This document shows positions 1-57,053 of a DNA stretch of 57,053 nt, in pieces. A program made the translations under genes and the position numbers. The stretch's first letter is position 1. Each line of letters opens with the position of its first letter. The DNA lies in assembly GCF_014283215.1 (NCBI RefSeq), contig NZ_JACOMF010000032.1, positions 1-57,053 on the forward strand, given 5' to 3'. Under the pieces are notes generated by a model that worked only from the letters and a program-made list of their open reading frames with translations, did no database searches and had not been told where the DNA came from. Source of the DNA: Siccirubricoccus deserti (GTDB taxonomy: Bacteria; Pseudomonadota; Alphaproteobacteria; Acetobacterales; Acetobacteraceae).

Positions 1-155
1 CGTCTGCGCCCCAGCGCCGCCTCGAGTTCCTGCTCTACCAGTTCCTCGATCAGCCCGCGGATCCGGCCCCGTAGGCCTGCCTCGATTGGGTCGAACCAGG
101 CCTCTCCAGCAAACAGCGCCTGCTCGGCAGGCCCCTTGCTGCTATCCTTGCCCAT
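1..155 (-). mobile_element. IS256-family transposase, N-terminal part, cut by window edge
   Basis: The minus strand reads an open frame from ATG at 155 to the left edge, about 51 residues. It starts MGKDSSKGPAEQALF and contains a charged stretch ending RGLIEELVEQELEAALG, which is typical of the N-terminus of IS256 (mutator-type) transposases just before the zinc-binding and DDE domains. The rest lies outside the window, so intactness cannot be judged. The 160 bases beyond its start carry no gene and probably include the insertion-sequence end, but I could not define the terminal repeat. A second, differently derived IS256 fragment lies at 4209-4445. Confidence 0.75.
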
Positions 156-316
156 GGCGTGGTCTCCGCCGGCGCGCCAACGCCGGTCATGGCTCGTTGA
201 ACAAGCCGGAGACTACGCCACCCCGATTTCCTACCACACCCGCGACAGCACCCATGACCGGCCGCGCCTGTGGTGCTGCCCTCGGCCAGTGTCAGCGAGC
301 ATGCCAGCGCCTGGCC

Positions 317-1270
317 TCAGCCGCTGTCGTCGGGCTCGTCTTCGGTTGGCATTTCGCAGCGGTTGTGGATATGCGTCGCGGCAGTCGCAGCATGGCCCAT
401 TGCGACCACGATCTGGTCCAGCCCGTGCACGATGTCGCCCGCCGCGTAGAGTCCCTTCACCGTGGTCTGGTTGTGCCCATCCACCAACAGCGCACCGGAA
501 GCGTCCTGCTCCGCGCCAAGCGCGCGGGCCAGACCGGACCGATAATCGAGACCCAGGGCAGAGTATAGCACCTCGAAGCGATGCTCGCTTCCGCCGATCC
601 ACAGCGCCGCGATGCGTCCTTCGGCAATGTCGAGCGCTGCAACCGGCTCCTCGACGATGCTGATGCGGTGCTGCGTCGCGACGTCGCGCTGCTTGGGATC
701 CAGCTTCAGGCGCTGGCCGAGCGTCAGCAGCGTCACGTCGTTGGCGTAGGTGCGGGCAATGAAGGCGGCCTCGCCAAGCCCGCGGGCGCCGTGGCCGATG
801 ACCGCGATGCGGCGCCCCCGCGCCTCGAAGCCGTCGCAGATCGGGCAGTAGCGCACCAGCCCGCGTCGCACCGCATCCGGCAGATCGGGCAACTCGGGCT
901 CCACGTCAACCGCGCCGGTGGCCAGCAGCACGCGCCGTGCCGTGATCTGCTGCTCGCGCCCGGTCGCCTCCGCCAGCGTCGCCACGAAGCCGTCGCGCGT
1001 CTTCCGCAACGCTGTCACGCTCCCGGCACGGATCGGCACGCTGTAGCGCCGGGCGGTCTCGACCTGACGGGCAAGAAGGTCGGGGCCGGCAATGCCATCG
1101 GCAAAGAACGGGATATTATGGCTGGTAGGGATCCAGGCGGCGCGTGGTTCGCCGCTGTCCACCACCAGGACGCGGCGGCGGAAGCGCGCGAGGTAGAGTG
1201 CCGCCGTCAGCCCGGCCGGTCCGCCGCCGATCACAAGGCAGTGCAGCGTGTCGTCGCTCATGGGTGTCAT
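317..1270 (-). CDS. NAD(P)/FAD-dependent oxidoreductase, thioredoxin-reductase-like
   Basis: A 317-residue class II flavoprotein disulfide reductase. The FAD-binding GGGPAGL motif is near residues 16-22, a CPICDG redox-type CxxC is in the middle third, a second Rossmann motif GHGARGLG follows, and the C-terminal FAD motif is GLYAAGDIV. Family members reduce thioredoxin-like or unknown disulfide partners with NAD(P)H. The length fits TrxB, but divergence (CPICDG rather than CATCDG) suggests a paralogue of unknown partner. The start at 1270 has GGAGG about ten bases upstream; an alternative ATG lies three codons in. The gene stands alone between an IS256 remnant and a broken efflux adaptor, so context gives no substrate. 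Confidence 0.85.
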
Positions 1271-1385
1271 CGCTCGGCAGCCTCCTCACAGGATGCGCCA
1301 TGCAACGCACCGGCGTGCGGTTCGGACCACGGTGCCGGCGAGGCCGGGCTGCGGCAGTGGCCATGAGCCGAGGCGCTGCCCTGCC

Positions 1386-1983
1386 GGTCGCCTCATCGGC
1401 GTGTTCCTTGCCTGCGCCCTGGTAGTTGCGGCCGGCCGAGGCGTCGCCCCGTCCGGGCCGGCCGAACCGCCTGCGGTTAGCGTCGCCGAGGCGGTGCGCC
1501 GCAGCGTCATCAAAAGCGACGAGTTCATCGGCCGTATGCAGCCATCCATCGGATCGGATTGGTGGCACGTCTCTGCCTTTCTGCAGGAGCGGTGCTTGAG
1601 GAGGGCGCCGAGGTGAAGGAGGGTGATCGGCTCTACCCGCCGGAGCGGGCGCCCTATGAGGCGGACGTCACGGTCAGCCAAGCTTCCGTCGCCCAGGCCG
1701 AGACGGAGCTCGCCAATGCGCGGCTCGCCCCTGCCCGGGCGCGGAAACCGCGGCCGACCAGCGCGGGCAAGCTGGTCGCGCTCGACAATGCGACGGCACA
1801 GGAACGTCCGGCAGCCGCCCAGCTGCTGGCGGCTCAGGCGCAGGTGCGCCAGACGCAGATCAACCCCGGCTGCACCGATATCCGCACCCCGATCGATGGC
1901 CGCAGCGGCCGCACCGCTGTCACCGTCGGCAACGGCGTCGGGCCGAATTCCGGCGTGCTGGCGACCGTCGTCAGCCAAATGGC
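1386..1983 (+). pseudogene. RND efflux periplasmic adaptor (HlyD/MFP) remnant, frameshifted
   Basis: The reading frame through 1386-1550 has a hydrophobic segment (LIGVFLACALVVAAG), then PPAVSVAEAVRRS and SDEFIGR, matching the mature start of AcrA/MexA-type adaptors. Homology continues in another frame from about 1590, with GAEVKEGD, a coiled-coil-like QAETELANARL and RTAVTVGNGVGPNSGVLATVVS, the lipoyl and barrel landmarks. The frameshift lies near 1560-1600. The C-terminal half after the barrel is missing and no RND pump gene follows. No acceptable start was seen. The gene is non-functional by inference; its family is clear from the motif order. Confidence 0.7.
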
Positions 1984-2007
1984 GGCGCTGCACCCGCCGT
2001 GCTGCGC

Positions 2008-2032
2008 CGAACCTGCCAGCGCGGGAGGCGTT
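2008..2032 (+). promoter_or_regulatory. Possible EcfG-type promoter of the KGG gene
   Basis: CGAAC, 16 bases, CGTT, ending 55 bases before the KGG-protein start. The alphaproteobacterial general stress sigma factor EcfG prefers about GGAAC, 16-18 bases, CGTT, so one base differs. The match is short and could be chance; a similar CGAAC version precedes the SPW-repeat gene. Confidence 0.3.
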
Positions 2033-2087
2033 CCCCTCGGGCTGACCCAGCGGGTGCTCCCGCTCGCCAGGTTGATGGAGAAAGCCA

Positions 2088-2285
2088 ATGGCACACAGCC
2101 AGTCGCACAAGCAGGACGCCAAGCACCACGGCAGCGGCCACGCCTCGGCCGAGGGCAAGAAGGGTGTGTCGCAGGAGACCGTGGGCAGCGGCAAGGAGCA
2201 CGACCCGAACAACTTCGCCAACGATCCCGCCCGCGCCGCCGAGGCCGGCCGGAAAGGTGGCCAGAACAGCCACAAGGGCGATTAG
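2088..2285 (+). CDS. KGG-motif general stress protein
   Basis: A 65-residue, very hydrophilic, Gly/His/Lys-rich protein with a C-terminal NNFANDPARAAEAGRKGGQN, the KGG repeat of the GsiB/Con-10 stress-induced family. These are disordered, desiccation- or starvation-induced cytoplasmic proteins of poorly known action. A purine-rich GGAGAAAG sits just before the ATG. Only one clear KGG unit is present, plus a degenerate KKGVSQETVGSG earlier. Its small neighbours (DUF4267, a disordered basic protein, SPW-repeat protein) are also typical stress-regulon members, and a possible EcfG promoter lies 55 bases upstream. Confidence 0.85.
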   Translation: MAHSQSHKQDAKHHGSGHASAEGKKGVSQETVGSGKEHDPNNFANDPARAAEAGRKGGQNSHKGD

Positions 2286-2395
2286 GCCGGTGACCGCCGG
2301 CCGCTGGCCGGCGGTGAGGCGGACCATTCGCCGGGTTGGGATGGGCAGGCGCACGACCATGCGCCTGCCTCGGCATGGGAGGGAGGGCCTGATCG

Positions 2396-2824
2396 TTGGC
2401 GCGACCGCCACGACGATACCCGGAAGCGCCACCGATCCGGGATCCGGCCGCTTGGCCGGCCCTGGTTCCGGCAGTCGTGCTCATGGTCCTCGGTGTCGTC
2501 TTCATTGCCGCGCCGGGGCTGGGCGGCGCAATATTCGGCATGCCGGCCCCCGAGGGGGGAGGCGCCGCTTGGCTCGCGGTCGTCGGGCTGCGTGACCTTG
2601 CCTTCGGCGGCTACATCCTCGCGCTTGCGCGGCTCTCGACTCGCTGCGCCGTCGGCGTGGTGCTGGGCGTGACAGCGGTGATCCCGCTCGGGGACGTACT
2701 CATCCTTCTTGCCGTGCGCGGCCTTTCCTCGCCGGGACACCTGCTGCTGCACTTGGCCAGCGCCGGGGTCATGGCTGCCGCCGCGGCCTGGATGCTGCGC
2801 CACCAGCCATCGGCGGAGTTGTAG
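2396..2824 (+). CDS. DUF4267-like small membrane protein
   Basis: A 142-residue protein with four predicted membrane segments. The segment with APGLGGAIFGMP followed by WLAVVGLRDLAFGGYILAL matches DUF4267 proteins, whose function is unknown. Start choice is weak: a TTG at 2396 gives the full length, and an ATG inside the first membrane segment would give a shorter product. No convincing ribosome binding site was seen for either. It lies 110 bases after the KGG gene in the same direction. Confidence 0.6.
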   Translation: MARPPRRYPEAPPIRDPAAWPALVPAVVLMVLGVVFIAAPGLGGAIFGMPAPEGGGAAWLAVVGLRDLAFGGYILALARLSTRCAVGVVLGVTAVIPLGDVLILLAVRGLSSPGHLLLHLASAGVMAAAAAWMLRHQPSAEL

Positions 2825-2912
2825 CCACACTCGCCGGGAAGCCTGGCCTTCGATGTTCGTCCAGCCTCATGTTCCTCACGCAGAGCACCAGAAAGCCCGA
2901 GTTGGCAAACGG

Positions 2913-3137
2913 TCAGCGGTCCGAACGCCGCGCCGAGCCCCCGCCGCCCTCGTTGCCACCGCTGATCTTGCTCCTCGTCTCGCCGGTGACCGGGCTGCTG
3001 TTGCCCGTCCCGAGGCGGTCGGACTCCTGTCCGCCGCTCCTGCCCGCCTCAGAGGCCCGGTCCGCCCGCTCCATTTTCTGGCGGCCCTGGTTCTGGCTGC
3101 CTGCCTGCTTGCCCTTGATCTGATTGTCGCGGGTCAT
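2913..3137 (-). CDS. Small hydrophilic, probably disordered protein
   Basis: A 74-residue protein starting MTRDNQIKGKQAGSQNQGRQ. It is rich in Gly, Ser, Arg, Gln and Lys and has almost no hydrophobic residues. A strong AGGAG lies seven bases before the ATG, which supports translation. I do not recognise a family; its composition resembles stress-linked disordered proteins and fits the neighbouring KGG and SPW genes. It faces the DUF4267 gene convergently. A short spurious frame cannot be fully excluded, but the ribosome binding site argues against that. Confidence 0.5.
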   Translation of the reverse strand: MTRDNQIKGKQAGSQNQGRQKMERADRASEAGRSGGQESDRLGTGNSSPVTGETRSKISGGNEGGGGSARRSDR

Positions 3138-3183
3138 GTGTTATCTCCTCGTCTGATCATCGGCACCTTTCTGCCGAACGCCG

Positions 3184-3312
3184 CCGGACCGCCGCGCCTT
3201 CGACGGGGCCTTCGCGCCGGATTACCGGGAGACATTCGTGGGCTTCCTAGAGGCCATCGAACGCCATCTTGGCCCCGCCGACCTTCCTGAGCAGATCATC
3301 CAGCAGCACTGA
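3184..3312 (+). pseudogene. C-terminal gene fragment, unknown family
   Basis: One plus-strand frame reads protein-like sequence without a start: AFDGAFAPDYRETFVGFLE, then IERHLGPADLPEQIIQQH and a TGA at 3310. Its amphipathic composition looks like a real protein tail, but no start codon or upstream domain remains and I do not recognise the family. It is most likely debris from a deleted gene in this decayed zone. Confidence 0.3.
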
Positions 3313-3345
3313 GCCGGGAACGCACGCACTCACGCCGATCGAGGC

Positions 3346-3747
3346 CTAGTGCCGCCGGTCGGCCACCGTGGCGGTGTGCCCCGCGGCCGTGGCTGCGGCC
3401 GTCTCTGGGGTCGTACGCGTCGTCAGCCCCGCGCCGATCTCGAGCAGGCCGAGGATCAAGTGTGGCCAGAACACCCGGTCGGCGAAGCCAAATAACCAAG
3501 GCGACACCGCCAGCAGCGCACCGGCCGCGACATCCAGGAAAAGGTGGACCGGCATCGGGATCATCTTGACGACCCCGAGTTCGTAGTTGGTCAACAGCGC
3601 GGCGCCGATCAGCGCGGCGCCGACGATCTGCGGGATCCATTGCGCGGTGGTGCCGTCGGCGAAGCCGAGGATGTAAGGCGCGACGATCAGCAGCGCCCCC
3701 ATGAGGTAGTCGATCATGCCGTGTGTGCGCGTGGAGATGAATCGCAT
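3346..3747 (-). CDS. SPW-repeat membrane protein
   Basis: A 133-residue membrane protein with two copies of the SPW repeat: APYILGFAD around residue 24 and SPWLFGFAD around residue 84, each within paired hydrophobic helices. The family (PF03779) is common in alphaproteobacterial stress regulons; its molecular role is unknown. The start at 3747 is preferred because GGAGGAGCG lies just upstream and it begins with the conserved MRFISTRTHGMIDY; a longer frame to 3831 would add unrelated residues. A CGAAC-17-CGTT element sits 45 bases upstream. Confidence 0.85.
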   Translation of the reverse strand: MRFISTRTHGMIDYLMGALLIVAPYILGFADGTTAQWIPQIVGAALIGAALLTNYELGVVKMIPMPVHLFLDVAAGALLAVSPWLFGFADRVFWPHLILGLLEIGAGLTTRTTPETAAATAAGHTATVADRRH

Positions 3748-3791
3748 TTTGCGCTCCTCCGGCGCCCCAGCGCCGTACCTTAAGCAATCCA

Positions 3792-3817
3792 AACGCCCGG
3801 TGGATCGCCACAGTTCG
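3792..3817 (-). promoter_or_regulatory. Possible EcfG-type promoter of the SPW gene
   Basis: On the minus strand CGAAC is followed after 17 bases by CGTT, 45 bases before the SPW start. This differs by one base from the EcfG consensus (about GGAAC, 16-18 bases, CGTT). It is plausible because SPW proteins are frequent members of that regulon. Confidence 0.35.
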
Positions 3818-4208
3818 TCACGTGCAGGCAACGCCCGGCGGATCAGCGGCCTTGGCGTGGAGGCTCGTCATGCGCCGGCCGTGGGGTGGAGATGCCGTCG
3901 CGTTGCCCGGTCCACTCCTCGCCGGCCAGCGCCAGCAGCGCGGAAGCTGCGGCCCGTGGCCGCGCAGTGCCTGGCAGGTCGCGTGCGCCATCACCCGCCG
4001 GCGCGGGGCGCGGCGAAACGGATGCAGGCTGGCGAAGACCAACCACAGATGGCGGCCCATGTCCGAGCAGCGCGCCTAATCGACGACAGGGTCCTGTCGC
4101 TGGGCGTGGTGTAGGACCTGACCGCCGCTGAGGCGGCGGTCACCGTGTTGGTTCATGGCAGGGTTGGGTTGCTGAGACCGACAACCCCTGGACCATGGAC
4201 CAGCCACG
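3818..4208. other. Gene-free stretch before IS256 fragment
   Basis: About 390 bases with no frame that looks coding on either strand. The last 60 bases should hold the left end of the truncated IS256 copy that follows. A perfect GACCGCCGC...GCGGCGGTC inverted repeat lies at about 4120-4141. Nothing else could be assigned. Confidence 0.4.
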
Positions 4209-4445
4209 ATGACCGACGACACGATGGCCCTTCGGGGTCTCTTGGAGAAGTCTGCCGACGCCTCCTTCCTGCGCGAGATGATTGGCTTCGCCGCCCAGCG
4301 CCTGATGGAGCTGGAGGCGGGCGAGCTGACCGGGGCTGCCCATGGCGAGCGCAGCTCGGACCGCCTGGTGCAGCGCAACGGCTACCGGGACCGCGACTGG
4401 CAGATCGGGGCGCTGCGGCGGCTGGAGTTCCCCGAAGGCCTGTAG
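4209..4445 (+). pseudogene. IS256-family transposase, N-terminal fragment
   Basis: A 78-residue frame that begins [20 protein letters not shown] and continues through [20 protein letters not shown] and [17 protein letters not shown]. This is the canonical N-terminus of IS256-type transposases, normally about 400 residues. After RDWQ the expected zinc-ribbon region is replaced by unrelated sequence and a stop at 4443, so the catalytic DDE domain is gone. It differs from the IS256 copy at the left edge, so two separate elements invaded this zone. Confidence 0.85.
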
Positions 4446-4770
4446 CGGCGCTATGGCTTCCCGGCACCTGGCACGGCGGACGGAGCTGGAAAGGGATTCG
4501 GTTCCGCGGGCGAAGGTGTGGTATGCGGCGGCCGGCGGGCAGCGGACTGATCTGACGTATGGGTATGTGACCTGCGGGAAGAGGCGGCGGGGGGACCGCA
4601 CGACCTGGGACCTTGCTGGCGGATGTGAGCCTGCCGATTTCGGTCCGCTGGGCAGTTTCCGAGGCAGGCGAATAGCGAAGCCAGGACGCTGTCTACCACC
4701 CGTACTCGTGACGGAACCAACTGCTCTGGGCGGAGGTTTGGCTGACGGATCATCCGATGGACCCTATGCC
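4446..4770. other. Gene-free stretch after IS256 fragment
   Basis: About 325 bases with no protein-like frame, recognisable RNA or obvious repeat. It is probably residue of the deletion that removed the rest of the IS256 transposase. Confidence 0.4.
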
Positions 4771-5088
4771 ATGCGGAAGTCGCTGCTGCCTCTCGCTCTG
4801 TGCGGCATCCTGGTGGCCGTTCCCACCCTTTCGCAGACCGGTCCGGGCCGGCCACCGGGACCACCGGGCGCCGGTTTCGAGGCGCCTTCTTCGCAATCGC
4901 CACATGTCGGTTCCGAACGCGCGGGTGCCGATCGTTCTTCGCCCGGAGCGCCGATAGACCTCGGCCCACAGACCCCGGATGCGAATCGGGCCCACAGGGG
5001 CGGGGGAGCTGTTCTGGAGGCTGCCCCAGGCGCTCCCGCACCCATGCCACAGCCGACCCCGCCGCATGACAGGCCGGAGCGGCGCTAA
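4771..5088 (+). CDS. Small secreted proline-rich protein
   Basis: A 105-residue frame with a classic signal peptide (MRKSLLPLALCGILVAVPTL) followed by a low-complexity Pro/Gly/Ala-rich region with runs such as GPGRPPGPPGAGF and PAPMPQPTPPHDRPERR. No catalytic domain is visible and I do not recognise a family. A secretion signal in a frame with a sensible start argues that it is real, but the ribosome binding site is poor and high GC content can produce Pro-rich frames by chance. Confidence 0.4.
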   Translation: MRKSLLPLALCGILVAVPTLSQTGPGRPPGPPGAGFEAPSSQSPHVGSERAGADRSSPGAPIDLGPQTPDANRAHRGGGAVLEAAPGAPAPMPQPTPPHDRPERR

Positions 5089-5171
5089 GGGCTTGAGGTT
5101 GCTGGCAGGAGGAATGGCTCCAGGCAATGCCGGAACCAAGAGGCCGAGCTTCGGAAGATGCTCAATGCAGG

Positions 5172-5245
5172 TGGCTGGGGGACCTGGATTCGAACCAAGA
5201 CTGCCCGAGTCAGAGTCGGGAGTTCTACCGTTAAACTATCCCCCA
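5172..5245 (-). tRNA. tRNA-Gln (CTG anticodon)
   Basis: On the minus strand a 74-base cloverleaf: acceptor stem TGGGGGA/TCCCCCA, D-arm with AGTTTAACGGTAGAACT, anticodon loop ACTCTGACT giving CTG, T-arm with GGTTCGAATCC, and an encoded GCCA end. Gln is supported by the anticodon. It stands alone upstream of, and divergent from, ppx. Confidence 0.95.
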
Positions 5246-5407
5246 CCGGGACACCGCCAGGGCGTCAGCCCGTGCGGAGCGGCGTGCTACCACTTCAATC
5301 CGAACCCTGCAACCGCCCGGATGTGGAAAGCGCTTGCCCGGGGGACCACATACCCGGATCATGCGAATGTGCCGCGCCGCGGCGTAGCCCTTAAATTGGC
5401 TCTGACA

Positions 5408-6511
5408 ATGCCTGATGATGCCGTTCCGATCAGCCTCCCGGCAGGGGGGCTCGCCGCGCCGCCCCGCCCGTCGGCGGAACGGGAAGGGCACAGCCATGGC
5501 CCAGCGCGCTACGGCGCCGCACCGGCCTATGCCGCACTCGACCTTGGCACCAACAACTGCCGATTGCTGATCGGCGCCCCGCTCGGCACCGGCTTCCGGG
5601 TGGTGGACAGCTTCAGCCGCATCGTCCGGCTGGGGGAAGGGCTCGCGGCTACGGGACAACTCTCCGAAATCGCCATGGAACGCGCCCTCGGCGCCCTCGC
5701 CGCCTGTGCCGACAAGCTGCTGCGCCGGCCGCTTCGCAGCGTCCAGGCGGTCGCCACCGAAGCCTGCCGCCGTGCCACCAATGGCGCCGCCTTCCTCCAC
5801 CGCGTCGAGGTCGAAACCGGCCTCCGCCCCCGCATCATCTCGGCCCGCGAGGAGGCCGAGCTGGCGATGGAATCCTGTGCCCCGCTGCTGGAGGCCGGGG
5901 ACCGCCGCGCCCTGCTCTTCGACATCGGCGGCGGCAGCACCGAAATCGCCTGGATCCGCATTCCCGCCGGCGGCCCGCCGGTCGCCGAGCTTATCGGCTA
6001 CATCTCGCTCCCGCTCGGTGTCGTTACCCTTGCCGAGCGCGCCGGACATTCCTGCTTCACCGAAGAAGGCTTCGGCGCGGTGGTCGAGGAGGTGGCGGCG
6101 CAGCTCGAGGCCTTCGACCGGGTGCACTGCATCGGCCAGGAGATCCGGGCCGGCGGGGTCAGGCTGATCGGCACCAGCGGCACCGTCACCACCCTGGCCG
6201 GAGTTGCCCTCGCCCTGCCGCGTTACCGCCGGCCGCTGGTCGATGGCTGCCGCCTCGACGTACATGTCGCCGACCAGGCGCTGGGCGACCTCTTCGCCCT
6301 CGGCCGGGCGGGCTTGGCGGCGCACCCCTGCGTCGGGCCGGAGCGGGTGGAGTTCGTCCTGCCCGGCTGCGCCATCTACGCCGCCATCCGGCAGATCTGG
6401 CGGGTGCCAACCCTGACCGTCGCCGACCGCGGCCTGCGCGAGGGCATGCTGCTGCGCATGATGCGGGCCGACCGTCACGGCCTTCGCGGCGCGCCACGCC
6501 GCTATTCCTGA
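5408..6511 (+). CDS. ppx: Ppx/GppA phosphatase family protein
   Basis: A 367-residue ASKHA-fold phosphatase. The phosphate-1 loop LDLGTNNCRLLIG is near residue 40, the central FDIGGGSTEIAW near 170, and SGTVTTLAGV near 255. The family hydrolyses polyphosphate or pppGpp; here the protein is short, lacking the C-terminal HD-like half of E. coli Ppx, which is usual in alphaproteobacteria. Start 5408 gives MPDDAVPISLP; upstream codons in the same frame run through the tRNA-Gln region and are not credible. rlmE starts 16 bases after the stop, so the two are likely co-transcribed. Whether polyphosphate or pppGpp is preferred cannot be told. Confidence 0.85.
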   Translation: MPDDAVPISLPAGGLAAPPRPSAEREGHSHGPARYGAAPAYAALDLGTNNCRLLIGAPLGTGFRVVDSFSRIVRLGEGLAATGQLSEIAMERALGALAACADKLLRRPLRSVQAVATEACRRATNGAAFLHRVEVETGLRPRIISAREEAELAMESCAPLLEAGDRRALLFDIGGGSTEIAWIRIPAGGPPVAELIGYISLPLGVVTLAERAGHSCFTEEGFGAVVEEVAAQLEAFDRVHCIGQEIRAGGVRLIGTSGTVTTLAGVALALPRYRRPLVDGCRLDVHVADQALGDLFALGRAGLAAHPCVGPERVEFVLPGCAIYAAIRQIWRVPTLTVADRGLREGMLLRMMRADRHGLRGAPRRYS

Positions 6512-6526
6512 AGGACTGCCCGTACC

Positions 6527-8835
<2,309 letters not shown>

Positions 8836-8952
8836 GCTCTCTGCCGGGAAGCAGGTAATTTCCCTTCAGAGGCAATGGCAAGCGGGACTCTGCCCCGCCC
8901 TCGCCATGAAGCGGTTGTCCGAACAGCTACGCCCGAACCCAGGCCGGGGGCC

Positions 8953-8998
8953 GGGGGGACGCTTGTCCCCCCAGCCGGAGTTCGGGGACAGCGTCCCC
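8953..8998. repeat. Two adjacent perfect hairpins between convergent genes
   Basis: GGGGGGAC, GCTT loop, GTCCCCCC (8953-8972) is followed by GGGGAC, AGC, GTCCCC (8984-8998). Both are perfect and share a GGGGAC core. They lie between the convergent ends of guaB and the SDR gene, so could act as a bidirectional terminator, although no T-tract follows; a REP-like repeat is the alternative. Confidence 0.6.
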
Positions 8999-9006
8999 GA
9001 TCTGCC

Positions 9007-9792
9007 TCAGGGCTGCATATGGCTGCCGCCGCTCACCGTCATGTTCTCGCCGGTGATGTAGACTGCGGCATTAGAGACCAGGAAGCAGATCAGCGGCGCC
9101 ACTTCGGACGGCTCGGCGTAGCGGTTCAGCGGGATGCGGGCCATGGTCTGCGCCGCGAATTTCTCACTGCGGATGGTCTCGGTCATGGGCGTCACCACCG
9201 TGCCGAAGCCGACCGAGTTGCAGCGGATGCCGTAGCGGGCCCATTCCCGGGCGCCGGTCATGGTCATGCCGAACAGACCTGCCTTCGCCGCCGAGTAATT
9301 CACCTGGCCGATGCTGCCGCGCTTGCCGGCGGTGGAACTGATGTTGACGATGCCACCGGTGGTGCCGGCCGGCTGCGGCATGTCGGCCTTGGCGCGGTCG
9401 ATCATGTGCCGGCCGACCGCCTGCATCATCAGGTAGCAACCGGTCAGGTTGACATCGATCACCGCCTGCCACTGCTGCATGGTCATCTTCGCGAACATCG
9501 CCGGGCGGGTGATGCCGGCATTGTTCACCAGCCCATGCACTGCGCCGAAGCGTTCCACCGCCTGGGCGACGCAGGATTCGGAGAAGCCTTCCTCGGCGAC
9601 GTTGCCGAGCACGCCCAGGGTGCGGTCACGGTCCATGCTGCTGACCGCCGCGGCCAGCGTGTCCGGGTTGCGCTCGACGATCACGGCATTGCCGCCAAGG
9701 TCGAGTACCAGCTCCGAGATCGCCTTGCCGATGCCCTGGCCGGCGCCGGTGACGATGACGGTGCGCCCGGTGAGATCCATCGGGTTGCGCAT
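9007..9792 (-). CDS. Short-chain dehydrogenase/reductase
   Basis: A 261-residue classical SDR. The cofactor motif TGAGQGIG is near residue 13, NNAG near 95, the Ser of the catalytic triad in NISSTAGKRG, and YSAAK with the catalytic Tyr and Lys. The late CxNSVGFGTVVTPM is the substrate-loop region, and VSGGSHMQP is the C-terminus. Sequence resembles 3-oxoacyl-ACP or acetoacetyl-CoA reductases but the substrate cannot be fixed. Start 9792 is chosen because AGGAGG is eight bases upstream; an ATG two codons earlier sits too close to it. It is a single gene convergent with guaB. Confidence 0.85.
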   Translation of the reverse strand: MRNPMDLTGRTVIVTGAGQGIGKAISELVLDLGGNAVIVERNPDTLAAAVSSMDRDRTLGVLGNVAEEGFSESCVAQAVERFGAVHGLVNNAGITRPAMFAKMTMQQWQAVIDVNLTGCYLMMQAVGRHMIDRAKADMPQPAGTTGGIVNISSTAGKRGSIGQVNYSAAKAGLFGMTMTGAREWARYGIRCNSVGFGTVVTPMTETIRSEKFAAQTMARIPLNRYAEPSEVAPLICFLVSNAAVYITGENMTVSGGSHMQP

Positions 9793-10120
9793 GAACATTT
9801 CCTCCTTCTGGGCTACGCGGCGCGAAGTCTGCACGCGGAAGCCGCGCACGGCCAGACGGCCCGGACGATCGGAACGCATCCGACAGGAAATTTCGTGGTC
9901 TTCCGCCCCTTGATCGGGCCAAGATGGCAGGCCGGCGTGCTTCGGGCTAGGATGGCGGGGCGCTCGCCGGGGTGGTGCCCGCTGCCTAATCCGGAGACTC
10001 GCCCCGCCGCGGTCGCGCGCCGCCTCCGCGATGCCTGTGGTCTGATGCCCATGCCGCCTGGCCCGGCCTACAGGCTGCCACAATCCTCACCGACCCTGCC
10101 GTCGTGCCCCGGAAGACCCA
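9793..10120. other. Divergent intergenic region, SDR / rsmB
   Basis: About 330 bases between divergent genes that must hold both promoters. No convincing protein frame, terminator or riboswitch was seen. Confidence 0.4.
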
Positions 10121-11455
10121 ATGACCCCTGCTGCCCGCCTCGCTGCTGCCATCGACCTGCTGGCGGCGCTGGAGGCCGAGTCCCGTCGCCCTGCCGACGC
10201 CATCGCCAATGATTTCTTCCGCAGCCGTCGCTACATCGGCGGTGGCGACCGTCGCGCCATTTCGGAACGCGCCTGGGGCGTGGTCCGGCAGCGCCTCCGG
10301 CTCGACTGGTGGCTCGGCCGCGTCGGTGCCCGGCCGACGCCCCGCCTGCTTGTTGCCGCGCAACTGCTGCTGGGGGAGGGGCTGAAGGTGGCCGAGGTGC
10401 TGGCCACCTTCCCCGGCGGGCAGTACGCTGCCCCGCCGCTGAACCCTCCGGAGGAGAAGCTGCTGCGGGCGCTCGACGCCCGCCGCCCCGGCAGCCCCGG
10501 CCTGGTGCATCCCGGCATGCCGGAGAACATCCGGCTCGACCTGCCCGAATGGGTGATGCCCGGCTTCCGTGCCCGCTTCGGCGACCGGCTGGCGGAGGAA
10601 GCCACGGCGATGGAGGTCGAGGCGCCGCTCGACCTCCGCGCCAATCTGCTGAAGGCTACGCGGGAAGCCGCCGCCGCCGCCCTCGCCGCCGAGGGCATCG
10701 AGACCGAGCCGACCCGCTACTCCCCTTGGGGCCTGCGGCTGCCGTCGCGCCGCCCGGTGACCCAGACCCGCGCCTTCACCGCAGGCATGGTCGAGGTGCA
10801 GGACGAGGGCAGCCAGCTCATCGCCCTGCTGGCGGATGCACGACCCGGAATGCGGGTCCTGGATTATTGCGCCGGCGCCGCGGGCAAGACCCTGGCGTTG
10901 GCCGCCAGCATGGCGAACCGCGGCCGGATTACCGCCTGCGATGTCTCCGTGCCGCGGCTTGAAGGGGCGGTGCGGCGGCTGCGCCGGGCCGGCGTCGACA
11001 ATGCGGAACGGCATCTGCTGGTGGCCGGGGACCGCTGGGCCAAGCGCCGCGCCGGGCAATTCGACCGGGTGCTGGTGGATGCGCCCTGTACCGGTACCGG
11101 CACCTGGCGGCGCAATCCGGATGCGCGGCTGCGGACCGGCCCTGCCGACCTGACGGAATTATGCGTGAAGCAGGGCGAAATTCTGTCAACCGCGGCCGAA
11201 CTTGTGCGTCCTGGTGGGCGACTGATCTACGCTACCTGCTCGCTGCTGCCGGAGGAGGATGAGGCACAGGTGAACGGCTTCCTGGAACGCCACCCCGACT
11301 ATGCTCTGCTGCCCCTGGCTGCGGCCTGGGACGAGGCGCGCGGGCGTTTTCCGGAACTGGGGCCGGTGCCGGTCGTTGGCGACCTGCTGGTCACGACCCC
11401 TGTACAGCATGGCACTGATGGCTTCTTCGCCGCCGTTCTGCAACGGAGGTCCTGA
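10121..11455 (+). CDS. RsmB/NOP-family rRNA cytosine-5 methyltransferase
   Basis: A 444-residue SAM-dependent RNA m5C methyltransferase. The C-terminal Rossmann domain has VLDYCAGAAGKTLALAA, the motif IV Cys in DAPCTGTGTWRRNPD and the motif VI catalytic Cys in ATCSLLPEEDE, the two-cysteine chemistry of this family. The N-terminal part carries the variable substrate-recognition region. The target is probably 16S rRNA, but RsmB and other family members cannot be separated confidently without alignment. A GNAT gene follows 27 bases later and guaA after that, probably one transcript. Confidence 0.88.
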   Translation: MTPAARLAAAIDLLAALEAESRRPADAIANDFFRSRRYIGGGDRRAISERAWGVVRQRLRLDWWLGRVGARPTPRLLVAAQLLLGEGLKVAEVLATFPGGQYAAPPLNPPEEKLLRALDARRPGSPGLVHPGMPENIRLDLPEWVMPGFRARFGDRLAEEATAMEVEAPLDLRANLLKATREAAAAALAAEGIETEPTRYSPWGLRLPSRRPVTQTRAFTAGMVEVQDEGSQLIALLADARPGMRVLDYCAGAAGKTLALAASMANRGRITACDVSVPRLEGAVRRLRRAGVDNAERHLLVAGDRWAKRRAGQFDRVLVDAPCTGTGTWRRNPDARLRTGPADLTELCVKQGEILSTAAELVRPGGRLIYATCSLLPEEDEAQVNGFLERHPDYALLPLAAAWDEARGRFPELGPVPVVGDLLVTTPVQHGTDGFFAAVLQRRS

Positions 11456-11482
11456 CTCAGGGCCTGGGAGAAAGCGCGCCGC

Positions 11483-12061
11483 ATGATCTGCATCCGCCGT
11501 GCCCGGCCCGCCGACGCCCCCGCCATCGGGGCTGTCCATGTCGCCACCTGGCGCACGGCCTATGCGGGCGTGCTGCCGGATGACTACCTCGCCGGCCTGT
11601 CGCCGCTGCGCCATGCCGCCGGCTATGAGCAGGCGATCACCGACCGCCACAACGGCCATGCGGTCTTCGTCGCCGTCGTCAGCGGCGCCGACGCACCGGA
11701 GGGGACGCCGGCCGGCGAGGCGACCGTCGTCGGCTTCGTCTCCGGCGGCCGGGCACGCCGGCCGGGCCTGGCCCAGGGCGAGATCGAGACGCTTTACCTG
11801 CTGGAAGACTACCGGGAACGCGGCGTCGGCCGGCGGCTGATGCGGGCTATTGCGGCGCATCTGGCCGCCGTGGGCTGCCGCTCCGCCATGCTCTGGGTGC
11901 TGCAGGACAACCCGACCCGATGGTTCTACCGCCGGCTCGGCGGCAGGCCCGCGGCGCAGGAAGCAATCCGCTTCGCAGGCCAGACCATGGGGCAGCTTGC
12001 CTTCGTCTGGGATCCGATCGAGACGCTGCTGGCGGCGACGGCGCCGGCGGCGGAGGGATAG
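11483..12061 (+). CDS. GNAT-family N-acetyltransferase
   Basis: A 192-residue single-domain GNAT. It opens with [21 protein letters not shown], contains the acetyl-CoA pyrophosphate-binding loop [11 protein letters not shown] near residue 115, and ends with the FYRRLGGRP motif typical of the RimI/PhnO-like group. The acceptor is unknown. GGGAGAAAG precedes the start. It lies between rsmB-like and guaA in the same orientation with short gaps. Confidence 0.85.
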
Positions 12062-12156
12062 CCGTTCCGCTTCCGGGCGGCTCCGCCACCCGGCAATCCG
12101 CTTCGGGGCTGCCGCAACCCTTGCCTCGCGGCCGCCCCTATGGTGCAAGCTGCCCC

Positions 12157-13734
12157 ATGGCCGACCCCACCGCCCCCGCCGCCCAGCGGCACGACCGCAT
12201 CCTGATCCTCGACTTCGGCAGCCAGGTGACCCAGCTGATCGCCCGGCGACTGCGCGAGACCGGCGTCTATTGCGAGGTCTGGCCCTTCACCGCGAGCGGC
12301 GAGCCGATCCGCGAATTTGCCCCGAAGGGCATCATCCTCTCCGGCGGCCCCGCCAGCGTGACGGAGGGCGAATCGCCCCGCGCGCCCCAGGCGGTGTTCG
12401 ACAGCGGCCTGCCGGTGCTCGGCATCTGCTACGGCCAGCAGACCCTGGCGGCGCAGCTCGGCGGCACGGTGGAGAGTGGGCATCCCGCGGAATTCGGCCG
12501 TGCCTTCATTGATGTCACCGCCGAATGCGCCATCACCCAGGGCCTCTGGGCCAAGGGCGCGCGCGAGCAGGTGTGGATGAGCCATGGCGACCGCATCACC
12601 AGGCTGCCGCAGGGCTTCCGGGTGGTCGCCGCCAGCGAGGGCGCACCCTTTGCGCTGATTGCCGATGACACCCGGCACTATTACGGCACCATGTTCCATC
12701 CGGAGGTGGTGCACACCCCGCATGGCGGGGCACTGCTGAGGAATTTCACCCATCTGGTCTGCGGCTGCCGCGGCGACTGGACCATGGGCGCCTTCCGCGC
12801 CGAGGCCATCGCCCGCATCCGCGCCCAGGTCGGCAGCGGGCGGGTGATCTGCGGCCTCTCGGGTGGGGTCGATTCCAGCGTGGCGGCGGTGCTGTTGCAC
12901 GAGGCGATCGGCGACCAGCTCACCTGCATCTACGTCGACCACGGGCTGATGCGGGCGAATGAGAGCGAGCAGGTGGTCGGCACCTTCCGCGACCGCTTCA
13001 ACATCCGCTTGGTCCACCGCGACGCCAGCGAGCTGTTCCTGGCCCAGCTTGCCGGCGTCACCGACCCGGAGCTGAAGCGCAAGACCATCGGCCGGCTGTT
13101 CATCGAGGTGTTCGAGGAGGAGCAGCAAAAGATCGGCGGCGCTGATTTCCTGGCCCAGGGCACGCTCTACCCGGATGTGATCGAGAGCGTCAGCGCCACC
13201 GGCGGGCCGAGCGTGACCATCAAGTCGCACCATAATGTCGGCGGCCTGCCGGCGCATATGCGCATGCAACTGGTGGAGCCGCTGCGAGAGCTGTTCAAGG
13301 ATGAGGTCCGGGTGCTCGGCCGCGAGCTTGGCATGCCGGAGGAGATCGTCGGCCGGCATCCCTTCCCAGGGCCGGGCCTCGCCATCCGCATTCCTGGCGA
13401 GGTGACGCGGGAAAAGGCCGAACTGCTGCGCAAGGTGGACACCATCTATCTGGAGGAGATCCGCAGCGCCGGCCTCTACGACGCCATCTGGCAGGCCTTC
13501 GCGGTGCTGCTGCCGGTGCGCACCGTGGGGGTGATGGGCGATGGCCGCACCTATGACAGCGCCTGCGCGCTGCGCGCCGTCACCAGCACCGATGGCATGA
13601 CGGCGGATGTCTATCCCTTCGACATGGGCTTCCTGACCCGCGTCGCCAATCGCATCGTCAACGAGGTACGCGGCATCAACCGGGTGACCTACGACATCAC
13701 CTCGAAGCCGCCTGGCACCATTGAGTGGGAGTAG
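12157..13734 (+). CDS. guaA: GMP synthase (glutamine-hydrolysing)
   Basis: A 525-residue enzyme that aminates XMP to GMP. The class I glutamine amidotransferase domain has the nucleophile Cys91 in GICYGQQ and the His/Glu pair in MFHPEVVHT. The ATP pyrophosphatase domain begins with the P-loop SGGVDSS at about residue 235, and the C-terminal dimerisation domain ends PPGTIEWE, as in all GuaA. Start 12157 gives exactly the family's usual length; upstream codons in frame overlap the GNAT gene. Confidence 0.97.
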
Positions 13735-13838
13735 GGAAAGCAGGCAACCTGCATCCGTGCTCATGCACCGGCGCCACTTCGTGAAGCTGCTGCACATGCT
13801 CAATCCTGCGGCCTGGAGCCGCTAAGCTGAATTCACAT

Positions 13839-13948
13839 CAGCTCGTCAGGAACGGGACCCTCAAGGTCACAAGGGCGTTCCGCACGGGATGTGCGCAACG
13901 CACGCCGAGGTCGTCAACCAGGACCTGCTCGCGTTCATCCGGGCCTGA
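13839..13948 (+). pseudogene. Alpha/beta-hydrolase C-terminal fragment
   Basis: LVRNGTLKVT in one frame continues, after a one-base shift near 13876, as VPHGMCATHAEVVNQDLLAF and IRA-stop. This is the C-terminal catalytic-His segment (PHGM) of chloroperoxidase-like alpha/beta hydrolases. Only about 37 residues survive and no upstream portion was found. Confidence 0.65.
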
Positions 13949-14162
13949 CAACCACCACGCTGGTGGAAGCGCTTTCGCAGCCGATCCGCGGCAATGTCGC
14001 AAGGTTGAAGCAGCAGGGTAGATCCGCCGTGAAGGCCGTCGCCGCACCACCGACGGGCGACTACGGCGCCCGCTGCGGCCGGCTCGTGATCACGGCCGGT
14101 TCTTCACGAGGCTGTCCTATGATGGCCTCTGGGATCAAGGCAACGCCCGTGTCGGGCATGGA

Positions 14163-14182
14163 GCGGTCCGTTCCCGGACCGC
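14163..14182 (-). terminator. Hairpin downstream of GH16 gene
   Basis: Perfect 8-bp stem GCGGTCCG / CGGACCGC with a TTCC loop, 10 bases past the GH16 stop. No T-tract follows on the minus strand, so termination is only plausible. Confidence 0.5.
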
Positions 14183-14192
14183 CCCGCGCCGT

Positions 14193-14972
14193 TCAGACGG
14201 CCCAGATGTCGCCACCGCTGGCCAGCGTCGACCAAAACTCGGCCTGCCAGTCGTCATTGCCATCAGTGTAGTTGTGGGCATTCCACGCCGCTTCCCAGGC
14301 CGGCCACCACGACTGCTGACCATCAAGCGAGGTCTCGCCAGCCGGCACGAAGCTGTCCTGCGCGTCCGCCTGCGCGACCGCATTATCCGCGTTCCGGCTG
14401 CCACCACCGCTGGCACCGGATGCGGTGTAGGACACCTCGTACACCGTAATCGAGGTGTCGTGGCTGCGGTTCATCAGCCCGATCACCTCGTTAACGCCGC
14501 CATTCGCATAATCGGCGCCGATGCCTTCATTGACCGAGCCCATCCGCTCACCATCGACGTAGTAGGTGATGCTGCCGGGCTGCCAGTCGAGCGTGTAGGT
14601 GTGGACCTGGCTTTCGTCGATGCCGTCGAAGTTCACCACATTGTAGCGATCTCCGCCACCGGACTCGAAGTGCACGGCGCCGTAGGCGCGACCGTGGATC
14701 ACCTCGACGATGTCATATTCCGGCCCTGGCCACTTGTCATTGCCCGGCCACAGCAGTGCCGCGGAGCCTTCGGTGTCGCCGTGCAGTTCCGCGACGACCT
14801 CATAGGTGCCGTATCCATGTCCTGCCGAGGCACCGGACGGCTTCTCCATGATGCCGCCGGTCGCACCGCTGATCGTCACCTGGCCTCGCACGCTGGTGTC
14901 GATGTTGGCATTGCCCCAGACGTGGTTGAGCGCGCCAACCCCGTTGTCGAAACTCTCGACGAAATCCGCCAT
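14193..14972 (-). CDS. Family 16 glycoside hydrolase
   Basis: A 259-residue protein with a GH16 jelly-roll over residues 1-190. The catalytic E-x-D-x-x-E is PEYDIVEV near residue 85, and WPGNDKWPG before it is typical of laminarinase/ExsH-like beta-glucanases that cut beta-1,3 or succinoglycan-type polymers. There is no signal peptide: the start ADFVESFDN leads directly into the fold. A Ser/Gly-rich linker and a 50-residue acidic Trp-rich tail (SWWPAWEAAWNAH) follow, which could serve type I secretion or glycan binding. Start 14972 has GGGGGA seven bases upstream. It is an isolated gene with an AT-rich upstream region. Confidence 0.85.
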   Translation of the reverse strand: MADFVESFDNGVGALNHVWGNANIDTSVRGQVTISGATGGIMEKPSGASAGHGYGTYEVVAELHGDTEGSAALLWPGNDKWPGPEYDIVEVIHGRAYGAVHFESGGGDRYNVVNFDGIDESQVHTYTLDWQPGSITYYVDGERMGSVNEGIGADYANGGVNEVIGLMNRSHDTSITVYEVSYTASGASGGGSRNADNAVAQADAQDSFVPAGETSLDGQQSWWPAWEAAWNAHNYTDGNDDWQAEFWSTLASGGDIWAV

Positions 14973-15324
14973 TATGCATTCCCCCATCAGGAAGCATGTC
15001 GGGGTCAGCGTGCCCACAGGCCTTCAGGCCGAGTGCGAGCCGCAGCCGGAGATGATCTCTCTCCGCACTCCCCGACATCCTCTGTCCGAAGCGCGCGTAC
15101 CGCGTTCCGGGCCGGCAGGCGCTGCCGACGGGGCGTGGGTTACTCGATGAAAAATTCAGATACAAGCATTGAACATCATATACGTTACTGACTGTAAACT
15201 GTGAAACCCGCTTCACACTTGGGGAAACGACAGTTCGTTAAGATCTCGGAAACGAGTGCAGGCAGCGCTCGTGGCACACTGGCCGGCACACGGCAGCTCC
15301 ACTTTGTAACAGGGAGAGACGATC
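14973..15324. other. AT-richer intergenic region
   Basis: About 350 bases between the GH16 start and the chimeric pseudogene. Bases 15145-15230 are strikingly AT-rich for this genome (AAAAATTCAGATACAAGC and following) and probably hold promoters or foreign DNA. No gene is visible. Confidence 0.4.
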
Positions 15325-16681
15325 ATGGCGCCGATGCTAAGGGCCCCTTGGTGGCATAGTGGTGGCACTCGGCATGGCGAGGCCGCATCGACGCAGCCCG
15401 CGTCCGACACTCCCGCACGCAGCCAACTCATCTGCGACATCACGGTGAACGCGCGCGGCTTCGCGCTGCCGGATGCGCGCGGCGTGTTCCGCGGTTTGGA
15501 TGCCGATGCGTGCCGCGCCGCCGCGATTCTGGGTGACGCAAGCAAGGTGCGCTTCGTGCCGACCACCACGCAGGTGCGCTTCACTGCGCTGCAATCCGGC
15601 GAGGTCGACATGCTGGCGCGCAACACCACTTGGACACTGGGCCGGGAGAAACAGCTCGGCTTGGCCTTTGCCAGCATCATTTTCTAAGATGGCCAGGGCT
15701 TCGTGGTGAAGCGGGCCACCGGCGTCACCTCGGCGCGGCAGCTGGATGGCGCGACGATCAGCGTGCAGCCCGGCACCACCACCACCGAGCTGAACTTGGC
15801 GAGCTACTTCTGCATCATCGATGTGATGTCGGAAAGCCCGCTCGAGATGTGGGCCTGCGAGATGTGGAGCTGGCCGCCCTACTGCGCGACCATCCACGAT
15901 GGCTGGATGCACTGCCGCGGTGCGCATGACATGAAGTCCGGCGTCGCCGCTACGATCTTCGCCATGGATGCGCTGCGGACCGCCCGCCTCGCCCCTGCTG
16001 CCGACGTACACATCCAGACAGTGACGGAGGAGGAGAGCACCGGCAATGGTGCGCTCTCCACCGTGGTGCGCGGCGTACCGGTGCATGCCGCGGAGGCGTA
16101 ATCGGGCTCCAACGTTATCCTCTCCGCCTATCACCTGATCCAGGTGCTGCAGGCCCACACCGCGCGGCTGAACGAGGCGGCGCGGGCCGATCCTTGGTAC
16201 AAGGACATCGACAGCCCGCTGAAGTTCAACCCCAGCATCATCCGCGGCGACTGGGCCAGCTCTACCGCCGCCTAGTGCGAGGTGGATTGCCACATCGGCC
16301 TGCTGCTCGGCACCGAAGTCGCCGAGGCCCGCGCCGGTGTCGAGCGCTGCGTCGAGGCAGCGGCAACGCTGAATGATCTCCTCGCCAGCAACCCGCCACA
16401 GGTGGAGTGGCACGGCCTCCTCGCCGATGGCTATGTACTGGAGCCGGGCAGCGAGGCCGAGGCGGTGCTGGCTGCCGCCGATGCCGGCGCGCATCACCAC
16501 GCCGGTGAACGACACCCGGTTCTACGGCCTCAATTTCGGCAGCCCCGGGCTTTGCTATCGGCTGAAGGGGGAGGGGGCGCATGCCTTCGACGAGCGCACC
16601 AGGCTGGCCCATCAGAAGCGGACGACGCTGGGCATTGCCGCCTTCATCGTGAATTGGTGCGGCACCCGGCCGGCAGTCTGA
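15325..16681 (+). pseudogene. Chimeric pseudogene: amino-acid binding protein joined to M20 deacylase
   Basis: Bases 15325-15810 read as an AapJ-like periplasmic amino-acid-binding protein (FALPDARGVFRGLDADACRA, FTALQSGEVDMLARNTTW, ISVQPGTTTTELNLASYF). From about 15811 the same frame becomes an ArgE/DapE-type M20 deacylase (DGWMHCRGAHDMKSGVAA, IQTVTEEESTGNGALST, VEWHGLLADGYVLEPGSEAE). In-frame stops occur at 15685 (TAA), 16099 (TAA) and 16273 (TAG), and a frameshift near 16490 leads to VNDTRFYGLNFGSPGLCY and the end. GAGATGTGG is tandemly repeated with a 15-base period near 15850, and the lid region between GALST and RGVPVH appears deleted. It cannot make a functional product. Confidence 0.85.
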
Positions 16682-16744
16682 TTCCAAAGGACCAGTTTTG
16701 CGATCGGTCCGAGGCCGCTTTTGCGGCCCGCCTCCGGTATGGTG

Positions 16745-17013
16745 AAACCAAGCAAACGGAGGTTTGCGCCTGGCGTTTGAAAGGGACTTGAACGTGTCAC
16801 CAATCAGGGCCGCTGGCATGAATGCCACGTGTGGTGACCTGACGCACGGCGCCGGCAGGGGCGAGCGGCAAGGATGCGGGCTGGGTGGAGCCGGATGCAC
16901 CGGGCGCCACCCGACGCCGGTCCGGCCCCCTGCGGGCGCAGGACCAGGCGTGTCGCGGCTGATGTCCCTCCCTCCAAACTTGGCCGAGGCCTTCGGGCCT
17001 CGGCCATTCTTTT
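16745..17013 (+). ncRNA. Possible structured non-coding RNA ending in a strong terminator
   Basis: Between the pseudogene and the cupin gene no convincing frame exists, but base pairing is dense: GTCACC/GGTGAC encloses TGGCAT/ATGCCA, then GCAGGGG/CCCCTGC encloses GGGTGG/CCACCC with an inner CCGG/CCGG. The segment ends in a UUCG-capped terminator. It does not match landmarks of 6S RNA, SRP RNA, RNase P RNA or tmRNA that I know. It may be a small RNA, a 3' tail of the decayed operon, or just GC-rich self-complementarity. Confidence 0.35.
16982..17013 (+). terminator. Intrinsic terminator with UUCG loop
   Basis: Perfect 10-bp stem GGCCGAGGCC / GGCCTCGGCC closed by TTCG, followed on the plus strand by ATTCTTTT. 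It separates convergent transcription of the pseudogene region and the cupin gene; on the minus strand only a weak AAGTTTGG follows. Confidence 0.85.
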
Positions 17014-17041
17014 GGGTGGGCGCGTCAGCCCGGGCGCGGAG

Positions 17042-17551
17042 TCACATTCCGCCGGTCTTGTGGATCGGGTCGATCCACAAGACCGACTCCGGCTTCTCCA
17101 CCGGCTCGATGTCGAGGTTCACGACCACCGCTTCATTGTCCGAGCGCACCAGCACGCATTGCAGCGTCTCGTCGGAACTGGCGTTGATCTCCTGGTGCGG
17201 TACATAGGGCGGCACGAAGATGAAGTCGCCCGGCCCGGCCTCGGCGACGAATTCCAGCTTCTCACCCCAGCGCATCCGCGCGCGGCCGCTGACCACGTAG
17301 ATCACGCTCTCCAGCGCGCCATGATGGTGCGCGCCGGTCTTCGCGTCCGGATGGATATGCACCGTGCCGGCCCAGATCCTCTGCGCCCCGACGCGGGCGG
17401 CATTGATCGCGGCGGCGCGGTTCATCCCCGGCGTTTGTGCGGTGTTGACGTCAAGGCTGTTGCCGGGAATGACGCGGACGCCACTGTGCTTCCAGCCATC
17501 GGGCGGGGTGTGATTCCCCTCGAGGGGGTGGTGGTGACCGTCGTGCGGCAT
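17042..17551 (-). CDS. Cupin-domain protein
   Basis: A 169-residue single cupin. The first cupin motif is around GAHHHGALESVIYVVSGRARM (His cluster, Glu) and the second is GDFIFVPPYVPHQEIN, giving the 3-His/Glu metal site. Similar proteins include uncharacterised metal-binding cupins that may be dioxygenases or isomerases; the substrate is unknown. The N-terminus is His-rich (MPHDGHHHPLEGNH). AAGGA lies nine bases before the chosen ATG. A 13-bp perfect inverted repeat is embedded in the last codons (17054-17084). It lies downstream of cysK on the same strand, 111 bases away. Confidence 0.8.
   Translation of the reverse strand: MPHDGHHHPLEGNHTPPDGWKHSGVRVIPGNSLDVNTAQTPGMNRAAAINAARVGAQRIWAGTVHIHPDAKTGAHHHGALESVIYVVSGRARMRWGEKLEFVAEAGPGDFIFVPPYVPHQEINASSDETLQCVLVRSDNEAVVVNLDIEPVEKPESVLWIDPIHKTGGM
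17054..17084. repeat. 13-bp perfect inverted repeat inside the cupin 3' end
   Basis: GGTCTTGTGGATC, loop GGGTC, GATCCACAAGACC. It encodes the C-terminal LWIDPIHKTG of the cupin and lies just upstream (in minus-strand transcription) of the terminator at 16982-17013. Confidence 0.8.
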
Positions 17552-17662
17552 GGCAGGGTCCTTCGGCGTGGTCTCGTTCCCCGAGCATAGGCCGGTTGCC
17601 GCCAACACTCCACTGGAGTGGTTCGGAATGATCCACCGTCCGGCCGCGTACCATCCGCCGCC

Positions 17663-18676
17663 CTACATCCCGGCGAACAGCTCGGTCGAGAGATAGCGCT
17701 CGGCAAAGGAGGGCGCGATGCCGACCACCAGCCCGCCCTGCAGCCCAGGCTCCCGCGCCACCTCCAGCGCCGCATGCAGCATGGCGCCCGAGGAGATGCC
17801 GACCGGAAGCCCCTCAAGCTGGGCGCAACGGCGGGCCGCGGCGATGGCTTCCCGTTCGGTGACCCGCACCACCCGGTCGATCACATCAAGGTCGAGCACC
17901 GCCGGCCGGAAGCCGGCGCCAATACCCTGGATGCCGTGCGGCCCCGCCTCGTCGCCCGAAAGCACCGCGCTTTCGGCCGGTTCCACGCCGATGACCCGAA
18001 GGCCCGGGCGGCGCGGCTTCAACGCCCGGGCGACGCCGGTCAGGGTGCCGCCGGTGCCGATGCCGCCGATAACCACATCGACCAGCCCGGCGGTATCCCC
18101 CCAGATCTCCTCCGCCGTGGTCTGGGCGTGGATGTCGGGGTTGGCCGGGTTGTCGAACTGCCTCGGCATCCAGGCCCCGGGGGTGGCTGCGACGATCGCC
18201 TCCGCCCGGGCGATGGCGCCGGCCATGCCGCGGCGGGCGGGGGTGAGCTCCACCTCCGTGCCCATCAGCCGCATCATCTTGCGCCGTTCGATGCTGGCGC
18301 CGTCGGGCATGACGACGATCAGGCGGTAGCCCTTGGCCGCGGCGACGAAGGCCAGGGCGATGCCGGTGTTGCCCGAGGTCGGCTCCACCAGGGTGGAACG
18401 GCCCGGGGCGATCAGCCCGGCCCGCTCGGCGGCTTCCACCATGGCCAGACCGATGCGGTCCTTGACCGATCCGAGCGGGTTGAAGAACTCCAGCTTAAGC
18501 GCGAGGTCGGCGACCAGCCCATCGGCCGCCTTCAGGCGCGGCAGGCGCACCAGGGGGGTGGCACCGACCACCTCCAGCACGCTGCCGAAGATTCGGCCTC
18601 GGGCGGGCAGCGGCGGCGAGGCCGGGACGGAGGGCTCGGCGGTGCGGCGGCGGCGTGGGTTTTCACCATCTGGCAT
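17663..18676 (-). CDS. cysK: Cysteine synthase (O-acetylserine sulfhydrylase family)
   Basis: A 337-residue PLP enzyme joining O-acetylserine and sulfide into cysteine. The PLP lysine is in FNPLGSVKDRIG near residue 70, the substrate loop PTSGNTGIAL follows, then the phosphate-cradling GGIGTGGTLTG and the C-terminal ISSGAML and PSFAERYLST. The region usually reading ETMSxERR is DGASIERR here, so the donor could differ. The first 28 residues are a disordered extension (MPDGENPRRRRTAEPSVP) not seen in E. coli CysK. Start 18676 is an ATG; a TTG two codons upstream is possible. Confidence 0.85.
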   Translation of the reverse strand: MPDGENPRRRRTAEPSVPASPPLPARGRIFGSVLEVVGATPLVRLPRLKAADGLVADLALKLEFFNPLGSVKDRIGLAMVEAAERAGLIAPGRSTLVEPTSGNTGIALAFVAAAKGYRLIVVMPDGASIERRKMMRLMGTEVELTPARRGMAGAIARAEAIVAATPGAWMPRQFDNPANPDIHAQTTAEEIWGDTAGLVDVVIGGIGTGGTLTGVARALKPRRPGLRVIGVEPAESAVLSGDEAGPHGIQGIGAGFRPAVLDLDVIDRVVRVTEREAIAAARRCAQLEGLPVGISSGAMLHAALEVAREPGLQGGLVVGIAPSFAERYLSTELFAGM

Positions 18677-18968
18677 AGGCAATCCGCTAGCACGGTTTGT
18701 CCCCGGCGTTCAGGGGCGTTTTTCGCTTTTTCGACCGCCGGGCGGCTTCTGTTCCGGACCCGCACGGGAGCCGCTCCGCTTTCGGGGCTTTTCCGGCAAT
18801 CTGCGTCGCCCGGGTGAGCCGAACCGGGCGGAGTTCCCGATATGGCGGGCCGCGCTTGGGTCTGAATGCCCATCTGCCGCAGCCGGTTGGGTGGTGGGGC
18901 GGCTCCGGCTTCCGGGGCGTTCACGCCCGTCCCTGATCCGCCCTAGCCTGCCGGCCGGGAGGACACCA

Positions 18969-20141
18969 ATGCTCTACACCGAGGACCACCACCGGCTGAT
19001 GGCAACGGTTCGGCGCTTCGTCGCCGAGGAGATCGATCCCTTCGTCGACGCATGGGAGGAGGCGGAGCGCTTCCCCTCTCGCGCCCTGTTCCGGAAGGCG
19101 GGCGCGCTCGGCCTGCTCGGCATCACCAAGCCGGTGGCCTTCGGCGGCGGCGGGCTGGATTTCTCCTATTCGGTCGCGGCCGGGGAGGCGCTGGGCGGGA
19201 TGAAGGCGCAGGGCGTCGGTATGGCACTCTCGGTGCAGTCCGACATGGCGACGCCGGCGCTCGCCGCCTACGGCAGCGACATGCTGCGGCGCGAGTACCT
19301 GGCACCGGCGCTGGCCGGGGAGGTGGTGGTGGCGATCGGCGTCTCCGAGGATGGGGCGGGCTCCGATGTCGCCTCCATTCGCACGCGGGCGCGATCCGAC
19401 GGCGGCGACTACGTGGTCGACGGTGGCAAGATGTGGATCACCAACGGCATGGAGGCCGACTGGGTCTGCCTGCTGGCCAACACCGGGGAGGGGAGCGCGC
19501 ACCGCAACAAGTCATTGATCGTGCTGCCGCTGCGCGAGACCCCTGGCGGGCCGGACCGGCCTGGTGTGACCCGCCGGAAGATCCGCAAATTCGGCATGTG
19601 GTGCAGCGACACCGCGCAGCTTTTCCTCGATGGCGTGCGGGTGCCGAAGCGCAACTGCATCGGCGAGGAGGGCATGGGCTTCACCTACCAGATGCGGCAG
19701 TTCCAGGAGGAGAGGCTGAACGCCGCCGCCCGCCGCCTGGCGATGACCGGCCTCATCGAGCACGTCGCGGACTACCTGCGGCAGCGCCCGGCCTTCGGCA
19801 GGCCGCTGCTCGACAATCAGTTCATCCAGTTCAAGCTGGCCGAGCTGAAGACCGAGATCGAGGCGCTGCGGGCGCTGGTCTACCGCACCACCGAACTCTA
19901 CGTCGCCGGCGAGGATGTCACCGAACTGGCTTCGATGTGCAAGCTGAAGGCCGGCCGTCTCTCACGCGAGGTGGCCGATTGGTGCATGCAATTCATGGGC
20001 GGCCAGGGCTACGCCTGGGAGTGCTGGGTCAGCCGCGCCTTCCGCGATTTCCGCCTGGGCTCGATCGGCGGCGGCGCCGATGAGGTGATGCTCTCGATCA
20101 TCGCCCGGCGCATGGGGCTGGACGGGAAGCGAGTACGGTAG
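18969..20141 (+). CDS. Acyl-CoA dehydrogenase
   Basis: A 390-residue FAD-dependent acyl-CoA dehydrogenase forming an alpha,beta-unsaturated CoA ester. It has the N-terminal helical domain, the middle beta domain with VVAIGVSEDGAGSDVASI and GGKMWITNG, and the C-terminal helical domain with FGRPLLDNQFIQFKLAEL and MQFMGGQGYAWE. The position of the medium-chain-type catalytic Glu is occupied by glycine (SIGGGADEV, residues 365-373). Glu248 in QEERLNAA occupies the isovaleryl/long-chain position and is the probable base. GGGAGGACACC precedes the ATG. First gene of a four-gene operon (spacing 25, then overlaps of 4 and 4 bases). Confidence 0.9.
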   Translation: MLYTEDHHRLMATVRRFVAEEIDPFVDAWEEAERFPSRALFRKAGALGLLGITKPVAFGGGGLDFSYSVAAGEALGGMKAQGVGMALSVQSDMATPALAAYGSDMLRREYLAPALAGEVVVAIGVSEDGAGSDVASIRTRARSDGGDYVVDGGKMWITNGMEADWVCLLANTGEGSAHRNKSLIVLPLRETPGGPDRPGVTRRKIRKFGMWCSDTAQLFLDGVRVPKRNCIGEEGMGFTYQMRQFQEERLNAAARRLAMTGLIEHVADYLRQRPAFGRPLLDNQFIQFKLAELKTEIEALRALVYRTTELYVAGEDVTELASMCKLKAGRLSREVADWCMQFMGGQGYAWECWVSRAFRDFRLGSIGGGADEVMLSIIARRMGLDGKRVR

Positions 20142-20166
20142 TTTCCTGCCGCATGAGGAAACATCC

Positions 20167-22266
20167 ATGATCGAACATCGAATCTGCCTGAGCCGCGTCG
20201 TCAATCCGCGCTCCGTCGCCGTCATCGGCGCCTCGGACGACGTGGGCAAATTCGGCGGTCGGGTGATCCATTACCTCATCAAGCACGGCTATCCGGGGCG
20301 GCTGCTGCCGATCAACCCGAACCGCGCGACGATCCGCGGCCTGCCGGCCTATCCCGGCATCGGCACCGTGCCGGAACCGGTGGATGTGGCGATCCTCGCC
20401 GTGCCGGTCGCGCATCTGCTGCGCCAGGTCGAGGATTGCGCCGCCGCCGGCGTCGGCGCCTGTATCATCATCACCGGCAAGCTGGCCGATGCCGGGGCGG
20501 AGGGTGCGGCGCTGCAGGACCGCGTGCTGGAGGTCGCGCGAGCGGCGGGCATGCGGCTGGTCGGACCCAACTGCCTCGGCATCTTCAACATGACCGATGC
20601 GGCGATGCTCTCCTCCTCCCTGGTGCTGGAGGCGGAGCGGGTGAAGCCGGGCGGCATCGGCATGGTCAGCCAGTCCGGCGCGCTGATGGGCACCCTGGTC
20701 TCGGTCGGGCTGCATCACGGCGCCGGCTTCAGCCGCTGCATCTCGGTCGGCAACCAGGCCGATCTGGAGCTGTGCGATTTCCTCGACTTCCTGATCGATG
20801 ATCCGGCGACCCGGGTGATCGCCCTCTACATCGAGGGGCTGAAGGATCCCGCGCGCTTCGCGCCGTTGCTGCGGCGCGCCCGCGCGGCGGGCAAGCCGGT
20901 GCTCTGCGTCAAGGCCGGGCGCAGCGCGGCCGGGGCACAGGCGGCGCGCAGCCACACCGCCAGTTTGGCTGGCAGCTTCGCCGCCTTCGAGGCGGTATGC
21001 CGGGAAGCCGGCGCGGTGCTTTGCGACGACCCCGCCGTGATGGTGCAGGCGGCCGATGCGCTGGATCGGCTGCCGCGCCTGCCGCGCGCCGGCATGGGGC
21101 TCGCCGTCATCGCCTCCTCCGGCGGCAGCACCGTCACCACCGCCGACATGCTGCCGGCGCACGGGCTGCGGCTGGGCGAGATGGCCGAGGCGACCCGCGC
21201 CGAACTGCGCCGCTGGATGCCGGAAAGCCATGTCCACCTGCCACTCGACACCGGCAGCTTCGATGATGGCACCAGCGAGGACGGGCTCTCCGCCTGCATG
21301 CGCTCCTTCATGGCCGACCCCGATATCGGCGCGGTGGTGGTACCGATGACCACCCAGCCGGCGATGGCGGCGCGCGCCGCGTTGTTCCCTGAGCTTTGCC
21401 GGCAGGGCGGCCGGCCGGTGCTCTTCGTCATGACGGCGGCCGAGGTCGGTGATGCGGCGCGGCAGGCGCTGCGGGCGGCGGATTTCCCCTTCCTCGACCG
21501 GGTTGCCGATTCCCTGGCCGTGCTGCGGGCACTGGAGGCGGAGTCCGCGGGCCGAGACAGGGCGGCGCTGCCGCCGCCGGAACGTCCGCCTGGCGCCGGG
21601 CCGGCACCGGCGCTGCCCGGAGGCGCGCTGACTGAGGCGGAGGCGAAATCCCTCGCCGCGGCCTATGGCGTTCCGGTGACCCGCGGCGTGCTGGCGCAGG
21701 ACGCCGATGCGGCGGTGGCAGCGGCCGAGGCCATCGGCTTTCCGGTGGTGCTGAAGGGCGTCAGCCGCGCCGTGGTGCACAAGAGCGACCTCGGCCTGGT
21801 GAAGCTGAACCTCGCCGATGCCGCGGCGGTGCGCGCCGCTTTCGCTGCCCTGCCCGACATCCCGTTGGACGGTGTGCTGGTGCAGGAGATGGCGCGCGGC
21901 GAGGCCGAGCTGATCCTCGGTGCCCGCCACGAGCCAGGCTTCGGCCCGCTGGTGCTGGTGGGCACCGGCGGCGTGCTGGTGGAGGTGCTGCGCGACGTGC
22001 AGGTGGCGCCGGCGCCGCTGCGCCCTGCCGACGCCGAGGCGATGCTGCGGCGGCTGGCGCTCTGGCCGGTGCTGGCCGGGGTGCGCGGGCGGCCGGCGCT
22101 TGACGTCGCGGCGGCGGTGGATGCGCTGGTGCGGCTGTCCTGGATCGCCGCTGATCTCGGGCCGCGGCTGGTGGAGATGGACCTCAACCCAATCCTGTTG
22201 CGCGCGGTGGGTGGCGGCGCCGTCGCCGTCGATGCGCGTGCCACGATACACGGAGATGACGCATGA
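20167..22266 (+). CDS. Acyl-CoA synthetase, NDP-forming (acetate-CoA ligase family)
   Basis: A 699-residue fusion of the alpha and beta halves of ADP-forming acyl-CoA synthetases. The CoA-binding Rossmann domain (VAVIGASDDVGKFGG) is at residues 16-30, the succinyl-CoA-ligase-like domain contains VGPNCLGIFN and the phosphohistidine His263 in RSHTASLAG, and the ATP-grasp domain begins near residue 490 with VVLKGVSRAVVHKSDLGLV. It activates an organic acid with CoA and ATP. Its place directly after an acyl-CoA dehydrogenase and before a solute-binding protein suggests it activates the imported acid. The substrate is unknown. Confidence 0.88.
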   Translation: MIEHRICLSRVVNPRSVAVIGASDDVGKFGGRVIHYLIKHGYPGRLLPINPNRATIRGLPAYPGIGTVPEPVDVAILAVPVAHLLRQVEDCAAAGVGACIIITGKLADAGAEGAALQDRVLEVARAAGMRLVGPNCLGIFNMTDAAMLSSSLVLEAERVKPGGIGMVSQSGALMGTLVSVGLHHGAGFSRCISVGNQADLELCDFLDFLIDDPATRVIALYIEGLKDPARFAPLLRRARAAGKPVLCVKAGRSAAGAQAARSHTASLAGSFAAFEAVCREAGAVLCDDPAVMVQAADALDRLPRLPRAGMGLAVIASSGGSTVTTADMLPAHGLRLGEMAEATRAELRRWMPESHVHLPLDTGSFDDGTSEDGLSACMRSFMADPDIGAVVVPMTTQPAMAARAALFPELCRQGGRPVLFVMTAAEVGDAARQALRAADFPFLDRVADSLAVLRALEAESAGRDRAALPPPERPPGAGPAPALPGGALTEAEAKSLAAAYGVPVTRGVLAQDADAAVAAAEAIGFPVVLKGVSRAVVHKSDLGLVKLNLADAAAVRAAFAALPDIPLDGVLVQEMARGEAELILGARHEPGFGPLVLVGTGGVLVEVLRDVQVAPAPLRPADAEAMLRRLALWPVLAGVRGRPALDVAAAVDALVRLSWIAADLGPRLVEMDLNPILLRAVGGGAVAVDARATIHGDDA

Positions 22267-23219
22267 AGTTGTTACGCCGTGCCCTGCTGGGCGCCCTGGC
22301 CGCACCGGCGCTGGCGCGGGCACAGGGCGGCTATCCCAACCGTCCGATCACCATAATCGTGCCCTACCCGCCCGGCGGCAGCACCGACAACATCACCCGG
22401 CCGGTCGCCGTGAAGCTGGCGGAGGTGCTGGGGCAGAATGTCGTCATCGACAATCGCGGCGGCGCGGGCGGCTCGATCGGCGCCGCAGTGGTCGCCCAGG
22501 CGAAGCCGGATGGCTATACCCTGCTGGCCTTCCCGACCGCGGTGATGACCATCAGCCCTCATATGATGCGGCTGCCCTATGACCCGGCGAAGGATTTCGT
22601 CCCCATCTCCCTGCTCTGCATGTCGGAGGGAGTGATGGCGATGCACCCGAAGGTGCCGGTGCGCGACATCCATGGGCTGATCGCCTATGCCAAGGCCAAT
22701 CCGGGCAAGCTGCGCTTCAGCTCCGCCGGCAACGGCACCATCACCCAGATGACTGGCGAGATCTTCGCTGCCGCTGCCGGCATCCAGTTGGAGCACATCC
22801 CCTATCGCGGCTCGGCCCCGGCGCTGACGGCGGTGATGGCAGGCGATGTCGAATTGCAATTCGATCCCGTCGCCATTCCCGCGGTGAAGGAAGGCCGGCT
22901 CATCGGCATGGCCGCCACGGGCGAGTTCCGTTCGAGCGAACTGCCGGATCTGCCGACGTTGCGGGAGCTGCAGCTTTATGGCGATGGCGGCCTGTCCTTC
23001 CACGCACTGGCCGGGCCGGCCGGGATGCCGCCGGAGGTGATCACGCGGCTGACCACGGCGCTGGAGCAGGTGCTGGCCATGCCGGAGGTGGCGCGCATCG
23101 TGGCACCGGTCGGGTTGCGGCCGAGATTCGAAGCGGGCGAGACCTTCGCCCGGCGCATCGCGCGCGACCGCGAGATCTTCGGCGAAGCGGTGCGGCGGAC
23201 AGGAGCGAAAGTGGAATGA
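22263..23219 (+). CDS. Bug-family (TctC-like) solute-binding protein
   Basis: A 318-residue periplasmic binding protein of the tripartite tricarboxylate transporter family. The signal peptide LLRRALLGALAAPALARAQ is followed by YPNRPITIIVPYPPGGSTD, the Bug signature, and later IPYRGSAPALTAVMAGDVEL. Such proteins bind carboxylates or related acids; no membrane TctA/TctB genes are nearby, a common situation for orphan Bug proteins. Its start overlaps the synthetase stop by four bases and its stop overlaps the hydratase start by four, so translation is probably coupled. Confidence 0.92.
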   Translation: MKLLRRALLGALAAPALARAQGGYPNRPITIIVPYPPGGSTDNITRPVAVKLAEVLGQNVVIDNRGGAGGSIGAAVVAQAKPDGYTLLAFPTAVMTISPHMMRLPYDPAKDFVPISLLCMSEGVMAMHPKVPVRDIHGLIAYAKANPGKLRFSSAGNGTITQMTGEIFAAAAGIQLEHIPYRGSAPALTAVMAGDVELQFDPVAIPAVKEGRLIGMAATGEFRSSELPDLPTLRELQLYGDGGLSFHALAGPAGMPPEVITRLTTALEQVLAMPEVARIVAPVGLRPRFEAGETFARRIARDREIFGEAVRRTGAKVE

Positions 23220-23959
23220 GTACTGAACACATCAAGGTATGGGACGACGGCCCGGTGCGCATCGTCGCGCTGAACCGCCCCGACAAGGGAAATGCCATCA
23301 CCAAATTGATGGCCGAGGAAGTCCAGGCGGCCATGCAGGATTTCGCCGCCTCCGACCAGCGCGTCGCGGTGCTGACGGCGATGGGCAACAAGGCCTTCTC
23401 CTTCGGCGCCGACGTGACCGAGCCGCCGGAGCTGTGGCGCGCCGTGCCCAATGTCGGCTGGCAGACCGACAAGCCGCTGATCGCCGCGGTGGAGGGCTGG
23501 TGCATCGGTGGCGCGCTGGTGCTGGCGATGATGGCCGACCTCGCGGTCTGCGGCGCCAAGGCCAAATTCTACTACCCTGAGGCCAAGCTCGGCCTCACCG
23601 GCGGCATGATCGCGGCGCTGCCCTCCCGCATCCCGCACAAGATCGCCATGGAGCTGATGCTGCTCTGCCGCACCTTCGATGCGGCGAAATCGGAGCGGGT
23701 CGGGCTGGTGAACGAGGTGGTGCCGGAGGGCGAGGCGTTGGCCAAGGCCATCGAATGGGGCAAGGAGATGGCCGGCTTCGCGCCGATGGTCACCGGCACG
23801 CTGAAGCGCATGGTGCTGGAGGAGATCCTGCCGCGCGGCCCGTCCGAACAATGGGCGCTGCATGGCGCGCGGCTGGCCAGCATCCGCGAGTCCGAGGATT
23901 TCAAGGAAGGCGTCGCGGCTTTCCGCGACAAGCGGCCCCCGGCCTTCCGCGGGCGATAG
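23216..23959 (+). CDS. Enoyl-CoA hydratase/isomerase family protein
   Basis: A 247-residue crotonase-fold protein. The CoA-binding oxyanion-hole segments are KAFSFGADV (residues 61-69) and WCIGGALVLAMMADL (near 97-111), and YPEAKLGLTGGMIAALP carries the second active-site region. Family members hydrate, isomerise or hydrolyse unsaturated CoA esters. As last gene of the operon it would act on the enoyl-CoA made by the dehydrogenase. The stop TAG is also the first three bases of a TAGAGCGGA palindromic repeat. Confidence 0.88.
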   Translation: MSTEHIKVWDDGPVRIVALNRPDKGNAITKLMAEEVQAAMQDFAASDQRVAVLTAMGNKAFSFGADVTEPPELWRAVPNVGWQTDKPLIAAVEGWCIGGALVLAMMADLAVCGAKAKFYYPEAKLGLTGGMIAALPSRIPHKIAMELMLLCRTFDAAKSERVGLVNEVVPEGEALAKAIEWGKEMAGFAPMVTGTLKRMVLEEILPRGPSEQWALHGARLASIRESEDFKEGVAAFRDKRPPAFRGR

Positions 23960-24038
23960 AGCGGAGGGGCGTGAAGCCGCTCTCCAAGCAACAGGCTACA
24001 GCGGGGCAGCGTCCAGACATGCACGCAATCCGCTGTAG
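23957..24038. repeat. TAGAGCGGA-type palindromic repeats (two units)
   Basis: Unit one (23957-23983) runs from TAGAGCGGA to CCGCTCT and starts at the enoyl-CoA hydratase stop codon. Unit two (23996-24038) is bounded by CTACAGCGG and CCGCTGTAG. Both belong to the family also seen after smpB at 46119-46232. Confidence 0.7.
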
Positions 24039-24156
24039 GGTCGCGCCATCTTCGGGCGGCGGCGGGCACGCATGGGCACGCCCGCCGCTGTCCGGCATCA
24101 GGGCGCCTTGTGGTTCACCCGTGCGCCGCGCGGCGGGCGGGACCGCTCGGCGATCG

Positions 24157-24500
24157 TCATCGCCTGGGCCGACAGCGCCGGCGGCGGGTTGCGGTGGTCG
24201 AACCCTCCACCCGCACCCCCTGCGGCGCGACCGCCACGGCCACTGGCGGGGGTGGCACGGCGGTGTCCGACAATTGGGTGGTGATGCGCAGCCGGCTGCC
24301 GGCGCGGTGGGTGCTGCCGTTCAGCACGTAGCGCAGGCCGCGTTCCTGTCCTAGCTGACGCGGGTCCACCATGCGCCCGGCATAGGAATGGCTGGTTGCC
24401 GAAGCGATGACGAAAAGGCTCCCGATGCCGGCGGGCACGGCGACGATGCCTCGATCAGCCCTTCGGCGAACCAGGCGTCCTCGGCGCTGCCCGGCGGTAC
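24157..24500 (-). pseudogene. Remnant of adenylate-cyclase / TPR-type regulatory protein
   Basis: Minus-strand fragments read DAWFAEGLIE, then in another frame LFVIASATSHSYAGRMVD, RQLGQERGLRYVLNGS and HRAGSRLRITTQLSDT. These are the conserved segments of the FlgO-like domain found after class III adenylate cyclase or winged-helix domains and before TPR repeats. At least one frameshift separates the parts, and the domains on both sides are missing, so it is dead. The neighbouring 160 bases (24039-24156) hold nothing recognisable. Confidence 0.65.
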
Positions 24501-24607
24501 CCGGAAGTCCAGGTGGCAGGCCGTGGCAGCCTGCAGCCGGGCGCCGTGCCTTTCGTCACAGAGGCCGGGACGGCGGCGGCCGCAGCGCCGCCACCCGGCG
24601 CCCCGGG

Positions 24608-25390
24608 TCAGCGCCCCTGGAAGACCGGCTTCCGCTTCTCAAGGAAGGCGCGCATCGCCTCCTTGCTGTCCTCGTAGCGGCCGAGCTCGGCGGTCATCTC
24701 CTGCTCGAAGCGATAGCCGTCGCGCAGGCTCGACCACTCGATGGCGTTCGCCGTGTGCTTGGCCATCTTTGTCGCCACCGGGCTTTTCGAGGCGATGTCC
24801 CGCGCCATCGCCATGGCGGTGGGCACGAGCTGATCGGGCGGCAGCACCGCCTCCACCACGCCGAGCCGCAGCAGCTCCGACGCCGGCATGCGATAGCCGG
24901 TGAACATCATCCGCCGCACCGTCGAATGGCTGAACAGCCGCATCGCGTGCCGGCCGCCGCCCATCAGCCCGACATCGATCTCCGGCAGCCCGAGCACCGC
25001 AGTCTCCGAGGCAAAAAGGATGTCGCAGGAGGCGACCAGCGCCAGCCCGGCGCCAAGCGCGGCGCCGTTCACCGCGCCGATCACCGGCTTCCGGCATTCG
25101 TAGACGGCGTTGTAGCACTCGCGGGCCCGGCGCAGGTGCTGCAGCCCGTCACCCGGCTGGCGGGTGGCGGCGCCGGCGGCGCGGTCCTTCAGGTCGGCCC
25201 CTGCCGAGAACACCTTGCCGGCTCCGGTCAGCACCGCGCAGCGGATGTCGTCCCGCTCGGCGATCCGATCGAAGGCGAGCGACATCTCCTCGTTGAAGCG
25301 GCGGCCCTGGGCGTTGACGGGCGGGGCGTCCATCGTCACCAGCGCGACATGGTCGGCCACCGTCACCTTGATGAGTTGCAGATCGTCCAT
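24608..25390 (-). CDS. Enoyl-CoA hydratase/isomerase family protein (second)
   Basis: A 260-residue crotonase-fold protein. VFSAGADLKDR and VNGAALGAGLALVASCD form the oxyanion hole, and LPEIDVGLMGGGRHAMRLF holds the active-site region with Glu in the expected hydratase position. The C-terminus FLEKRKPVFQGR is typical. The start at 25390 has AGGAGG six bases upstream; the longer frame beyond it has no support. It is only distantly similar to the hydratase at 23216 and is oriented oppositely, so probably serves another pathway. serB lies directly upstream on the same strand. Confidence 0.88.
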   Translation of the reverse strand: MDDLQLIKVTVADHVALVTMDAPPVNAQGRRFNEEMSLAFDRIAERDDIRCAVLTGAGKVFSAGADLKDRAAGAATRQPGDGLQHLRRARECYNAVYECRKPVIGAVNGAALGAGLALVASCDILFASETAVLGLPEIDVGLMGGGRHAMRLFSHSTVRRMMFTGYRMPASELLRLGVVEAVLPPDQLVPTAMAMARDIASKSPVATKMAKHTANAIEWSSLRDGYRFEQEMTAELGRYEDSKEAMRAFLEKRKPVFQGR

Positions 25391-25475
25391 GGCTATCCTC
25401 CTTGATGCGGCGCGCAGGGTAGTGCGGCGGCGCGCCGCGTCGAGAGGCCGAACGGCGCGGGCGGCTGCCGGGGCC

Positions 25476-26369
25476 TCAGGCCGCGCTGATCTCCGCAGCG
25501 CGGTAGCCCTGGGCGAAGAGCAGGGCGCGCAGGTCGGCATGGTCCACCCGCGCCCGCGCCGCGGCGGCGACCACCGGCTTGGCACGGAAGGCGACGCCAA
25601 GCCCAGCGGCCTGCAACATCGCCAGGTCGTTGGCGCCATCGCCCACGGTCAGGGTCGCCGTCAACGGCAGCGACAGCTCCGCCGCCAGCCGCTTCAAGGT
25701 GGCGAGCTTGGCGTCGCGGTCGAGGATCGGCTCCCCCACCTTGCCGGTGAGCTTGCCATCCGCCACCAGCAGCGTGTTGGAGTAATGCGCATGGAAGCCG
25801 AGCCTGTCCGCGACCCGACCGGTGAAGAAGGTGAAGCCGCCGGAGACGATGGCGCAATGCGCGCCATGCGCCCGCATGGTGGCGACCAGCGCCCCGGCGC
25901 CGGGGGTCATCTCGGTCGCCTCCCAGGTACGCTCCAGCGCCTCGGCCGAGAGGCCTTCCAGCATGCCGACGCGCTCGATCAGCGCCTGGCGGAAGTCCAG
26001 CTCGCCGTTCATGGAGCGGCGGGTGATCTCGGCGATGCGCTCCTTCAGCCCGGCATAGGCGGCGATCTCGTCCAGCGTTTCCGAGGTGACGATGGTGCTG
26101 TCCATGTCGGCCAGCAGCAACGCCTTGCGGCGGCCCTCGGCGGGCTGGGCGATGAGGTCGATCGGCGCCTCACCGAGGGCGGCGCGGGCGGCGGCGATGG
26201 CCTGATCCGGCGCCAGCTCGGCGAAGGGCAGGTCGGCGGCCTCGGCCGGCGCCAGCCAGTCCGGGGTGCCGGCGGAGGCGCCCAGGGCGGCGAGCGCCTC
26301 GCGGGTGCGGGCGAGGTCGGGCGCGGCAAGGCCACCCGGCGGGGCGATCAGGGTCAGGATCTGCGACAT
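25476..26369 (-). CDS. serB: Phosphoserine phosphatase
   Basis: A 297-residue HAD phosphatase for the last step of serine synthesis. Motif I is DMDSTIVTSETLDE (nucleophile Asp near residue 89), motif II is in AIVSGGFTFF, motif III Lys follows in the cap-distal region and motif IV is VGDGANDLAML. The N-terminal 80 residues form the small domain typical of long SerB forms. It is divergent from miaA with only 29 bases between start codons, so their promoters must overlap the other gene's leader. Confidence 0.93.
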   Translation of the reverse strand: MSQILTLIAPPGGLAAPDLARTREALAALGASAGTPDWLAPAEAADLPFAELAPDQAIAAARAALGEAPIDLIAQPAEGRRKALLLADMDSTIVTSETLDEIAAYAGLKERIAEITRRSMNGELDFRQALIERVGMLEGLSAEALERTWEATEMTPGAGALVATMRAHGAHCAIVSGGFTFFTGRVADRLGFHAHYSNTLLVADGKLTGKVGEPILDRDAKLATLKRLAAELSLPLTATLTVGDGANDLAMLQAAGLGVAFRAKPVVAAAARARVDHADLRALLFAQGYRAAEISAA

Positions 26370-26398
26370 GGGGCGCGGACCATGACGGGGCGCCCGGC

Positions 26399-27352
26399 AT
26401 GACGCAACCATCGGCCGCTCCATTCGCCATCCTCCTGGCCGGCCCGACCGCCAGCGGAAAGTCGGCCCTGGCCCTGGCGCTGGCCGAGCGGTTCGGCGGC
26501 ACCATCATCAATGCGGATTCGATGCAGCTCTACCGCGAGCTGCGGGTGCTGACCGCCCGGCCTACCGCGGAGGAGGAGGCGCGCGTGCCGCATCGCCTTT
26601 ATGGAGTACGTCCGGCGGCGGAAGCGGCCAGCGTCGCATGGTGGCGGGAGCAGGCGCTGGCGGCGATGGCGGAGGCGTCGCTGCCGATCCTTTGCGGCGG
26701 CACCGGCCTCTATTTCGCGGCGCTGACCGAGGGGCTCTCCGCCATCCCGCCGGTGCCGCCAGCGGCGCGGGAAGAAGCGCGGGCGCTGTTGGCCGAGTTC
26801 GGTGCTCCGGCGCTGCATGCGCGACTGGATGCCGAGACCGCAGCGACGCTTCGTCCCGGCGACAGCCAGCGCATCGCACGAGCCTATGAGGTGCTGCGCG
26901 GCACCGGCCGCGGCCTGGCGGAATGGCAGCGGGAGGCGGCGCATACCGGCCCGGCCCCCTGGCGTTTCGCCGCCCTCCGGCTGGACCCGCCGCGGGAGGC
27001 GCTGCGGGCCGCCATCGCCGCCCGCTTCGATGCCATGCTGGAAGCCGGCGCGCTGGAGGAGGTGAGGGGGCTGGTGGCCCAGGGGCTCGACCCCGCCCTG
27101 CCGGCGATGCGGGCGCATGGGGTGCCGGAGCTGGCGGCCTATCTCGCTGGCCGGATGCCGCTGGCGGCGGCACGGGAGCGGGCGGTGCTGAACACCGGCC
27201 AGTACACCAAGCGGCAGGCGACCTGGTTTCGCCACCATCTTCTGGCTGCCGTGCCCGACACGCATATCATCCATGCGCGTATCGAGGGCAACGCGCAATT
27301 TCAGGAAAGCAGAATCGCGGAAATCTTGGCATTTATTGAACAGCGGCGTTGA
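26399..27352 (+). CDS. miaA: tRNA dimethylallyltransferase
   Basis: A 317-residue enzyme that prenylates A37 of tRNAs reading U-starting codons. The P-loop is GPTASGKSAL at residues 15-24, followed by the substrate-binding INADSMQLYRELRVLTARPT and later CGGTGLYFAALTEG, DSQRIARAYEVL and the tRNA-binding YTKRQATWFRH. It is divergent from serB and followed by the ilv operon after 86 bases. Confidence 0.95.
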   Translation: MTQPSAAPFAILLAGPTASGKSALALALAERFGGTIINADSMQLYRELRVLTARPTAEEEARVPHRLYGVRPAAEAASVAWWREQALAAMAEASLPILCGGTGLYFAALTEGLSAIPPVPPAAREEARALLAEFGAPALHARLDAETAATLRPGDSQRIARAYEVLRGTGRGLAEWQREAAHTGPAPWRFAALRLDPPREALRAAIAARFDAMLEAGALEEVRGLVAQGLDPALPAMRAHGVPELAAYLAGRMPLAAARERAVLNTGQYTKRQATWFRHHLLAAVPDTHIIHARIEGNAQFQESRIAEILAFIEQRR

Positions 27353-27386
27353 CGCGCCGCAGCAAGGGGGCTAACGCTCCCCGGTC

Positions 27387-27416
27387 GCCGTGCCCTGGGC
27401 TGAGACCCGGCACGGC
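27387..27416 (+). promoter_or_regulatory. Hairpin in the ilvB leader / miaA terminator
   Basis: Perfect 8-bp stem GCCGTGCC / GGCACGGC with inner CTGGG/CCC pairing and a CTGAGA apex, between the miaA stop and the ilvB start. No T-tract and no Ile/Val/Leu-rich leader peptide could be found, so attenuation is not supported; it may end miaA transcription. Confidence 0.45.
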
Positions 27417-27438
27417 GCCTGGTATCAAGGAAGCCGCC

Positions 27439-29232
27439 ATGTCCGCCACCGCCCAGACCACGACCGAAGCTCGCACCATGAATGGTGCGGAAATCGTCCT
27501 GCAGGCGCTGAAGGACAATGGCGTCGAGGTCATCTTCGGCTACCCGGGCGGCGCGGTATTGCCGCTCTACGACGCGCTGTTCCAGCAGAATGCCATCCGC
27601 CACATCCTGGTGCGGCATGAGCAGGCGGCGGTGCATGCCGCGGAGGGCTACGCCCGCTCCACCGGCAAGGTGGGGGTGGTGCTGGTGACCTCCGGCCCCG
27701 GAGCGACCAACGCCGTCACCGGCCTGGTCGATGCGTTGATGGACAGCATCCCGGTGATCTGCCTGACCGGCCAGGTGCCGACCCACCTGATCGGCAATGA
27801 CGCCTTCCAGGAGGCCGACACCACCGGCATCACACGCCCAGCGACCAAGCACAACTACCTGGTCAAGGACATCAACAAGCTGGCCGGCGTGGTGCATGAG
27901 GCCTTCTACGTGGCGAAATCCGGCCGCCCCGGCCCGGTGGTGATCGACCTGCCGAAGGACATCCTGATCGGCAAGGGCCCCTACACCGAGGCGCCGCAGA
28001 CCGAGCACCGCAGCTACCGACCGGTGACCGAGCCCGATCCGGCGCAGATCCAGGCCGCGGTGCAGCTGCTGAAGCGGGCGAAGCGGCCGATCGTCTATGC
28101 CGGCGGCGGGGTGATCAATGCCGGGCCGGAGGCCTCGCGCCTGCTGACCGAATTCGTCCGCATGGCCGGCATGCCCTGCACCAACACGCTGATGGGCCTA
28201 GGCGCCTATCCGTCCAGCGACCCGCAGTTCCTCGGCATGCTCGGGATGCACGGGACCTATGAAGCCAATCTGGCCATGCATGGCTGCGATGTGATGCTCA
28301 ACATCGGCGCCCGCTTCGACGATCGGGTGACCGGGCGGCTGAACGCCTTCTCGCCGGCCTCGAAGAAGATCCACGCCGACATCGATCCCTCCTCCATCAA
28401 CAAGAACGTCAAGGTGGACGTGGCGGTGGTCGGCGATGCGGCGCGGGTGCTGGCGGCGCTGCTCGAGGCGTGGAAGGCCGATGACGCGGTGCAGGACCGC
28501 GCGGCGATCGCCGAATGGTGGCGGCAGATCGATGCCTGGCGCGGCACGGACTGCCTGCAGTACCGCCAGGAAGGCAGCATCATCAAGCCGCAGCACGCGG
28601 TGCGCCGGCTGTACGAGATCACCCGCGAACTGGGGCGGGAAACCTTCATCACCACCGAAGTCGGCCAGCACCAGATGTGGGCGGCGCAGTATTTCGGCTT
28701 CGAGAAGCCGAACCGCTGGATGACCTCGGGCGGGCTCGGCACCATGGGCTACGGCCTGCCGGCGGCGATGGGGGTGCAGATCGGCCATCCGGATGCGCTG
28801 GTCATCGACATCGCCGGCGAGGCGAGCATCCTGATGAACATCCAGGAGATGGGCACGCTCGCGCAGTACCGACTCCCTGTGAAAGTGTTCATCCTGAACA
28901 ACGAATACATGGGCATGGTGCGGCAGTGGCAGGAGCTGCTGCACGGCAGCCGCTATTCGGAAAGCTACAGCGCCTCGCTGCCGGATTTCGTCAAGCTGGC
29001 CGAAAGCTTCCACGCCCATGGCATCCGCGTGACCCATGCCGACCAGCTCGATGCCGGCATCCGCGAGATGCTGGCGCATCCGGGCCCGGTGATCGCCGAT
29101 ATCGCGGTGGCGAAGGATGAGAATTGCTTCCCGATGATCCCTTCCGGCGCCGCCCATAACGAGATGATCCTGGCGGCCGGCCAGCAGGGCGGGGTCGCCG
29201 GGGTGACGGATGAGGGGAAGGTACTGGTCTAG
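27439..29232 (+). CDS. ilvB: Acetolactate synthase large subunit
   Basis: A 597-residue ThDP-dependent enzyme catalysing the first common step of valine, leucine and isoleucine synthesis. The catalytic Glu is in VRHEQAAVHAAEGYARSTG, FAD-domain signatures follow, and the ThDP/Mg motif is IAGEASILMNIQEMGTL, where the usual GDGS reads GEAS, a common alphaproteobacterial form. The C-terminal VRQWQELLHGSRYSES is standard. Start 27439 is chosen for the conserved MNGAEIVLQALKDNGV shortly after; upstream in-frame codons are not conserved. It heads ilvB-ilvN-ilvC. Confidence 0.96.
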   Translation: MSATAQTTTEARTMNGAEIVLQALKDNGVEVIFGYPGGAVLPLYDALFQQNAIRHILVRHEQAAVHAAEGYARSTGKVGVVLVTSGPGATNAVTGLVDALMDSIPVICLTGQVPTHLIGNDAFQEADTTGITRPATKHNYLVKDINKLAGVVHEAFYVAKSGRPGPVVIDLPKDILIGKGPYTEAPQTEHRSYRPVTEPDPAQIQAAVQLLKRAKRPIVYAGGGVINAGPEASRLLTEFVRMAGMPCTNTLMGLGAYPSSDPQFLGMLGMHGTYEANLAMHGCDVMLNIGARFDDRVTGRLNAFSPASKKIHADIDPSSINKNVKVDVAVVGDAARVLAALLEAWKADDAVQDRAAIAEWWRQIDAWRGTDCLQYRQEGSIIKPQHAVRRLYEITRELGRETFITTEVGQHQMWAAQYFGFEKPNRWMTSGGLGTMGYGLPAAMGVQIGHPDALVIDIAGEASILMNIQEMGTLAQYRLPVKVFILNNEYMGMVRQWQELLHGSRYSESYSASLPDFVKLAESFHAHGIRVTHADQLDAGIREMLAHPGPVIADIAVAKDENCFPMIPSGAAHNEMILAAGQQGGVAGVTDEGKVLV

Positions 29233-29324
29233 CGCGTCACCGCCGCCCCGGCCCCCTTGCTTCCGGTGAGGGGGTGGACTCGTGCCGCAGCTTCCCCTAC
29301 CCGACGCCTGATCGAAGAACCCAC

Positions 29325-29849
29325 ATGCCCGACGCATCCGACCCCACCTTCCGCAACGCGACCATCGCCGTGCTCGTCGAGAACGAAGCGGGCATATTGG
29401 CGCGCGTCGTCGGTCTGTTCTCCGGCCGCGGCTACAACATCGAGAGCCTGACCGTGGCGCCGGTGGATGCTGAGCGGCGGCTCTCGCGCATCACCATCGT
29501 GACCTCCGGCACCGACATGGTGATCGAGCAGATCAAGGCGCAGCTCGATCGGCTGGTGCCGGTGCACAAGGTGAGCGACCTGACCGTGGAAGGCCCGCAC
29601 TTGGCACGCGAGATGATGCTCATCAAGGTTGTGGGACGCGGCGAGCAGCGGATGGAAGCGCTGCGCCTCGCGGATGCCTTCCGCGCCCGGGTGGTGGATG
29701 CGACCACCGGGAGCTTCGTCTTCGAGATGACGGGGGCGGGCGACAAGCTCGATGCCTTCATCGAGCTGATGCGGCCGATCGGGCTGGCGGAAGTGTCCCG
29801 CACCGGTGTCGTCGCCATCGCGCGCGGCGCGCGCAGCCTGCAATCCTGA
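29325..29849 (+). CDS. ilvN: Acetolactate synthase small (regulatory) subunit
   Basis: A 174-residue regulatory subunit with an N-terminal ACT domain (VLVENEAGILARVVGLFSGR, residues 15-34) and the C-terminal domain with AREMMLIKVV and RPIGLAEVSRTGVVAIARG. It activates IlvB and confers branched-chain amino acid feedback inhibition. It is 92 bases after ilvB and 29 before ilvC. It equals IlvH/IlvN of other species; symbol usage varies. Confidence 0.95.
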   Translation: MPDASDPTFRNATIAVLVENEAGILARVVGLFSGRGYNIESLTVAPVDAERRLSRITIVTSGTDMVIEQIKAQLDRLVPVHKVSDLTVEGPHLAREMMLIKVVGRGEQRMEALRLADAFRARVVDATTGSFVFEMTGAGDKLDAFIELMRPIGLAEVSRTGVVAIARGARSLQS

Positions 29850-29863
29850 GCCAACCCGAGTAG

Positions 29864-30895
<1,032 letters not shown>

Positions 30896-30920
30896 GCCTT
30901 CGCCAACGGCGGGATACCGG

Positions 30921-30952
30921 GGCGCCATCCGCAAGGGTGGCGCCCTTTCTGT
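30921..30952 (+). terminator. Intrinsic terminator of the ilvBNC operon
   Basis: Stem GGCGCCATCC / GGGTGGCGCC (one G-U pair) with a GCAA tetraloop, followed by CTTTCTGTT. It lies 26 bases after ilvC. Confidence 0.88.
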
Positions 30953-30986
30953 TGCGCCGCCCGCCCCGCCCGGCCAGACTTCCGGC

Positions 30987-31919
30987 ATGAGCGACGCGCC
31001 CCATCTGCTGGCTGCCGATACCGAACACCCCCGCGACTTCCGCGGCTACGGCCCGAACCCGCCCGACCCGCACTGGCCCGGTGGCGCCCGGCTCGCCCTC
31101 TCCTTCGTGCTGAATTACGAGGAGGGCGGCGAGAACACCGTCCTCAACGGCGATCCGCACAGCGAGGCCTACCTGCATGAAGTGCCGGGGGGGCAGCCGC
31201 GGATGGGTGAGCGTGACCTCTCGACCGAGACCCAGTTCGACTACGGCGCCCGCGCAGGGGTGTGGCGGATCCTGCGGCTCTTCGCCGAGCGCGGCCTGCC
31301 GCTGACCATCTATGCCGTCGGCCGGGCACTGGAGCTGAACCCGGATGTCGGCCGGGCCTTTGCAGATGCCGGGCATGAGGTGGCCAGCCATGGCTGGCGC
31401 TGGATCGACTACCGCCATGTGCCGGAACACGTCGAACGCGCCGAGATCGCCCGCTGCGTCGCGGTGATCGAACGGAGCACCGGGACGAAGCCGGTCGGCT
31501 GGTACACTGGCCGCATCAGCCAGCGCACCCGGCGCCTGGCCGCCGAGCATGGCGGCTTCCTCTACGACTCCGATTCCTATGCCGATGACCTGCCGTATTA
31601 CGTCCGGGCGGCGGGCAAGCCGCTGCTGGTCATCCCCTATACGCTCGACAACAACGACATGAAGTTCGCCGTCCCGCCCGGCTTCACCGCGAATGACGGC
31701 TTCACCCAGCATCTCACCGATGCCTTCGGCATGCTGCGGCGGGAAGGGGGGCGGATGATGTCGGTCGGGCTGCATTGCCGCCTTGCCGGGCGTCCTGGCC
31801 GCGCCGCAGCGCTGGAACGCTTTCTCGACCATGTGGTGCGCCACCCGGATACCTGGGTCTGCCGGCGTGCCGATATCGCCCGCCATTGGCTGGCGACGCA
31901 CCCGCCGGCCGCTGGCTGA
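30987..31919 (+). CDS. Polysaccharide deacetylase-family protein, allantoinase PuuE-like
   Basis: A 310-residue NodB-fold protein. FRGYGPNPPDPHWPGGARLA and SFVLNYEEGGENTVLNGD are signatures of the PuuE group, which includes metal-independent allantoinases opening allantoin to allantoate. SHGWRWIDYRHV and WYTGRIS further support it. The group also contains enzymes acting on other cyclic amides or chitooligosaccharides, so the substrate is a family-based guess. It follows the ilv terminator and precedes a frameshifted Bug protein and a small cupin on the same strand. There is no signal peptide, in keeping with a cytosolic enzyme. Confidence 0.75.
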   Translation: MSDAPHLLAADTEHPRDFRGYGPNPPDPHWPGGARLALSFVLNYEEGGENTVLNGDPHSEAYLHEVPGGQPRMGERDLSTETQFDYGARAGVWRILRLFAERGLPLTIYAVGRALELNPDVGRAFADAGHEVASHGWRWIDYRHVPEHVERAEIARCVAVIERSTGTKPVGWYTGRISQRTRRLAAEHGGFLYDSDSYADDLPYYVRAAGKPLLVIPYTLDNNDMKFAVPPGFTANDGFTQHLTDAFGMLRREGGRMMSVGLHCRLAGRPGRAAALERFLDHVVRHPDTWVCRRADIARHWLATHPPAAG

Positions 31920-31986
31920 AACCATCCCGGTTGACAGCGAGCGCCGGGGGCGGCGCATGCTGCGGAAAAGCCCAGCGGAGACGCCC

Positions 31987-32971
31987 ATGCCCGCCCGACC
32001 CGCCGCGCCGCCCTGCGGCTGGCGCTGGCCACCCCGCTGGCGATGCCGGCGCTTGCGCAGCCGCGCGGCATCGCCCGCATCATCGTCGGCTTCCCACCCG
32101 GCGGCAGCGCCGACACCACGGCGCGGTTGATGGCGGAGCGGCTGCGCGGCAGCTATGCGCAGAACGTCATCGTTGAGAACCGCGTCGGCGCCGCCGGACG
32201 GATGGCGGTGGAGGCGGTGAGGGCGGCGGAGCCGGATGGCGACACCATCCTTCTCACCGCCGCCAGCATGCTGGTGATCTTCCCGCATATGTATAGCCGG
32301 GCGACGCTGCGCTACGACCCCTTCACCGATCTGCTGCCGGTGACGCCGGCCGGCGAATTCCCCTTCGGCATGGGGGTCGGGCCGCAGGCCGGCAGCGTCG
32401 GCACGCTGCGGGAGTTCATCGCCTGGGGCCGTGGCCGGCCAGAGATTCCCTATGGCAGCGCCGCCGCCGGCAGCATGCTGCATTTCCTTGGCGTGCAACT
32501 GGCCAAGGCGGCCGGGTTGTCGATGACGCATATCCCCTATCGCGGCAGTGCCCCGGCGATCCAGGACCTGATCGGGGGCCGCACCGCTTGCAGCTTCCAC
32601 CCGATGGTCGATCTGGCGGCGCATGCCGCCAAACCGGCCGGGCCGGTGCGGCTGGCGGCGGTCTCCTCCGAACAGCGGCTGGCGCGCTTCCCCGATGCGC
32701 CGACATTTTCCGAGCGGGGCTATCTGCAGCTCACCGGCACCGAATGGTTCGGCCTGTTCCTCCCGGCCCGCCCCCCGGCGCGGTGCTGGAGGTGCTGCAC
32801 CGCGCCGCCACCGAGGCGGCAGCGCAGCCCGAATACCGCGAGGCGATCGCCCGGTTGGAAATGCGGCCCTATCCGCTCTCCCCCGCGGAGTTCGGCCGCC
32901 GCCTCAAGGCGGATTACGACAAATGGGGGCCGATCGTCGCCGAAAGCGGCTTCAAGCCGGAGGAGGGTTGA
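31987..32971 (+). pseudogene. Bug-family solute-binding protein with two frameshifts
   Basis: The body reads clearly as a TctC/Bug protein (ARIIVGFPPGGSADTTARLM, IPYRGSAPAIQDLIGGRT). The ATG at 31987, preceded by AGCGGAGACG, is out of frame with the signal peptide TRRAALRLALATPLAMPALA, and near 32775 in a C-run (GCCCGCCCCCCGG) the frame changes again to GAVLEVLHRAATEAAAQ and the normal C-terminus. Everything else is intact at about 325 residues. Recent inactivation or sequencing errors in homopolymer tracts would look the same. Confidence 0.75.
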
Positions 32972-33285
32972 TGAACACCTACCCGTTGGAGAAACGCGAG
33001 CTGGTCGCCGAGGCGCCGGGATTGCGCATGCAGATCCTGACCCTCGCCGCCGGGCAGGAGGTGCCCTGGCACTGGCATTCGGAGGTGACCGACACCTTCT
33101 GGTGCATGGACGGCCCGATGGTCATCGAGACCCGCGCCCCGCGCGAAGTGGTCGAGCTGCGGCCTGGCCAGATGTATGCGGTGCCGGCGAAGCGCGCCCA
33201 TCGTGTCGCCGGCAAGGATGATGGGCGCTGCCGATTCGCTATCCTGCAGGGCGTCGGCAGCTATGATTTCCAGCCGGTAGGCTGA
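32971..33285 (+). CDS. Small cupin protein
   Basis: A 104-residue single cupin. The first motif VPWHWHSEVTDTFWCMDGPM provides His, His and Glu-like ligands and the second is ELRPGQMYAVPAKRAHRV. Such minimal cupins often bind a metal and may isomerise or dioxygenate small acids; no substrate can be named. The ATG overlaps the Bug gene stop by one base (TGATG), implying translational coupling when the upstream frame was intact. Confidence 0.75.
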   Translation: MNTYPLEKRELVAEAPGLRMQILTLAAGQEVPWHWHSEVTDTFWCMDGPMVIETRAPREVVELRPGQMYAVPAKRAHRVAGKDDGRCRFAILQGVGSYDFQPVG

Positions 33286-33293
33286 CGCCGGCC

Positions 33294-34262
33294 TCAGCGG
33301 GCGAGCTCGGCATTCACCATGAAGGCGGCATCGCGCCTTCCGTCGAGCACGTCCACGATGTTCTGCGCCGCCTGCCGCGCCATGCGGGCGAGGCCTTCCT
33401 CGGTGCTGGCTGCATTATGCGGGCTGACAACGAGGTTGGGCAGCTTGAACAGCGGGTTGTCGGGGCTGGAGGGCTCCACCTCCAGCACGTCCAGCCCGGC
33501 GCCGTGCAGCCGTCCGCCGCGCAGCGCTGCCGCCAGCGCATCCTGGGCGACCAGCGGCCCGCGCGCGGTGTTCACCAGGATGGCGCCCGGCTTCAGCGCG
33601 GCGAAGGCGGCCGCGTCCAGCAGGTGATGCGTCGCCGGCGAGAGCGGGCAATGCAGGGTCACCACATCCGCCTCGGCCAATCCTTCATGTAGGTTGCGGA
33701 CCGGGGTGAAGCCATCGGCGGCGATGCGGGCGGGATGGAAGCCAGGGTCCATCACCATCACCTTCATCTGGAAGGCGCGGCAGTAGCTCGCCACCCGGCT
33801 GCCGATGCGGCCATAGCCCACCACCAGAACGCTGCGCCCCGCCAGGTCGACCATTCCCGGCCCCTGGGGGAACCACCAGCCGCCCTGCTTCACATGCCGG
33901 TCGGCATCGATCGCGCGGCGCGCCACCGCCAGCATCAGCATCATCGCGTGTTCGGCCACGCTCAGGTCATTGGCGCCATTCACCACCATCACCGGAATGT
34001 CGCGCGCGGTGCAGGCAGGGATGTCCACCGTGTCGAAGCCGACGCCGTAGCGCGAGACCACCTTCAGCCGCGGCGCCACCGCCAGCGCCGCCTCATCCAC
34101 CCGTTCCAGCCAGCACAGCACCGCATCGGCCGAGGAGAGGTGCTGGTGGAATTCCGCCACTGGCGGGTCGTGCAGCGCAACGATGTCGAGGTCCTCCCGC
34201 TCGTTCAGCACGGCCATGCCGGCGGGGTGGAGGGTGCGGCAGAGCAGGATGCGGTGCGGCAT
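33294..34262 (-). CDS. NAD-dependent D-2-hydroxyacid dehydrogenase
   Basis: A 322-residue D-isomer-specific 2-hydroxyacid dehydrogenase. The NAD motif is VVGYGRIGSRVASYC near residue 148, the catalytic Arg is in LVNTARGPLV, the Glu lies in VLEVEPSSPDNP and the His in SPHNAASTEEG. The substrate could be glyoxylate, hydroxypyruvate or a phosphoglycerate-like acid, but it is too short for the long SerA types. The start at 34262 has GGGAGA nine bases before it. It is convergent with the small cupin (8-base gap) and divergent from the leuA leader. Confidence 0.88.
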   Translation of the reverse strand: MPHRILLCRTLHPAGMAVLNEREDLDIVALHDPPVAEFHQHLSSADAVLCWLERVDEAALAVAPRLKVVSRYGVGFDTVDIPACTARDIPVMVVNGANDLSVAEHAMMLMLAVARRAIDADRHVKQGGWWFPQGPGMVDLAGRSVLVVGYGRIGSRVASYCRAFQMKVMVMDPGFHPARIAADGFTPVRNLHEGLAEADVVTLHCPLSPATHHLLDAAAFAALKPGAILVNTARGPLVAQDALAAALRGGRLHGAGLDVLEVEPSSPDNPLFKLPNLVVSPHNAASTEEGLARMARQAAQNIVDVLDGRRDAAFMVNAELAR

Positions 34263-34334
34263 GGCGTCGGTCTCCCTGGGGTTTTGCCGCATGGTGAAAC
34301 CTGCGGTGGGGCGGCGCCAGGGGCATCTCGGCGC

Positions 34335-34363
34335 TTGCCCGGCCGCCGAGGCCCGGCTAGGGT
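34335..34363 (+). promoter_or_regulatory. Candidate leuA promoter
   Basis: TTGCCC, 17 bases, TAGGGT. Initiation would fall near 34370, only about four bases before the leader-peptide ATG, so the leader would be nearly leaderless, as reported for some alphaproteobacterial attenuator peptides. Confidence 0.4.
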
Positions 34364-34373
34364 GCCAGCCAGG

Positions 34374-34484
34374 ATGACCCTGAGCGCGCCCCTGTCCGGT
34401 CCTGATCGCGGCCTCGCCGCCGGTCCCGGCGCGCGCCTGCCCATCGGCCTCCTTCTCCTTCGACTTAGCCGCCCCTGGGCGTGA
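34374..34484 (+). CDS. leuL: Leucine leader peptide of leuA
   Basis: A 36-residue frame ending PIGLLLLRLSRPWA. Codons 26-31 are CTC CTT CTC CTT CGA CTT, so five of six are leucine and three use CTT, which is rare in this GC-rich genome. It ends 87 bases before leuA. The position, the leucine run and the alternating stem-loops that begin in its last codons are the classical arrangement of transcription attenuation by leucyl-tRNA supply. No strong ribosome binding site is present, consistent with near-leaderless translation. Confidence 0.8.
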   Translation: MTLSAPLSGPDRGLAAGPGARLPIGLLLLRLSRPWA

Positions 34485-34551
34485 CGTCCGGCTGACCGGC
34501 CGGCCACCGCTCAGGGGGACCTGAGGCGTCTCGCGCGCATCCTCGGCTCAG
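34472..34551 (+). promoter_or_regulatory. leuA attenuator (alternating stem-loops)
   Basis: Segment A CCCCTGGGC (34472-34480, in the leader's last codons) pairs with B GCTCAGGGG (34509-34517). B can instead form CTCAGG-GGGA-CCTGAG with C (34520-34525). C can pair with D CTCAG (34547-34551). A ribosome stalled on the leucine codons would cover A, favour B:C and prevent C:D. C:D is short and has no T-tract, so it may work by another mechanism. Confidence 0.6.
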
Positions 34552-34571
34552 TCACACAAGGACCGTCACCC

Positions 34572-36164
34572 ATGGCCATCACCCATCCCAGCTTCGGCAC
34601 GCTGGACGACAACCGCATCATCTTCTTCGACACCACCCTGCGCGACGGCGAGCAATCGCCGGGCTTCTCGATGAACATCGAGGAGAAGCTGCGCATGGCC
34701 GAGGCGCTGACCGACCTCGGCGTCGACGTCATCGAAGCCGGCTTCGCCATTGCCTCCCCCGGTGATTTCGAGAGCGTGCAGGAGATCGCCAAGCGCTTCG
34801 CCAAGGACGGGCCGGTCATCGCCAGCCTGTCGCGCGCCGCTGCGGCCGACATCCTGCGCTCGGCCGAGGCGCTGAAGCCGGCCGCGCGCAAGCGGATCCA
34901 CATCGTCCTGGCGACCTCCGACCTGCACATGCGGGTCAAGCTGCGGATGTCGCGCGAGGAGGTGCTGGAGGCAGTGACCGGCAGCGTCACCCTGGGCCGT
35001 CAGCACAGCGACGACGTTGAGTGGAGCGCCGAGGACGGCAGCCGCAGCGATCCGGACTTCCTCTGCCGCTGTGTCGAGGCGGCGATCAAGGCCGGCGCCA
35101 CCACCATCAACATCCCCGACACCGTCGGCTATTCGATGCCGGAGGATATGGAGCGGATCTTCACCGACCTGCGCAGCCGCGTCCCCGGGGCCGACACTGT
35201 CATCTTCTCGGCGCATAACCACAACGACCTGGGCATGGCGGTGGCCAACACCATCGCCGCCATCCGCGGCGGCGCCCGGCAGATCGAGAGCACGATCAAC
35301 GGCATCGGCGAGCGGGCGGGCAATGCCAGCCTGGAAGAGGTGGCGATGGCGCTGCGTACGCGGCGCGACGTGCTGCCCTTCGCCAACACCATCCAGACGC
35401 CGAAGATCCTGAGGACCAGCAAGCTGCTGGCCACCATCACCGGCTTCGACGTGCAGCCGAACAAGGCGATCGTCGGCCGCAACGCCTTCGCGCATGAAAG
35501 CGGCATCCACCAGGACGGCGTGCTGAAGGACGCCTCCACCTACGAAATCATGACGCCGGAGAGCGTCGGCTGGAGCAACAGCAGCCTGGTGCTGGGCAAG
35601 CACTCCGGCCGCGCTGCCTTCCGCGACAAGCTCAGGTCGCTGGGTTATGGCGAGATCGGCGACAACCAGCTGAACGACGCCTTCCGCCGCTTCAAGGACC
35701 TCGCCGACCGCAAGAAGGTGGTCTACGACGAGGATGTCGCCGCGCTGGTCGACGATGAGGTGGTCCGTGGCCACGACCGGGTGAAGCTGGTTGGCCTGAC
35801 CGTCGCCACCGGCCTCGGCGTCCGCCCGATGGCGACCCTGGCGCTGGAGGTGGATGGCGAGCGGCGCGACGGCATGGCGACCGGCGATGGCGCGGTCGAC
35901 GCCACCTTCATCGCCATCCGCAATGCCTTCCCGCACGATGTCGCGCTGAAGCTCTTCGCGGTGCAGAGCGTGACCGGAGGCACCGATGCGCAGGCACGGG
36001 TGACGGTGCGGCTGGAGGAAGGCGGCAAGCTGGTGGACGGGCAGGGCGCCGACACCGACACCATCGTCGCTGCCGCCCGCGCCTATGTGCATGCGCTGAA
36101 CAAGCTGCTGGTGAAGCGCGAGCGCACCGCGCCAGCGGAGTTCCGCGCAACGGCTTCGGCCTGA
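34572..36164 (+). CDS. leuA: 2-isopropylmalate synthase
   Basis: A 530-residue enzyme condensing acetyl-CoA with 2-ketoisovalerate, the committed step to leucine. The TIM barrel starts with FFDTTLRDGEQSPGFSMN, the metal-binding HxH is in SAHNHNDLGMA, and NAFAHESGIHQDGVLK marks the subdomain. The C-terminal regulatory domain (residues 390-510) includes EVDGERRDGMATGDGAVDA and should mediate leucine feedback inhibition. The gene is separated from leuCDB by 17 kb. Regulation by the upstream leader peptide is strongly suggested. Confidence 0.96.
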   Translation: MAITHPSFGTLDDNRIIFFDTTLRDGEQSPGFSMNIEEKLRMAEALTDLGVDVIEAGFAIASPGDFESVQEIAKRFAKDGPVIASLSRAAAADILRSAEALKPAARKRIHIVLATSDLHMRVKLRMSREEVLEAVTGSVTLGRQHSDDVEWSAEDGSRSDPDFLCRCVEAAIKAGATTINIPDTVGYSMPEDMERIFTDLRSRVPGADTVIFSAHNHNDLGMAVANTIAAIRGGARQIESTINGIGERAGNASLEEVAMALRTRRDVLPFANTIQTPKILRTSKLLATITGFDVQPNKAIVGRNAFAHESGIHQDGVLKDASTYEIMTPESVGWSNSSLVLGKHSGRAAFRDKLRSLGYGEIGDNQLNDAFRRFKDLADRKKVVYDEDVAALVDDEVVRGHDRVKLVGLTVATGLGVRPMATLALEVDGERRDGMATGDGAVDATFIAIRNAFPHDVALKLFAVQSVTGGTDAQARVTVRLEEGGKLVDGQGADTDTIVAAARAYVHALNKLLVKRERTAPAEFRATASA

Positions 36165-36232
36165 TGCAGGCGGCCCTGGACGCTGACGCGTTCAGGGTCC
36201 GTCCCTCAGATGTCTGGTGTCGCGCTGGCGGT

Positions 36233-36255
36233 CCCATTGGTATGGCGCCAATGGG
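36233..36255. repeat. 8-bp perfect hairpin downstream of leuA
   Basis: CCCATTGG, TATGGCG, CCAATGGG in the leuA/nepR convergent gap. No T-tract; possible weak terminator. Confidence 0.5.
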
Positions 36256-36331
36256 CAGGGCTGCGAGCGGCCGCGGACATTCATCTGCACTGCCACGGAG
36301 CAGGCAGCGCAACCGCAATAGCCATCAGCCC

Positions 36332-36379
36332 ACCGGCGCAGATTACTAGCCGGGTTTTCAGCCAGTGATCTGCGCCGGT
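36332..36379. repeat. Long inverted repeat between leuA and nepR
   Basis: ACCGGCGCAGATTACT pairs with AGTGATCTGCGCCGGT (16 pairs including one G-U) around a 16-base loop. It lies between convergent genes and could stop transcription from both sides, though neither side has a T-tract immediately after it. Confidence 0.75.
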
Positions 36380-36409
36380 AAAGAGGTCTGGACCTCGCCG
36401 CAATTTGTG

Positions 36410-36607
36410 CTATTTTTTGCGTGAGTTCAGATCGTCCTCGATCAACCGGAGGAGATCTTCCGGGATCGGCTCCTTGGCAACGGTGTCGTAGAGCTGGTGC
36501 AGCCCACGCTGCAGCCATAGGTCGAAGGCATGATCCACGCCTTCCTCCTTTCGGCCGGCATCGGGTCTGGCGACCTCGCCCGACCCCGTCTGGTCTGCTT
36601 TGCTCAT
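36410..36607 (-). CDS. nepR: NepR-family anti-sigma factor
   Basis: A 65-residue protein with the NepR core FDLWLQRGLHQLYDTVAKEP followed by IPEDLLRLIEDDL: two short helices that wrap EcfG and, on stress, bind phosphorylated PhyR instead. The N-terminal 25 residues are disordered and charged, as usual. Start 36607 is chosen over an in-frame ATG at 36673 because the latter would translate through a strong hairpin (36632-36659). It lies downstream of ecfG, reversed from the common nepR-ecfG order. Confidence 0.85.
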   Translation of the reverse strand: MSKADQTGSGEVARPDAGRKEEGVDHAFDLWLQRGLHQLYDTVAKEPIPEDLLRLIEDDLNSRKK

Positions 36608-36631
36608 CGCCCCCGCTGCCAAGGACGGGTA

Positions 36632-36659
36632 GGCGGTCAAGCCTCGCAGCTTGACCGCC
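36632..36659 (-). terminator. Hairpin between ecfG and nepR
   Basis: Perfect 11-bp stem GGCGGTCAAGC / GCTTGACCGCC with a 6-base loop, in the 72-base gap between the ecfG stop and nepR start. There is no T-tract on the minus strand, so partial termination or an RNA-processing/stability role is possible. Confidence 0.6.
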
Positions 36660-36679
36660 CCGAACCGTGTCATTGCACC

Positions 36680-37273
36680 CTAGACTCCAATGCGAGTTTC
36701 GCCAATGGCAACGAGCAGCTTGCTGTCCTCGATCCGGGGACCGCTGCGCTCCTCGCCGGCGAGCCAGGTCTGCAACTGGCGCCGGGCCCGGAACACCCGG
36801 CTTTTCGCCGTGCCGACCGCGCAGCCGGTGGCCTGGGCAACTTCCTCGTAGGACAAGCCCTGCAGCACCACCATGAACAAGGCCTCCCGCTGCTCGGACG
36901 GCAGGCGGCCCAGTGCTCGGCTGAGCTCCTTCAGCACCATCCGATCCTCATGCGAGGCGTTCACCGCGAAGGCCGACATCGGCAGATCCTCGATGTCGGT
37001 AGTCTCGCGCTGCCGCCGCAGGGTGCTGATGAAGCGGTTGCGCAGAATGCGATGCATCCAGGCAGCGAAATTCGTCCCTGGCGTAAAACTGTCCTGTGCG
37101 GCCAGTGCATTGGCCACCGCATCCTGCACCAGATCCTCGGCCGCGGCCCGGTTGCGGGTCAGGGCCAGGGCCTGCACCCGTAGCTTCGGCAAGAGGGCAA
37201 TCAACTGCCCATGGAACTCACCACGGTCGCTGCGGCTGCGCTGCTCGGGCTGGATGCTGGTGGTGCCGTCCAT
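36680..37273 (-). CDS. ecfG: EcfG-like ECF sigma factor (general stress response)
   Basis: A 197-residue two-domain ECF sigma factor. Region 2 includes RAAAEDLVQDAVANALA and FAAWMHRILRNRFISTLRR, and region 4 includes LPSEQREALFMVVLQGLSYE and VGTAKSRVFRARRQL, matching the ECF15/EcfG group that directs GGAAC-type promoters. The start at 37273 has AGGGAG seven bases upstream; an ATG eight codons earlier has little support. nepR lies immediately downstream. Two EcfG-like genes sit side by side here; this one is adjacent to nepR and so is the more likely NepR client. Confidence 0.85.
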   Translation of the reverse strand: MDGTTSIQPEQRSRSDRGEFHGQLIALLPKLRVQALALTRNRAAAEDLVQDAVANALAAQDSFTPGTNFAAWMHRILRNRFISTLRRQRETTDIEDLPMSAFAVNASHEDRMVLKELSRALGRLPSEQREALFMVVLQGLSYEEVAQATGCAVGTAKSRVFRARRQLQTWLAGEERSGPRIEDSKLLVAIGETRIGV

Positions 37274-37342
37274 GTAGCTGCTCCCTTCGAGTGACATGCG
37301 AAGGAATGATCGCCGGCACCACAGGGTTGCATCGCACCGTCA

Positions 37343-37858
37343 TCATCGCATCACAGGATCGAGAGCCTCCGCCAGTTGCTTCCGGGCGCGCGATACCCGC
37401 GCCTTCATCGTGCCGACAGGCACGCTGCAGATCGCCGCCGCCTCGGCGTGCGAAAGCCCCTGCGCGCCGACCAGGATCACCGCCTCGCGCAGCAGGGGCG
37501 GCAGCGTCGCCAGGGCGCGGGCCAGGTCGCGCATATTGCCCGGCGTTTCCTGCGCGGCCGGCGTCAGCGGCTCCTGTACGGTATCGCGCAGCCGCGCGGC
37601 CTCGCGCCGCCGGCCGCGGAGCTGTTCATGGAAGGTGTTGCGGACCACCGCCAGGCACCAGGCGCGCAGGTTGAGCGTGCCGGCCTCGATTTCCGCAGTG
37701 CGGCTGTCGAGAGTGCGCAGGCTGCGCATGATCGCTTCCTGCACCAGATCATCGGCTTCCGCGCGGGATCCCGCGAGGTATCGGGCGAAGGCGCGCAGCT
37801 CGGGCAACAATCCCGCGAGCATGGCGCGCAGCCCGCCGTCCGTCACTTGTCCCGTCAC
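37343..37858 (-). CDS. Second EcfG-like ECF sigma factor
   Basis: A 171-residue ECF sigma factor with region 2 (LPELRAFARYLAGSRAEADD, LRAWCLAVVRNTFHEQLRGR) and region 4 (LPPLLREAVILVGAQGLSHA, VGTMKARVSRARKQL). It also resembles EcfG proteins; several alphaproteobacteria carry paralogues with overlapping or competing roles. The start is a GTG at 37858 with a weak ribosome binding site; a GTG four codons in has GGGACAA before it. It is upstream of ecfG by 69 bases on the same strand and divergent from phyR (147-base gap), which makes it the first gene of the three-gene unit. Confidence 0.85.
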   Translation of the reverse strand: MTGQVTDGGLRAMLAGLLPELRAFARYLAGSRAEADDLVQEAIMRSLRTLDSRTAEIEAGTLNLRAWCLAVVRNTFHEQLRGRRREAARLRDTVQEPLTPAAQETPGNMRDLARALATLPPLLREAVILVGAQGLSHAEAAAICSVPVGTMKARVSRARKQLAEALDPVMR

Positions 37859-38005
37859 GCCTGCACCAATATCAATTCAAATGGATGACCGCGAGGATGC
37901 ACTACGTGTGCTACGAATGAAATCCCGAGGAATGGGTGAGACGATCCGGCAGGCCCGTCGGGCAGACCAGGGATTGAGCGCAGACTGCGGTAAGGAGTTC
38001 AGGCC

Positions 38006-38761
38006 ATGAGCGCCATGGATCGTGCAGCACTGATCCGCGCCTTGCCTTATGCCCGGCGTTATGCACGCGCCCTGACCGGCAGCCAATCCACCGGCGATGC
38101 CGTCGTGGCCGATGCGCTGCGCCGCGTGCTCGCCGGGATCGGCAACGACCTTACCGAGGACGCTGCGGCGCGTGCCGCGCTCTATGCTGCGATCGGCGAC
38201 GAGGTGCGCGCGGCGGAAGCCTCTCGGGTGCTGGACCTGCACGACATCTCCCTGCTGCAGCGCATGCTGCTGCTGCTGACGGCGCTGGAGGAGCAGCCGC
38301 TGACCAGCGCCGCCGCCGCTTGCCGGATCGCCCCGCAGGCGGCGGAGCTGGAACTGCGGCTGGCGCGCGATGGCTTGCGCAGCGGTGCCGCGGCGCGGGT
38401 CCTCATCATCGAGGACGAACCGATCATCGCCCTCGACATCCAGGAGCTGGTCGAACGTTGCGGCCACAGCGTGGTCGGCATCGCCGCGACCGAAGCCGAG
38501 GCGGTGGCGATCGCCCAGGCCGAACGGCCCAGCCTGGTGTTGGCCGACATCAACCTCGGCGCTGGCGGTGACGGCGTCAGCGCGGTGGCGCGCATCCTGC
38601 GCGACCTGACCGCGCCGGTGATCTTCGTGACCGCCTACCCCGAGCGGCTGCTGACCGGCGAGGCGGTGGAGCCAGCCTTCGTCATCACCAAGCCCTTTGA
38701 CCCGACCACGCTGGCGGTGGCGACCTACCAGGCCGTGACCCGCGGCGTGCGTCCGTTGTAG
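38006..38761 (+). CDS. phyR: PhyR anti-anti-sigma response regulator
   Basis: A 251-residue protein with an N-terminal sigma-factor-like domain (residues 8-125) and a C-terminal receiver domain (131-245). The receiver has the acidic pair Glu136/Asp137 in IIEDEP, phosphoacceptor Asp181 in LADINLG, Thr209 in FVTAYPE and Lys229 in KPFDP. When phosphorylated, PhyR exposes its sigma-like domain to sequester NepR and free EcfG. AAGGAG lies eight bases before the ATG. No PhyK-type histidine kinase is encoded in the window, so the input must come from elsewhere. Confidence 0.95.
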   Translation: MSAMDRAALIRALPYARRYARALTGSQSTGDAVVADALRRVLAGIGNDLTEDAAARAALYAAIGDEVRAAEASRVLDLHDISLLQRMLLLLTALEEQPLTSAAAACRIAPQAAELELRLARDGLRSGAAARVLIIEDEPIIALDIQELVERCGHSVVGIAATEAEAVAIAQAERPSLVLADINLGAGGDGVSAVARILRDLTAPVIFVTAYPERLLTGEAVEPAFVITKPFDPTTLAVATYQAVTRGVRPL

Positions 38762-38863
38762 CGAATACGCTTCGGGATCATTGGCGCCGGATCGTTGGCT
38801 GGGCGGTGCAACCGCCGCGCACCCCCTGGCGTTCTGCGCGGCGGACCCTGACCGGAGACCGCC

Positions 38864-39028
38864 ATGCTCTATTGGACCCTGATCTTCCTCGTTGTCGCAT
38901 TGGTCGCTGGCCTGTTCGGCTTCGGCGGCATCGCCTCGGCCTCCGCCGGCATTGCCAAGGTGCTGTTTGCCATCTTCATCGTGCTGTTCCTGGTTTCGCT
39001 GATCTTCGGCGCCCTGCGCGGCGCCTGA
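38864..39028 (+). CDS. DUF1328 (YtjA-like) small membrane protein
   Basis: A 54-residue protein, [20 protein letters not shown] followed by a second hydrophobic helix and ending LIFGALRGA. This is the DUF1328/YtjA family of two-helix membrane proteins, common among general-stress-response genes. It lies 102 bases after phyR and four bases before the next gene, so it probably begins a three-gene unit. GGAGACC precedes the start. No clear EcfG promoter could be recognised in the gap after phyR. Confidence 0.85.
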
Positions 39029-39032
39029 GCTC

Positions 39033-39731
39033 ATGCCGGTGTCGCGGCGGCCGATTGGCCTTGGCGTACTCGGGGCCGCCCTCTGGGGCGTTCTGGGATT
39101 GGCGGCCTTGCCGCGGCCGGGTGCGGCGCAATCGCCCGCGACGGGCGGCCGGGCTGGCGAACTGTGGTTCGACCCGACCCAGCTGCCTTCCTTCACCGGT
39201 ACGGTGGAGCGCTACCTGCTGAACCCTCGCGGCGAGACCGATGCGCTGATCTTCCGCGAAGGCCCGCAGGTGGTCTTCCCCCCGGACATTGCCGCCGCGG
39301 TGCGCCACATCGCCCCGCCCGGCCGGCCAATCATCGTTTGGGGCATCCGTGCGCGCAACGCGCCGGTCATTACCATGCTCGCTTTCGCCTCCGGCAATGA
39401 CGCGACGCCTAGCGTGGTGGAGCGCTTCTACTGGCGCCTGTCCAGGCGCCAGGCCATGGAGCGGGCTAGGCCGGTTACCGTCGCCGGCACAGTGAAACAG
39501 CCCTATTACGCGCCGCAGGGCGATGTCGCCGGCGCCATACTGGAGGATGGCAGCGTGGTGCTGCTGCCGCAGGGCGCGGTGGAGGCGTTCCGCGACCTGC
39601 TGAAGCCCGGGGCGAAGCTTGCCGCCGAGGGCATGGGCCATGCCGAGGATGCCGGGCGCGCGGTGCTGGCCGCCCGGCTCGGCGAGGCGCCCGAGGCGCT
39701 GCGTCCGGTGCCCGCCGACCCTGGCCGCTGA
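39033..39731 (+). CDS. Exported protein with duplicated small beta module
   Basis: A 232-residue protein with a signal peptide (GLGVLGAALWGVLGLAALP, cleavage near GAAQS). Two similar modules follow: FTGTVERYLLNPRGETDALI with VVFPPDIAAAV and PIIVWG, then VAGTVKQPYYAPQGDVAGAI with VVLLPQGAVEA and KLAAEG. The shared pattern (TGTV or AGTV, then G-x-x-x-A-I/L, a V-x-x-P strand and a PG turn) suggests two OB-like barrels. The function is unknown. It sits between DUF1328 and an ABC transporter with gaps of 4 and 8 bases, so it probably works with the transporter or envelope. Confidence 0.75.
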   Translation: MPVSRRPIGLGVLGAALWGVLGLAALPRPGAAQSPATGGRAGELWFDPTQLPSFTGTVERYLLNPRGETDALIFREGPQVVFPPDIAAAVRHIAPPGRPIIVWGIRARNAPVITMLAFASGNDATPSVVERFYWRLSRRQAMERARPVTVAGTVKQPYYAPQGDVAGAILEDGSVVLLPQGAVEAFRDLLKPGAKLAAEGMGHAEDAGRAVLAARLGEAPEALRPVPADPGR

Positions 39732-39739
39732 GGCCGACG

Positions 39740-41581
39740 ATGCCTCCCCACCCAACGCCGCCGCCGGAGGGCCCGCAGGAAGGCTTCCTACGCCGCTTCG
39801 GGCGCCTGACCACCGAGTATTTCAACGGCGAGGAGAAGGGGCGGGCCCGTGGCCTGGCCGCCGGCGTGCTGGCGCTGACCCTGCTGCAAATCGCCATCCA
39901 GGTGCGCTTCAACATCTGGAACCGTGACTTCTTCAACGCGCTCGAGACCCGCGACCGTGCCGCCTTCTTCGGCCAGATGGGGCTGTTCCTGGTGCTGACC
40001 CTCGGCAGCATGGCGACCGCGGTGTTCCAGCTCTATGTCCGGCAACTGCTGCAATTGCATTGGCGGCAATGGCTGGTGCTGCGGCTGCAGCATCGCTGGC
40101 TGGAGGATGGCCGGCACTATCAGCTCAACTTCCTGCCGGATGCCGCCGACAATCCGGATCAGAGAATCAGCGAGAACACCCGCTGGGCAACCGCCATGGC
40201 AGTGGAGATGGCGGTCGGGCTGATCACCTCGGTGCTGATGCTGATCTCCTTCGTGGGCATCCTCTGGACACTGTCGGGACCGCTGCATGTCGCCTTCGGC
40301 GCCAATGAATTCGACATTCCCGGCTACATGGTCTGGGCGGCGCTGCTCTATGCCGGCATCGGCTCCGGCCTAACCTGGTTCATCGGCCGGCCGATGGTTG
40401 AGATCAACATCCGTCGCAACGAGGCCGAGAGCGACCACCGCTTCGCGTTGATCCGGCTGCGCGAGAGCAGCGAGGGCGTGGCGCTGATCCGCGGCGAGCC
40501 CGATGAGGAGCGCGGCCTGGCCGGCGCCTTCGGTCATGTCGTCACGGTGATGAAGGATCTCATGCGCAGCGAGCGGCGGCTGATGTGGCTGACCTCGGCC
40601 TATGGGATGCTGCTGACGGTGTTCCCGGTGCTGGTCGCCAGCCCGCGCTACTTCGCCGGCGCCATCACCCTCGGCGTGCTGATGCAGATCTCCTCGGCCT
40701 TCGGCCAGGTGACCACCAGCCTCAACTGGTTCGTCGACAATTTCCCCCGCATCGCCGACTGGCGCAGCCATGTCGAGCGGGTGATCGAGTTGGAGGACAC
40801 GCTGGAGGCGGCCGACACCGCCGAGGCCGACAGTCTCATCCATATCGAGGAGGGTGGCGAGACGCTGGCCTTCCGCGAGCTGCAGATCGCCCACCCGGAC
40901 AGAAACGTGGTGATAGACGAGGCGAATGCCGAGATCGCCCCTGGCGAGCGGGTGCTGATCGTCGGCGAGAGCGGTACCGGCAAGAGCACGCTGTTCCGCG
41001 CCATCGCCGGCCTCTGGCCCTGGGGTTCGGGCGAGATCCGCATTCCCGACCGGGCCGGCATGATGTTCATGCCGCAGCGGCCCTACCTGCCGCTTGGCAC
41101 CTTGCGCGCGGCGGTGAGCTACCCGGCGTCGCCGCGGAAATTCAGCGATGCCGTGGTGCGGGCGGCGCTGGAACGCTGCGGCCTGCCGCATCTCGTGCCG
41201 CGGCTCGACGAGGAGGAGCGCTGGGACCGCATCCTCTCGCTCGGCGAACAGCAGCGGCTCGCCTTCACCCGGCTGCTGCTGCACAAGCCGCGCTGGGTCT
41301 TCATGGACGAGGCCACGGCGGCGCTCGACGAGGCCAACCAGGATGCGATGATGGCGCTGTTCCAGGAGGAGCTTGCCGACAGCGCCCTGGTGTCGATCGG
41401 CCACCGGCCTGGGCTGGATGCCTACCATGCTCGGACCCTGACGCTGGTGCGCGGCGCCGAGGGTGCCCGGCTTACCGCACGGCGGCGGCGCGGCCCCCCG
41501 CGCAAGGCCCAAAGCGACGCCGCGCCGGCGGCGGTCGCCGGCCGGGGGGCGCTACGGCGGCTGCTGCGCGGGCGGTCGTAA
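39740..41581 (+). CDS. ABC transporter, fused permease and ATPase (SbmA/YddA-like)
   Basis: A 613-residue half-transporter. The N-terminal ABC_membrane_2-type region (residues 10-320) shows NIWNRDFFNALETRDRAAFF and ENTRWATAMAVEMAVGLITS, signatures of the SbmA/BacA/YddA and peroxisomal ABCD relatives. The ATPase has Walker A GESGTGKST and Walker B VFMDEATAALDE, with the signature loop reading LSLGEQQRLAF. Relatives move peptides, cobalamin or very-long-chain fatty acids; the substrate here is unknown. The C-terminal 40 residues are Arg/Ala-rich. It is last in the unit behind DUF1328. Confidence 0.88.
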   Translation: MPPHPTPPPEGPQEGFLRRFGRLTTEYFNGEEKGRARGLAAGVLALTLLQIAIQVRFNIWNRDFFNALETRDRAAFFGQMGLFLVLTLGSMATAVFQLYVRQLLQLHWRQWLVLRLQHRWLEDGRHYQLNFLPDAADNPDQRISENTRWATAMAVEMAVGLITSVLMLISFVGILWTLSGPLHVAFGANEFDIPGYMVWAALLYAGIGSGLTWFIGRPMVEINIRRNEAESDHRFALIRLRESSEGVALIRGEPDEERGLAGAFGHVVTVMKDLMRSERRLMWLTSAYGMLLTVFPVLVASPRYFAGAITLGVLMQISSAFGQVTTSLNWFVDNFPRIADWRSHVERVIELEDTLEAADTAEADSLIHIEEGGETLAFRELQIAHPDRNVVIDEANAEIAPGERVLIVGESGTGKSTLFRAIAGLWPWGSGEIRIPDRAGMMFMPQRPYLPLGTLRAAVSYPASPRKFSDAVVRAALERCGLPHLVPRLDEEERWDRILSLGEQQRLAFTRLLLHKPRWVFMDEATAALDEANQDAMMALFQEELADSALVSIGHRPGLDAYHARTLTLVRGAEGARLTARRRRGPPRKAQSDAAPAAVAGRGALRRLLRGRS

Positions 41582-41594
41582 TGCCCTGCCGCAG

Positions 41595-42080
41595 TCAGGC
41601 CAGGGCGCGCGCCAGCGCCAGCGCCTCGGCCACCGTCGCGGCGCGGACCGCGGTGCGGTCCCCTGGATAGACCCGGCGCAGCACCTGCGTGGCGCCACCC
41701 CGCCGCGCCGCGCCGACGAACACCAGCCCGACCGGCTTGCCCGGGGTTGCGCCGCCCGGGCCGGCTATGCCGGTGCAGCTCACCGCCACATCGGCGCCGC
41801 TGGCGGCCAGCGCGCCTTCGGCCATGCGCCGCGCCACGCTCTCGCTGACCGCGCCATAGCCCTCCAGCACGTCCCAGGGCACGCCGAGCATGTCGCGCTT
41901 GGCTTCGTTGGAATAGGTGACGAAGCCGCGGGTCACCACGGCCGAACTGCCGGGGATGGCGGTCAGCGCCGCGGCGATCAGCCCGCCGGTGCAGCTTTCG
42001 GCGGTGGCGAGGGTCAGGCCGTGGGTCTCCAGCAGGGCGAGCAGGTCGCGGGCGGCGTCCAGGGTCGCTTGGGGCAGCAT
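41595..42080 (-). CDS. CinA-family nicotinamide-nucleotide amidohydrolase
   Basis: A 161-residue stand-alone CinA C-terminal domain. It contains [34 protein letters not shown] and [20 protein letters not shown], the conserved PncC signatures. The enzyme deamidates nicotinamide mononucleotide for NAD recycling. Its start codon overlaps the stop of pgpA by one base, so the two are translationally coupled. It is convergent with the ABC transporter gene. Confidence 0.92.
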
Positions 42081-42544
42081 CAGAGCGGTATCTCCGGAAA
42101 GGCGGCACGAAGCAGCAGGACCAGCGCGGCGGCGATCACCCCGGCGACCAGGTCATCGAGCATCACGCCGACCGCGCCATGCCGGCGATCCGCCCAGCCG
42201 ACCGGGCCGGGCTTCAGGATGTCGAGGAACCGGAACAGCAGGAAGGCCAGGACGATCCCCCAGAAGCCGGCCCCGGCGGGCAGCGCCGCCAGCACCAGCA
42301 GCTGGCCCGCGCCCTCATCCACCACCACCCAGGCGGGGTCGGCGGCGGTATCCTCGCCGAGGACGCGATAGGTCGCCCAGAAGCCTGCGACCGCCAGCAC
42401 CACGGCGAGGGCGAGGCAGCCGAGCGACCCGAGCAGCACCGCCGGCAGCACCAGCGCCGAGCCCCAGGTGCCGGGCCCGGGTCGCAGCCGGCCGATGCCC
42501 CCCATCGTCGCCACCAGCATGGCCAGCGCAAGACCCGGCCGCAT
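42080..42544 (-). CDS. pgpA: Phosphatidylglycerophosphatase A
   Basis: A 154-residue membrane phosphatase that makes phosphatidylglycerol. The N-terminal [20 protein letters not shown], the [17 protein letters not shown] segment with the conserved Asp and Glu, and the late [20 protein letters not shown] are all PgpA hallmarks. Three to four hydrophobic segments are present. A GTG lies immediately before the chosen ATG. It is followed by the overlapping cinA and preceded by slt after 31 bases. Confidence 0.93.
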
Positions 42545-42575
42545 CACGGCGGTGCTGCCGCGGAATCGAGCTCCG

Positions 42576-44546
42576 TCATCCGCTGTCGCGCAGCCAGGGC
42601 ACCATCGGGTGCTCCAGTGCCGCGGTGGCAGGCTTGCGGGCGCGGTAGATGGTCAGGTTCTCCAGCACGCGCTGGACGTAGTTGCGGGTCTCGCCGAAGG
42701 GGATCAGCTCCATCCAGTCCAGCATCGGCAGGGCGCCGCCGCGCGGGTCGCCGTAGGTGCCGAGCCATTCATCAACCCGCCTGGGCCCGGCATTGTAGCC
42801 GGCGATGGCGAAGGGCAGGGTGCCGGAGAAGCGGGCCAGCAACTGGTCCAGATAGGCGGCGCCGAGCCGCAGGTTGTGGGTGGGATCGCTGGTCAGCATG
42901 CCGGTCTGATGTCGCAGGCCGAGCCGCCGCGCCACCGCCTGGGCGGTGGCGGGCAGCAGCTGCATCAGGCCGCGGGCATTGGCGGAGGAGACCGCCTCCG
43001 GGTCGAAATTGCTCTCCTGCCGGGCGATGGCGTTGACCAGCGCGGCCTCGGGGGCTTCGGGCGGCGCGGGATAGGGGCTCGGCCAGCCCTCGGCCGGCAG
43101 CATCAGCCCGGTGGCGCCGGCCCGGCGCACCACCCAGACGCAATGGTCCGGCCGGCCGATCCGCAGCGCCAGCCGGGCGACCAGCGCCTTGCCGGCGGGG
43201 TCCGCCGCCAGTTCCTCCAGCCGCAGCAGGAAGATGCGGGCGCGGCGGGCTTCGCCGATATCGGCCAGCGCCAGGATGAGCTGGGCCAGTTCTCCCTGCT
43301 CCAGCGCCTGCTGCTGGGCCGGGGTGGGCTGCGGCGGCGGCATGGCGGTGATCCGCGCCGAAAGCCGGGCGGCCGGCTCGCCCAGCGCCACCGAAGCAAG
43401 CTGGCCATAGAAGGCGAGGGGGAATTCCGCCGCCGCCGCATAGCACTGCCGGGCCCGCGCCGCCTGGCCTTGGGCCGCCGCGGCGCAGCCCTGCCAATAG
43501 GCGCTGCGGGCGCGGGTGATGACGCTGCGGCTGTCCTCGCCGACCCGGGTGAAATGCCGCTCGGCGGCGGCAGGGTCGCCCAGCCGGCGGAGAGCGACGA
43601 AGCCGGCGAGGAATTCCGCCTCCTGCCGCGGCTCTCCCGCTGCCTCGATGCCGTGGCGGGCGCAGACCGCGTAGGCGGCGCGGGCATCGCCCAGCCGCAG
43701 CAGCTTGCGGGCCAGCAACTGGCGTTCCGGCCAGGCGGCGCGGGCGACCTCGGCGGAGGGCTTCGCCGTCAGGGCGGTCCAGGCGGCGGCGGCCTCGGCG
43801 TCTTGGTCGCGGCGGCGCAGCCAGCGGGCGCGTTCCAGGGTGAGTGCCGGATCGGCCGGTGCGGCGGCGGCGAGGCTGGGGGAATCGGCATCCGGCCGGT
43901 CCGCGGCATAGGCCAGCCGGCCGGCGGCGAGGCCCTGTTGCGCCGGCGCAAGATAGGGCACCAGCCGGGATGCGGCGGCCCCCTCCCGCGCCAGGGCCAG
44001 CCGGTCGAAGCGGCGCCAATGGGCCTCCGGCGTCAGCACCGGGGCGGCGCGGTCGAGGAAGCCTGGCTCGGCGGCGGGGTCGGCCGGCGCCTCGGCCCAG
44101 CCGGTGCGCAGAACATTGGCGGCCTCCTCGGTTCGGCCGGCGCGGCCGAGGGCATCGGCCAGCCGCTGGTAGCCATCCAGGCTGCGCGGCGCGCGGGCGG
44201 CGAACCACAGCACGGCCAGTGTGTCGTCCGGCTCAAGCAGCAGGGCTTCCTCGACGCGGCGGCCGAGCAGCGCCTGCCCTGGCCATTCCGGGTTGCCGAG
44301 AGCGAAGCCGGCGATCTCCGCCGCGCCGGCGCCGCTGCTGCGCGACTGCAGCCGCATCCAGGTGATCATCCGGCGGATCGGCGGGTCCGCGCCCAGTGCG
44401 GCGGCCTCAGCCTCCGGCCAGCGCTGGGCATTGGCGAAGGCGATCGCCTGCCGGCCGGCGGCACGGGCAAGCGTGTCCTGGGCCGCGGCGGGGCGGGGCA
44501 GGGTGGGCGGCAGCAGGGCGAGGGAGAGCAGGGCGCGACGGCGCAT
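42576..44546 (-). CDS. Soluble lytic murein transglycosylase (Slt70-like)
   Basis: A 656-residue periplasmic enzyme that cleaves peptidoglycan glycan strands. It has a signal peptide (ALLSLALLPPTLPRPAAAQ), a long alpha-helical superhelical region (residues 25-480) rich in Ala, Arg and Glu, and a C-terminal lysozyme-like domain. There the catalytic Glu is in IARQESNFDPEAVSSANARG and GLMQLLPATAQAVARRLGL and AGYNAGPRRV follow. Length and layout fit Slt70. It is divergent from dapA and upstream of pgpA and cinA on the same strand. Confidence 0.92.
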   Translation of the reverse strand: MRRRALLSLALLPPTLPRPAAAQDTLARAAGRQAIAFANAQRWPEAEAAALGADPPIRRMITWMRLQSRSSGAGAAEIAGFALGNPEWPGQALLGRRVEEALLLEPDDTLAVLWFAARAPRSLDGYQRLADALGRAGRTEEAANVLRTGWAEAPADPAAEPGFLDRAAPVLTPEAHWRRFDRLALAREGAAASRLVPYLAPAQQGLAAGRLAYAADRPDADSPSLAAAAPADPALTLERARWLRRRDQDAEAAAAWTALTAKPSAEVARAAWPERQLLARKLLRLGDARAAYAVCARHGIEAAGEPRQEAEFLAGFVALRRLGDPAAAERHFTRVGEDSRSVITRARSAYWQGCAAAAQGQAARARQCYAAAAEFPLAFYGQLASVALGEPAARLSARITAMPPPQPTPAQQQALEQGELAQLILALADIGEARRARIFLLRLEELAADPAGKALVARLALRIGRPDHCVWVVRRAGATGLMLPAEGWPSPYPAPPEAPEAALVNAIARQESNFDPEAVSSANARGLMQLLPATAQAVARRLGLRHQTGMLTSDPTHNLRLGAAYLDQLLARFSGTLPFAIAGYNAGPRRVDEWLGTYGDPRGGALPMLDWMELIPFGETRNYVQRVLENLTIYRARKPATAALEHPMVPWLRDSG

Positions 44547-44736
44547 CCCCGGCTTCTAGACCAGATCGACCGCCACCGGGATCGGCTAAAGCCGAAAATC
44601 GGCGCATGATCGCCACCGCGCCGGCTTTCGTTGGAGGGGAACGAATTCCACCGCCTGTGCGGTTCCACCCAGACGGCGTTTGCTCTAGCCTCTGCGGTCC
44701 CGCGCGGGGGCGCGGCCGGTCTCGGAGGAAGCCAGG

Positions 44737-45615
44737 ATGTTCACAGGATCGTTGGTCGCGCTGATCACGCCGATGCGCCCGGACGGGTCCTTGGACGAGA
44801 AGGCATTCCAGGAGCTGGTCGAATGGCAGATCAGCGAGGGCACCGAGGGGCTGGTTCCGGTCGGCACCACCGGCGAGAGCCCGACCCTCTCCCACGCCGA
44901 GCACAAGCGCGTGGTCGAGCTTTGCGTCGAGGTGGCCAGGGGCCGGGTGCCGGTGATGGCCGGCGCCGGCAGCAACAGCACCGCCGAGGCGATTGACTTC
45001 GCCCGCCACGCCAAGAAGGCCGGTGCCGACGGCACGCTGGTGGTGACGCCCTACTACAACAAGCCGACGCAGGAGGGGATGTTCCTGCACTTCTCAGCCA
45101 TCGCCGATGCCGTCGACCTGCCGATGTTCATCTACAACATCCCGCCGCGCAGCGTCGTGGACATGTCGGTGGAGACCATGGCGCGGCTGGCGAAGCACAA
45201 GAACATCATCGGCGTGAAGGATGCGACCGCCAACCTGACCCGGCCGCTGCACACCCGCCGCGCCTGCGGCGAGGATTTCATCCAGCTCTCCGGCGAGGAC
45301 CATACAGCGCTGGCGTTCAACGCCGCCGGCGGCGTCGGCTGCATCAGCGTGACCGCGAATGTCGCGCCCCGGCTCTGTGCCGAGATGCAGAAGGCCTGGC
45401 GCGACGGCCGGCTCGGCGAGGCGATGGCGATCCAGGAGCGGCTGGTGCCGCTGCACGACAGCCTGTTCGCCGAGACCTCGCCGGCGCCGGTGAAATATGC
45501 CGCCAGCCTGCTCGGCAAGGGCAGCGACAAATGCCGCCTGCCGCTGGCCCCGGTTTCCGAGCCGGTGCGCAAGCGGGTACGCGAGGCGATGGTCTCCGCC
45601 GGCCTGCTGAACTGA
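44737..45615 (+). CDS. dapA: 4-hydroxy-tetrahydrodipicolinate synthase
   Basis: A 292-residue Schiff-base aldolase, the first committed step to lysine and diaminopimelate. [14 protein letters not shown] is the pyruvate-binding signature, [11 protein letters not shown] contains the catalytic Tyr, IPPRSVVDM follows, and Lys161 in IGVKDATAN forms the Schiff base, the same number as in E. coli. GGAGGAAG lies before the ATG. smpB follows after 20 bases, a common alphaproteobacterial pairing. Confidence 0.97.
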
Positions 45616-45635
45616 AGGGGTAGCTTCCACCCGCC

Positions 45636-46121
45636 ATGGCGGAACCACGCAAGAAGGGGATGATCAGCCACGGCGTCGCCTCGACCAATCGCCGCGCCCG
45701 ATACGACTACAGCATCGGCCAGACGATCGAGGCCGGGCTGATGCTGGTCGGGCCGGAAGTAAAGTCGCTGCGCGCCGGGCGGGCGACGCTGGCCGAGGCC
45801 TGGGCAGGCGAGCGCGACGGCGAGCTCTGGCTGTTCAACTGCACCATCCCGGAATGGCAGGCCGGCAGCACGGTGGCGAAATTCGAGCCGCGTCGGCCGC
45901 GCAAGCTGCTGTTGCACCGGAAGCAGGTGCGGGAGCTGATCGGGACCATCACCCGGGAGGGTGCGACGTTGGTGCCCATGCAGATCCACTTCAACGACCG
46001 CGGCCGGGCCAAGGTGCTGCTCGGCGTGGCCGAGGGCAGGAAGAAGCACGACAAGCGCGCCGCCATCGCCGCCCGCGACTGGCAGCGCGACAAGGCGCGG
46101 CTGATGCGGGACCGCGGGTAG
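45636..46121 (+). CDS. smpB: SsrA-binding protein
   Basis: A 161-residue OB-fold protein that carries tmRNA into stalled ribosomes. NRRARYDYSIGQTIEAGLML near the N-terminus, the conserved VGPEVKSLRAGRATLAEAW, and the basic C-terminal tail with KHDKRAAIAARDWQRDKARL are diagnostic. tmRNA itself was not found in the window. The TAG stop codon is also the first three bases of a TAGAGCGGAT palindromic repeat. Confidence 0.97.
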   Translation: MAEPRKKGMISHGVASTNRRARYDYSIGQTIEAGLMLVGPEVKSLRAGRATLAEAWAGERDGELWLFNCTIPEWQAGSTVAKFEPRRPRKLLLHRKQVRELIGTITREGATLVPMQIHFNDRGRAKVLLGVAEGRKKHDKRAAIAARDWQRDKARLMRDRG

Positions 46122-46168
46122 AGCGGATCGCGGAGGGGCTGAACGCCCCGGAGCGTGAATCCGCTCTA
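46119..46168. repeat. TAGAGCGGAT palindromic repeat, unit 1
   Basis: Fifty bases bounded by TAGAGCGGAT and ATCCGCTCTA, with an inner GGGGC/GCCCC hairpin. It begins at the smpB stop codon and could end smpB transcription. Confidence 0.8.
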
Positions 46169-46181
46169 CGAGTAAAATGGT

Positions 46182-46232
46182 TAGAGCGGATCGCGGAAGG
46201 GCGTGGATGCCCCGGAGCACCGATCCGCTGTA
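46182..46232. repeat. TAGAGCGGAT palindromic repeat, unit 2
   Basis: Bounded by TAGAGCGGATC and GATCCGCTGTA, with the same internal architecture as unit 1, 13 bases after it. The 3' boundary uses the CTGTA variant also seen at 24030. Confidence 0.8.
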
Positions 46233-46289
46233 GCGGCATTCTTGCATCCGTGGCGCCCACGGCCACCTAGGGCGGGTGAGGAGACAGGA

Positions 46290-46964
46290 ATGGCCGAGGA
46301 CGACGAACAGGTGCCCCTGACCGGCAAGCTGCGCGACAAGCTGGTCGAGAGCAAGCAGGCCTGGGCGCGCGAAGGCCGTCTGCTGACCGGCACCCATGCC
46401 GACCCTGCCCGCGACCGCCTGCCGCCCGGCCAGACGCTGGTGAAGGACTGGCCGGTGCTGGATCTCGGGGTGCAGCCGGAGGTCACGCCGGACCGCTGGC
46501 GGCTGCGGGTCGAAGGCTTGGTGCAGGCGCCGGTGCGGCTCACTCTGGAGGAGTTCATGGCGCTGCCCCAGGAGGAGCGGGTGAACGACATCCACTGCGT
46601 CACCCAATGGAGCCGCTACGACAATCATTGGCAGGGTGTGCCGGCGCGCGACCTGGTGGCGCTGGCCCGGCCGAAGGATGAGGCGCGCTTCGTCTCCTTC
46701 ACCAGCTACGATGGCTACACCACCAACGTTCCGCTGGAGGAGTTCATCCGCGACGAGGTGTTGCTCGCCCATAGCTGGGAGGGCGCGCCGCTGACCCGGC
46801 AGCATGGCGGGCCGGTGCGGGTGGTCCTGCCCCGGTTGTATTTCTGGAAGAGCCCGAAATGGGTGACACGGATCGAACTGCTGCGCGACGACCGCCCTGG
46901 ATTCTGGGAGGTGCGCGGCTACCACAACAACGGCGACCCGTGGCTGGAGGAGCGCTATGGCTGA
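46290..46964 (+). CDS. Sulfite-oxidase-like molybdopterin oxidoreductase
   Basis: A 224-residue protein made of the SUOX molybdopterin-binding fold alone. The molybdenum-ligating Cys103 is in DIHCVTQWSRYDNHWQG, and HGGPVRVVLPRLYFWKSPKW is the conserved late segment. The length fits the cytoplasmic YuiH-like subgroup of unknown substrate rather than MsrP, and no signal peptide is present. GAGGAGACAGG precedes the start. It overlaps gpx by eight bases, suggesting a joint role, perhaps in redox protection. Confidence 0.88.
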   Translation: MAEDDEQVPLTGKLRDKLVESKQAWAREGRLLTGTHADPARDRLPPGQTLVKDWPVLDLGVQPEVTPDRWRLRVEGLVQAPVRLTLEEFMALPQEERVNDIHCVTQWSRYDNHWQGVPARDLVALARPKDEARFVSFTSYDGYTTNVPLEEFIRDEVLLAHSWEGAPLTRQHGGPVRVVLPRLYFWKSPKWVTRIELLRDDRPGFWEVRGYHNNGDPWLEERYG

Positions 46965-47502
46965 GCCGACGCGACGGGCGGCCCTGGCGATCGGGGGGAT
47001 GCTGATGGCGGGTGATGCGGCGGCTGCGGGCCCGACGGCCTTCGACTTCCGGCTGGAGGCAATCGAGGGCGGGCCACTCGACCTCGGCCAATGGCGTGGC
47101 CGGCCGATGCTGGTGGTCAATACCGCCAGCTTCTGCGGCTATACGCCACAATATGCCGGGCTGCAGGCGCTGCACCGGCGCTATGGCATGCGCGGGCTGG
47201 TGGTGCTCGGCGTGCCGTCGCAGGACTTCAATCAGGAAAGCGGCGATGCCGCGACCATCAAGCAATTCTGCGATGCCACCTATAGCGTCGAATTCCCGAT
47301 GACCAACCTGGCGCATGTCCGCGGCGCCCAGGCCAGTCCCTTTTTCGCGTTCCTGGCCGAACGCGGCGGCGGTCCGCCGCGATGGAATTTTCATAAGTAC
47401 CTTGTGGCACGGGACGGCCGGAAGGTGCAGGGTTTCAGCACCCAGACCGGGCCGGAGGCGCCGGCGCTGGTCCAGGCAATCGAGGCTGCGTTGGCCGCCT
47501 AA
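46957..47502 (+). CDS. Glutathione peroxidase
   Basis: A 181-residue thioredoxin-fold peroxidase. The peroxidatic Cys60 is in VVNTASFCGYTPQYAGLQAL, VLGVPSQDFNQESGDAATI holds the Gln of the catalytic set, and PRWNFHKYLVARDG holds the Trp/Asn motif. The first 23 residues (RRAALAIGGMLMAGDAAAAG) look like a twin-arginine-less signal peptide, so export is likely. Its stop overlaps the convergent udg stop by four bases. Confidence 0.92.
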   Translation: MAEPTRRAALAIGGMLMAGDAAAAGPTAFDFRLEAIEGGPLDLGQWRGRPMLVVNTASFCGYTPQYAGLQALHRRYGMRGLVVLGVPSQDFNQESGDAATIKQFCDATYSVEFPMTNLAHVRGAQASPFFAFLAERGGGPPRWNFHKYLVARDGRKVQGFSTQTGPEAPALVQAIEAALAA

Positions 47503-48140
47503 CCCTGCGCCCGGGCGAGCACTTCGGCCACCACGGCCTCGAACATCGCCGCCGTCAGCCGCCGGGTCGAAGTGTTGTAGCGGCTGACATGATAGCTGTC
47601 GGCCAGCAGCAGTCCGCCCGGCAGCGCATGCATGGCGCCATGGGCGAAGGCGATACGGGAGGGCTTCAGCCCCAGCGCCCGCAGCAGCGCCGCATGCGCC
47701 AGCACGCCGAGCGCCAGCACCACCCGAAGATTCGGCATCGTCCGCAGCTCGCCGGCGAGGAAGCCGTTGCAGGCCCTGATCTCCGCCGTCTCCGGCAGAT
47801 TGGCCGGGGGAACGCAGCGCACCGCATTGGTCACCCGGCAGCCGGTCAGCGCCATGCCGTCATCCGGCCGTTCCTGGTACTCGCCGGTTGCCAACCCGAA
47901 GCGCAGCAGCGTGGCGTAGAGCAGCTTGCCCGCATGGTCGCCGGTGAAGGGGCGGCCGGTGCGGTTGGCGCCGCGCTGGCCCGGTGCCATGCCGAGCACC
48001 AGGATTGGCGCTTCGCGCGGGCCCCAACTCGGCACCGGCGCATTATGCCAGTCCGGGAAGGCGGCACGGTTCGCCATGCGCAGAGCCGCCAGCCGGGGGC
48101 AGAGCGGGCAATCTCGGCCCGGCTCGGCCGCCGCGCTCAC
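47499..48140 (-). CDS. Uracil-DNA glycosylase, family 5 (UdgB-like)
   Basis: A 213-residue iron-sulfur uracil-DNA glycosylase. The active-site motif A is GMAPGQRGANRTGRPFTGD, where Ala rather than a polar residue follows GM as in family 5. The second motif is HVSRYNTSTRRLT. Cysteines in CPLCPRL and the pair in VTNAVRC and IRACNGF should bind a 4Fe-4S cluster. It removes uracil and related lesions. Its start overlaps the end of the upstream NYN gene by four bases. Confidence 0.85.
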   Translation of the reverse strand: MSAAAEPGRDCPLCPRLAALRMANRAAFPDWHNAPVPSWGPREAPILVLGMAPGQRGANRTGRPFTGDHAGKLLYATLLRFGLATGEYQERPDDGMALTGCRVTNAVRCVPPANLPETAEIRACNGFLAGELRTMPNLRVVLALGVLAHAALLRALGLKPSRIAFAHGAMHALPGGLLLADSYHVSRYNTSTRRLTAAMFEAVVAEVLARAQG

Positions 48141-48766
48141 TCGGGCAGGTCCGGCGTCTCCCGGAAGGGCTCGGCCGGGGTGGCCCGGCTCAACGCTGGG
48201 CGCCCTGCCGCGGCGGGCGGCCGCGGGCGCGGCTCCACCTGGCGGCGGGTGATGTGCTCTGCCAGATCGGCCAGGTCGAGGAAGGCATCCGCCTGGCGCC
48301 GCAACTCATCGGCGATCATCGCCGGCTGGGTGCGAATGGTGGAGATCACCGTCACCCGGACCCCACGCCGCTGCACCGATTCGACCAGACGGCGCAAATC
48401 GCCGTCGCCGGAGAAGATCACGACGTGGTCCAGGTGCGCACTGAGGTCGAGCACATCGACCGCCATCTCGATATCGACGCTGCCTTTCACCCGGCGCCGG
48501 CCGGTGGCGTCGGTGAACTCCTTCGCCGGCTTGGTGACAACGGAATAGCCATTGTAACCGAGCCAGTCGACCAGCGGCCGCAGCGGCGAGTATTCCTCGG
48601 TTTCCAGCAACGCAGTGTAGTAGTAGGCGCGTACCAGATAGGCCCGCTGGCGGAAGTGGCCCAGCAGGTTCTTGTAGTCCACGTCGAACCCCAGGCTGCG
48701 GGAGGCGGCGTAGAGGTTTGCGCCATCGATGAAGACGGCGACGCGTTCGATCCGGTCGGGCTGCAA
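48137..48766 (-). CDS. NYN-domain (LabA-like) putative ribonuclease
   Basis: A 209-residue protein with a PIN-like NYN domain. VAVFIDGANLYAASRSLGFD carries the first Asp, GSVDIEMAVDVLDL the second, and VVIFSGDGDLRRLVESVQRR the third and fourth acidic residues. LabA/DUF88 proteins are predicted RNases or RNA-binding regulators. The C-terminal 50 residues are Pro/Arg-rich and disordered. It is upstream of and overlaps udg and is divergent from folK with 60 bases between them. Confidence 0.85.
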   Translation of the reverse strand: MQPDRIERVAVFIDGANLYAASRSLGFDVDYKNLLGHFRQRAYLVRAYYYTALLETEEYSPLRPLVDWLGYNGYSVVTKPAKEFTDATGRRRVKGSVDIEMAVDVLDLSAHLDHVVIFSGDGDLRRLVESVQRRGVRVTVISTIRTQPAMIADELRRQADAFLDLADLAEHITRRQVEPRPRPPAAAGRPALSRATPAEPFRETPDLPE

Positions 48767-48826
48767 GCTAGGGAACTCTCGAAATATGGTTCATGCCAAT
48801 GCGGCCCTTCAGATAGTAGGCGGGTA

Positions 48827-49354
48827 TTGAAGATTAGGAAGCGAGAAATCACCGTTCTTATCGCCCTTGGCGCGAATTTGCCCGGCCGGCGGGGCGAGAG
48901 TCCGCTGGAAACCTGCCGCTCGGCAGCGGCGGCGCTGGATTCGCTGCCGGGCCTCAGGCTGCGGGCTTTGTCCAGATGGTATAGGACAGCCCCGGTTGCA
49001 TCGGTTCCGGGGGCGCCGGTGTTTGTCAACGGTGTTGCGCGACTGGAAGGTCTCGCCAGCGATCCGGCGACGCTGCTGGCAGCGTTGCACCTCATCGAAG
49101 ATGACGCGGGACGGCAGCGCCCGTTCCCCAACGCGCCGCGCCGCCTGGACCTTGACCTCATCGACATCGAGGGGCTGGTCCGCCACTCGCCCGACCCGAT
49201 TCTACCGCATCCACGGGCGCATCTTCGCCGCTTCGTCCTCCAGCCGCTGGCCGATGTCGCACCTGACTGGGTCCATCCGGTCCTGCGGCGCGACGTGGCG
49301 GCGCTGCTGGCGGCGCTGCCGACCGAGGACCTGCCGCAACCCATCGGAGGATGA
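48827..49354 (+). CDS. folK: HPPK (2-amino-4-hydroxy-6-hydroxymethyldihydropteridine diphosphokinase)
   Basis: A 175-residue folate-pathway enzyme. It has VLIALGANLPGRRGESPLE, the SRWYRTAPV pterin region, VNGVARLE and RPFPNAPRRLDLDLIDIEG, matching the RWGPRxLDLDLL signature in relaxed form. No ATG precedes the conserved start in frame, so TTG at 48827 (LKIRKREITVLIAL) is the probable initiator, with only GGCGGG upstream. No folB or folP is adjacent. Confidence 0.85.
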   Translation: MKIRKREITVLIALGANLPGRRGESPLETCRSAAAALDSLPGLRLRALSRWYRTAPVASVPGAPVFVNGVARLEGLASDPATLLAALHLIEDDAGRQRPFPNAPRRLDLDLIDIEGLVRHSPDPILPHPRAHLRRFVLQPLADVAPDWVHPVLRRDVAALLAALPTEDLPQPIGG

Positions 49355-49599
49355 GATGGGGGCTTCCTGGCAGGTGCCAAGGCTGGGCATTCCGACTCGA
49401 TGCGCCCGGTCGGCGGTGCCCTCGCGACCGGTACTGCTTGACCCGGGCCGGACCCCGGCGTAATGGGCACGACCCGGTCCAGGCCGGTTTCGCGGTCCCC
49501 CGTTGATGGGGGGCTCCGCCGCTCCGCGATGGCTCGCGCAGCGGCGCGTTTCGTTTTGGGGGCATCCCTGCCCCGCAGGCAAGGGTCAAGGCAGCCGCG
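49355..49599. other. Gene-free stretch upstream of ffh
   Basis: About 245 bases with no protein-like frame. CCCCC-GTTGAT-GGGGG and a GCCGCT/AGCGGC hairpin lie at about 49498-49545, 60 bases before ffh, and may terminate folK or affect ffh. SRP RNA landmarks were sought and not found. Confidence 0.4.
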
Positions 49600-51000
49600 A
49601 TGTTCGAGGCGTTGTCCGGCAAGCTGAACGGGGTCTTCGACCGGCTGCGCCGCCGCGGCGCGCTGTCCGAGGCCGACGTGACCGAGGCGCTGCGCGAAGT
49701 GCGGGTGGCGCTGCTGGAAGCCGATGTCGCGCTGCCGGTGGTCAGGGATCTCATCGCCAAGGTGCGCGAGCGGGCAGTCGGGGTCGAGGTGCTGAAGAGC
49801 GTCTCCCCGGCGCAGCAGGTCATCAAGATCGTCCATGACGCGCTGGTCGAGGCGCTGGGCGGCGGCGCGGCCGATGCCGGGCAGCGCGGCATCGACCTGG
49901 CCGCGGCGGCGCCGGTCGCCATCCTGATGGTCGGCCTGCAGGGCTCGGGCAAGACCACCACCTCGGGCAAGATCGCGCTGCGGCTGAAGGGCCGCGAGAA
50001 GAAGAAGGTGCTGCTGGCGTCGCTCGACGTGCACCGTCCGGCGGCGCAGCTGCAGCTGGAGACGCTGGCGAAGCAGGTGGGCGTCGCCAGCCTGCCGATC
50101 GTCGCCGGCCAGACCCCGCTGCAGATCGCCGCTCGCGCCATGGACCAGGCGCGGCGCGAGCTGTTCGATGTGGTGGTGCTGGACACCGCCGGGCGCCTCG
50201 CCATCGATGAGACGCTGATGGACGAGGTCGCCGCGGTGAAGCTGGCGACCCAGCCGCATGAGACGCTGCTGGTCGTGGATGCCATGACCGGACAGGATGC
50301 GGTGAATACCGCCCGCGCCTTCCAGGACAAGGTCGGCGTCACCGGCATCGTCATGACCCGGATCGACGGTGACGCCCGCGGTGGTGCCGCCTTGTCGATG
50401 CGTGCCGTCACCGGCGCACCCATAAAATTGCTCGGCGCCGGCGAGAAGCTGGATGCGCTGGAGGATTTCCACCCCGACCGCATCGCCGGCCGCATCCTTG
50501 GCATGGGCGACATCGTCAGCCTGGTGGAGCGCGCGGCCGAGACCATCGACCGGGACGAGGCGGAGAAGCTCGCGGCCCGGATGCAGAAGGGCCAGTTCAC
50601 GCTGGAGGATTACGCGTCCCAGCTGAAGCAGATCGGCAAGATGGGTTCGCTCTCCGGCATCCTCGGCATGCTGCCGGGCATCGGAAAGATGAAGCAGCAG
50701 ATCGAGGATGCGAACCTCGATAACACCATGCTGAAGCGGCAGGCGGCGATCATCGGCTCGATGACGCCGAAGGAACGGCGGACACCGGACATCATCAAGG
50801 CGTCGCGCAAGCGCCGCATCGCCGCCGGCAGCGGGACCTCCGTGCAGGAGGTGAACAAGCTGCTGAAGAGCTTCGACGACATGTCCGTGATGATGAAGCG
50901 GATGAACAAGCTCGGCCAGAAGGGGCTGATGCGGGGCGGGCTCGCCGCGCTGATGCCGAAGGGAATGCAGGGACCCGGCGGTGGCCGGCGTCCCTTCTAG
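49600..51000 (+). CDS. ffh: Signal recognition particle protein
   Basis: A 466-residue SRP54 GTPase that binds signal sequences and 4.5S RNA. The N-domain helices (1-90) lead to G1 GLQGSGKTTTSGK, LDTAGRLAID as G3, TRIDGDARGGAALS as G4 and the closing AAGEKL-like region. The Met-rich M domain starts near residue 325 with ILGMLPGIGKMK and ends in MMKRMNKLGQKGLMRGGLA. It heads the ffh-rpsP-rimM-trmD-rplS unit, spaced 27, 22, -4 and 25 bases. Confidence 0.97.
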   Translation: MFEALSGKLNGVFDRLRRRGALSEADVTEALREVRVALLEADVALPVVRDLIAKVRERAVGVEVLKSVSPAQQVIKIVHDALVEALGGGAADAGQRGIDLAAAAPVAILMVGLQGSGKTTTSGKIALRLKGREKKKVLLASLDVHRPAAQLQLETLAKQVGVASLPIVAGQTPLQIAARAMDQARRELFDVVVLDTAGRLAIDETLMDEVAAVKLATQPHETLLVVDAMTGQDAVNTARAFQDKVGVTGIVMTRIDGDARGGAALSMRAVTGAPIKLLGAGEKLDALEDFHPDRIAGRILGMGDIVSLVERAAETIDRDEAEKLAARMQKGQFTLEDYASQLKQIGKMGSLSGILGMLPGIGKMKQQIEDANLDNTMLKRQAAIIGSMTPKERRTPDIIKASRKRRIAAGSGTSVQEVNKLLKSFDDMSVMMKRMNKLGQKGLMRGGLAALMPKGMQGPGGGRRPF

Positions 51001-51027
51001 ACACAAGCACGGAGTGACAGTGACACC

Positions 51028-51360
51028 ATGGGCCTGAAGATCCGCCTCGCGCGCGCCGGCGCCAAGAAGCGTCCCTACTACCACATCGTGGTGGCCGACA
51101 GCCGCAGCCCGCGCGACGGCCGCTTCATCGAGAAGCTCGGCAGCTACAACCCGATGCTGCCGTCCGATCATGCCGACCGCGTCCGTTTGGTCGAGGAGCG
51201 GGTGAAGCATTGGCTGGGCCAGGGCGCGCTGGCCACCGACCGGGTGGCCAAGTTCCTGGGCAAGACCGGCCTCGCGCCGATGCCGGTGTTCCCGGAGCAG
51301 CCGAAGCAGTCGGCGCCGAAGAAGAAGGCGCAGGAGCGCGCCGCCGCCGCCGCGGGTTGA
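51028..51360 (+). CDS. rpsP: 30S ribosomal protein S16
   Basis: A 110-residue ribosomal protein. [20 protein letters not shown] and [15 protein letters not shown] are the invariant N-terminal block, followed by [20 protein letters not shown]. The C-terminal Lys/Ala-rich tail ([13 protein letters not shown]) is longer than in E. coli (82 residues), as is usual in alphaproteobacteria. Confidence 0.97.
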
Positions 51361-51382
51361 GGCATAGGTCGGGGCCACTGAC

Positions 51383-51901
51383 GTGTCGGACAAGCGGATA
51401 CTGGTGGGGGAGATCGGCCGGCCGCACGGCGTGCGCGGCCTGGTGAGGCTGCGCAGCTTCACCGCCGATCCCGGCGCCATCGCCGATTACGGCCCGTTGA
51501 CCGACGCCACCGGGACCCAGCGCTACGCCATCACCGTGTTGGCCGATGGGCTGGCGCGGATCGAGGGCGTCACCGACCGCGACGCTGCCCAGCGGATGAC
51601 CGGCACCAAGCTCTATGTCGAGCGGCGGCAGCTGCCGCCGCCCGAACCAGACGAGTTCTACCTCGCCGATCTGGTCGGGCTGCGGGCGGAGACGCCAGCG
51701 GGCCAGCCGCTCGGCGCTGTCCGGGCGGTGGAGGACCACGGCGCCGGTAGCTTCCTGGTGCTGGATGGCCCACCGGAGCGCCTGCTGCCCTTCAACCGCG
51801 CCGTGGTGCCGGAGGTTGATCTGGCCAGAGGCCGGCTGGTGGTGGTGCCGCCCGATGAGGTTGTTGTTCCGCCCGCCGCCGGGGAGCGGGCCGCTGAATG
51901 A
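51383..51901 (+). CDS. rimM: Ribosome maturation factor RimM
   Basis: A 172-residue 16S rRNA processing factor binding S19. The N-terminal RimM barrel starts [18 protein letters not shown] and the PRC-barrel half contains [10 protein letters not shown] and [20 protein letters not shown]. The start is GTG at 51383. The stop overlaps trmD's ATG by four bases. Confidence 0.95.
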
Positions 51902-52635
51902 ACTGGCACGCCTCCGTCCTGACCCTCTTCCCCGAGATGTTCCCGGGGCCGCTCGGCCATTCCCTGGCCGGGAAGGCGCTGCGCGAATCCCGCTGGGCGC
52001 TCGATGCCATCGACATCCGGGGCTTCGCCACGGATCGTCATCGCAGCGTGGATGACACGCCCTGCGGCGGTGGGGCCGGAATGGTGCTGCGGCCGGATGT
52101 GGTGGACGCCGCGGTCGGCGCCGCACTGGCAGCCGGACCTGACCGGCCGGCGGTTGTGCTGACGCCGCGCGGCACGCCGCTCGACCAGTCGACGGTGCGC
52201 CGGCTGGCCGAGGGGGCTGGCGTGGTGGTGCTCTGCGGTCGCTTCGAGGGCATCGACCAGCGGGTCATCGAGGCGCGCAACCTGCAGGAGATCTCGATCG
52301 GCGACTACGTGCTGTCCGGTGGCGAGCCGGCGGCCATGGTCCTGCTCGACGCCTGCGTGCGCCTGCTGCCCGGTGTCATGGGCGCCGCCGACAGCGCCGT
52401 GGAGGAAAGCTTCAGCGGCGGCCTGCTGGAATACCCGCACTACACCCGTCCCGCCGAATGGAACGGCCGCGCCGTGCCGCCGGTGCTGCTTTCCGGCCAC
52501 CACGCCGAGATCGCGCGCTGGCGCCGGGCCGAGGCGGAACGCATCACCCGAGAACGCCGGCCCGACCTCTGGGCCCGGCTGCATCCCAATGCCGCGGAGG
52601 CGGGGGCCATGGACGGCCGCCCCGCCGCCGCCTAA
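51898..52635 (+). CDS. trmD: tRNA (guanine37-N1)-methyltransferase
   Basis: A 245-residue SPOUT methyltransferase. The knot residues are in [25 protein letters not shown] and [18 protein letters not shown], which bind [17 protein letters not shown] and YTRPAEW are also conserved. It methylates G37 of tRNAs for Pro, Leu and Arg, preventing frameshifts. Its ATG overlaps rimM's stop and rplS follows after 25 bases. Confidence 0.97.
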
Positions 52636-52660
52636 ACCGATTGACGAAAGGACCACCCTC

Positions 52661-53032
52661 ATGAACCTGCTGCAGCAGTTCGAGACCGAGCAGCTCAACC
52701 GCCTCGTTGCCGCCCGCGCCGTGCCGGAATTCGCCCCGGGCGATACCGTCCGCGTGATGGTGAAGGTGGTCGAGGGCGAGCGGACCCGGACCCAGGCCTA
52801 TGAGGGCGTGGTCATCGCCCGCTCCAACCGCGGCGTGAACAGCAATTTCACCGTCCGCAAGCTCTCCTACGGCGAGGGCGTGGAGCGCGTCTTCCCGCTG
52901 TACTCCCCTTCGATCGCCGAGATCGCGGTGGTGCGGCGCGGCAAGGTGCGGCGGGCGAAGCTGTATTACCTGCGTGGGCGCACCGGCAAGGCCGCGCGCA
53001 TCCAGGAGAAGCAACAGGACAGGCAGGGCTGA
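52661..53032 (+). CDS. rplS: 50S ribosomal protein L19
   Basis: A 123-residue ribosomal protein at the subunit interface. [40 protein letters not shown] and [10 protein letters not shown] are the conserved core, and the tail ends [16 protein letters not shown]. It closes the ffh-rplS unit; a terminator follows before leuC. Confidence 0.97.
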
Positions 53033-53039
53033 TTGCCCG

Positions 53040-53062
53040 GCGCCCCCGCGCGGGGCGCTTTC
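53040..53062 (+). terminator. Terminator between rplS and leuC
   Basis: Stem GCGCCCC / GGGGCGC with a CGCGC loop, then TTTC. It is 7 bases after rplS and 18 before leuC; it probably gives partial termination since no separate leuC promoter is obvious in the remaining gap. Confidence 0.65.
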
Positions 53063-53080
53063 GGTGAGGTGAGGGACGCA

Positions 53081-54511
53081 ATGTCAGCGCAGAAGCCGCG
53101 CACACTGTTCGACAAGATCTGGGACGCGCATGTCGTCGAGACGCTGCCCGACGGCACCGCACTGCTCTACATCGACCTCCACCTTACCCATGAGGTGACC
53201 ACGCCGCAGGCCTTCGACGGCCTGCGTGCCGCCGGCCGCAAGCTGCGCCGGCCGGATGCGACGCTCGGCGTCATCGACCACAACATCGCCACCGACAGCT
53301 CCCGCTACACCGGCATCATCGACCCCGAGAGCCGGCTGCAGGTGGAGACGCTGGAGCGGAACGCCGCTGAATTCGGCATGCCGCTGATCCCGCTGCTGGA
53401 TGAGCGGCAGGGCATCGTCCACGTCATCGGGCCGGAGCTTGGCCGTTCGCTGCCGGGCATGACCATCGTCTGCGGCGACAGCCATACCTCGACCCATGGC
53501 GCCATGGGTGCGCTGGCCTTCGGCATCGGCACCTCCGAGGTCGAGCACGTGCTGGCGACCCAGACCCTGCTGCAGAAGCCGGCGAAGAACATGCAGGTGT
53601 TGGTCGAGGGCAACCTCGCGGTCGGCTGTTCCGGCAAGGACATCACCCTGGCGGTGATCGGCAAGATCGGCACCGCGGGCGGCACCGGCCATGTGATCGA
53701 GTATTGCGGCGATACCATCCGCGCGCTCGACATGGCCGGGCGCATGACGGTGTCCAACATGGCGATCGAGGGCGGGGCGCGGGCCGGGCTGATTGCTCCC
53801 GACCAGACCACCTTCGACTACATCGCCAGGACGCCGGATGGCCCGAAGGGCGCGTCCTTCGAGCGGGCGCTGGCCTGGTGGAAGACGTTGCCCTCCGATC
53901 CCGGCGCGCATTTCGACAAGGTGGTGAAGCTGGCGGCGCATGAGATCGCGCCGCAGGTCACCTGGGGCACCAGCCCGGAGGACGTGCTGCCGATCACCGG
54001 CGTGGTGCCGGATCCGGAAGAGGCGGCGGACGAAGCCCGCCGCGCCCAGCTGCGGCGCATGGTGGAATACATGGGGCTGACGCCAGGCCAGCGACTGCAG
54101 GACCTGCCGGTCGATGTCGTCTTCATCGGCAGCTGCACCAACAGCCGGATCGAGGACATCCGCATCGCCGCCAGCATCGCCCGCGGCCGCAAGGTCGCCG
54201 ATGGCGTGCGCGCGCTGGTGGTGCCGGGCAGCGGGTTGGTGAAGAAGCAGGCGGAGGCCGAGGGCCTCGACCGCATCCTCACCGAGGCCGGCTTCGAGTG
54301 GCGCGAGGCGGGCTGTTCCATGTGCCTCGGCATGAACCCGGACAAGCTGAAGCCGGGCCAGCGCAGCGCCTCCACCTCGAACCGCAATTTCGAGGGACGC
54401 CAGGGGCCGGGCGGGCGGACACATCTGCTCTCGCCGGCCATGGCGGCGGCAGCGGCGATCGCCGGGCATCTGGCCGATGTGCGCGACTACCAGCCGAAAG
54501 AGGGTGTGTGA
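53081..54511 (+). CDS. leuC: 3-isopropylmalate dehydratase large subunit
   Basis: A 476-residue aconitase-family subunit. Cysteines for the 4Fe-4S cluster are in [12 protein letters not shown] and in [30 protein letters not shown] and [20 protein letters not shown] are further signatures. With LeuD it isomerises 2-isopropylmalate to 3-isopropylmalate. GAGGGACG precedes the ATG. The leuD ATG overlaps the stop by one base. Confidence 0.97.
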
Positions 54512-55125
54512 TGGAAGCCTTCACCACGCTGACCGGCATTGCCGCGCCGATGCCGCAGGCCAATGTCGACACGGACAAGATCATCCCGGCCCGCTTCCTG
54601 AAGTCGATCAGCCGCAGCGGCTTCGGCAAGCACCTGTTCGCCAATGCGCGCTACCGCGAGGACGGCTCGGAGAACCCCGACTTCGTCCTCAACCAGGAAC
54701 CCTACCGCCGCGCCGAGATCCTTATCGCCTTCGAGAATTTCGGCTGCGGCTCCTCGCGCGAGCATGCACCCTGGGCGCTGCTGGATTTCGGCATCCGCTG
54801 CGTCATTGCGCCGGATTTCGCCGATATCTTCCACAACAACAGCTTCAAGAACGGCGTCCTGCCGGTGAAGCTGCCGCGCGCGGTGTGCGAGCAGCTGATG
54901 GAGGATGCCCGGCTTGGCGGCAATGCGCGCATCACCGTTGACCTGGAGCGCCAGGTGGTGGTGCGGCCTTCCGGCGAGGAGATCCCCTTCCAGGTCGACC
55001 CGCTGCGACGGCACCTGCTGCTGAACGGCCTCGACGACATCGGCCAGACCATGCAGCACGCTCCGGCGATCGATGGTTTCGAAGCGCGGCAGAAGGCGGC
55101 GCAACCCTGGCTCTACGGCGGCTGA
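54511..55125 (+). CDS. leuD: 3-isopropylmalate dehydratase small subunit
   Basis: A 204-residue swivel-domain subunit. [35 protein letters not shown] and [16 protein letters not shown] are the LeuD signatures. Its ATG shares a base with the leuC stop (TGATG), giving coupled translation and equal amounts of both subunits. leuB follows after 35 bases. Confidence 0.97.
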
Positions 55126-55160
55126 CTCGCCACCGCCTACACACTGGAGACGTCCCGCGT

Positions 55161-56276
55161 ATGGCCGCGAACAAGAAGCTCCTCGTCCTGCCGGGTGACG
55201 GCATCGGCCCGGAGGTGATGCGGGAGACCCGCCGTATCATCGATTGGATGGCCCGCCGCCGCAGCCTTTCCTTCGAGATCGAGGAAGGGCTGGTCGGGGG
55301 TGCCGCCATCGATGCCGAGGGCACGCCCTGCTCCGACACAACCGTCGCCCGGGCCAAAGCGGCCGATGCCGTGCTGTTCGGCAGCGTCGGCGGGCCGAAA
55401 TGGGACAGCTTGCCGTTCGAGCAGCGACCGGAGCTGGGCATCCTGCGGCTGCGCCAGGAGCTTGGCCTCTTCGCCAATCTGCGCCCCGCGGTGGTGCTGG
55501 ACCCGCTGGTCGATGCCTCCTCGCTGAAGCCGGATGTGGTCCGCGGCGTCGACATCATGGTGGTGCGCGAGACCACCGGCGGCGTCTATTTCGGCGAGCC
55601 GCGCGGTGTCGAGACGCTGCCCGACGGCAAGCGCCGCGGCTTCGATACCGACGTCTACCACGAGGATGAGATCATCCGCGTCGCCCGGGTCGGGTTCGAC
55701 CTGGCGCGCAAGCGGCGCGGCAAGCTGACCTCGGTCGAGAAGGCCAATGTCATGCAGTCCGGCCGGCTGTGGCGGGCCGTGGTGACCGAGCTGCACAAGG
55801 CCGAATACGCGGATGTCGAGTTGCAGCACATGTACGCCGACAACTGCGCCATGCAGCTCTGCAGCCGGCCGAAGCAGTTCGACGTCATCCTCGGCAGCAA
55901 CCTGTTCGGCGATGTGCTGAGCGACCTGGCGGCGGCGCTGACCGGCTCGCTTGGCATGCTGCCTTCAGCGACGCTTGGCGCGATCGATCCGGCCACCGGC
56001 AAGCGGCACGCGCTGTACGAGCCGATCCACGGCTCGGCGCCTGACATCGCCGGCAAGGGCATCGCCAACCCCTGCGCCCAGATGCTCTCCTTCGCCATGC
56101 TGCTGCGCTGGTCCTTCGGCTTCGAGGACGAGGCGAAGCTGCTGGAGCAGGCGGTGGAGAAGGTGCTGGCCGGCGGCCTGCGTACCGCTGATATCATGCA
56201 GACCGGTATGGCCCGGGTCGGTACGGGTGTGATGGGCGAGGCGGTGATGCGTGAGTTGGAGAAACTCACCGCATAG
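55161..56276 (+). CDS. leuB: 3-isopropylmalate dehydrogenase
   Basis: A 371-residue NAD-dependent oxidative decarboxylase. [20 protein letters not shown] starts the fold, [14 protein letters not shown] is the substrate loop, DNCAMQL holds the metal Asp and [18 protein letters not shown] the NAD-binding loop. It completes leucine synthesis with leuA (17 kb away) and leuCD. No terminator with a T-tract follows before tRNA-Arg. Confidence 0.97.
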
Positions 56277-56357
56277 ATAATGATAAGGGCGGGAGAGGGG
56301 GGTTGCGCTGCGCCGCTGCCTCCGCTATTTCGCCCGCCTCGCCGCATTAGCGGCTGC

Positions 56358-56434
56358 GCGCCCGTAGCTCAGCTGGATAGAGCACCAGACTACGAATCTG
56401 GGGGTCAGGAGTTCGAATCTCTTCGGGCGCGCCA
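56358..56434 (+). tRNA. tRNA-Arg (ACG anticodon)
   Basis: A 77-base cloverleaf: acceptor GCGCCCG/CGGGCGC, D-arm GCTCAGCTGGATAGAGC, anticodon stem CCAGA/TCTGG with loop CTACGAA giving ACG (read as ICG after deamination), T-loop TTCGAAT and an encoded GCCA end. It lies 81 bases after leuB with a terminator downstream. Confidence 0.96.
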
Positions 56435-56465
56435 TTTTTCCATGGTTATTACAAGAACTTACGAT

Positions 56466-56497
56466 CGCCCGGCTATCGAGCCGGGCGTTGTCGTTTT
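56466..56497 (+). terminator. Terminator of tRNA-Arg
   Basis: Perfect stem CGCCCGGCT / AGCCGGGCG with an ATCG loop, followed by TTGTCGTTTT, 31 bases after the tRNA. Confidence 0.85.
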
Positions 56498-56911
56498 CGG
56501 GCATCCCACGTATATCCCCCGAATGGCGCAGGAAGGCCGGCGACCTCCACCCGCGCGGTTTCCACAGCGTTAGGGCTTCTCGTACCAACGGCCCTGGCGG
56601 ATGACCGCTTGAGGTGGTTAGCGGCTGTAGATGGCTCGGCACCCGGATGTCGGCTCCACCCTCGTAACCCGATATAGGAGCAGGCCGCCTGAGCTCATTC
56701 CCAACGGCATAGTTTGGCCGGAAGCCGCCTGTCCGCTCTTGAGCTTCCCTGAACACCAACGCTGCAATCGGAACCAAATCGTAACGAGAAAGGTCCTGTG
56801 CATCGAAGCCGTGCCGGCCGCGGGAGATCGCCCCGGCGGCGGTCTGCGTGTTGGTGTTGTCCGCCGGTCTCGGGGACAGCGCTACGTCCCTCTCCGCCTC
56901 GCCAGGGAAGC
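56498..56911. other. Region without assignable gene
   Basis: About 410 bases with no convincing gene. One minus-strand frame gives a protein-like stretch (QDLSRYDLVPIAALVFREAQ) but has no family I recognise and runs on across the tRNA gene. Base composition is lower in GC than the neighbouring operons, which suits foreign or decaying DNA. Confidence 0.4.
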
Positions 56912-56949
56912 GCAGGTGCTGACCGAGGAGTGGCGTCGGCACTACAATT
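56912..56949 (+). mobile_element. IS3-type transposase fragment (tail of integrase core)
   Basis: The frame reads AQVLTEEWRRHYN then TGA. EEWRRHYN is the start of the conserved C-terminal block of IS3 OrfB transposases, normally continuing to a RPHSSLGYRPP-like motif, which is absent. Only a dozen residues remain; the TGACCTGCCCCCACTT just after resembles IS3-type ends. Confidence 0.45.
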
Positions 56950-57008
56950 GACCTGCCCCCACTTGGGGATCCACGGGTTATGAGAGACTTGACCCATGTT
57001 CTGGCTTG

Positions 57009-57053
57009 GCCGTCTGGCCCTGCCGGAGCGGAGCGTAGGCGGGGCCAGACGGC
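57009..57053. repeat. Inverted repeat at the right window edge
   Basis: GCCGTCTGGCC pairs with GGCCAGACGGC (11 bp) around a 23-base loop with an inner GCC/GGC pair. It ends at the window edge and may extend. It is probably part of insertion-sequence debris. Confidence 0.65.

Follow-up and report, generated by a model that had tools for sequence, protein, structure and literature searches.

The leuA gene of Siccirubricoccus deserti is preceded by a short open reading frame ending in a run of leucine codons, which raises the question of how leucine might be sensed here and at which step the signal would reach leuA. In enteric bacteria, leader-peptide control of leucine synthesis works by intrinsic termination. 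The locus was analyzed within a window of 57,053 nucleotides, the whole stretch of DNA under study, in which the leader region lies between leuA and a divergent D-2-hydroxyacid dehydrogenase-like gene. Coordinates are collected in Table 1.

Table 1. Features of the leuA leader region and its neighborhood, in positions of the window
Feature	Position	Strand	Remarks
ilvB-type acetolactate synthase gene	27349-29232		few kb before leuA; NF006581 and TIGR00118 over cut-off
D-2-hydroxyacid dehydrogenase-like gene	33294-34292	divergent from leuA	matches below cut-offs
Promoter-like element	34335-34363	+	TTGCCC 34335-34340, 17-nt spacer, TAGGGT 34358-34363
Leader ORF, 36 aa	34374-34484	+	MTLSAPLSGPDRGLAAGPGARLPIGLLLLRLSRPWA; stop TGA 34482-34484; C-terminal part conserved 5' of leuA
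Regulatory codons CTC CTT CTC CTT CGA CTT	34449-34466	+	within leader ORF
Segment X, CGACTTAGCCG	34461-34471	+	holds last regulatory Leu codon; pairs with X' (permutation test)
Segment 2 (A of the first-pass annotation), CCCCTGGGCG	34472-34481	+	10-bp helix with 34508-34517, covariation
Segment 3 (formerly B), CGCTCAGGGG	34508-34517	+	covariation; inside R1 match 34456-34521 (E 6.1e-12)
Segment 4 (formerly C), CCTGAG	34520-34525	+	GGGA-loop hairpin with CTCAGG 34510-34515
Segment X', CGGCTCAGTC	34544-34553	+	complementary to X, one mismatch; 4 nt 5' of Shine-Dalgarno site
leuA Shine-Dalgarno site, AAGGA	34558-34562	+	complementary to UCCUU of Leu codons 34456-34460
leuA, 2-isopropylmalate synthase, 530 aa	34572-36164	+	NF002087 (810.9 bits) and TIGR00973 (661.9 bits), both over cut-off

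The leader frame ends in PIGLLLLRLSRPWA, and its predicted peptide in LLLLRLSRPWA. Its terminal leucine run had been described in the first-pass annotation and was confirmed. A leucine-rich leader was seen in most of 110 upstream leuA regions from genus, family, and genome-contigs searches, usually ending in RLxRP or RLxRPWA approximately 70-150 nt 5' of leuA. Codons were counted in 197 loci anchored on the hairpin described below, after removal of element-less, duplicate, and mis-anchored loci; one locus, L034, offered 4 nt of upstream DNA only. Codon -3 was Leu in all 197 loci (CTT in 191) and codon -5 was Leu in 188. The anchoring itself drew in part on CTT-like bases and on the hairpin, which to some extent presets the count at -3 but leaves that at -5 unaffected. 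Codon -4 was Arg in 161 loci and Leu in 35. The earlier remark that CTT is rare here also held: of the 5594 Leu codons in leuA coding stretches from these loci, 172 were CTT, compared with 426 of the 724 at leader positions -8 to -3. For CTT and CTC together, the counts were 1454 of 5594 and 615 of 724, respectively. The leucine run is thus conserved across relatives, and the proposal of a leucine leader peptide ahead of leuA was supported.

The -10 motif of the promoter-like element ends 10 nt ahead of the leader ATG. The annotation had read this element as a promoter giving a near-leaderless RNA. The motif is present, and among 104 family loci, 76 (73%) had a -35/-10 motif scoring at least 8 ahead of an in-frame ATG, compared with 3.4% of shuffled upstream regions, under a scoring scheme written after the pattern had been seen. 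In 72 of these 76 loci, 6-10 nt separated the end of the -10 motif from the ATG. A sigma-70 scan under strict settings yielded no promoter in the window stretch, so that the claim of a near-leaderless RNA has the motif statistics for it and the strict scan against it. The placement of the motif fits a transcript beginning within a few bases of the leader ATG, and a near-leaderless start is predicted. A comparable start is known from the trpL leader (rnTrpL) of Sinorhizobium meliloti, likewise an alphaproteobacterial leader ORF: according to the available text of two reports (PMC7298713, PMC10117765), that RNA begins at the ATG, ends in a transcription terminator, and gives rise to an sRNA. The leuA leader differs in having no visible terminator.

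For the distribution of the element, a 64-position RNA model, R1, was built from the last Leu codons (X) and the hairpin, CGACUUANNNG + CCCCUGAGCG:CGYUCAGGGG. The next match in the genome of the window had an E value of 1.77, i.e. there was no second significant copy. A leuA match was found in 137 family genomes, 70 of which were examined upstream, better matches first and not as a random draw. R1 matched at all 70 leuA loci, including the window and 40 loci fetched after the model had been built. The element at 70 of 70 family loci, together with the promoter-like motifs abutting the leader ATG, is more than chance would give. Of the 80 genome-contigs loci, 51 of which were in the model, 70 were matched on the leuA strand. 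Among 289 genomes sampled across the Alphaproteobacteria, 71 had a match at E ≤ 0.001, one each, and 218 had none. With G184 left out, the 69 non-window matches were fetched, and all 69 lay upstream of an isopropylmalate synthase gene on the same strand. The class and genome-contigs sets overlap (L159 and L104 show the same element, as do L160 and L079), and the class matches are therefore not wholly independent of R1. According to tblastn, leuA followed on the same strand in 68 of the 69, at a median of 46 nt to its extrapolated start and in one case at 373 nt. The remaining match, L167, precedes another type of isopropylmalate synthase. In 299 phylum-wide genomes, 49 with a match were found, all of the same class; the number of out-of-class genomes among the 299 was not stated.

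Several single loci deserve mention. In L161, the element (601-656) lies approximately 373 nt 5' of leuA, far beyond the other class matches. In L171 and L182, the leuA matches had only 26-33% identity, and the other synthase type was found downstream there as well; its best NCBIfam match at these two loci and at L167 was NF002991 (partial ORFs). At these three loci the leader stands before a different synthase type, as if the control device had followed function and not gene lineage. Searched up to E 10, Rfam 15 had no match in positions 34250-34650, and none was found in 10 relatives. At its gathering threshold it listed only two tRNAs in the window, tRNA-Gln and tRNA-Arg. ARAGORN placed these two at 5172-5245 and 56358-56434 and added a tRNA-His at 47910-48004, which is not in the Rfam list.

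The hairpin formed by segments 2 and 3 had been annotated as a 9-bp A:B stem. It was found as a 10-bp helix that is kept across the class and co-varies. In 68 aligned sequences, 96.0% of cells were paired, and the covariation score of 0.200 (shuffled mean, 0.151) was reached in none of 500 shuffles. Sliding the partner by 1-3 columns left at most 56.5% paired, with scores of at most 0.095. Double changes affected 6 pairs and 25 cells, and slid versions came to 6 pairs (at -2) and 23 cells (at -1), so that the percentage paired and the covariation score carry the case for this hairpin. RNAalifold predicted 8 of the 10 pairs unaided. The last Leu codon stands at a fixed distance from the hairpin, whose 5' strand takes in the last bases of the ORF. 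Over its full length, the leader region was not unusually stable on folding (z -0.42), and folding stability was rejected as evidence.

The other annotated stems fared differently. The B:C stem, 6 bp with a GGGA tetraloop, is present in the window and has a limited distribution in relatives, where a 3:4 stem of at least 6 bp was found in 65 of 201 loci. Segment 4 is also complementary to CUUAG of X. The C:D stem was taken as CTGAG (34521-34525) with CTCAG (34547-34551); the window allows it, but it is not kept in relatives. The exact partner occurred before leuA in one of 43 comparable loci, the window itself, and any 5-bp partner in 7 of 43, compared with 11.9 expected from shuffles; the C:D stem was rejected on these counts. 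The annotation had also placed the stalled ribosome over A. The distance from the ribosomal P site to the front edge is about 15 nt. By this geometry, a ribosome halted at any of the first four Leu codons would lie over X and not over A, and a stall on the last CUU alone would reach into A. In six loci of the family to which the window belongs (L206, L212, L213, L217, L221, and L222), segment 4 runs directly into an X'-like stretch (CCCTGAGGCT..), and segments X-2 and 4-X' mirror one another around segment 3.

The region between the hairpin and leuA was then scanned for terminator-like sites (hairpin loops of at most 8 nt). With five T required, such sites were found in 8 of 197 loci (1.6 expected), and with four T allowed in 21 (9.4 in shuffles). 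None was found in the window by the same scan, which did detect the T-run hairpin that forms the terminator of E. coli leuL. Of the 197 loci, 4 had at least five T among the eight bases that follow segment 3, and a T-rich tail followed one of the 65 3:4 stems. An intrinsic terminator was rejected as the read-out in view of the empty window, the 8 of 197 loci, and the working leuL control. This agrees with the earlier reservation that the read-out might not be simple intrinsic termination. In L058 (1839-1904), an AT-rich member of Commensalibacter, eight T directly follow segment 3, and the 2:3 hairpin therefore looks like an intrinsic terminator in that genome.

A pairing absent from the first-pass annotation was found closer to leuA. 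The region 5' of the Shine-Dalgarno site co-varies with the segment of the last Leu codon, CGACUUANNNG. From 160 loci, 126 representatives were retained after element-less, duplicate, and mis-anchored loci had been removed. The mean X:X' duplex energy was -7.80 compared with -6.52 (sd 0.134) for permuted partners, and none of 2000 permutations reached the observed value, in a test that shared ancestry inflates. Resolved by window, the permutation z value was strongest at X (-9.4), ranged from -1.0 to -5.2 in other leader windows, some of which overlap X, and was about +1 in the hairpin loop, where there was no signal. Perfect 6-nt pairing (TANNNG, G-U allowed) was seen in 25 of 126 representatives, compared with 9.3 expected and a maximum of 17 in 1000 permutations. 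Changed X types with matching partners were AGCCG, AGGTG, AGGCG, ATGCG, ACCGG, and ACCCG, some of them at one locus each; AGGTG was matched by CACCTAAG, AGGCG by CGCCTA, ATGCG by GCATAG, ACCGG by CCGG, and ACCCG by CGGGTA. Among 47 strong cases, 30 had the end of X' at 15-29 nt 5' of the ATG. No X:X' signal was obtained for the 31 representatives in which X lacks CGACU (z -1.4), and a 7-nt test found the pairing in 0 of 16 ATCCG and 0 of 7 ACGCG representatives. As judged by these comparisons, the X:X' pairing is not universal: some lineages show it clearly and others weakly, and none was detected where CGACU is absent.

The Leu codons may in addition reach the Shine-Dalgarno site directly. 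In a consensus fold of seven hand-picked relatives, the stretch CGAAGGA at the Shine-Dalgarno site formed pairs with UCCUUCG of the Leu codons, and segment 4 had CUUAG of X as its partner. Four of the five UCCUU:AAGGA pairs formed in 7 of 7 sequences and one in 6 of 7, with no covariation. The consensus fold of 16 other hand-picked sequences contained X:4 and 2:3 and no Shine-Dalgarno pairing. Because the pairs between Leu codons and Shine-Dalgarno site are invariant, they yield no covariation evidence. The leader Leu codons were redrawn from leuA usage in 66 of 106 representatives. Openness of the site rose in 36 and fell in 18, with a mean difference of 0.054 (se 0.015; Wilcoxon p 0.0017), a response that any purine-rich site might share. 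Left-arm swaps between species barely changed the predicted openness (-0.03, se 0.02; 42 representatives). The swapped arms carry the same Leu codons; the swap gave no clear result as a test of occlusion, and the codon redraw was used afterwards. Masking of the ribosome region at the Leu codons opened the site in 41 of 60 loci and closed it in 9, and masking at the stop codon opened it as much (0.466 versus 0.474). Given the invariant pairs, the small swap effect, and the equal effect of stop-codon masking, occlusion of the Shine-Dalgarno site by the Leu codons is no more than plausible in the folding models.

From codon conservation and gene association we infer translation of the leader and stalling on its CUY codons, and on this comparative basis a leucine-sensing, ribosome-mediated leader ahead of leuA is near certain. 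The best explanation of its effect, to which we assign a probability of about 0.55, is translational attenuation of leuA and not intrinsic termination. The output step would be the initiation of leuA translation, for which the odds are likewise slightly better than even and higher than for Rho-dependent termination. The RNA would start within a few bases of the leader ATG. With enough leucine, the ribosome would reach the stop codon and leave the leader, freeing X for pairing with X' or segment 4 and the Leu codons for pairing with the Shine-Dalgarno site; leuA translation would be kept low. Under leucine shortage, the ribosome would stall on CUC/CUU and cover X and the anti-Shine-Dalgarno-like codons. 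Hairpin 2:3 would form ahead of it, the ribosome-binding site would open, and leuA would be made.

A ribosome-sensing leader without a terminator could also act on transcription. In a Rho-dependent attenuation, the ribosome would leave at the stop codon when leucine suffices and Rho would terminate before or early in leuA, and under leucine shortage the stalled ribosome and hairpin 2:3 would prevent this termination. The clear presence of such a leader and the rarity of terminator-like sites speak for it, and Rho has been proposed for terminator-less leader peptides in cys operons (PMC1262725, in the part of the paper available). However, Rho alone leaves the position of X', immediately 5' of the Shine-Dalgarno site, and its covariation with X unexplained, and we regard Rho-dependent attenuation as an unlikely, if serious, competitor of control at leuA translation. 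Classical transcription attenuation, with segments 3:4 as the intrinsic terminator, appears improbable. The leader geometry is classical, the 3:4 stem recurs in the loci counted above, and terminator-like sites exceed shuffles at both stringencies, but T-rich tails and T-tracts after segment 3 are nearly lacking, and the window contains no site although that of leuL was detected.

Two further readings dispense with codon-specific stalling or with the leader ORF as the main element. TnaC is a case of arrest by the amino acid sequence of the nascent peptide itself. The conserved LRLxRP end could in principle stall the ribosome in this way, and the Arg and Leu at -4 and -3, followed by Pro in most loci, would suit it. 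But the position ahead of Pro is variable (R in 119, C in 29, S in 18, G in 14, and other residues in the rest of the 197 loci), and the WA forms run beyond Pro because the in-stem UGA reads UGG in those loci. From both facts the constraint looks like one on codons and RNA and not on the peptide; the third codon positions, conserved as CTT in 191 of 197 loci, point the same way. An arrest peptide ending in RP-stop was rejected on the variable residue, and we give very little credence to peptide arrest in general. A cis-acting RNA site for a protein or small RNA, to which the leader ORF would be secondary, is equally remote. It would account for the CCCC:GGGG end of hairpin 2:3, which is nearly invariant, more than pairing requires, but the Leu at -3 in every anchored locus and the mostly Leu-rich ends are hard to explain without translation.

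Among described systems, the nearest relative in design is, by analogy, the actinobacterial LEU element (Seliverstov et al. 2005, PMC1262725). As presented in the accessible text of that paper, it consists of a leader ORF with a run of Leu codons ahead of leuA, an enclosed hairpin, and a base stem that joins the Leu run to the leuA Shine-Dalgarno site, and the authors describe its structure as a pseudoknot or an alternative hairpin. They favored binding of a regulatory protein, citing mutation data at odds with classical attenuation. A Leu-codon leader ORF ahead of leuA is found here as well, an enclosed hairpin is a further likeness, and a Leu-codon:Shine-Dalgarno base stem may be another. 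In contrast, the present leader belongs to another phylum and has, in some lineages only, a co-varying stem adjacent to the Shine-Dalgarno site on its 5' side. The E. coli leuL shares the leucine leader peptide before leuA, but there a hairpin with a T-run follows, and anything similar was seen in 8 of 197 loci here. A leader ORF rich in codons for the product, as in trpL and leuL, is thus predicted from sequence, and the intrinsic terminator with a T-run is lacking in the window and rare in the other loci; the element should therefore not be filed as a classical attenuator despite its ribosome-mediated working. Within the same bacterial class, uORFC-8-2 before cysS in Rhodobacterales has been described as a uORF attenuator that likewise combines conserved regulatory codons with RNA structure; it differs in gene, codon, and order, and the read-out proposed in the available part of the report is transcriptional read-through (PMC8632094). 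No report of an alphaproteobacterial leuA leader was found in literature listings and abstracts, the text of the main comparative survey of proteobacteria (Vitreschak et al. 2004) not included.

A leucine leader thus recurs across a class, mostly without a recognizable terminator, near a predicted near-leaderless start and on two leuA types. If the read-out is leuA translation, it would offer a testable and genetically simple case of a regulatory codon doubling as a structural strand, and would join the LEU element, whose mechanism stayed open, as a second example. Tentatively, and with somewhat less than even confidence, we suggest that alphaproteobacteria possess a widespread leucine-leader family acting at translation initiation, in which the fixed rare CUU would be the sensor and its segment one strand of the stem closing the leuA ribosome-binding site. 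The family would have arisen independently as a counterpart of LEU and would stand before two leuA types. R1 can be used as a marker, since each fetched non-window match precedes an isopropylmalate synthase gene.

To provide a control for terminators within the same genomes, other biosynthetic loci were scanned for Leu/Ile/Val or trp leaders, and at the stricter threshold none was found in 19 ilvB and 16 trpE loci. A looser scan gave candidate leader ORFs in 4 of the 19 ilvB loci, this genome not being among them, and in 5 of the 16 trpE loci. Within positions 27349-30895 of the window, the ORFs that follow the ilvB-type gene look by eye like ilvH and ilvC.
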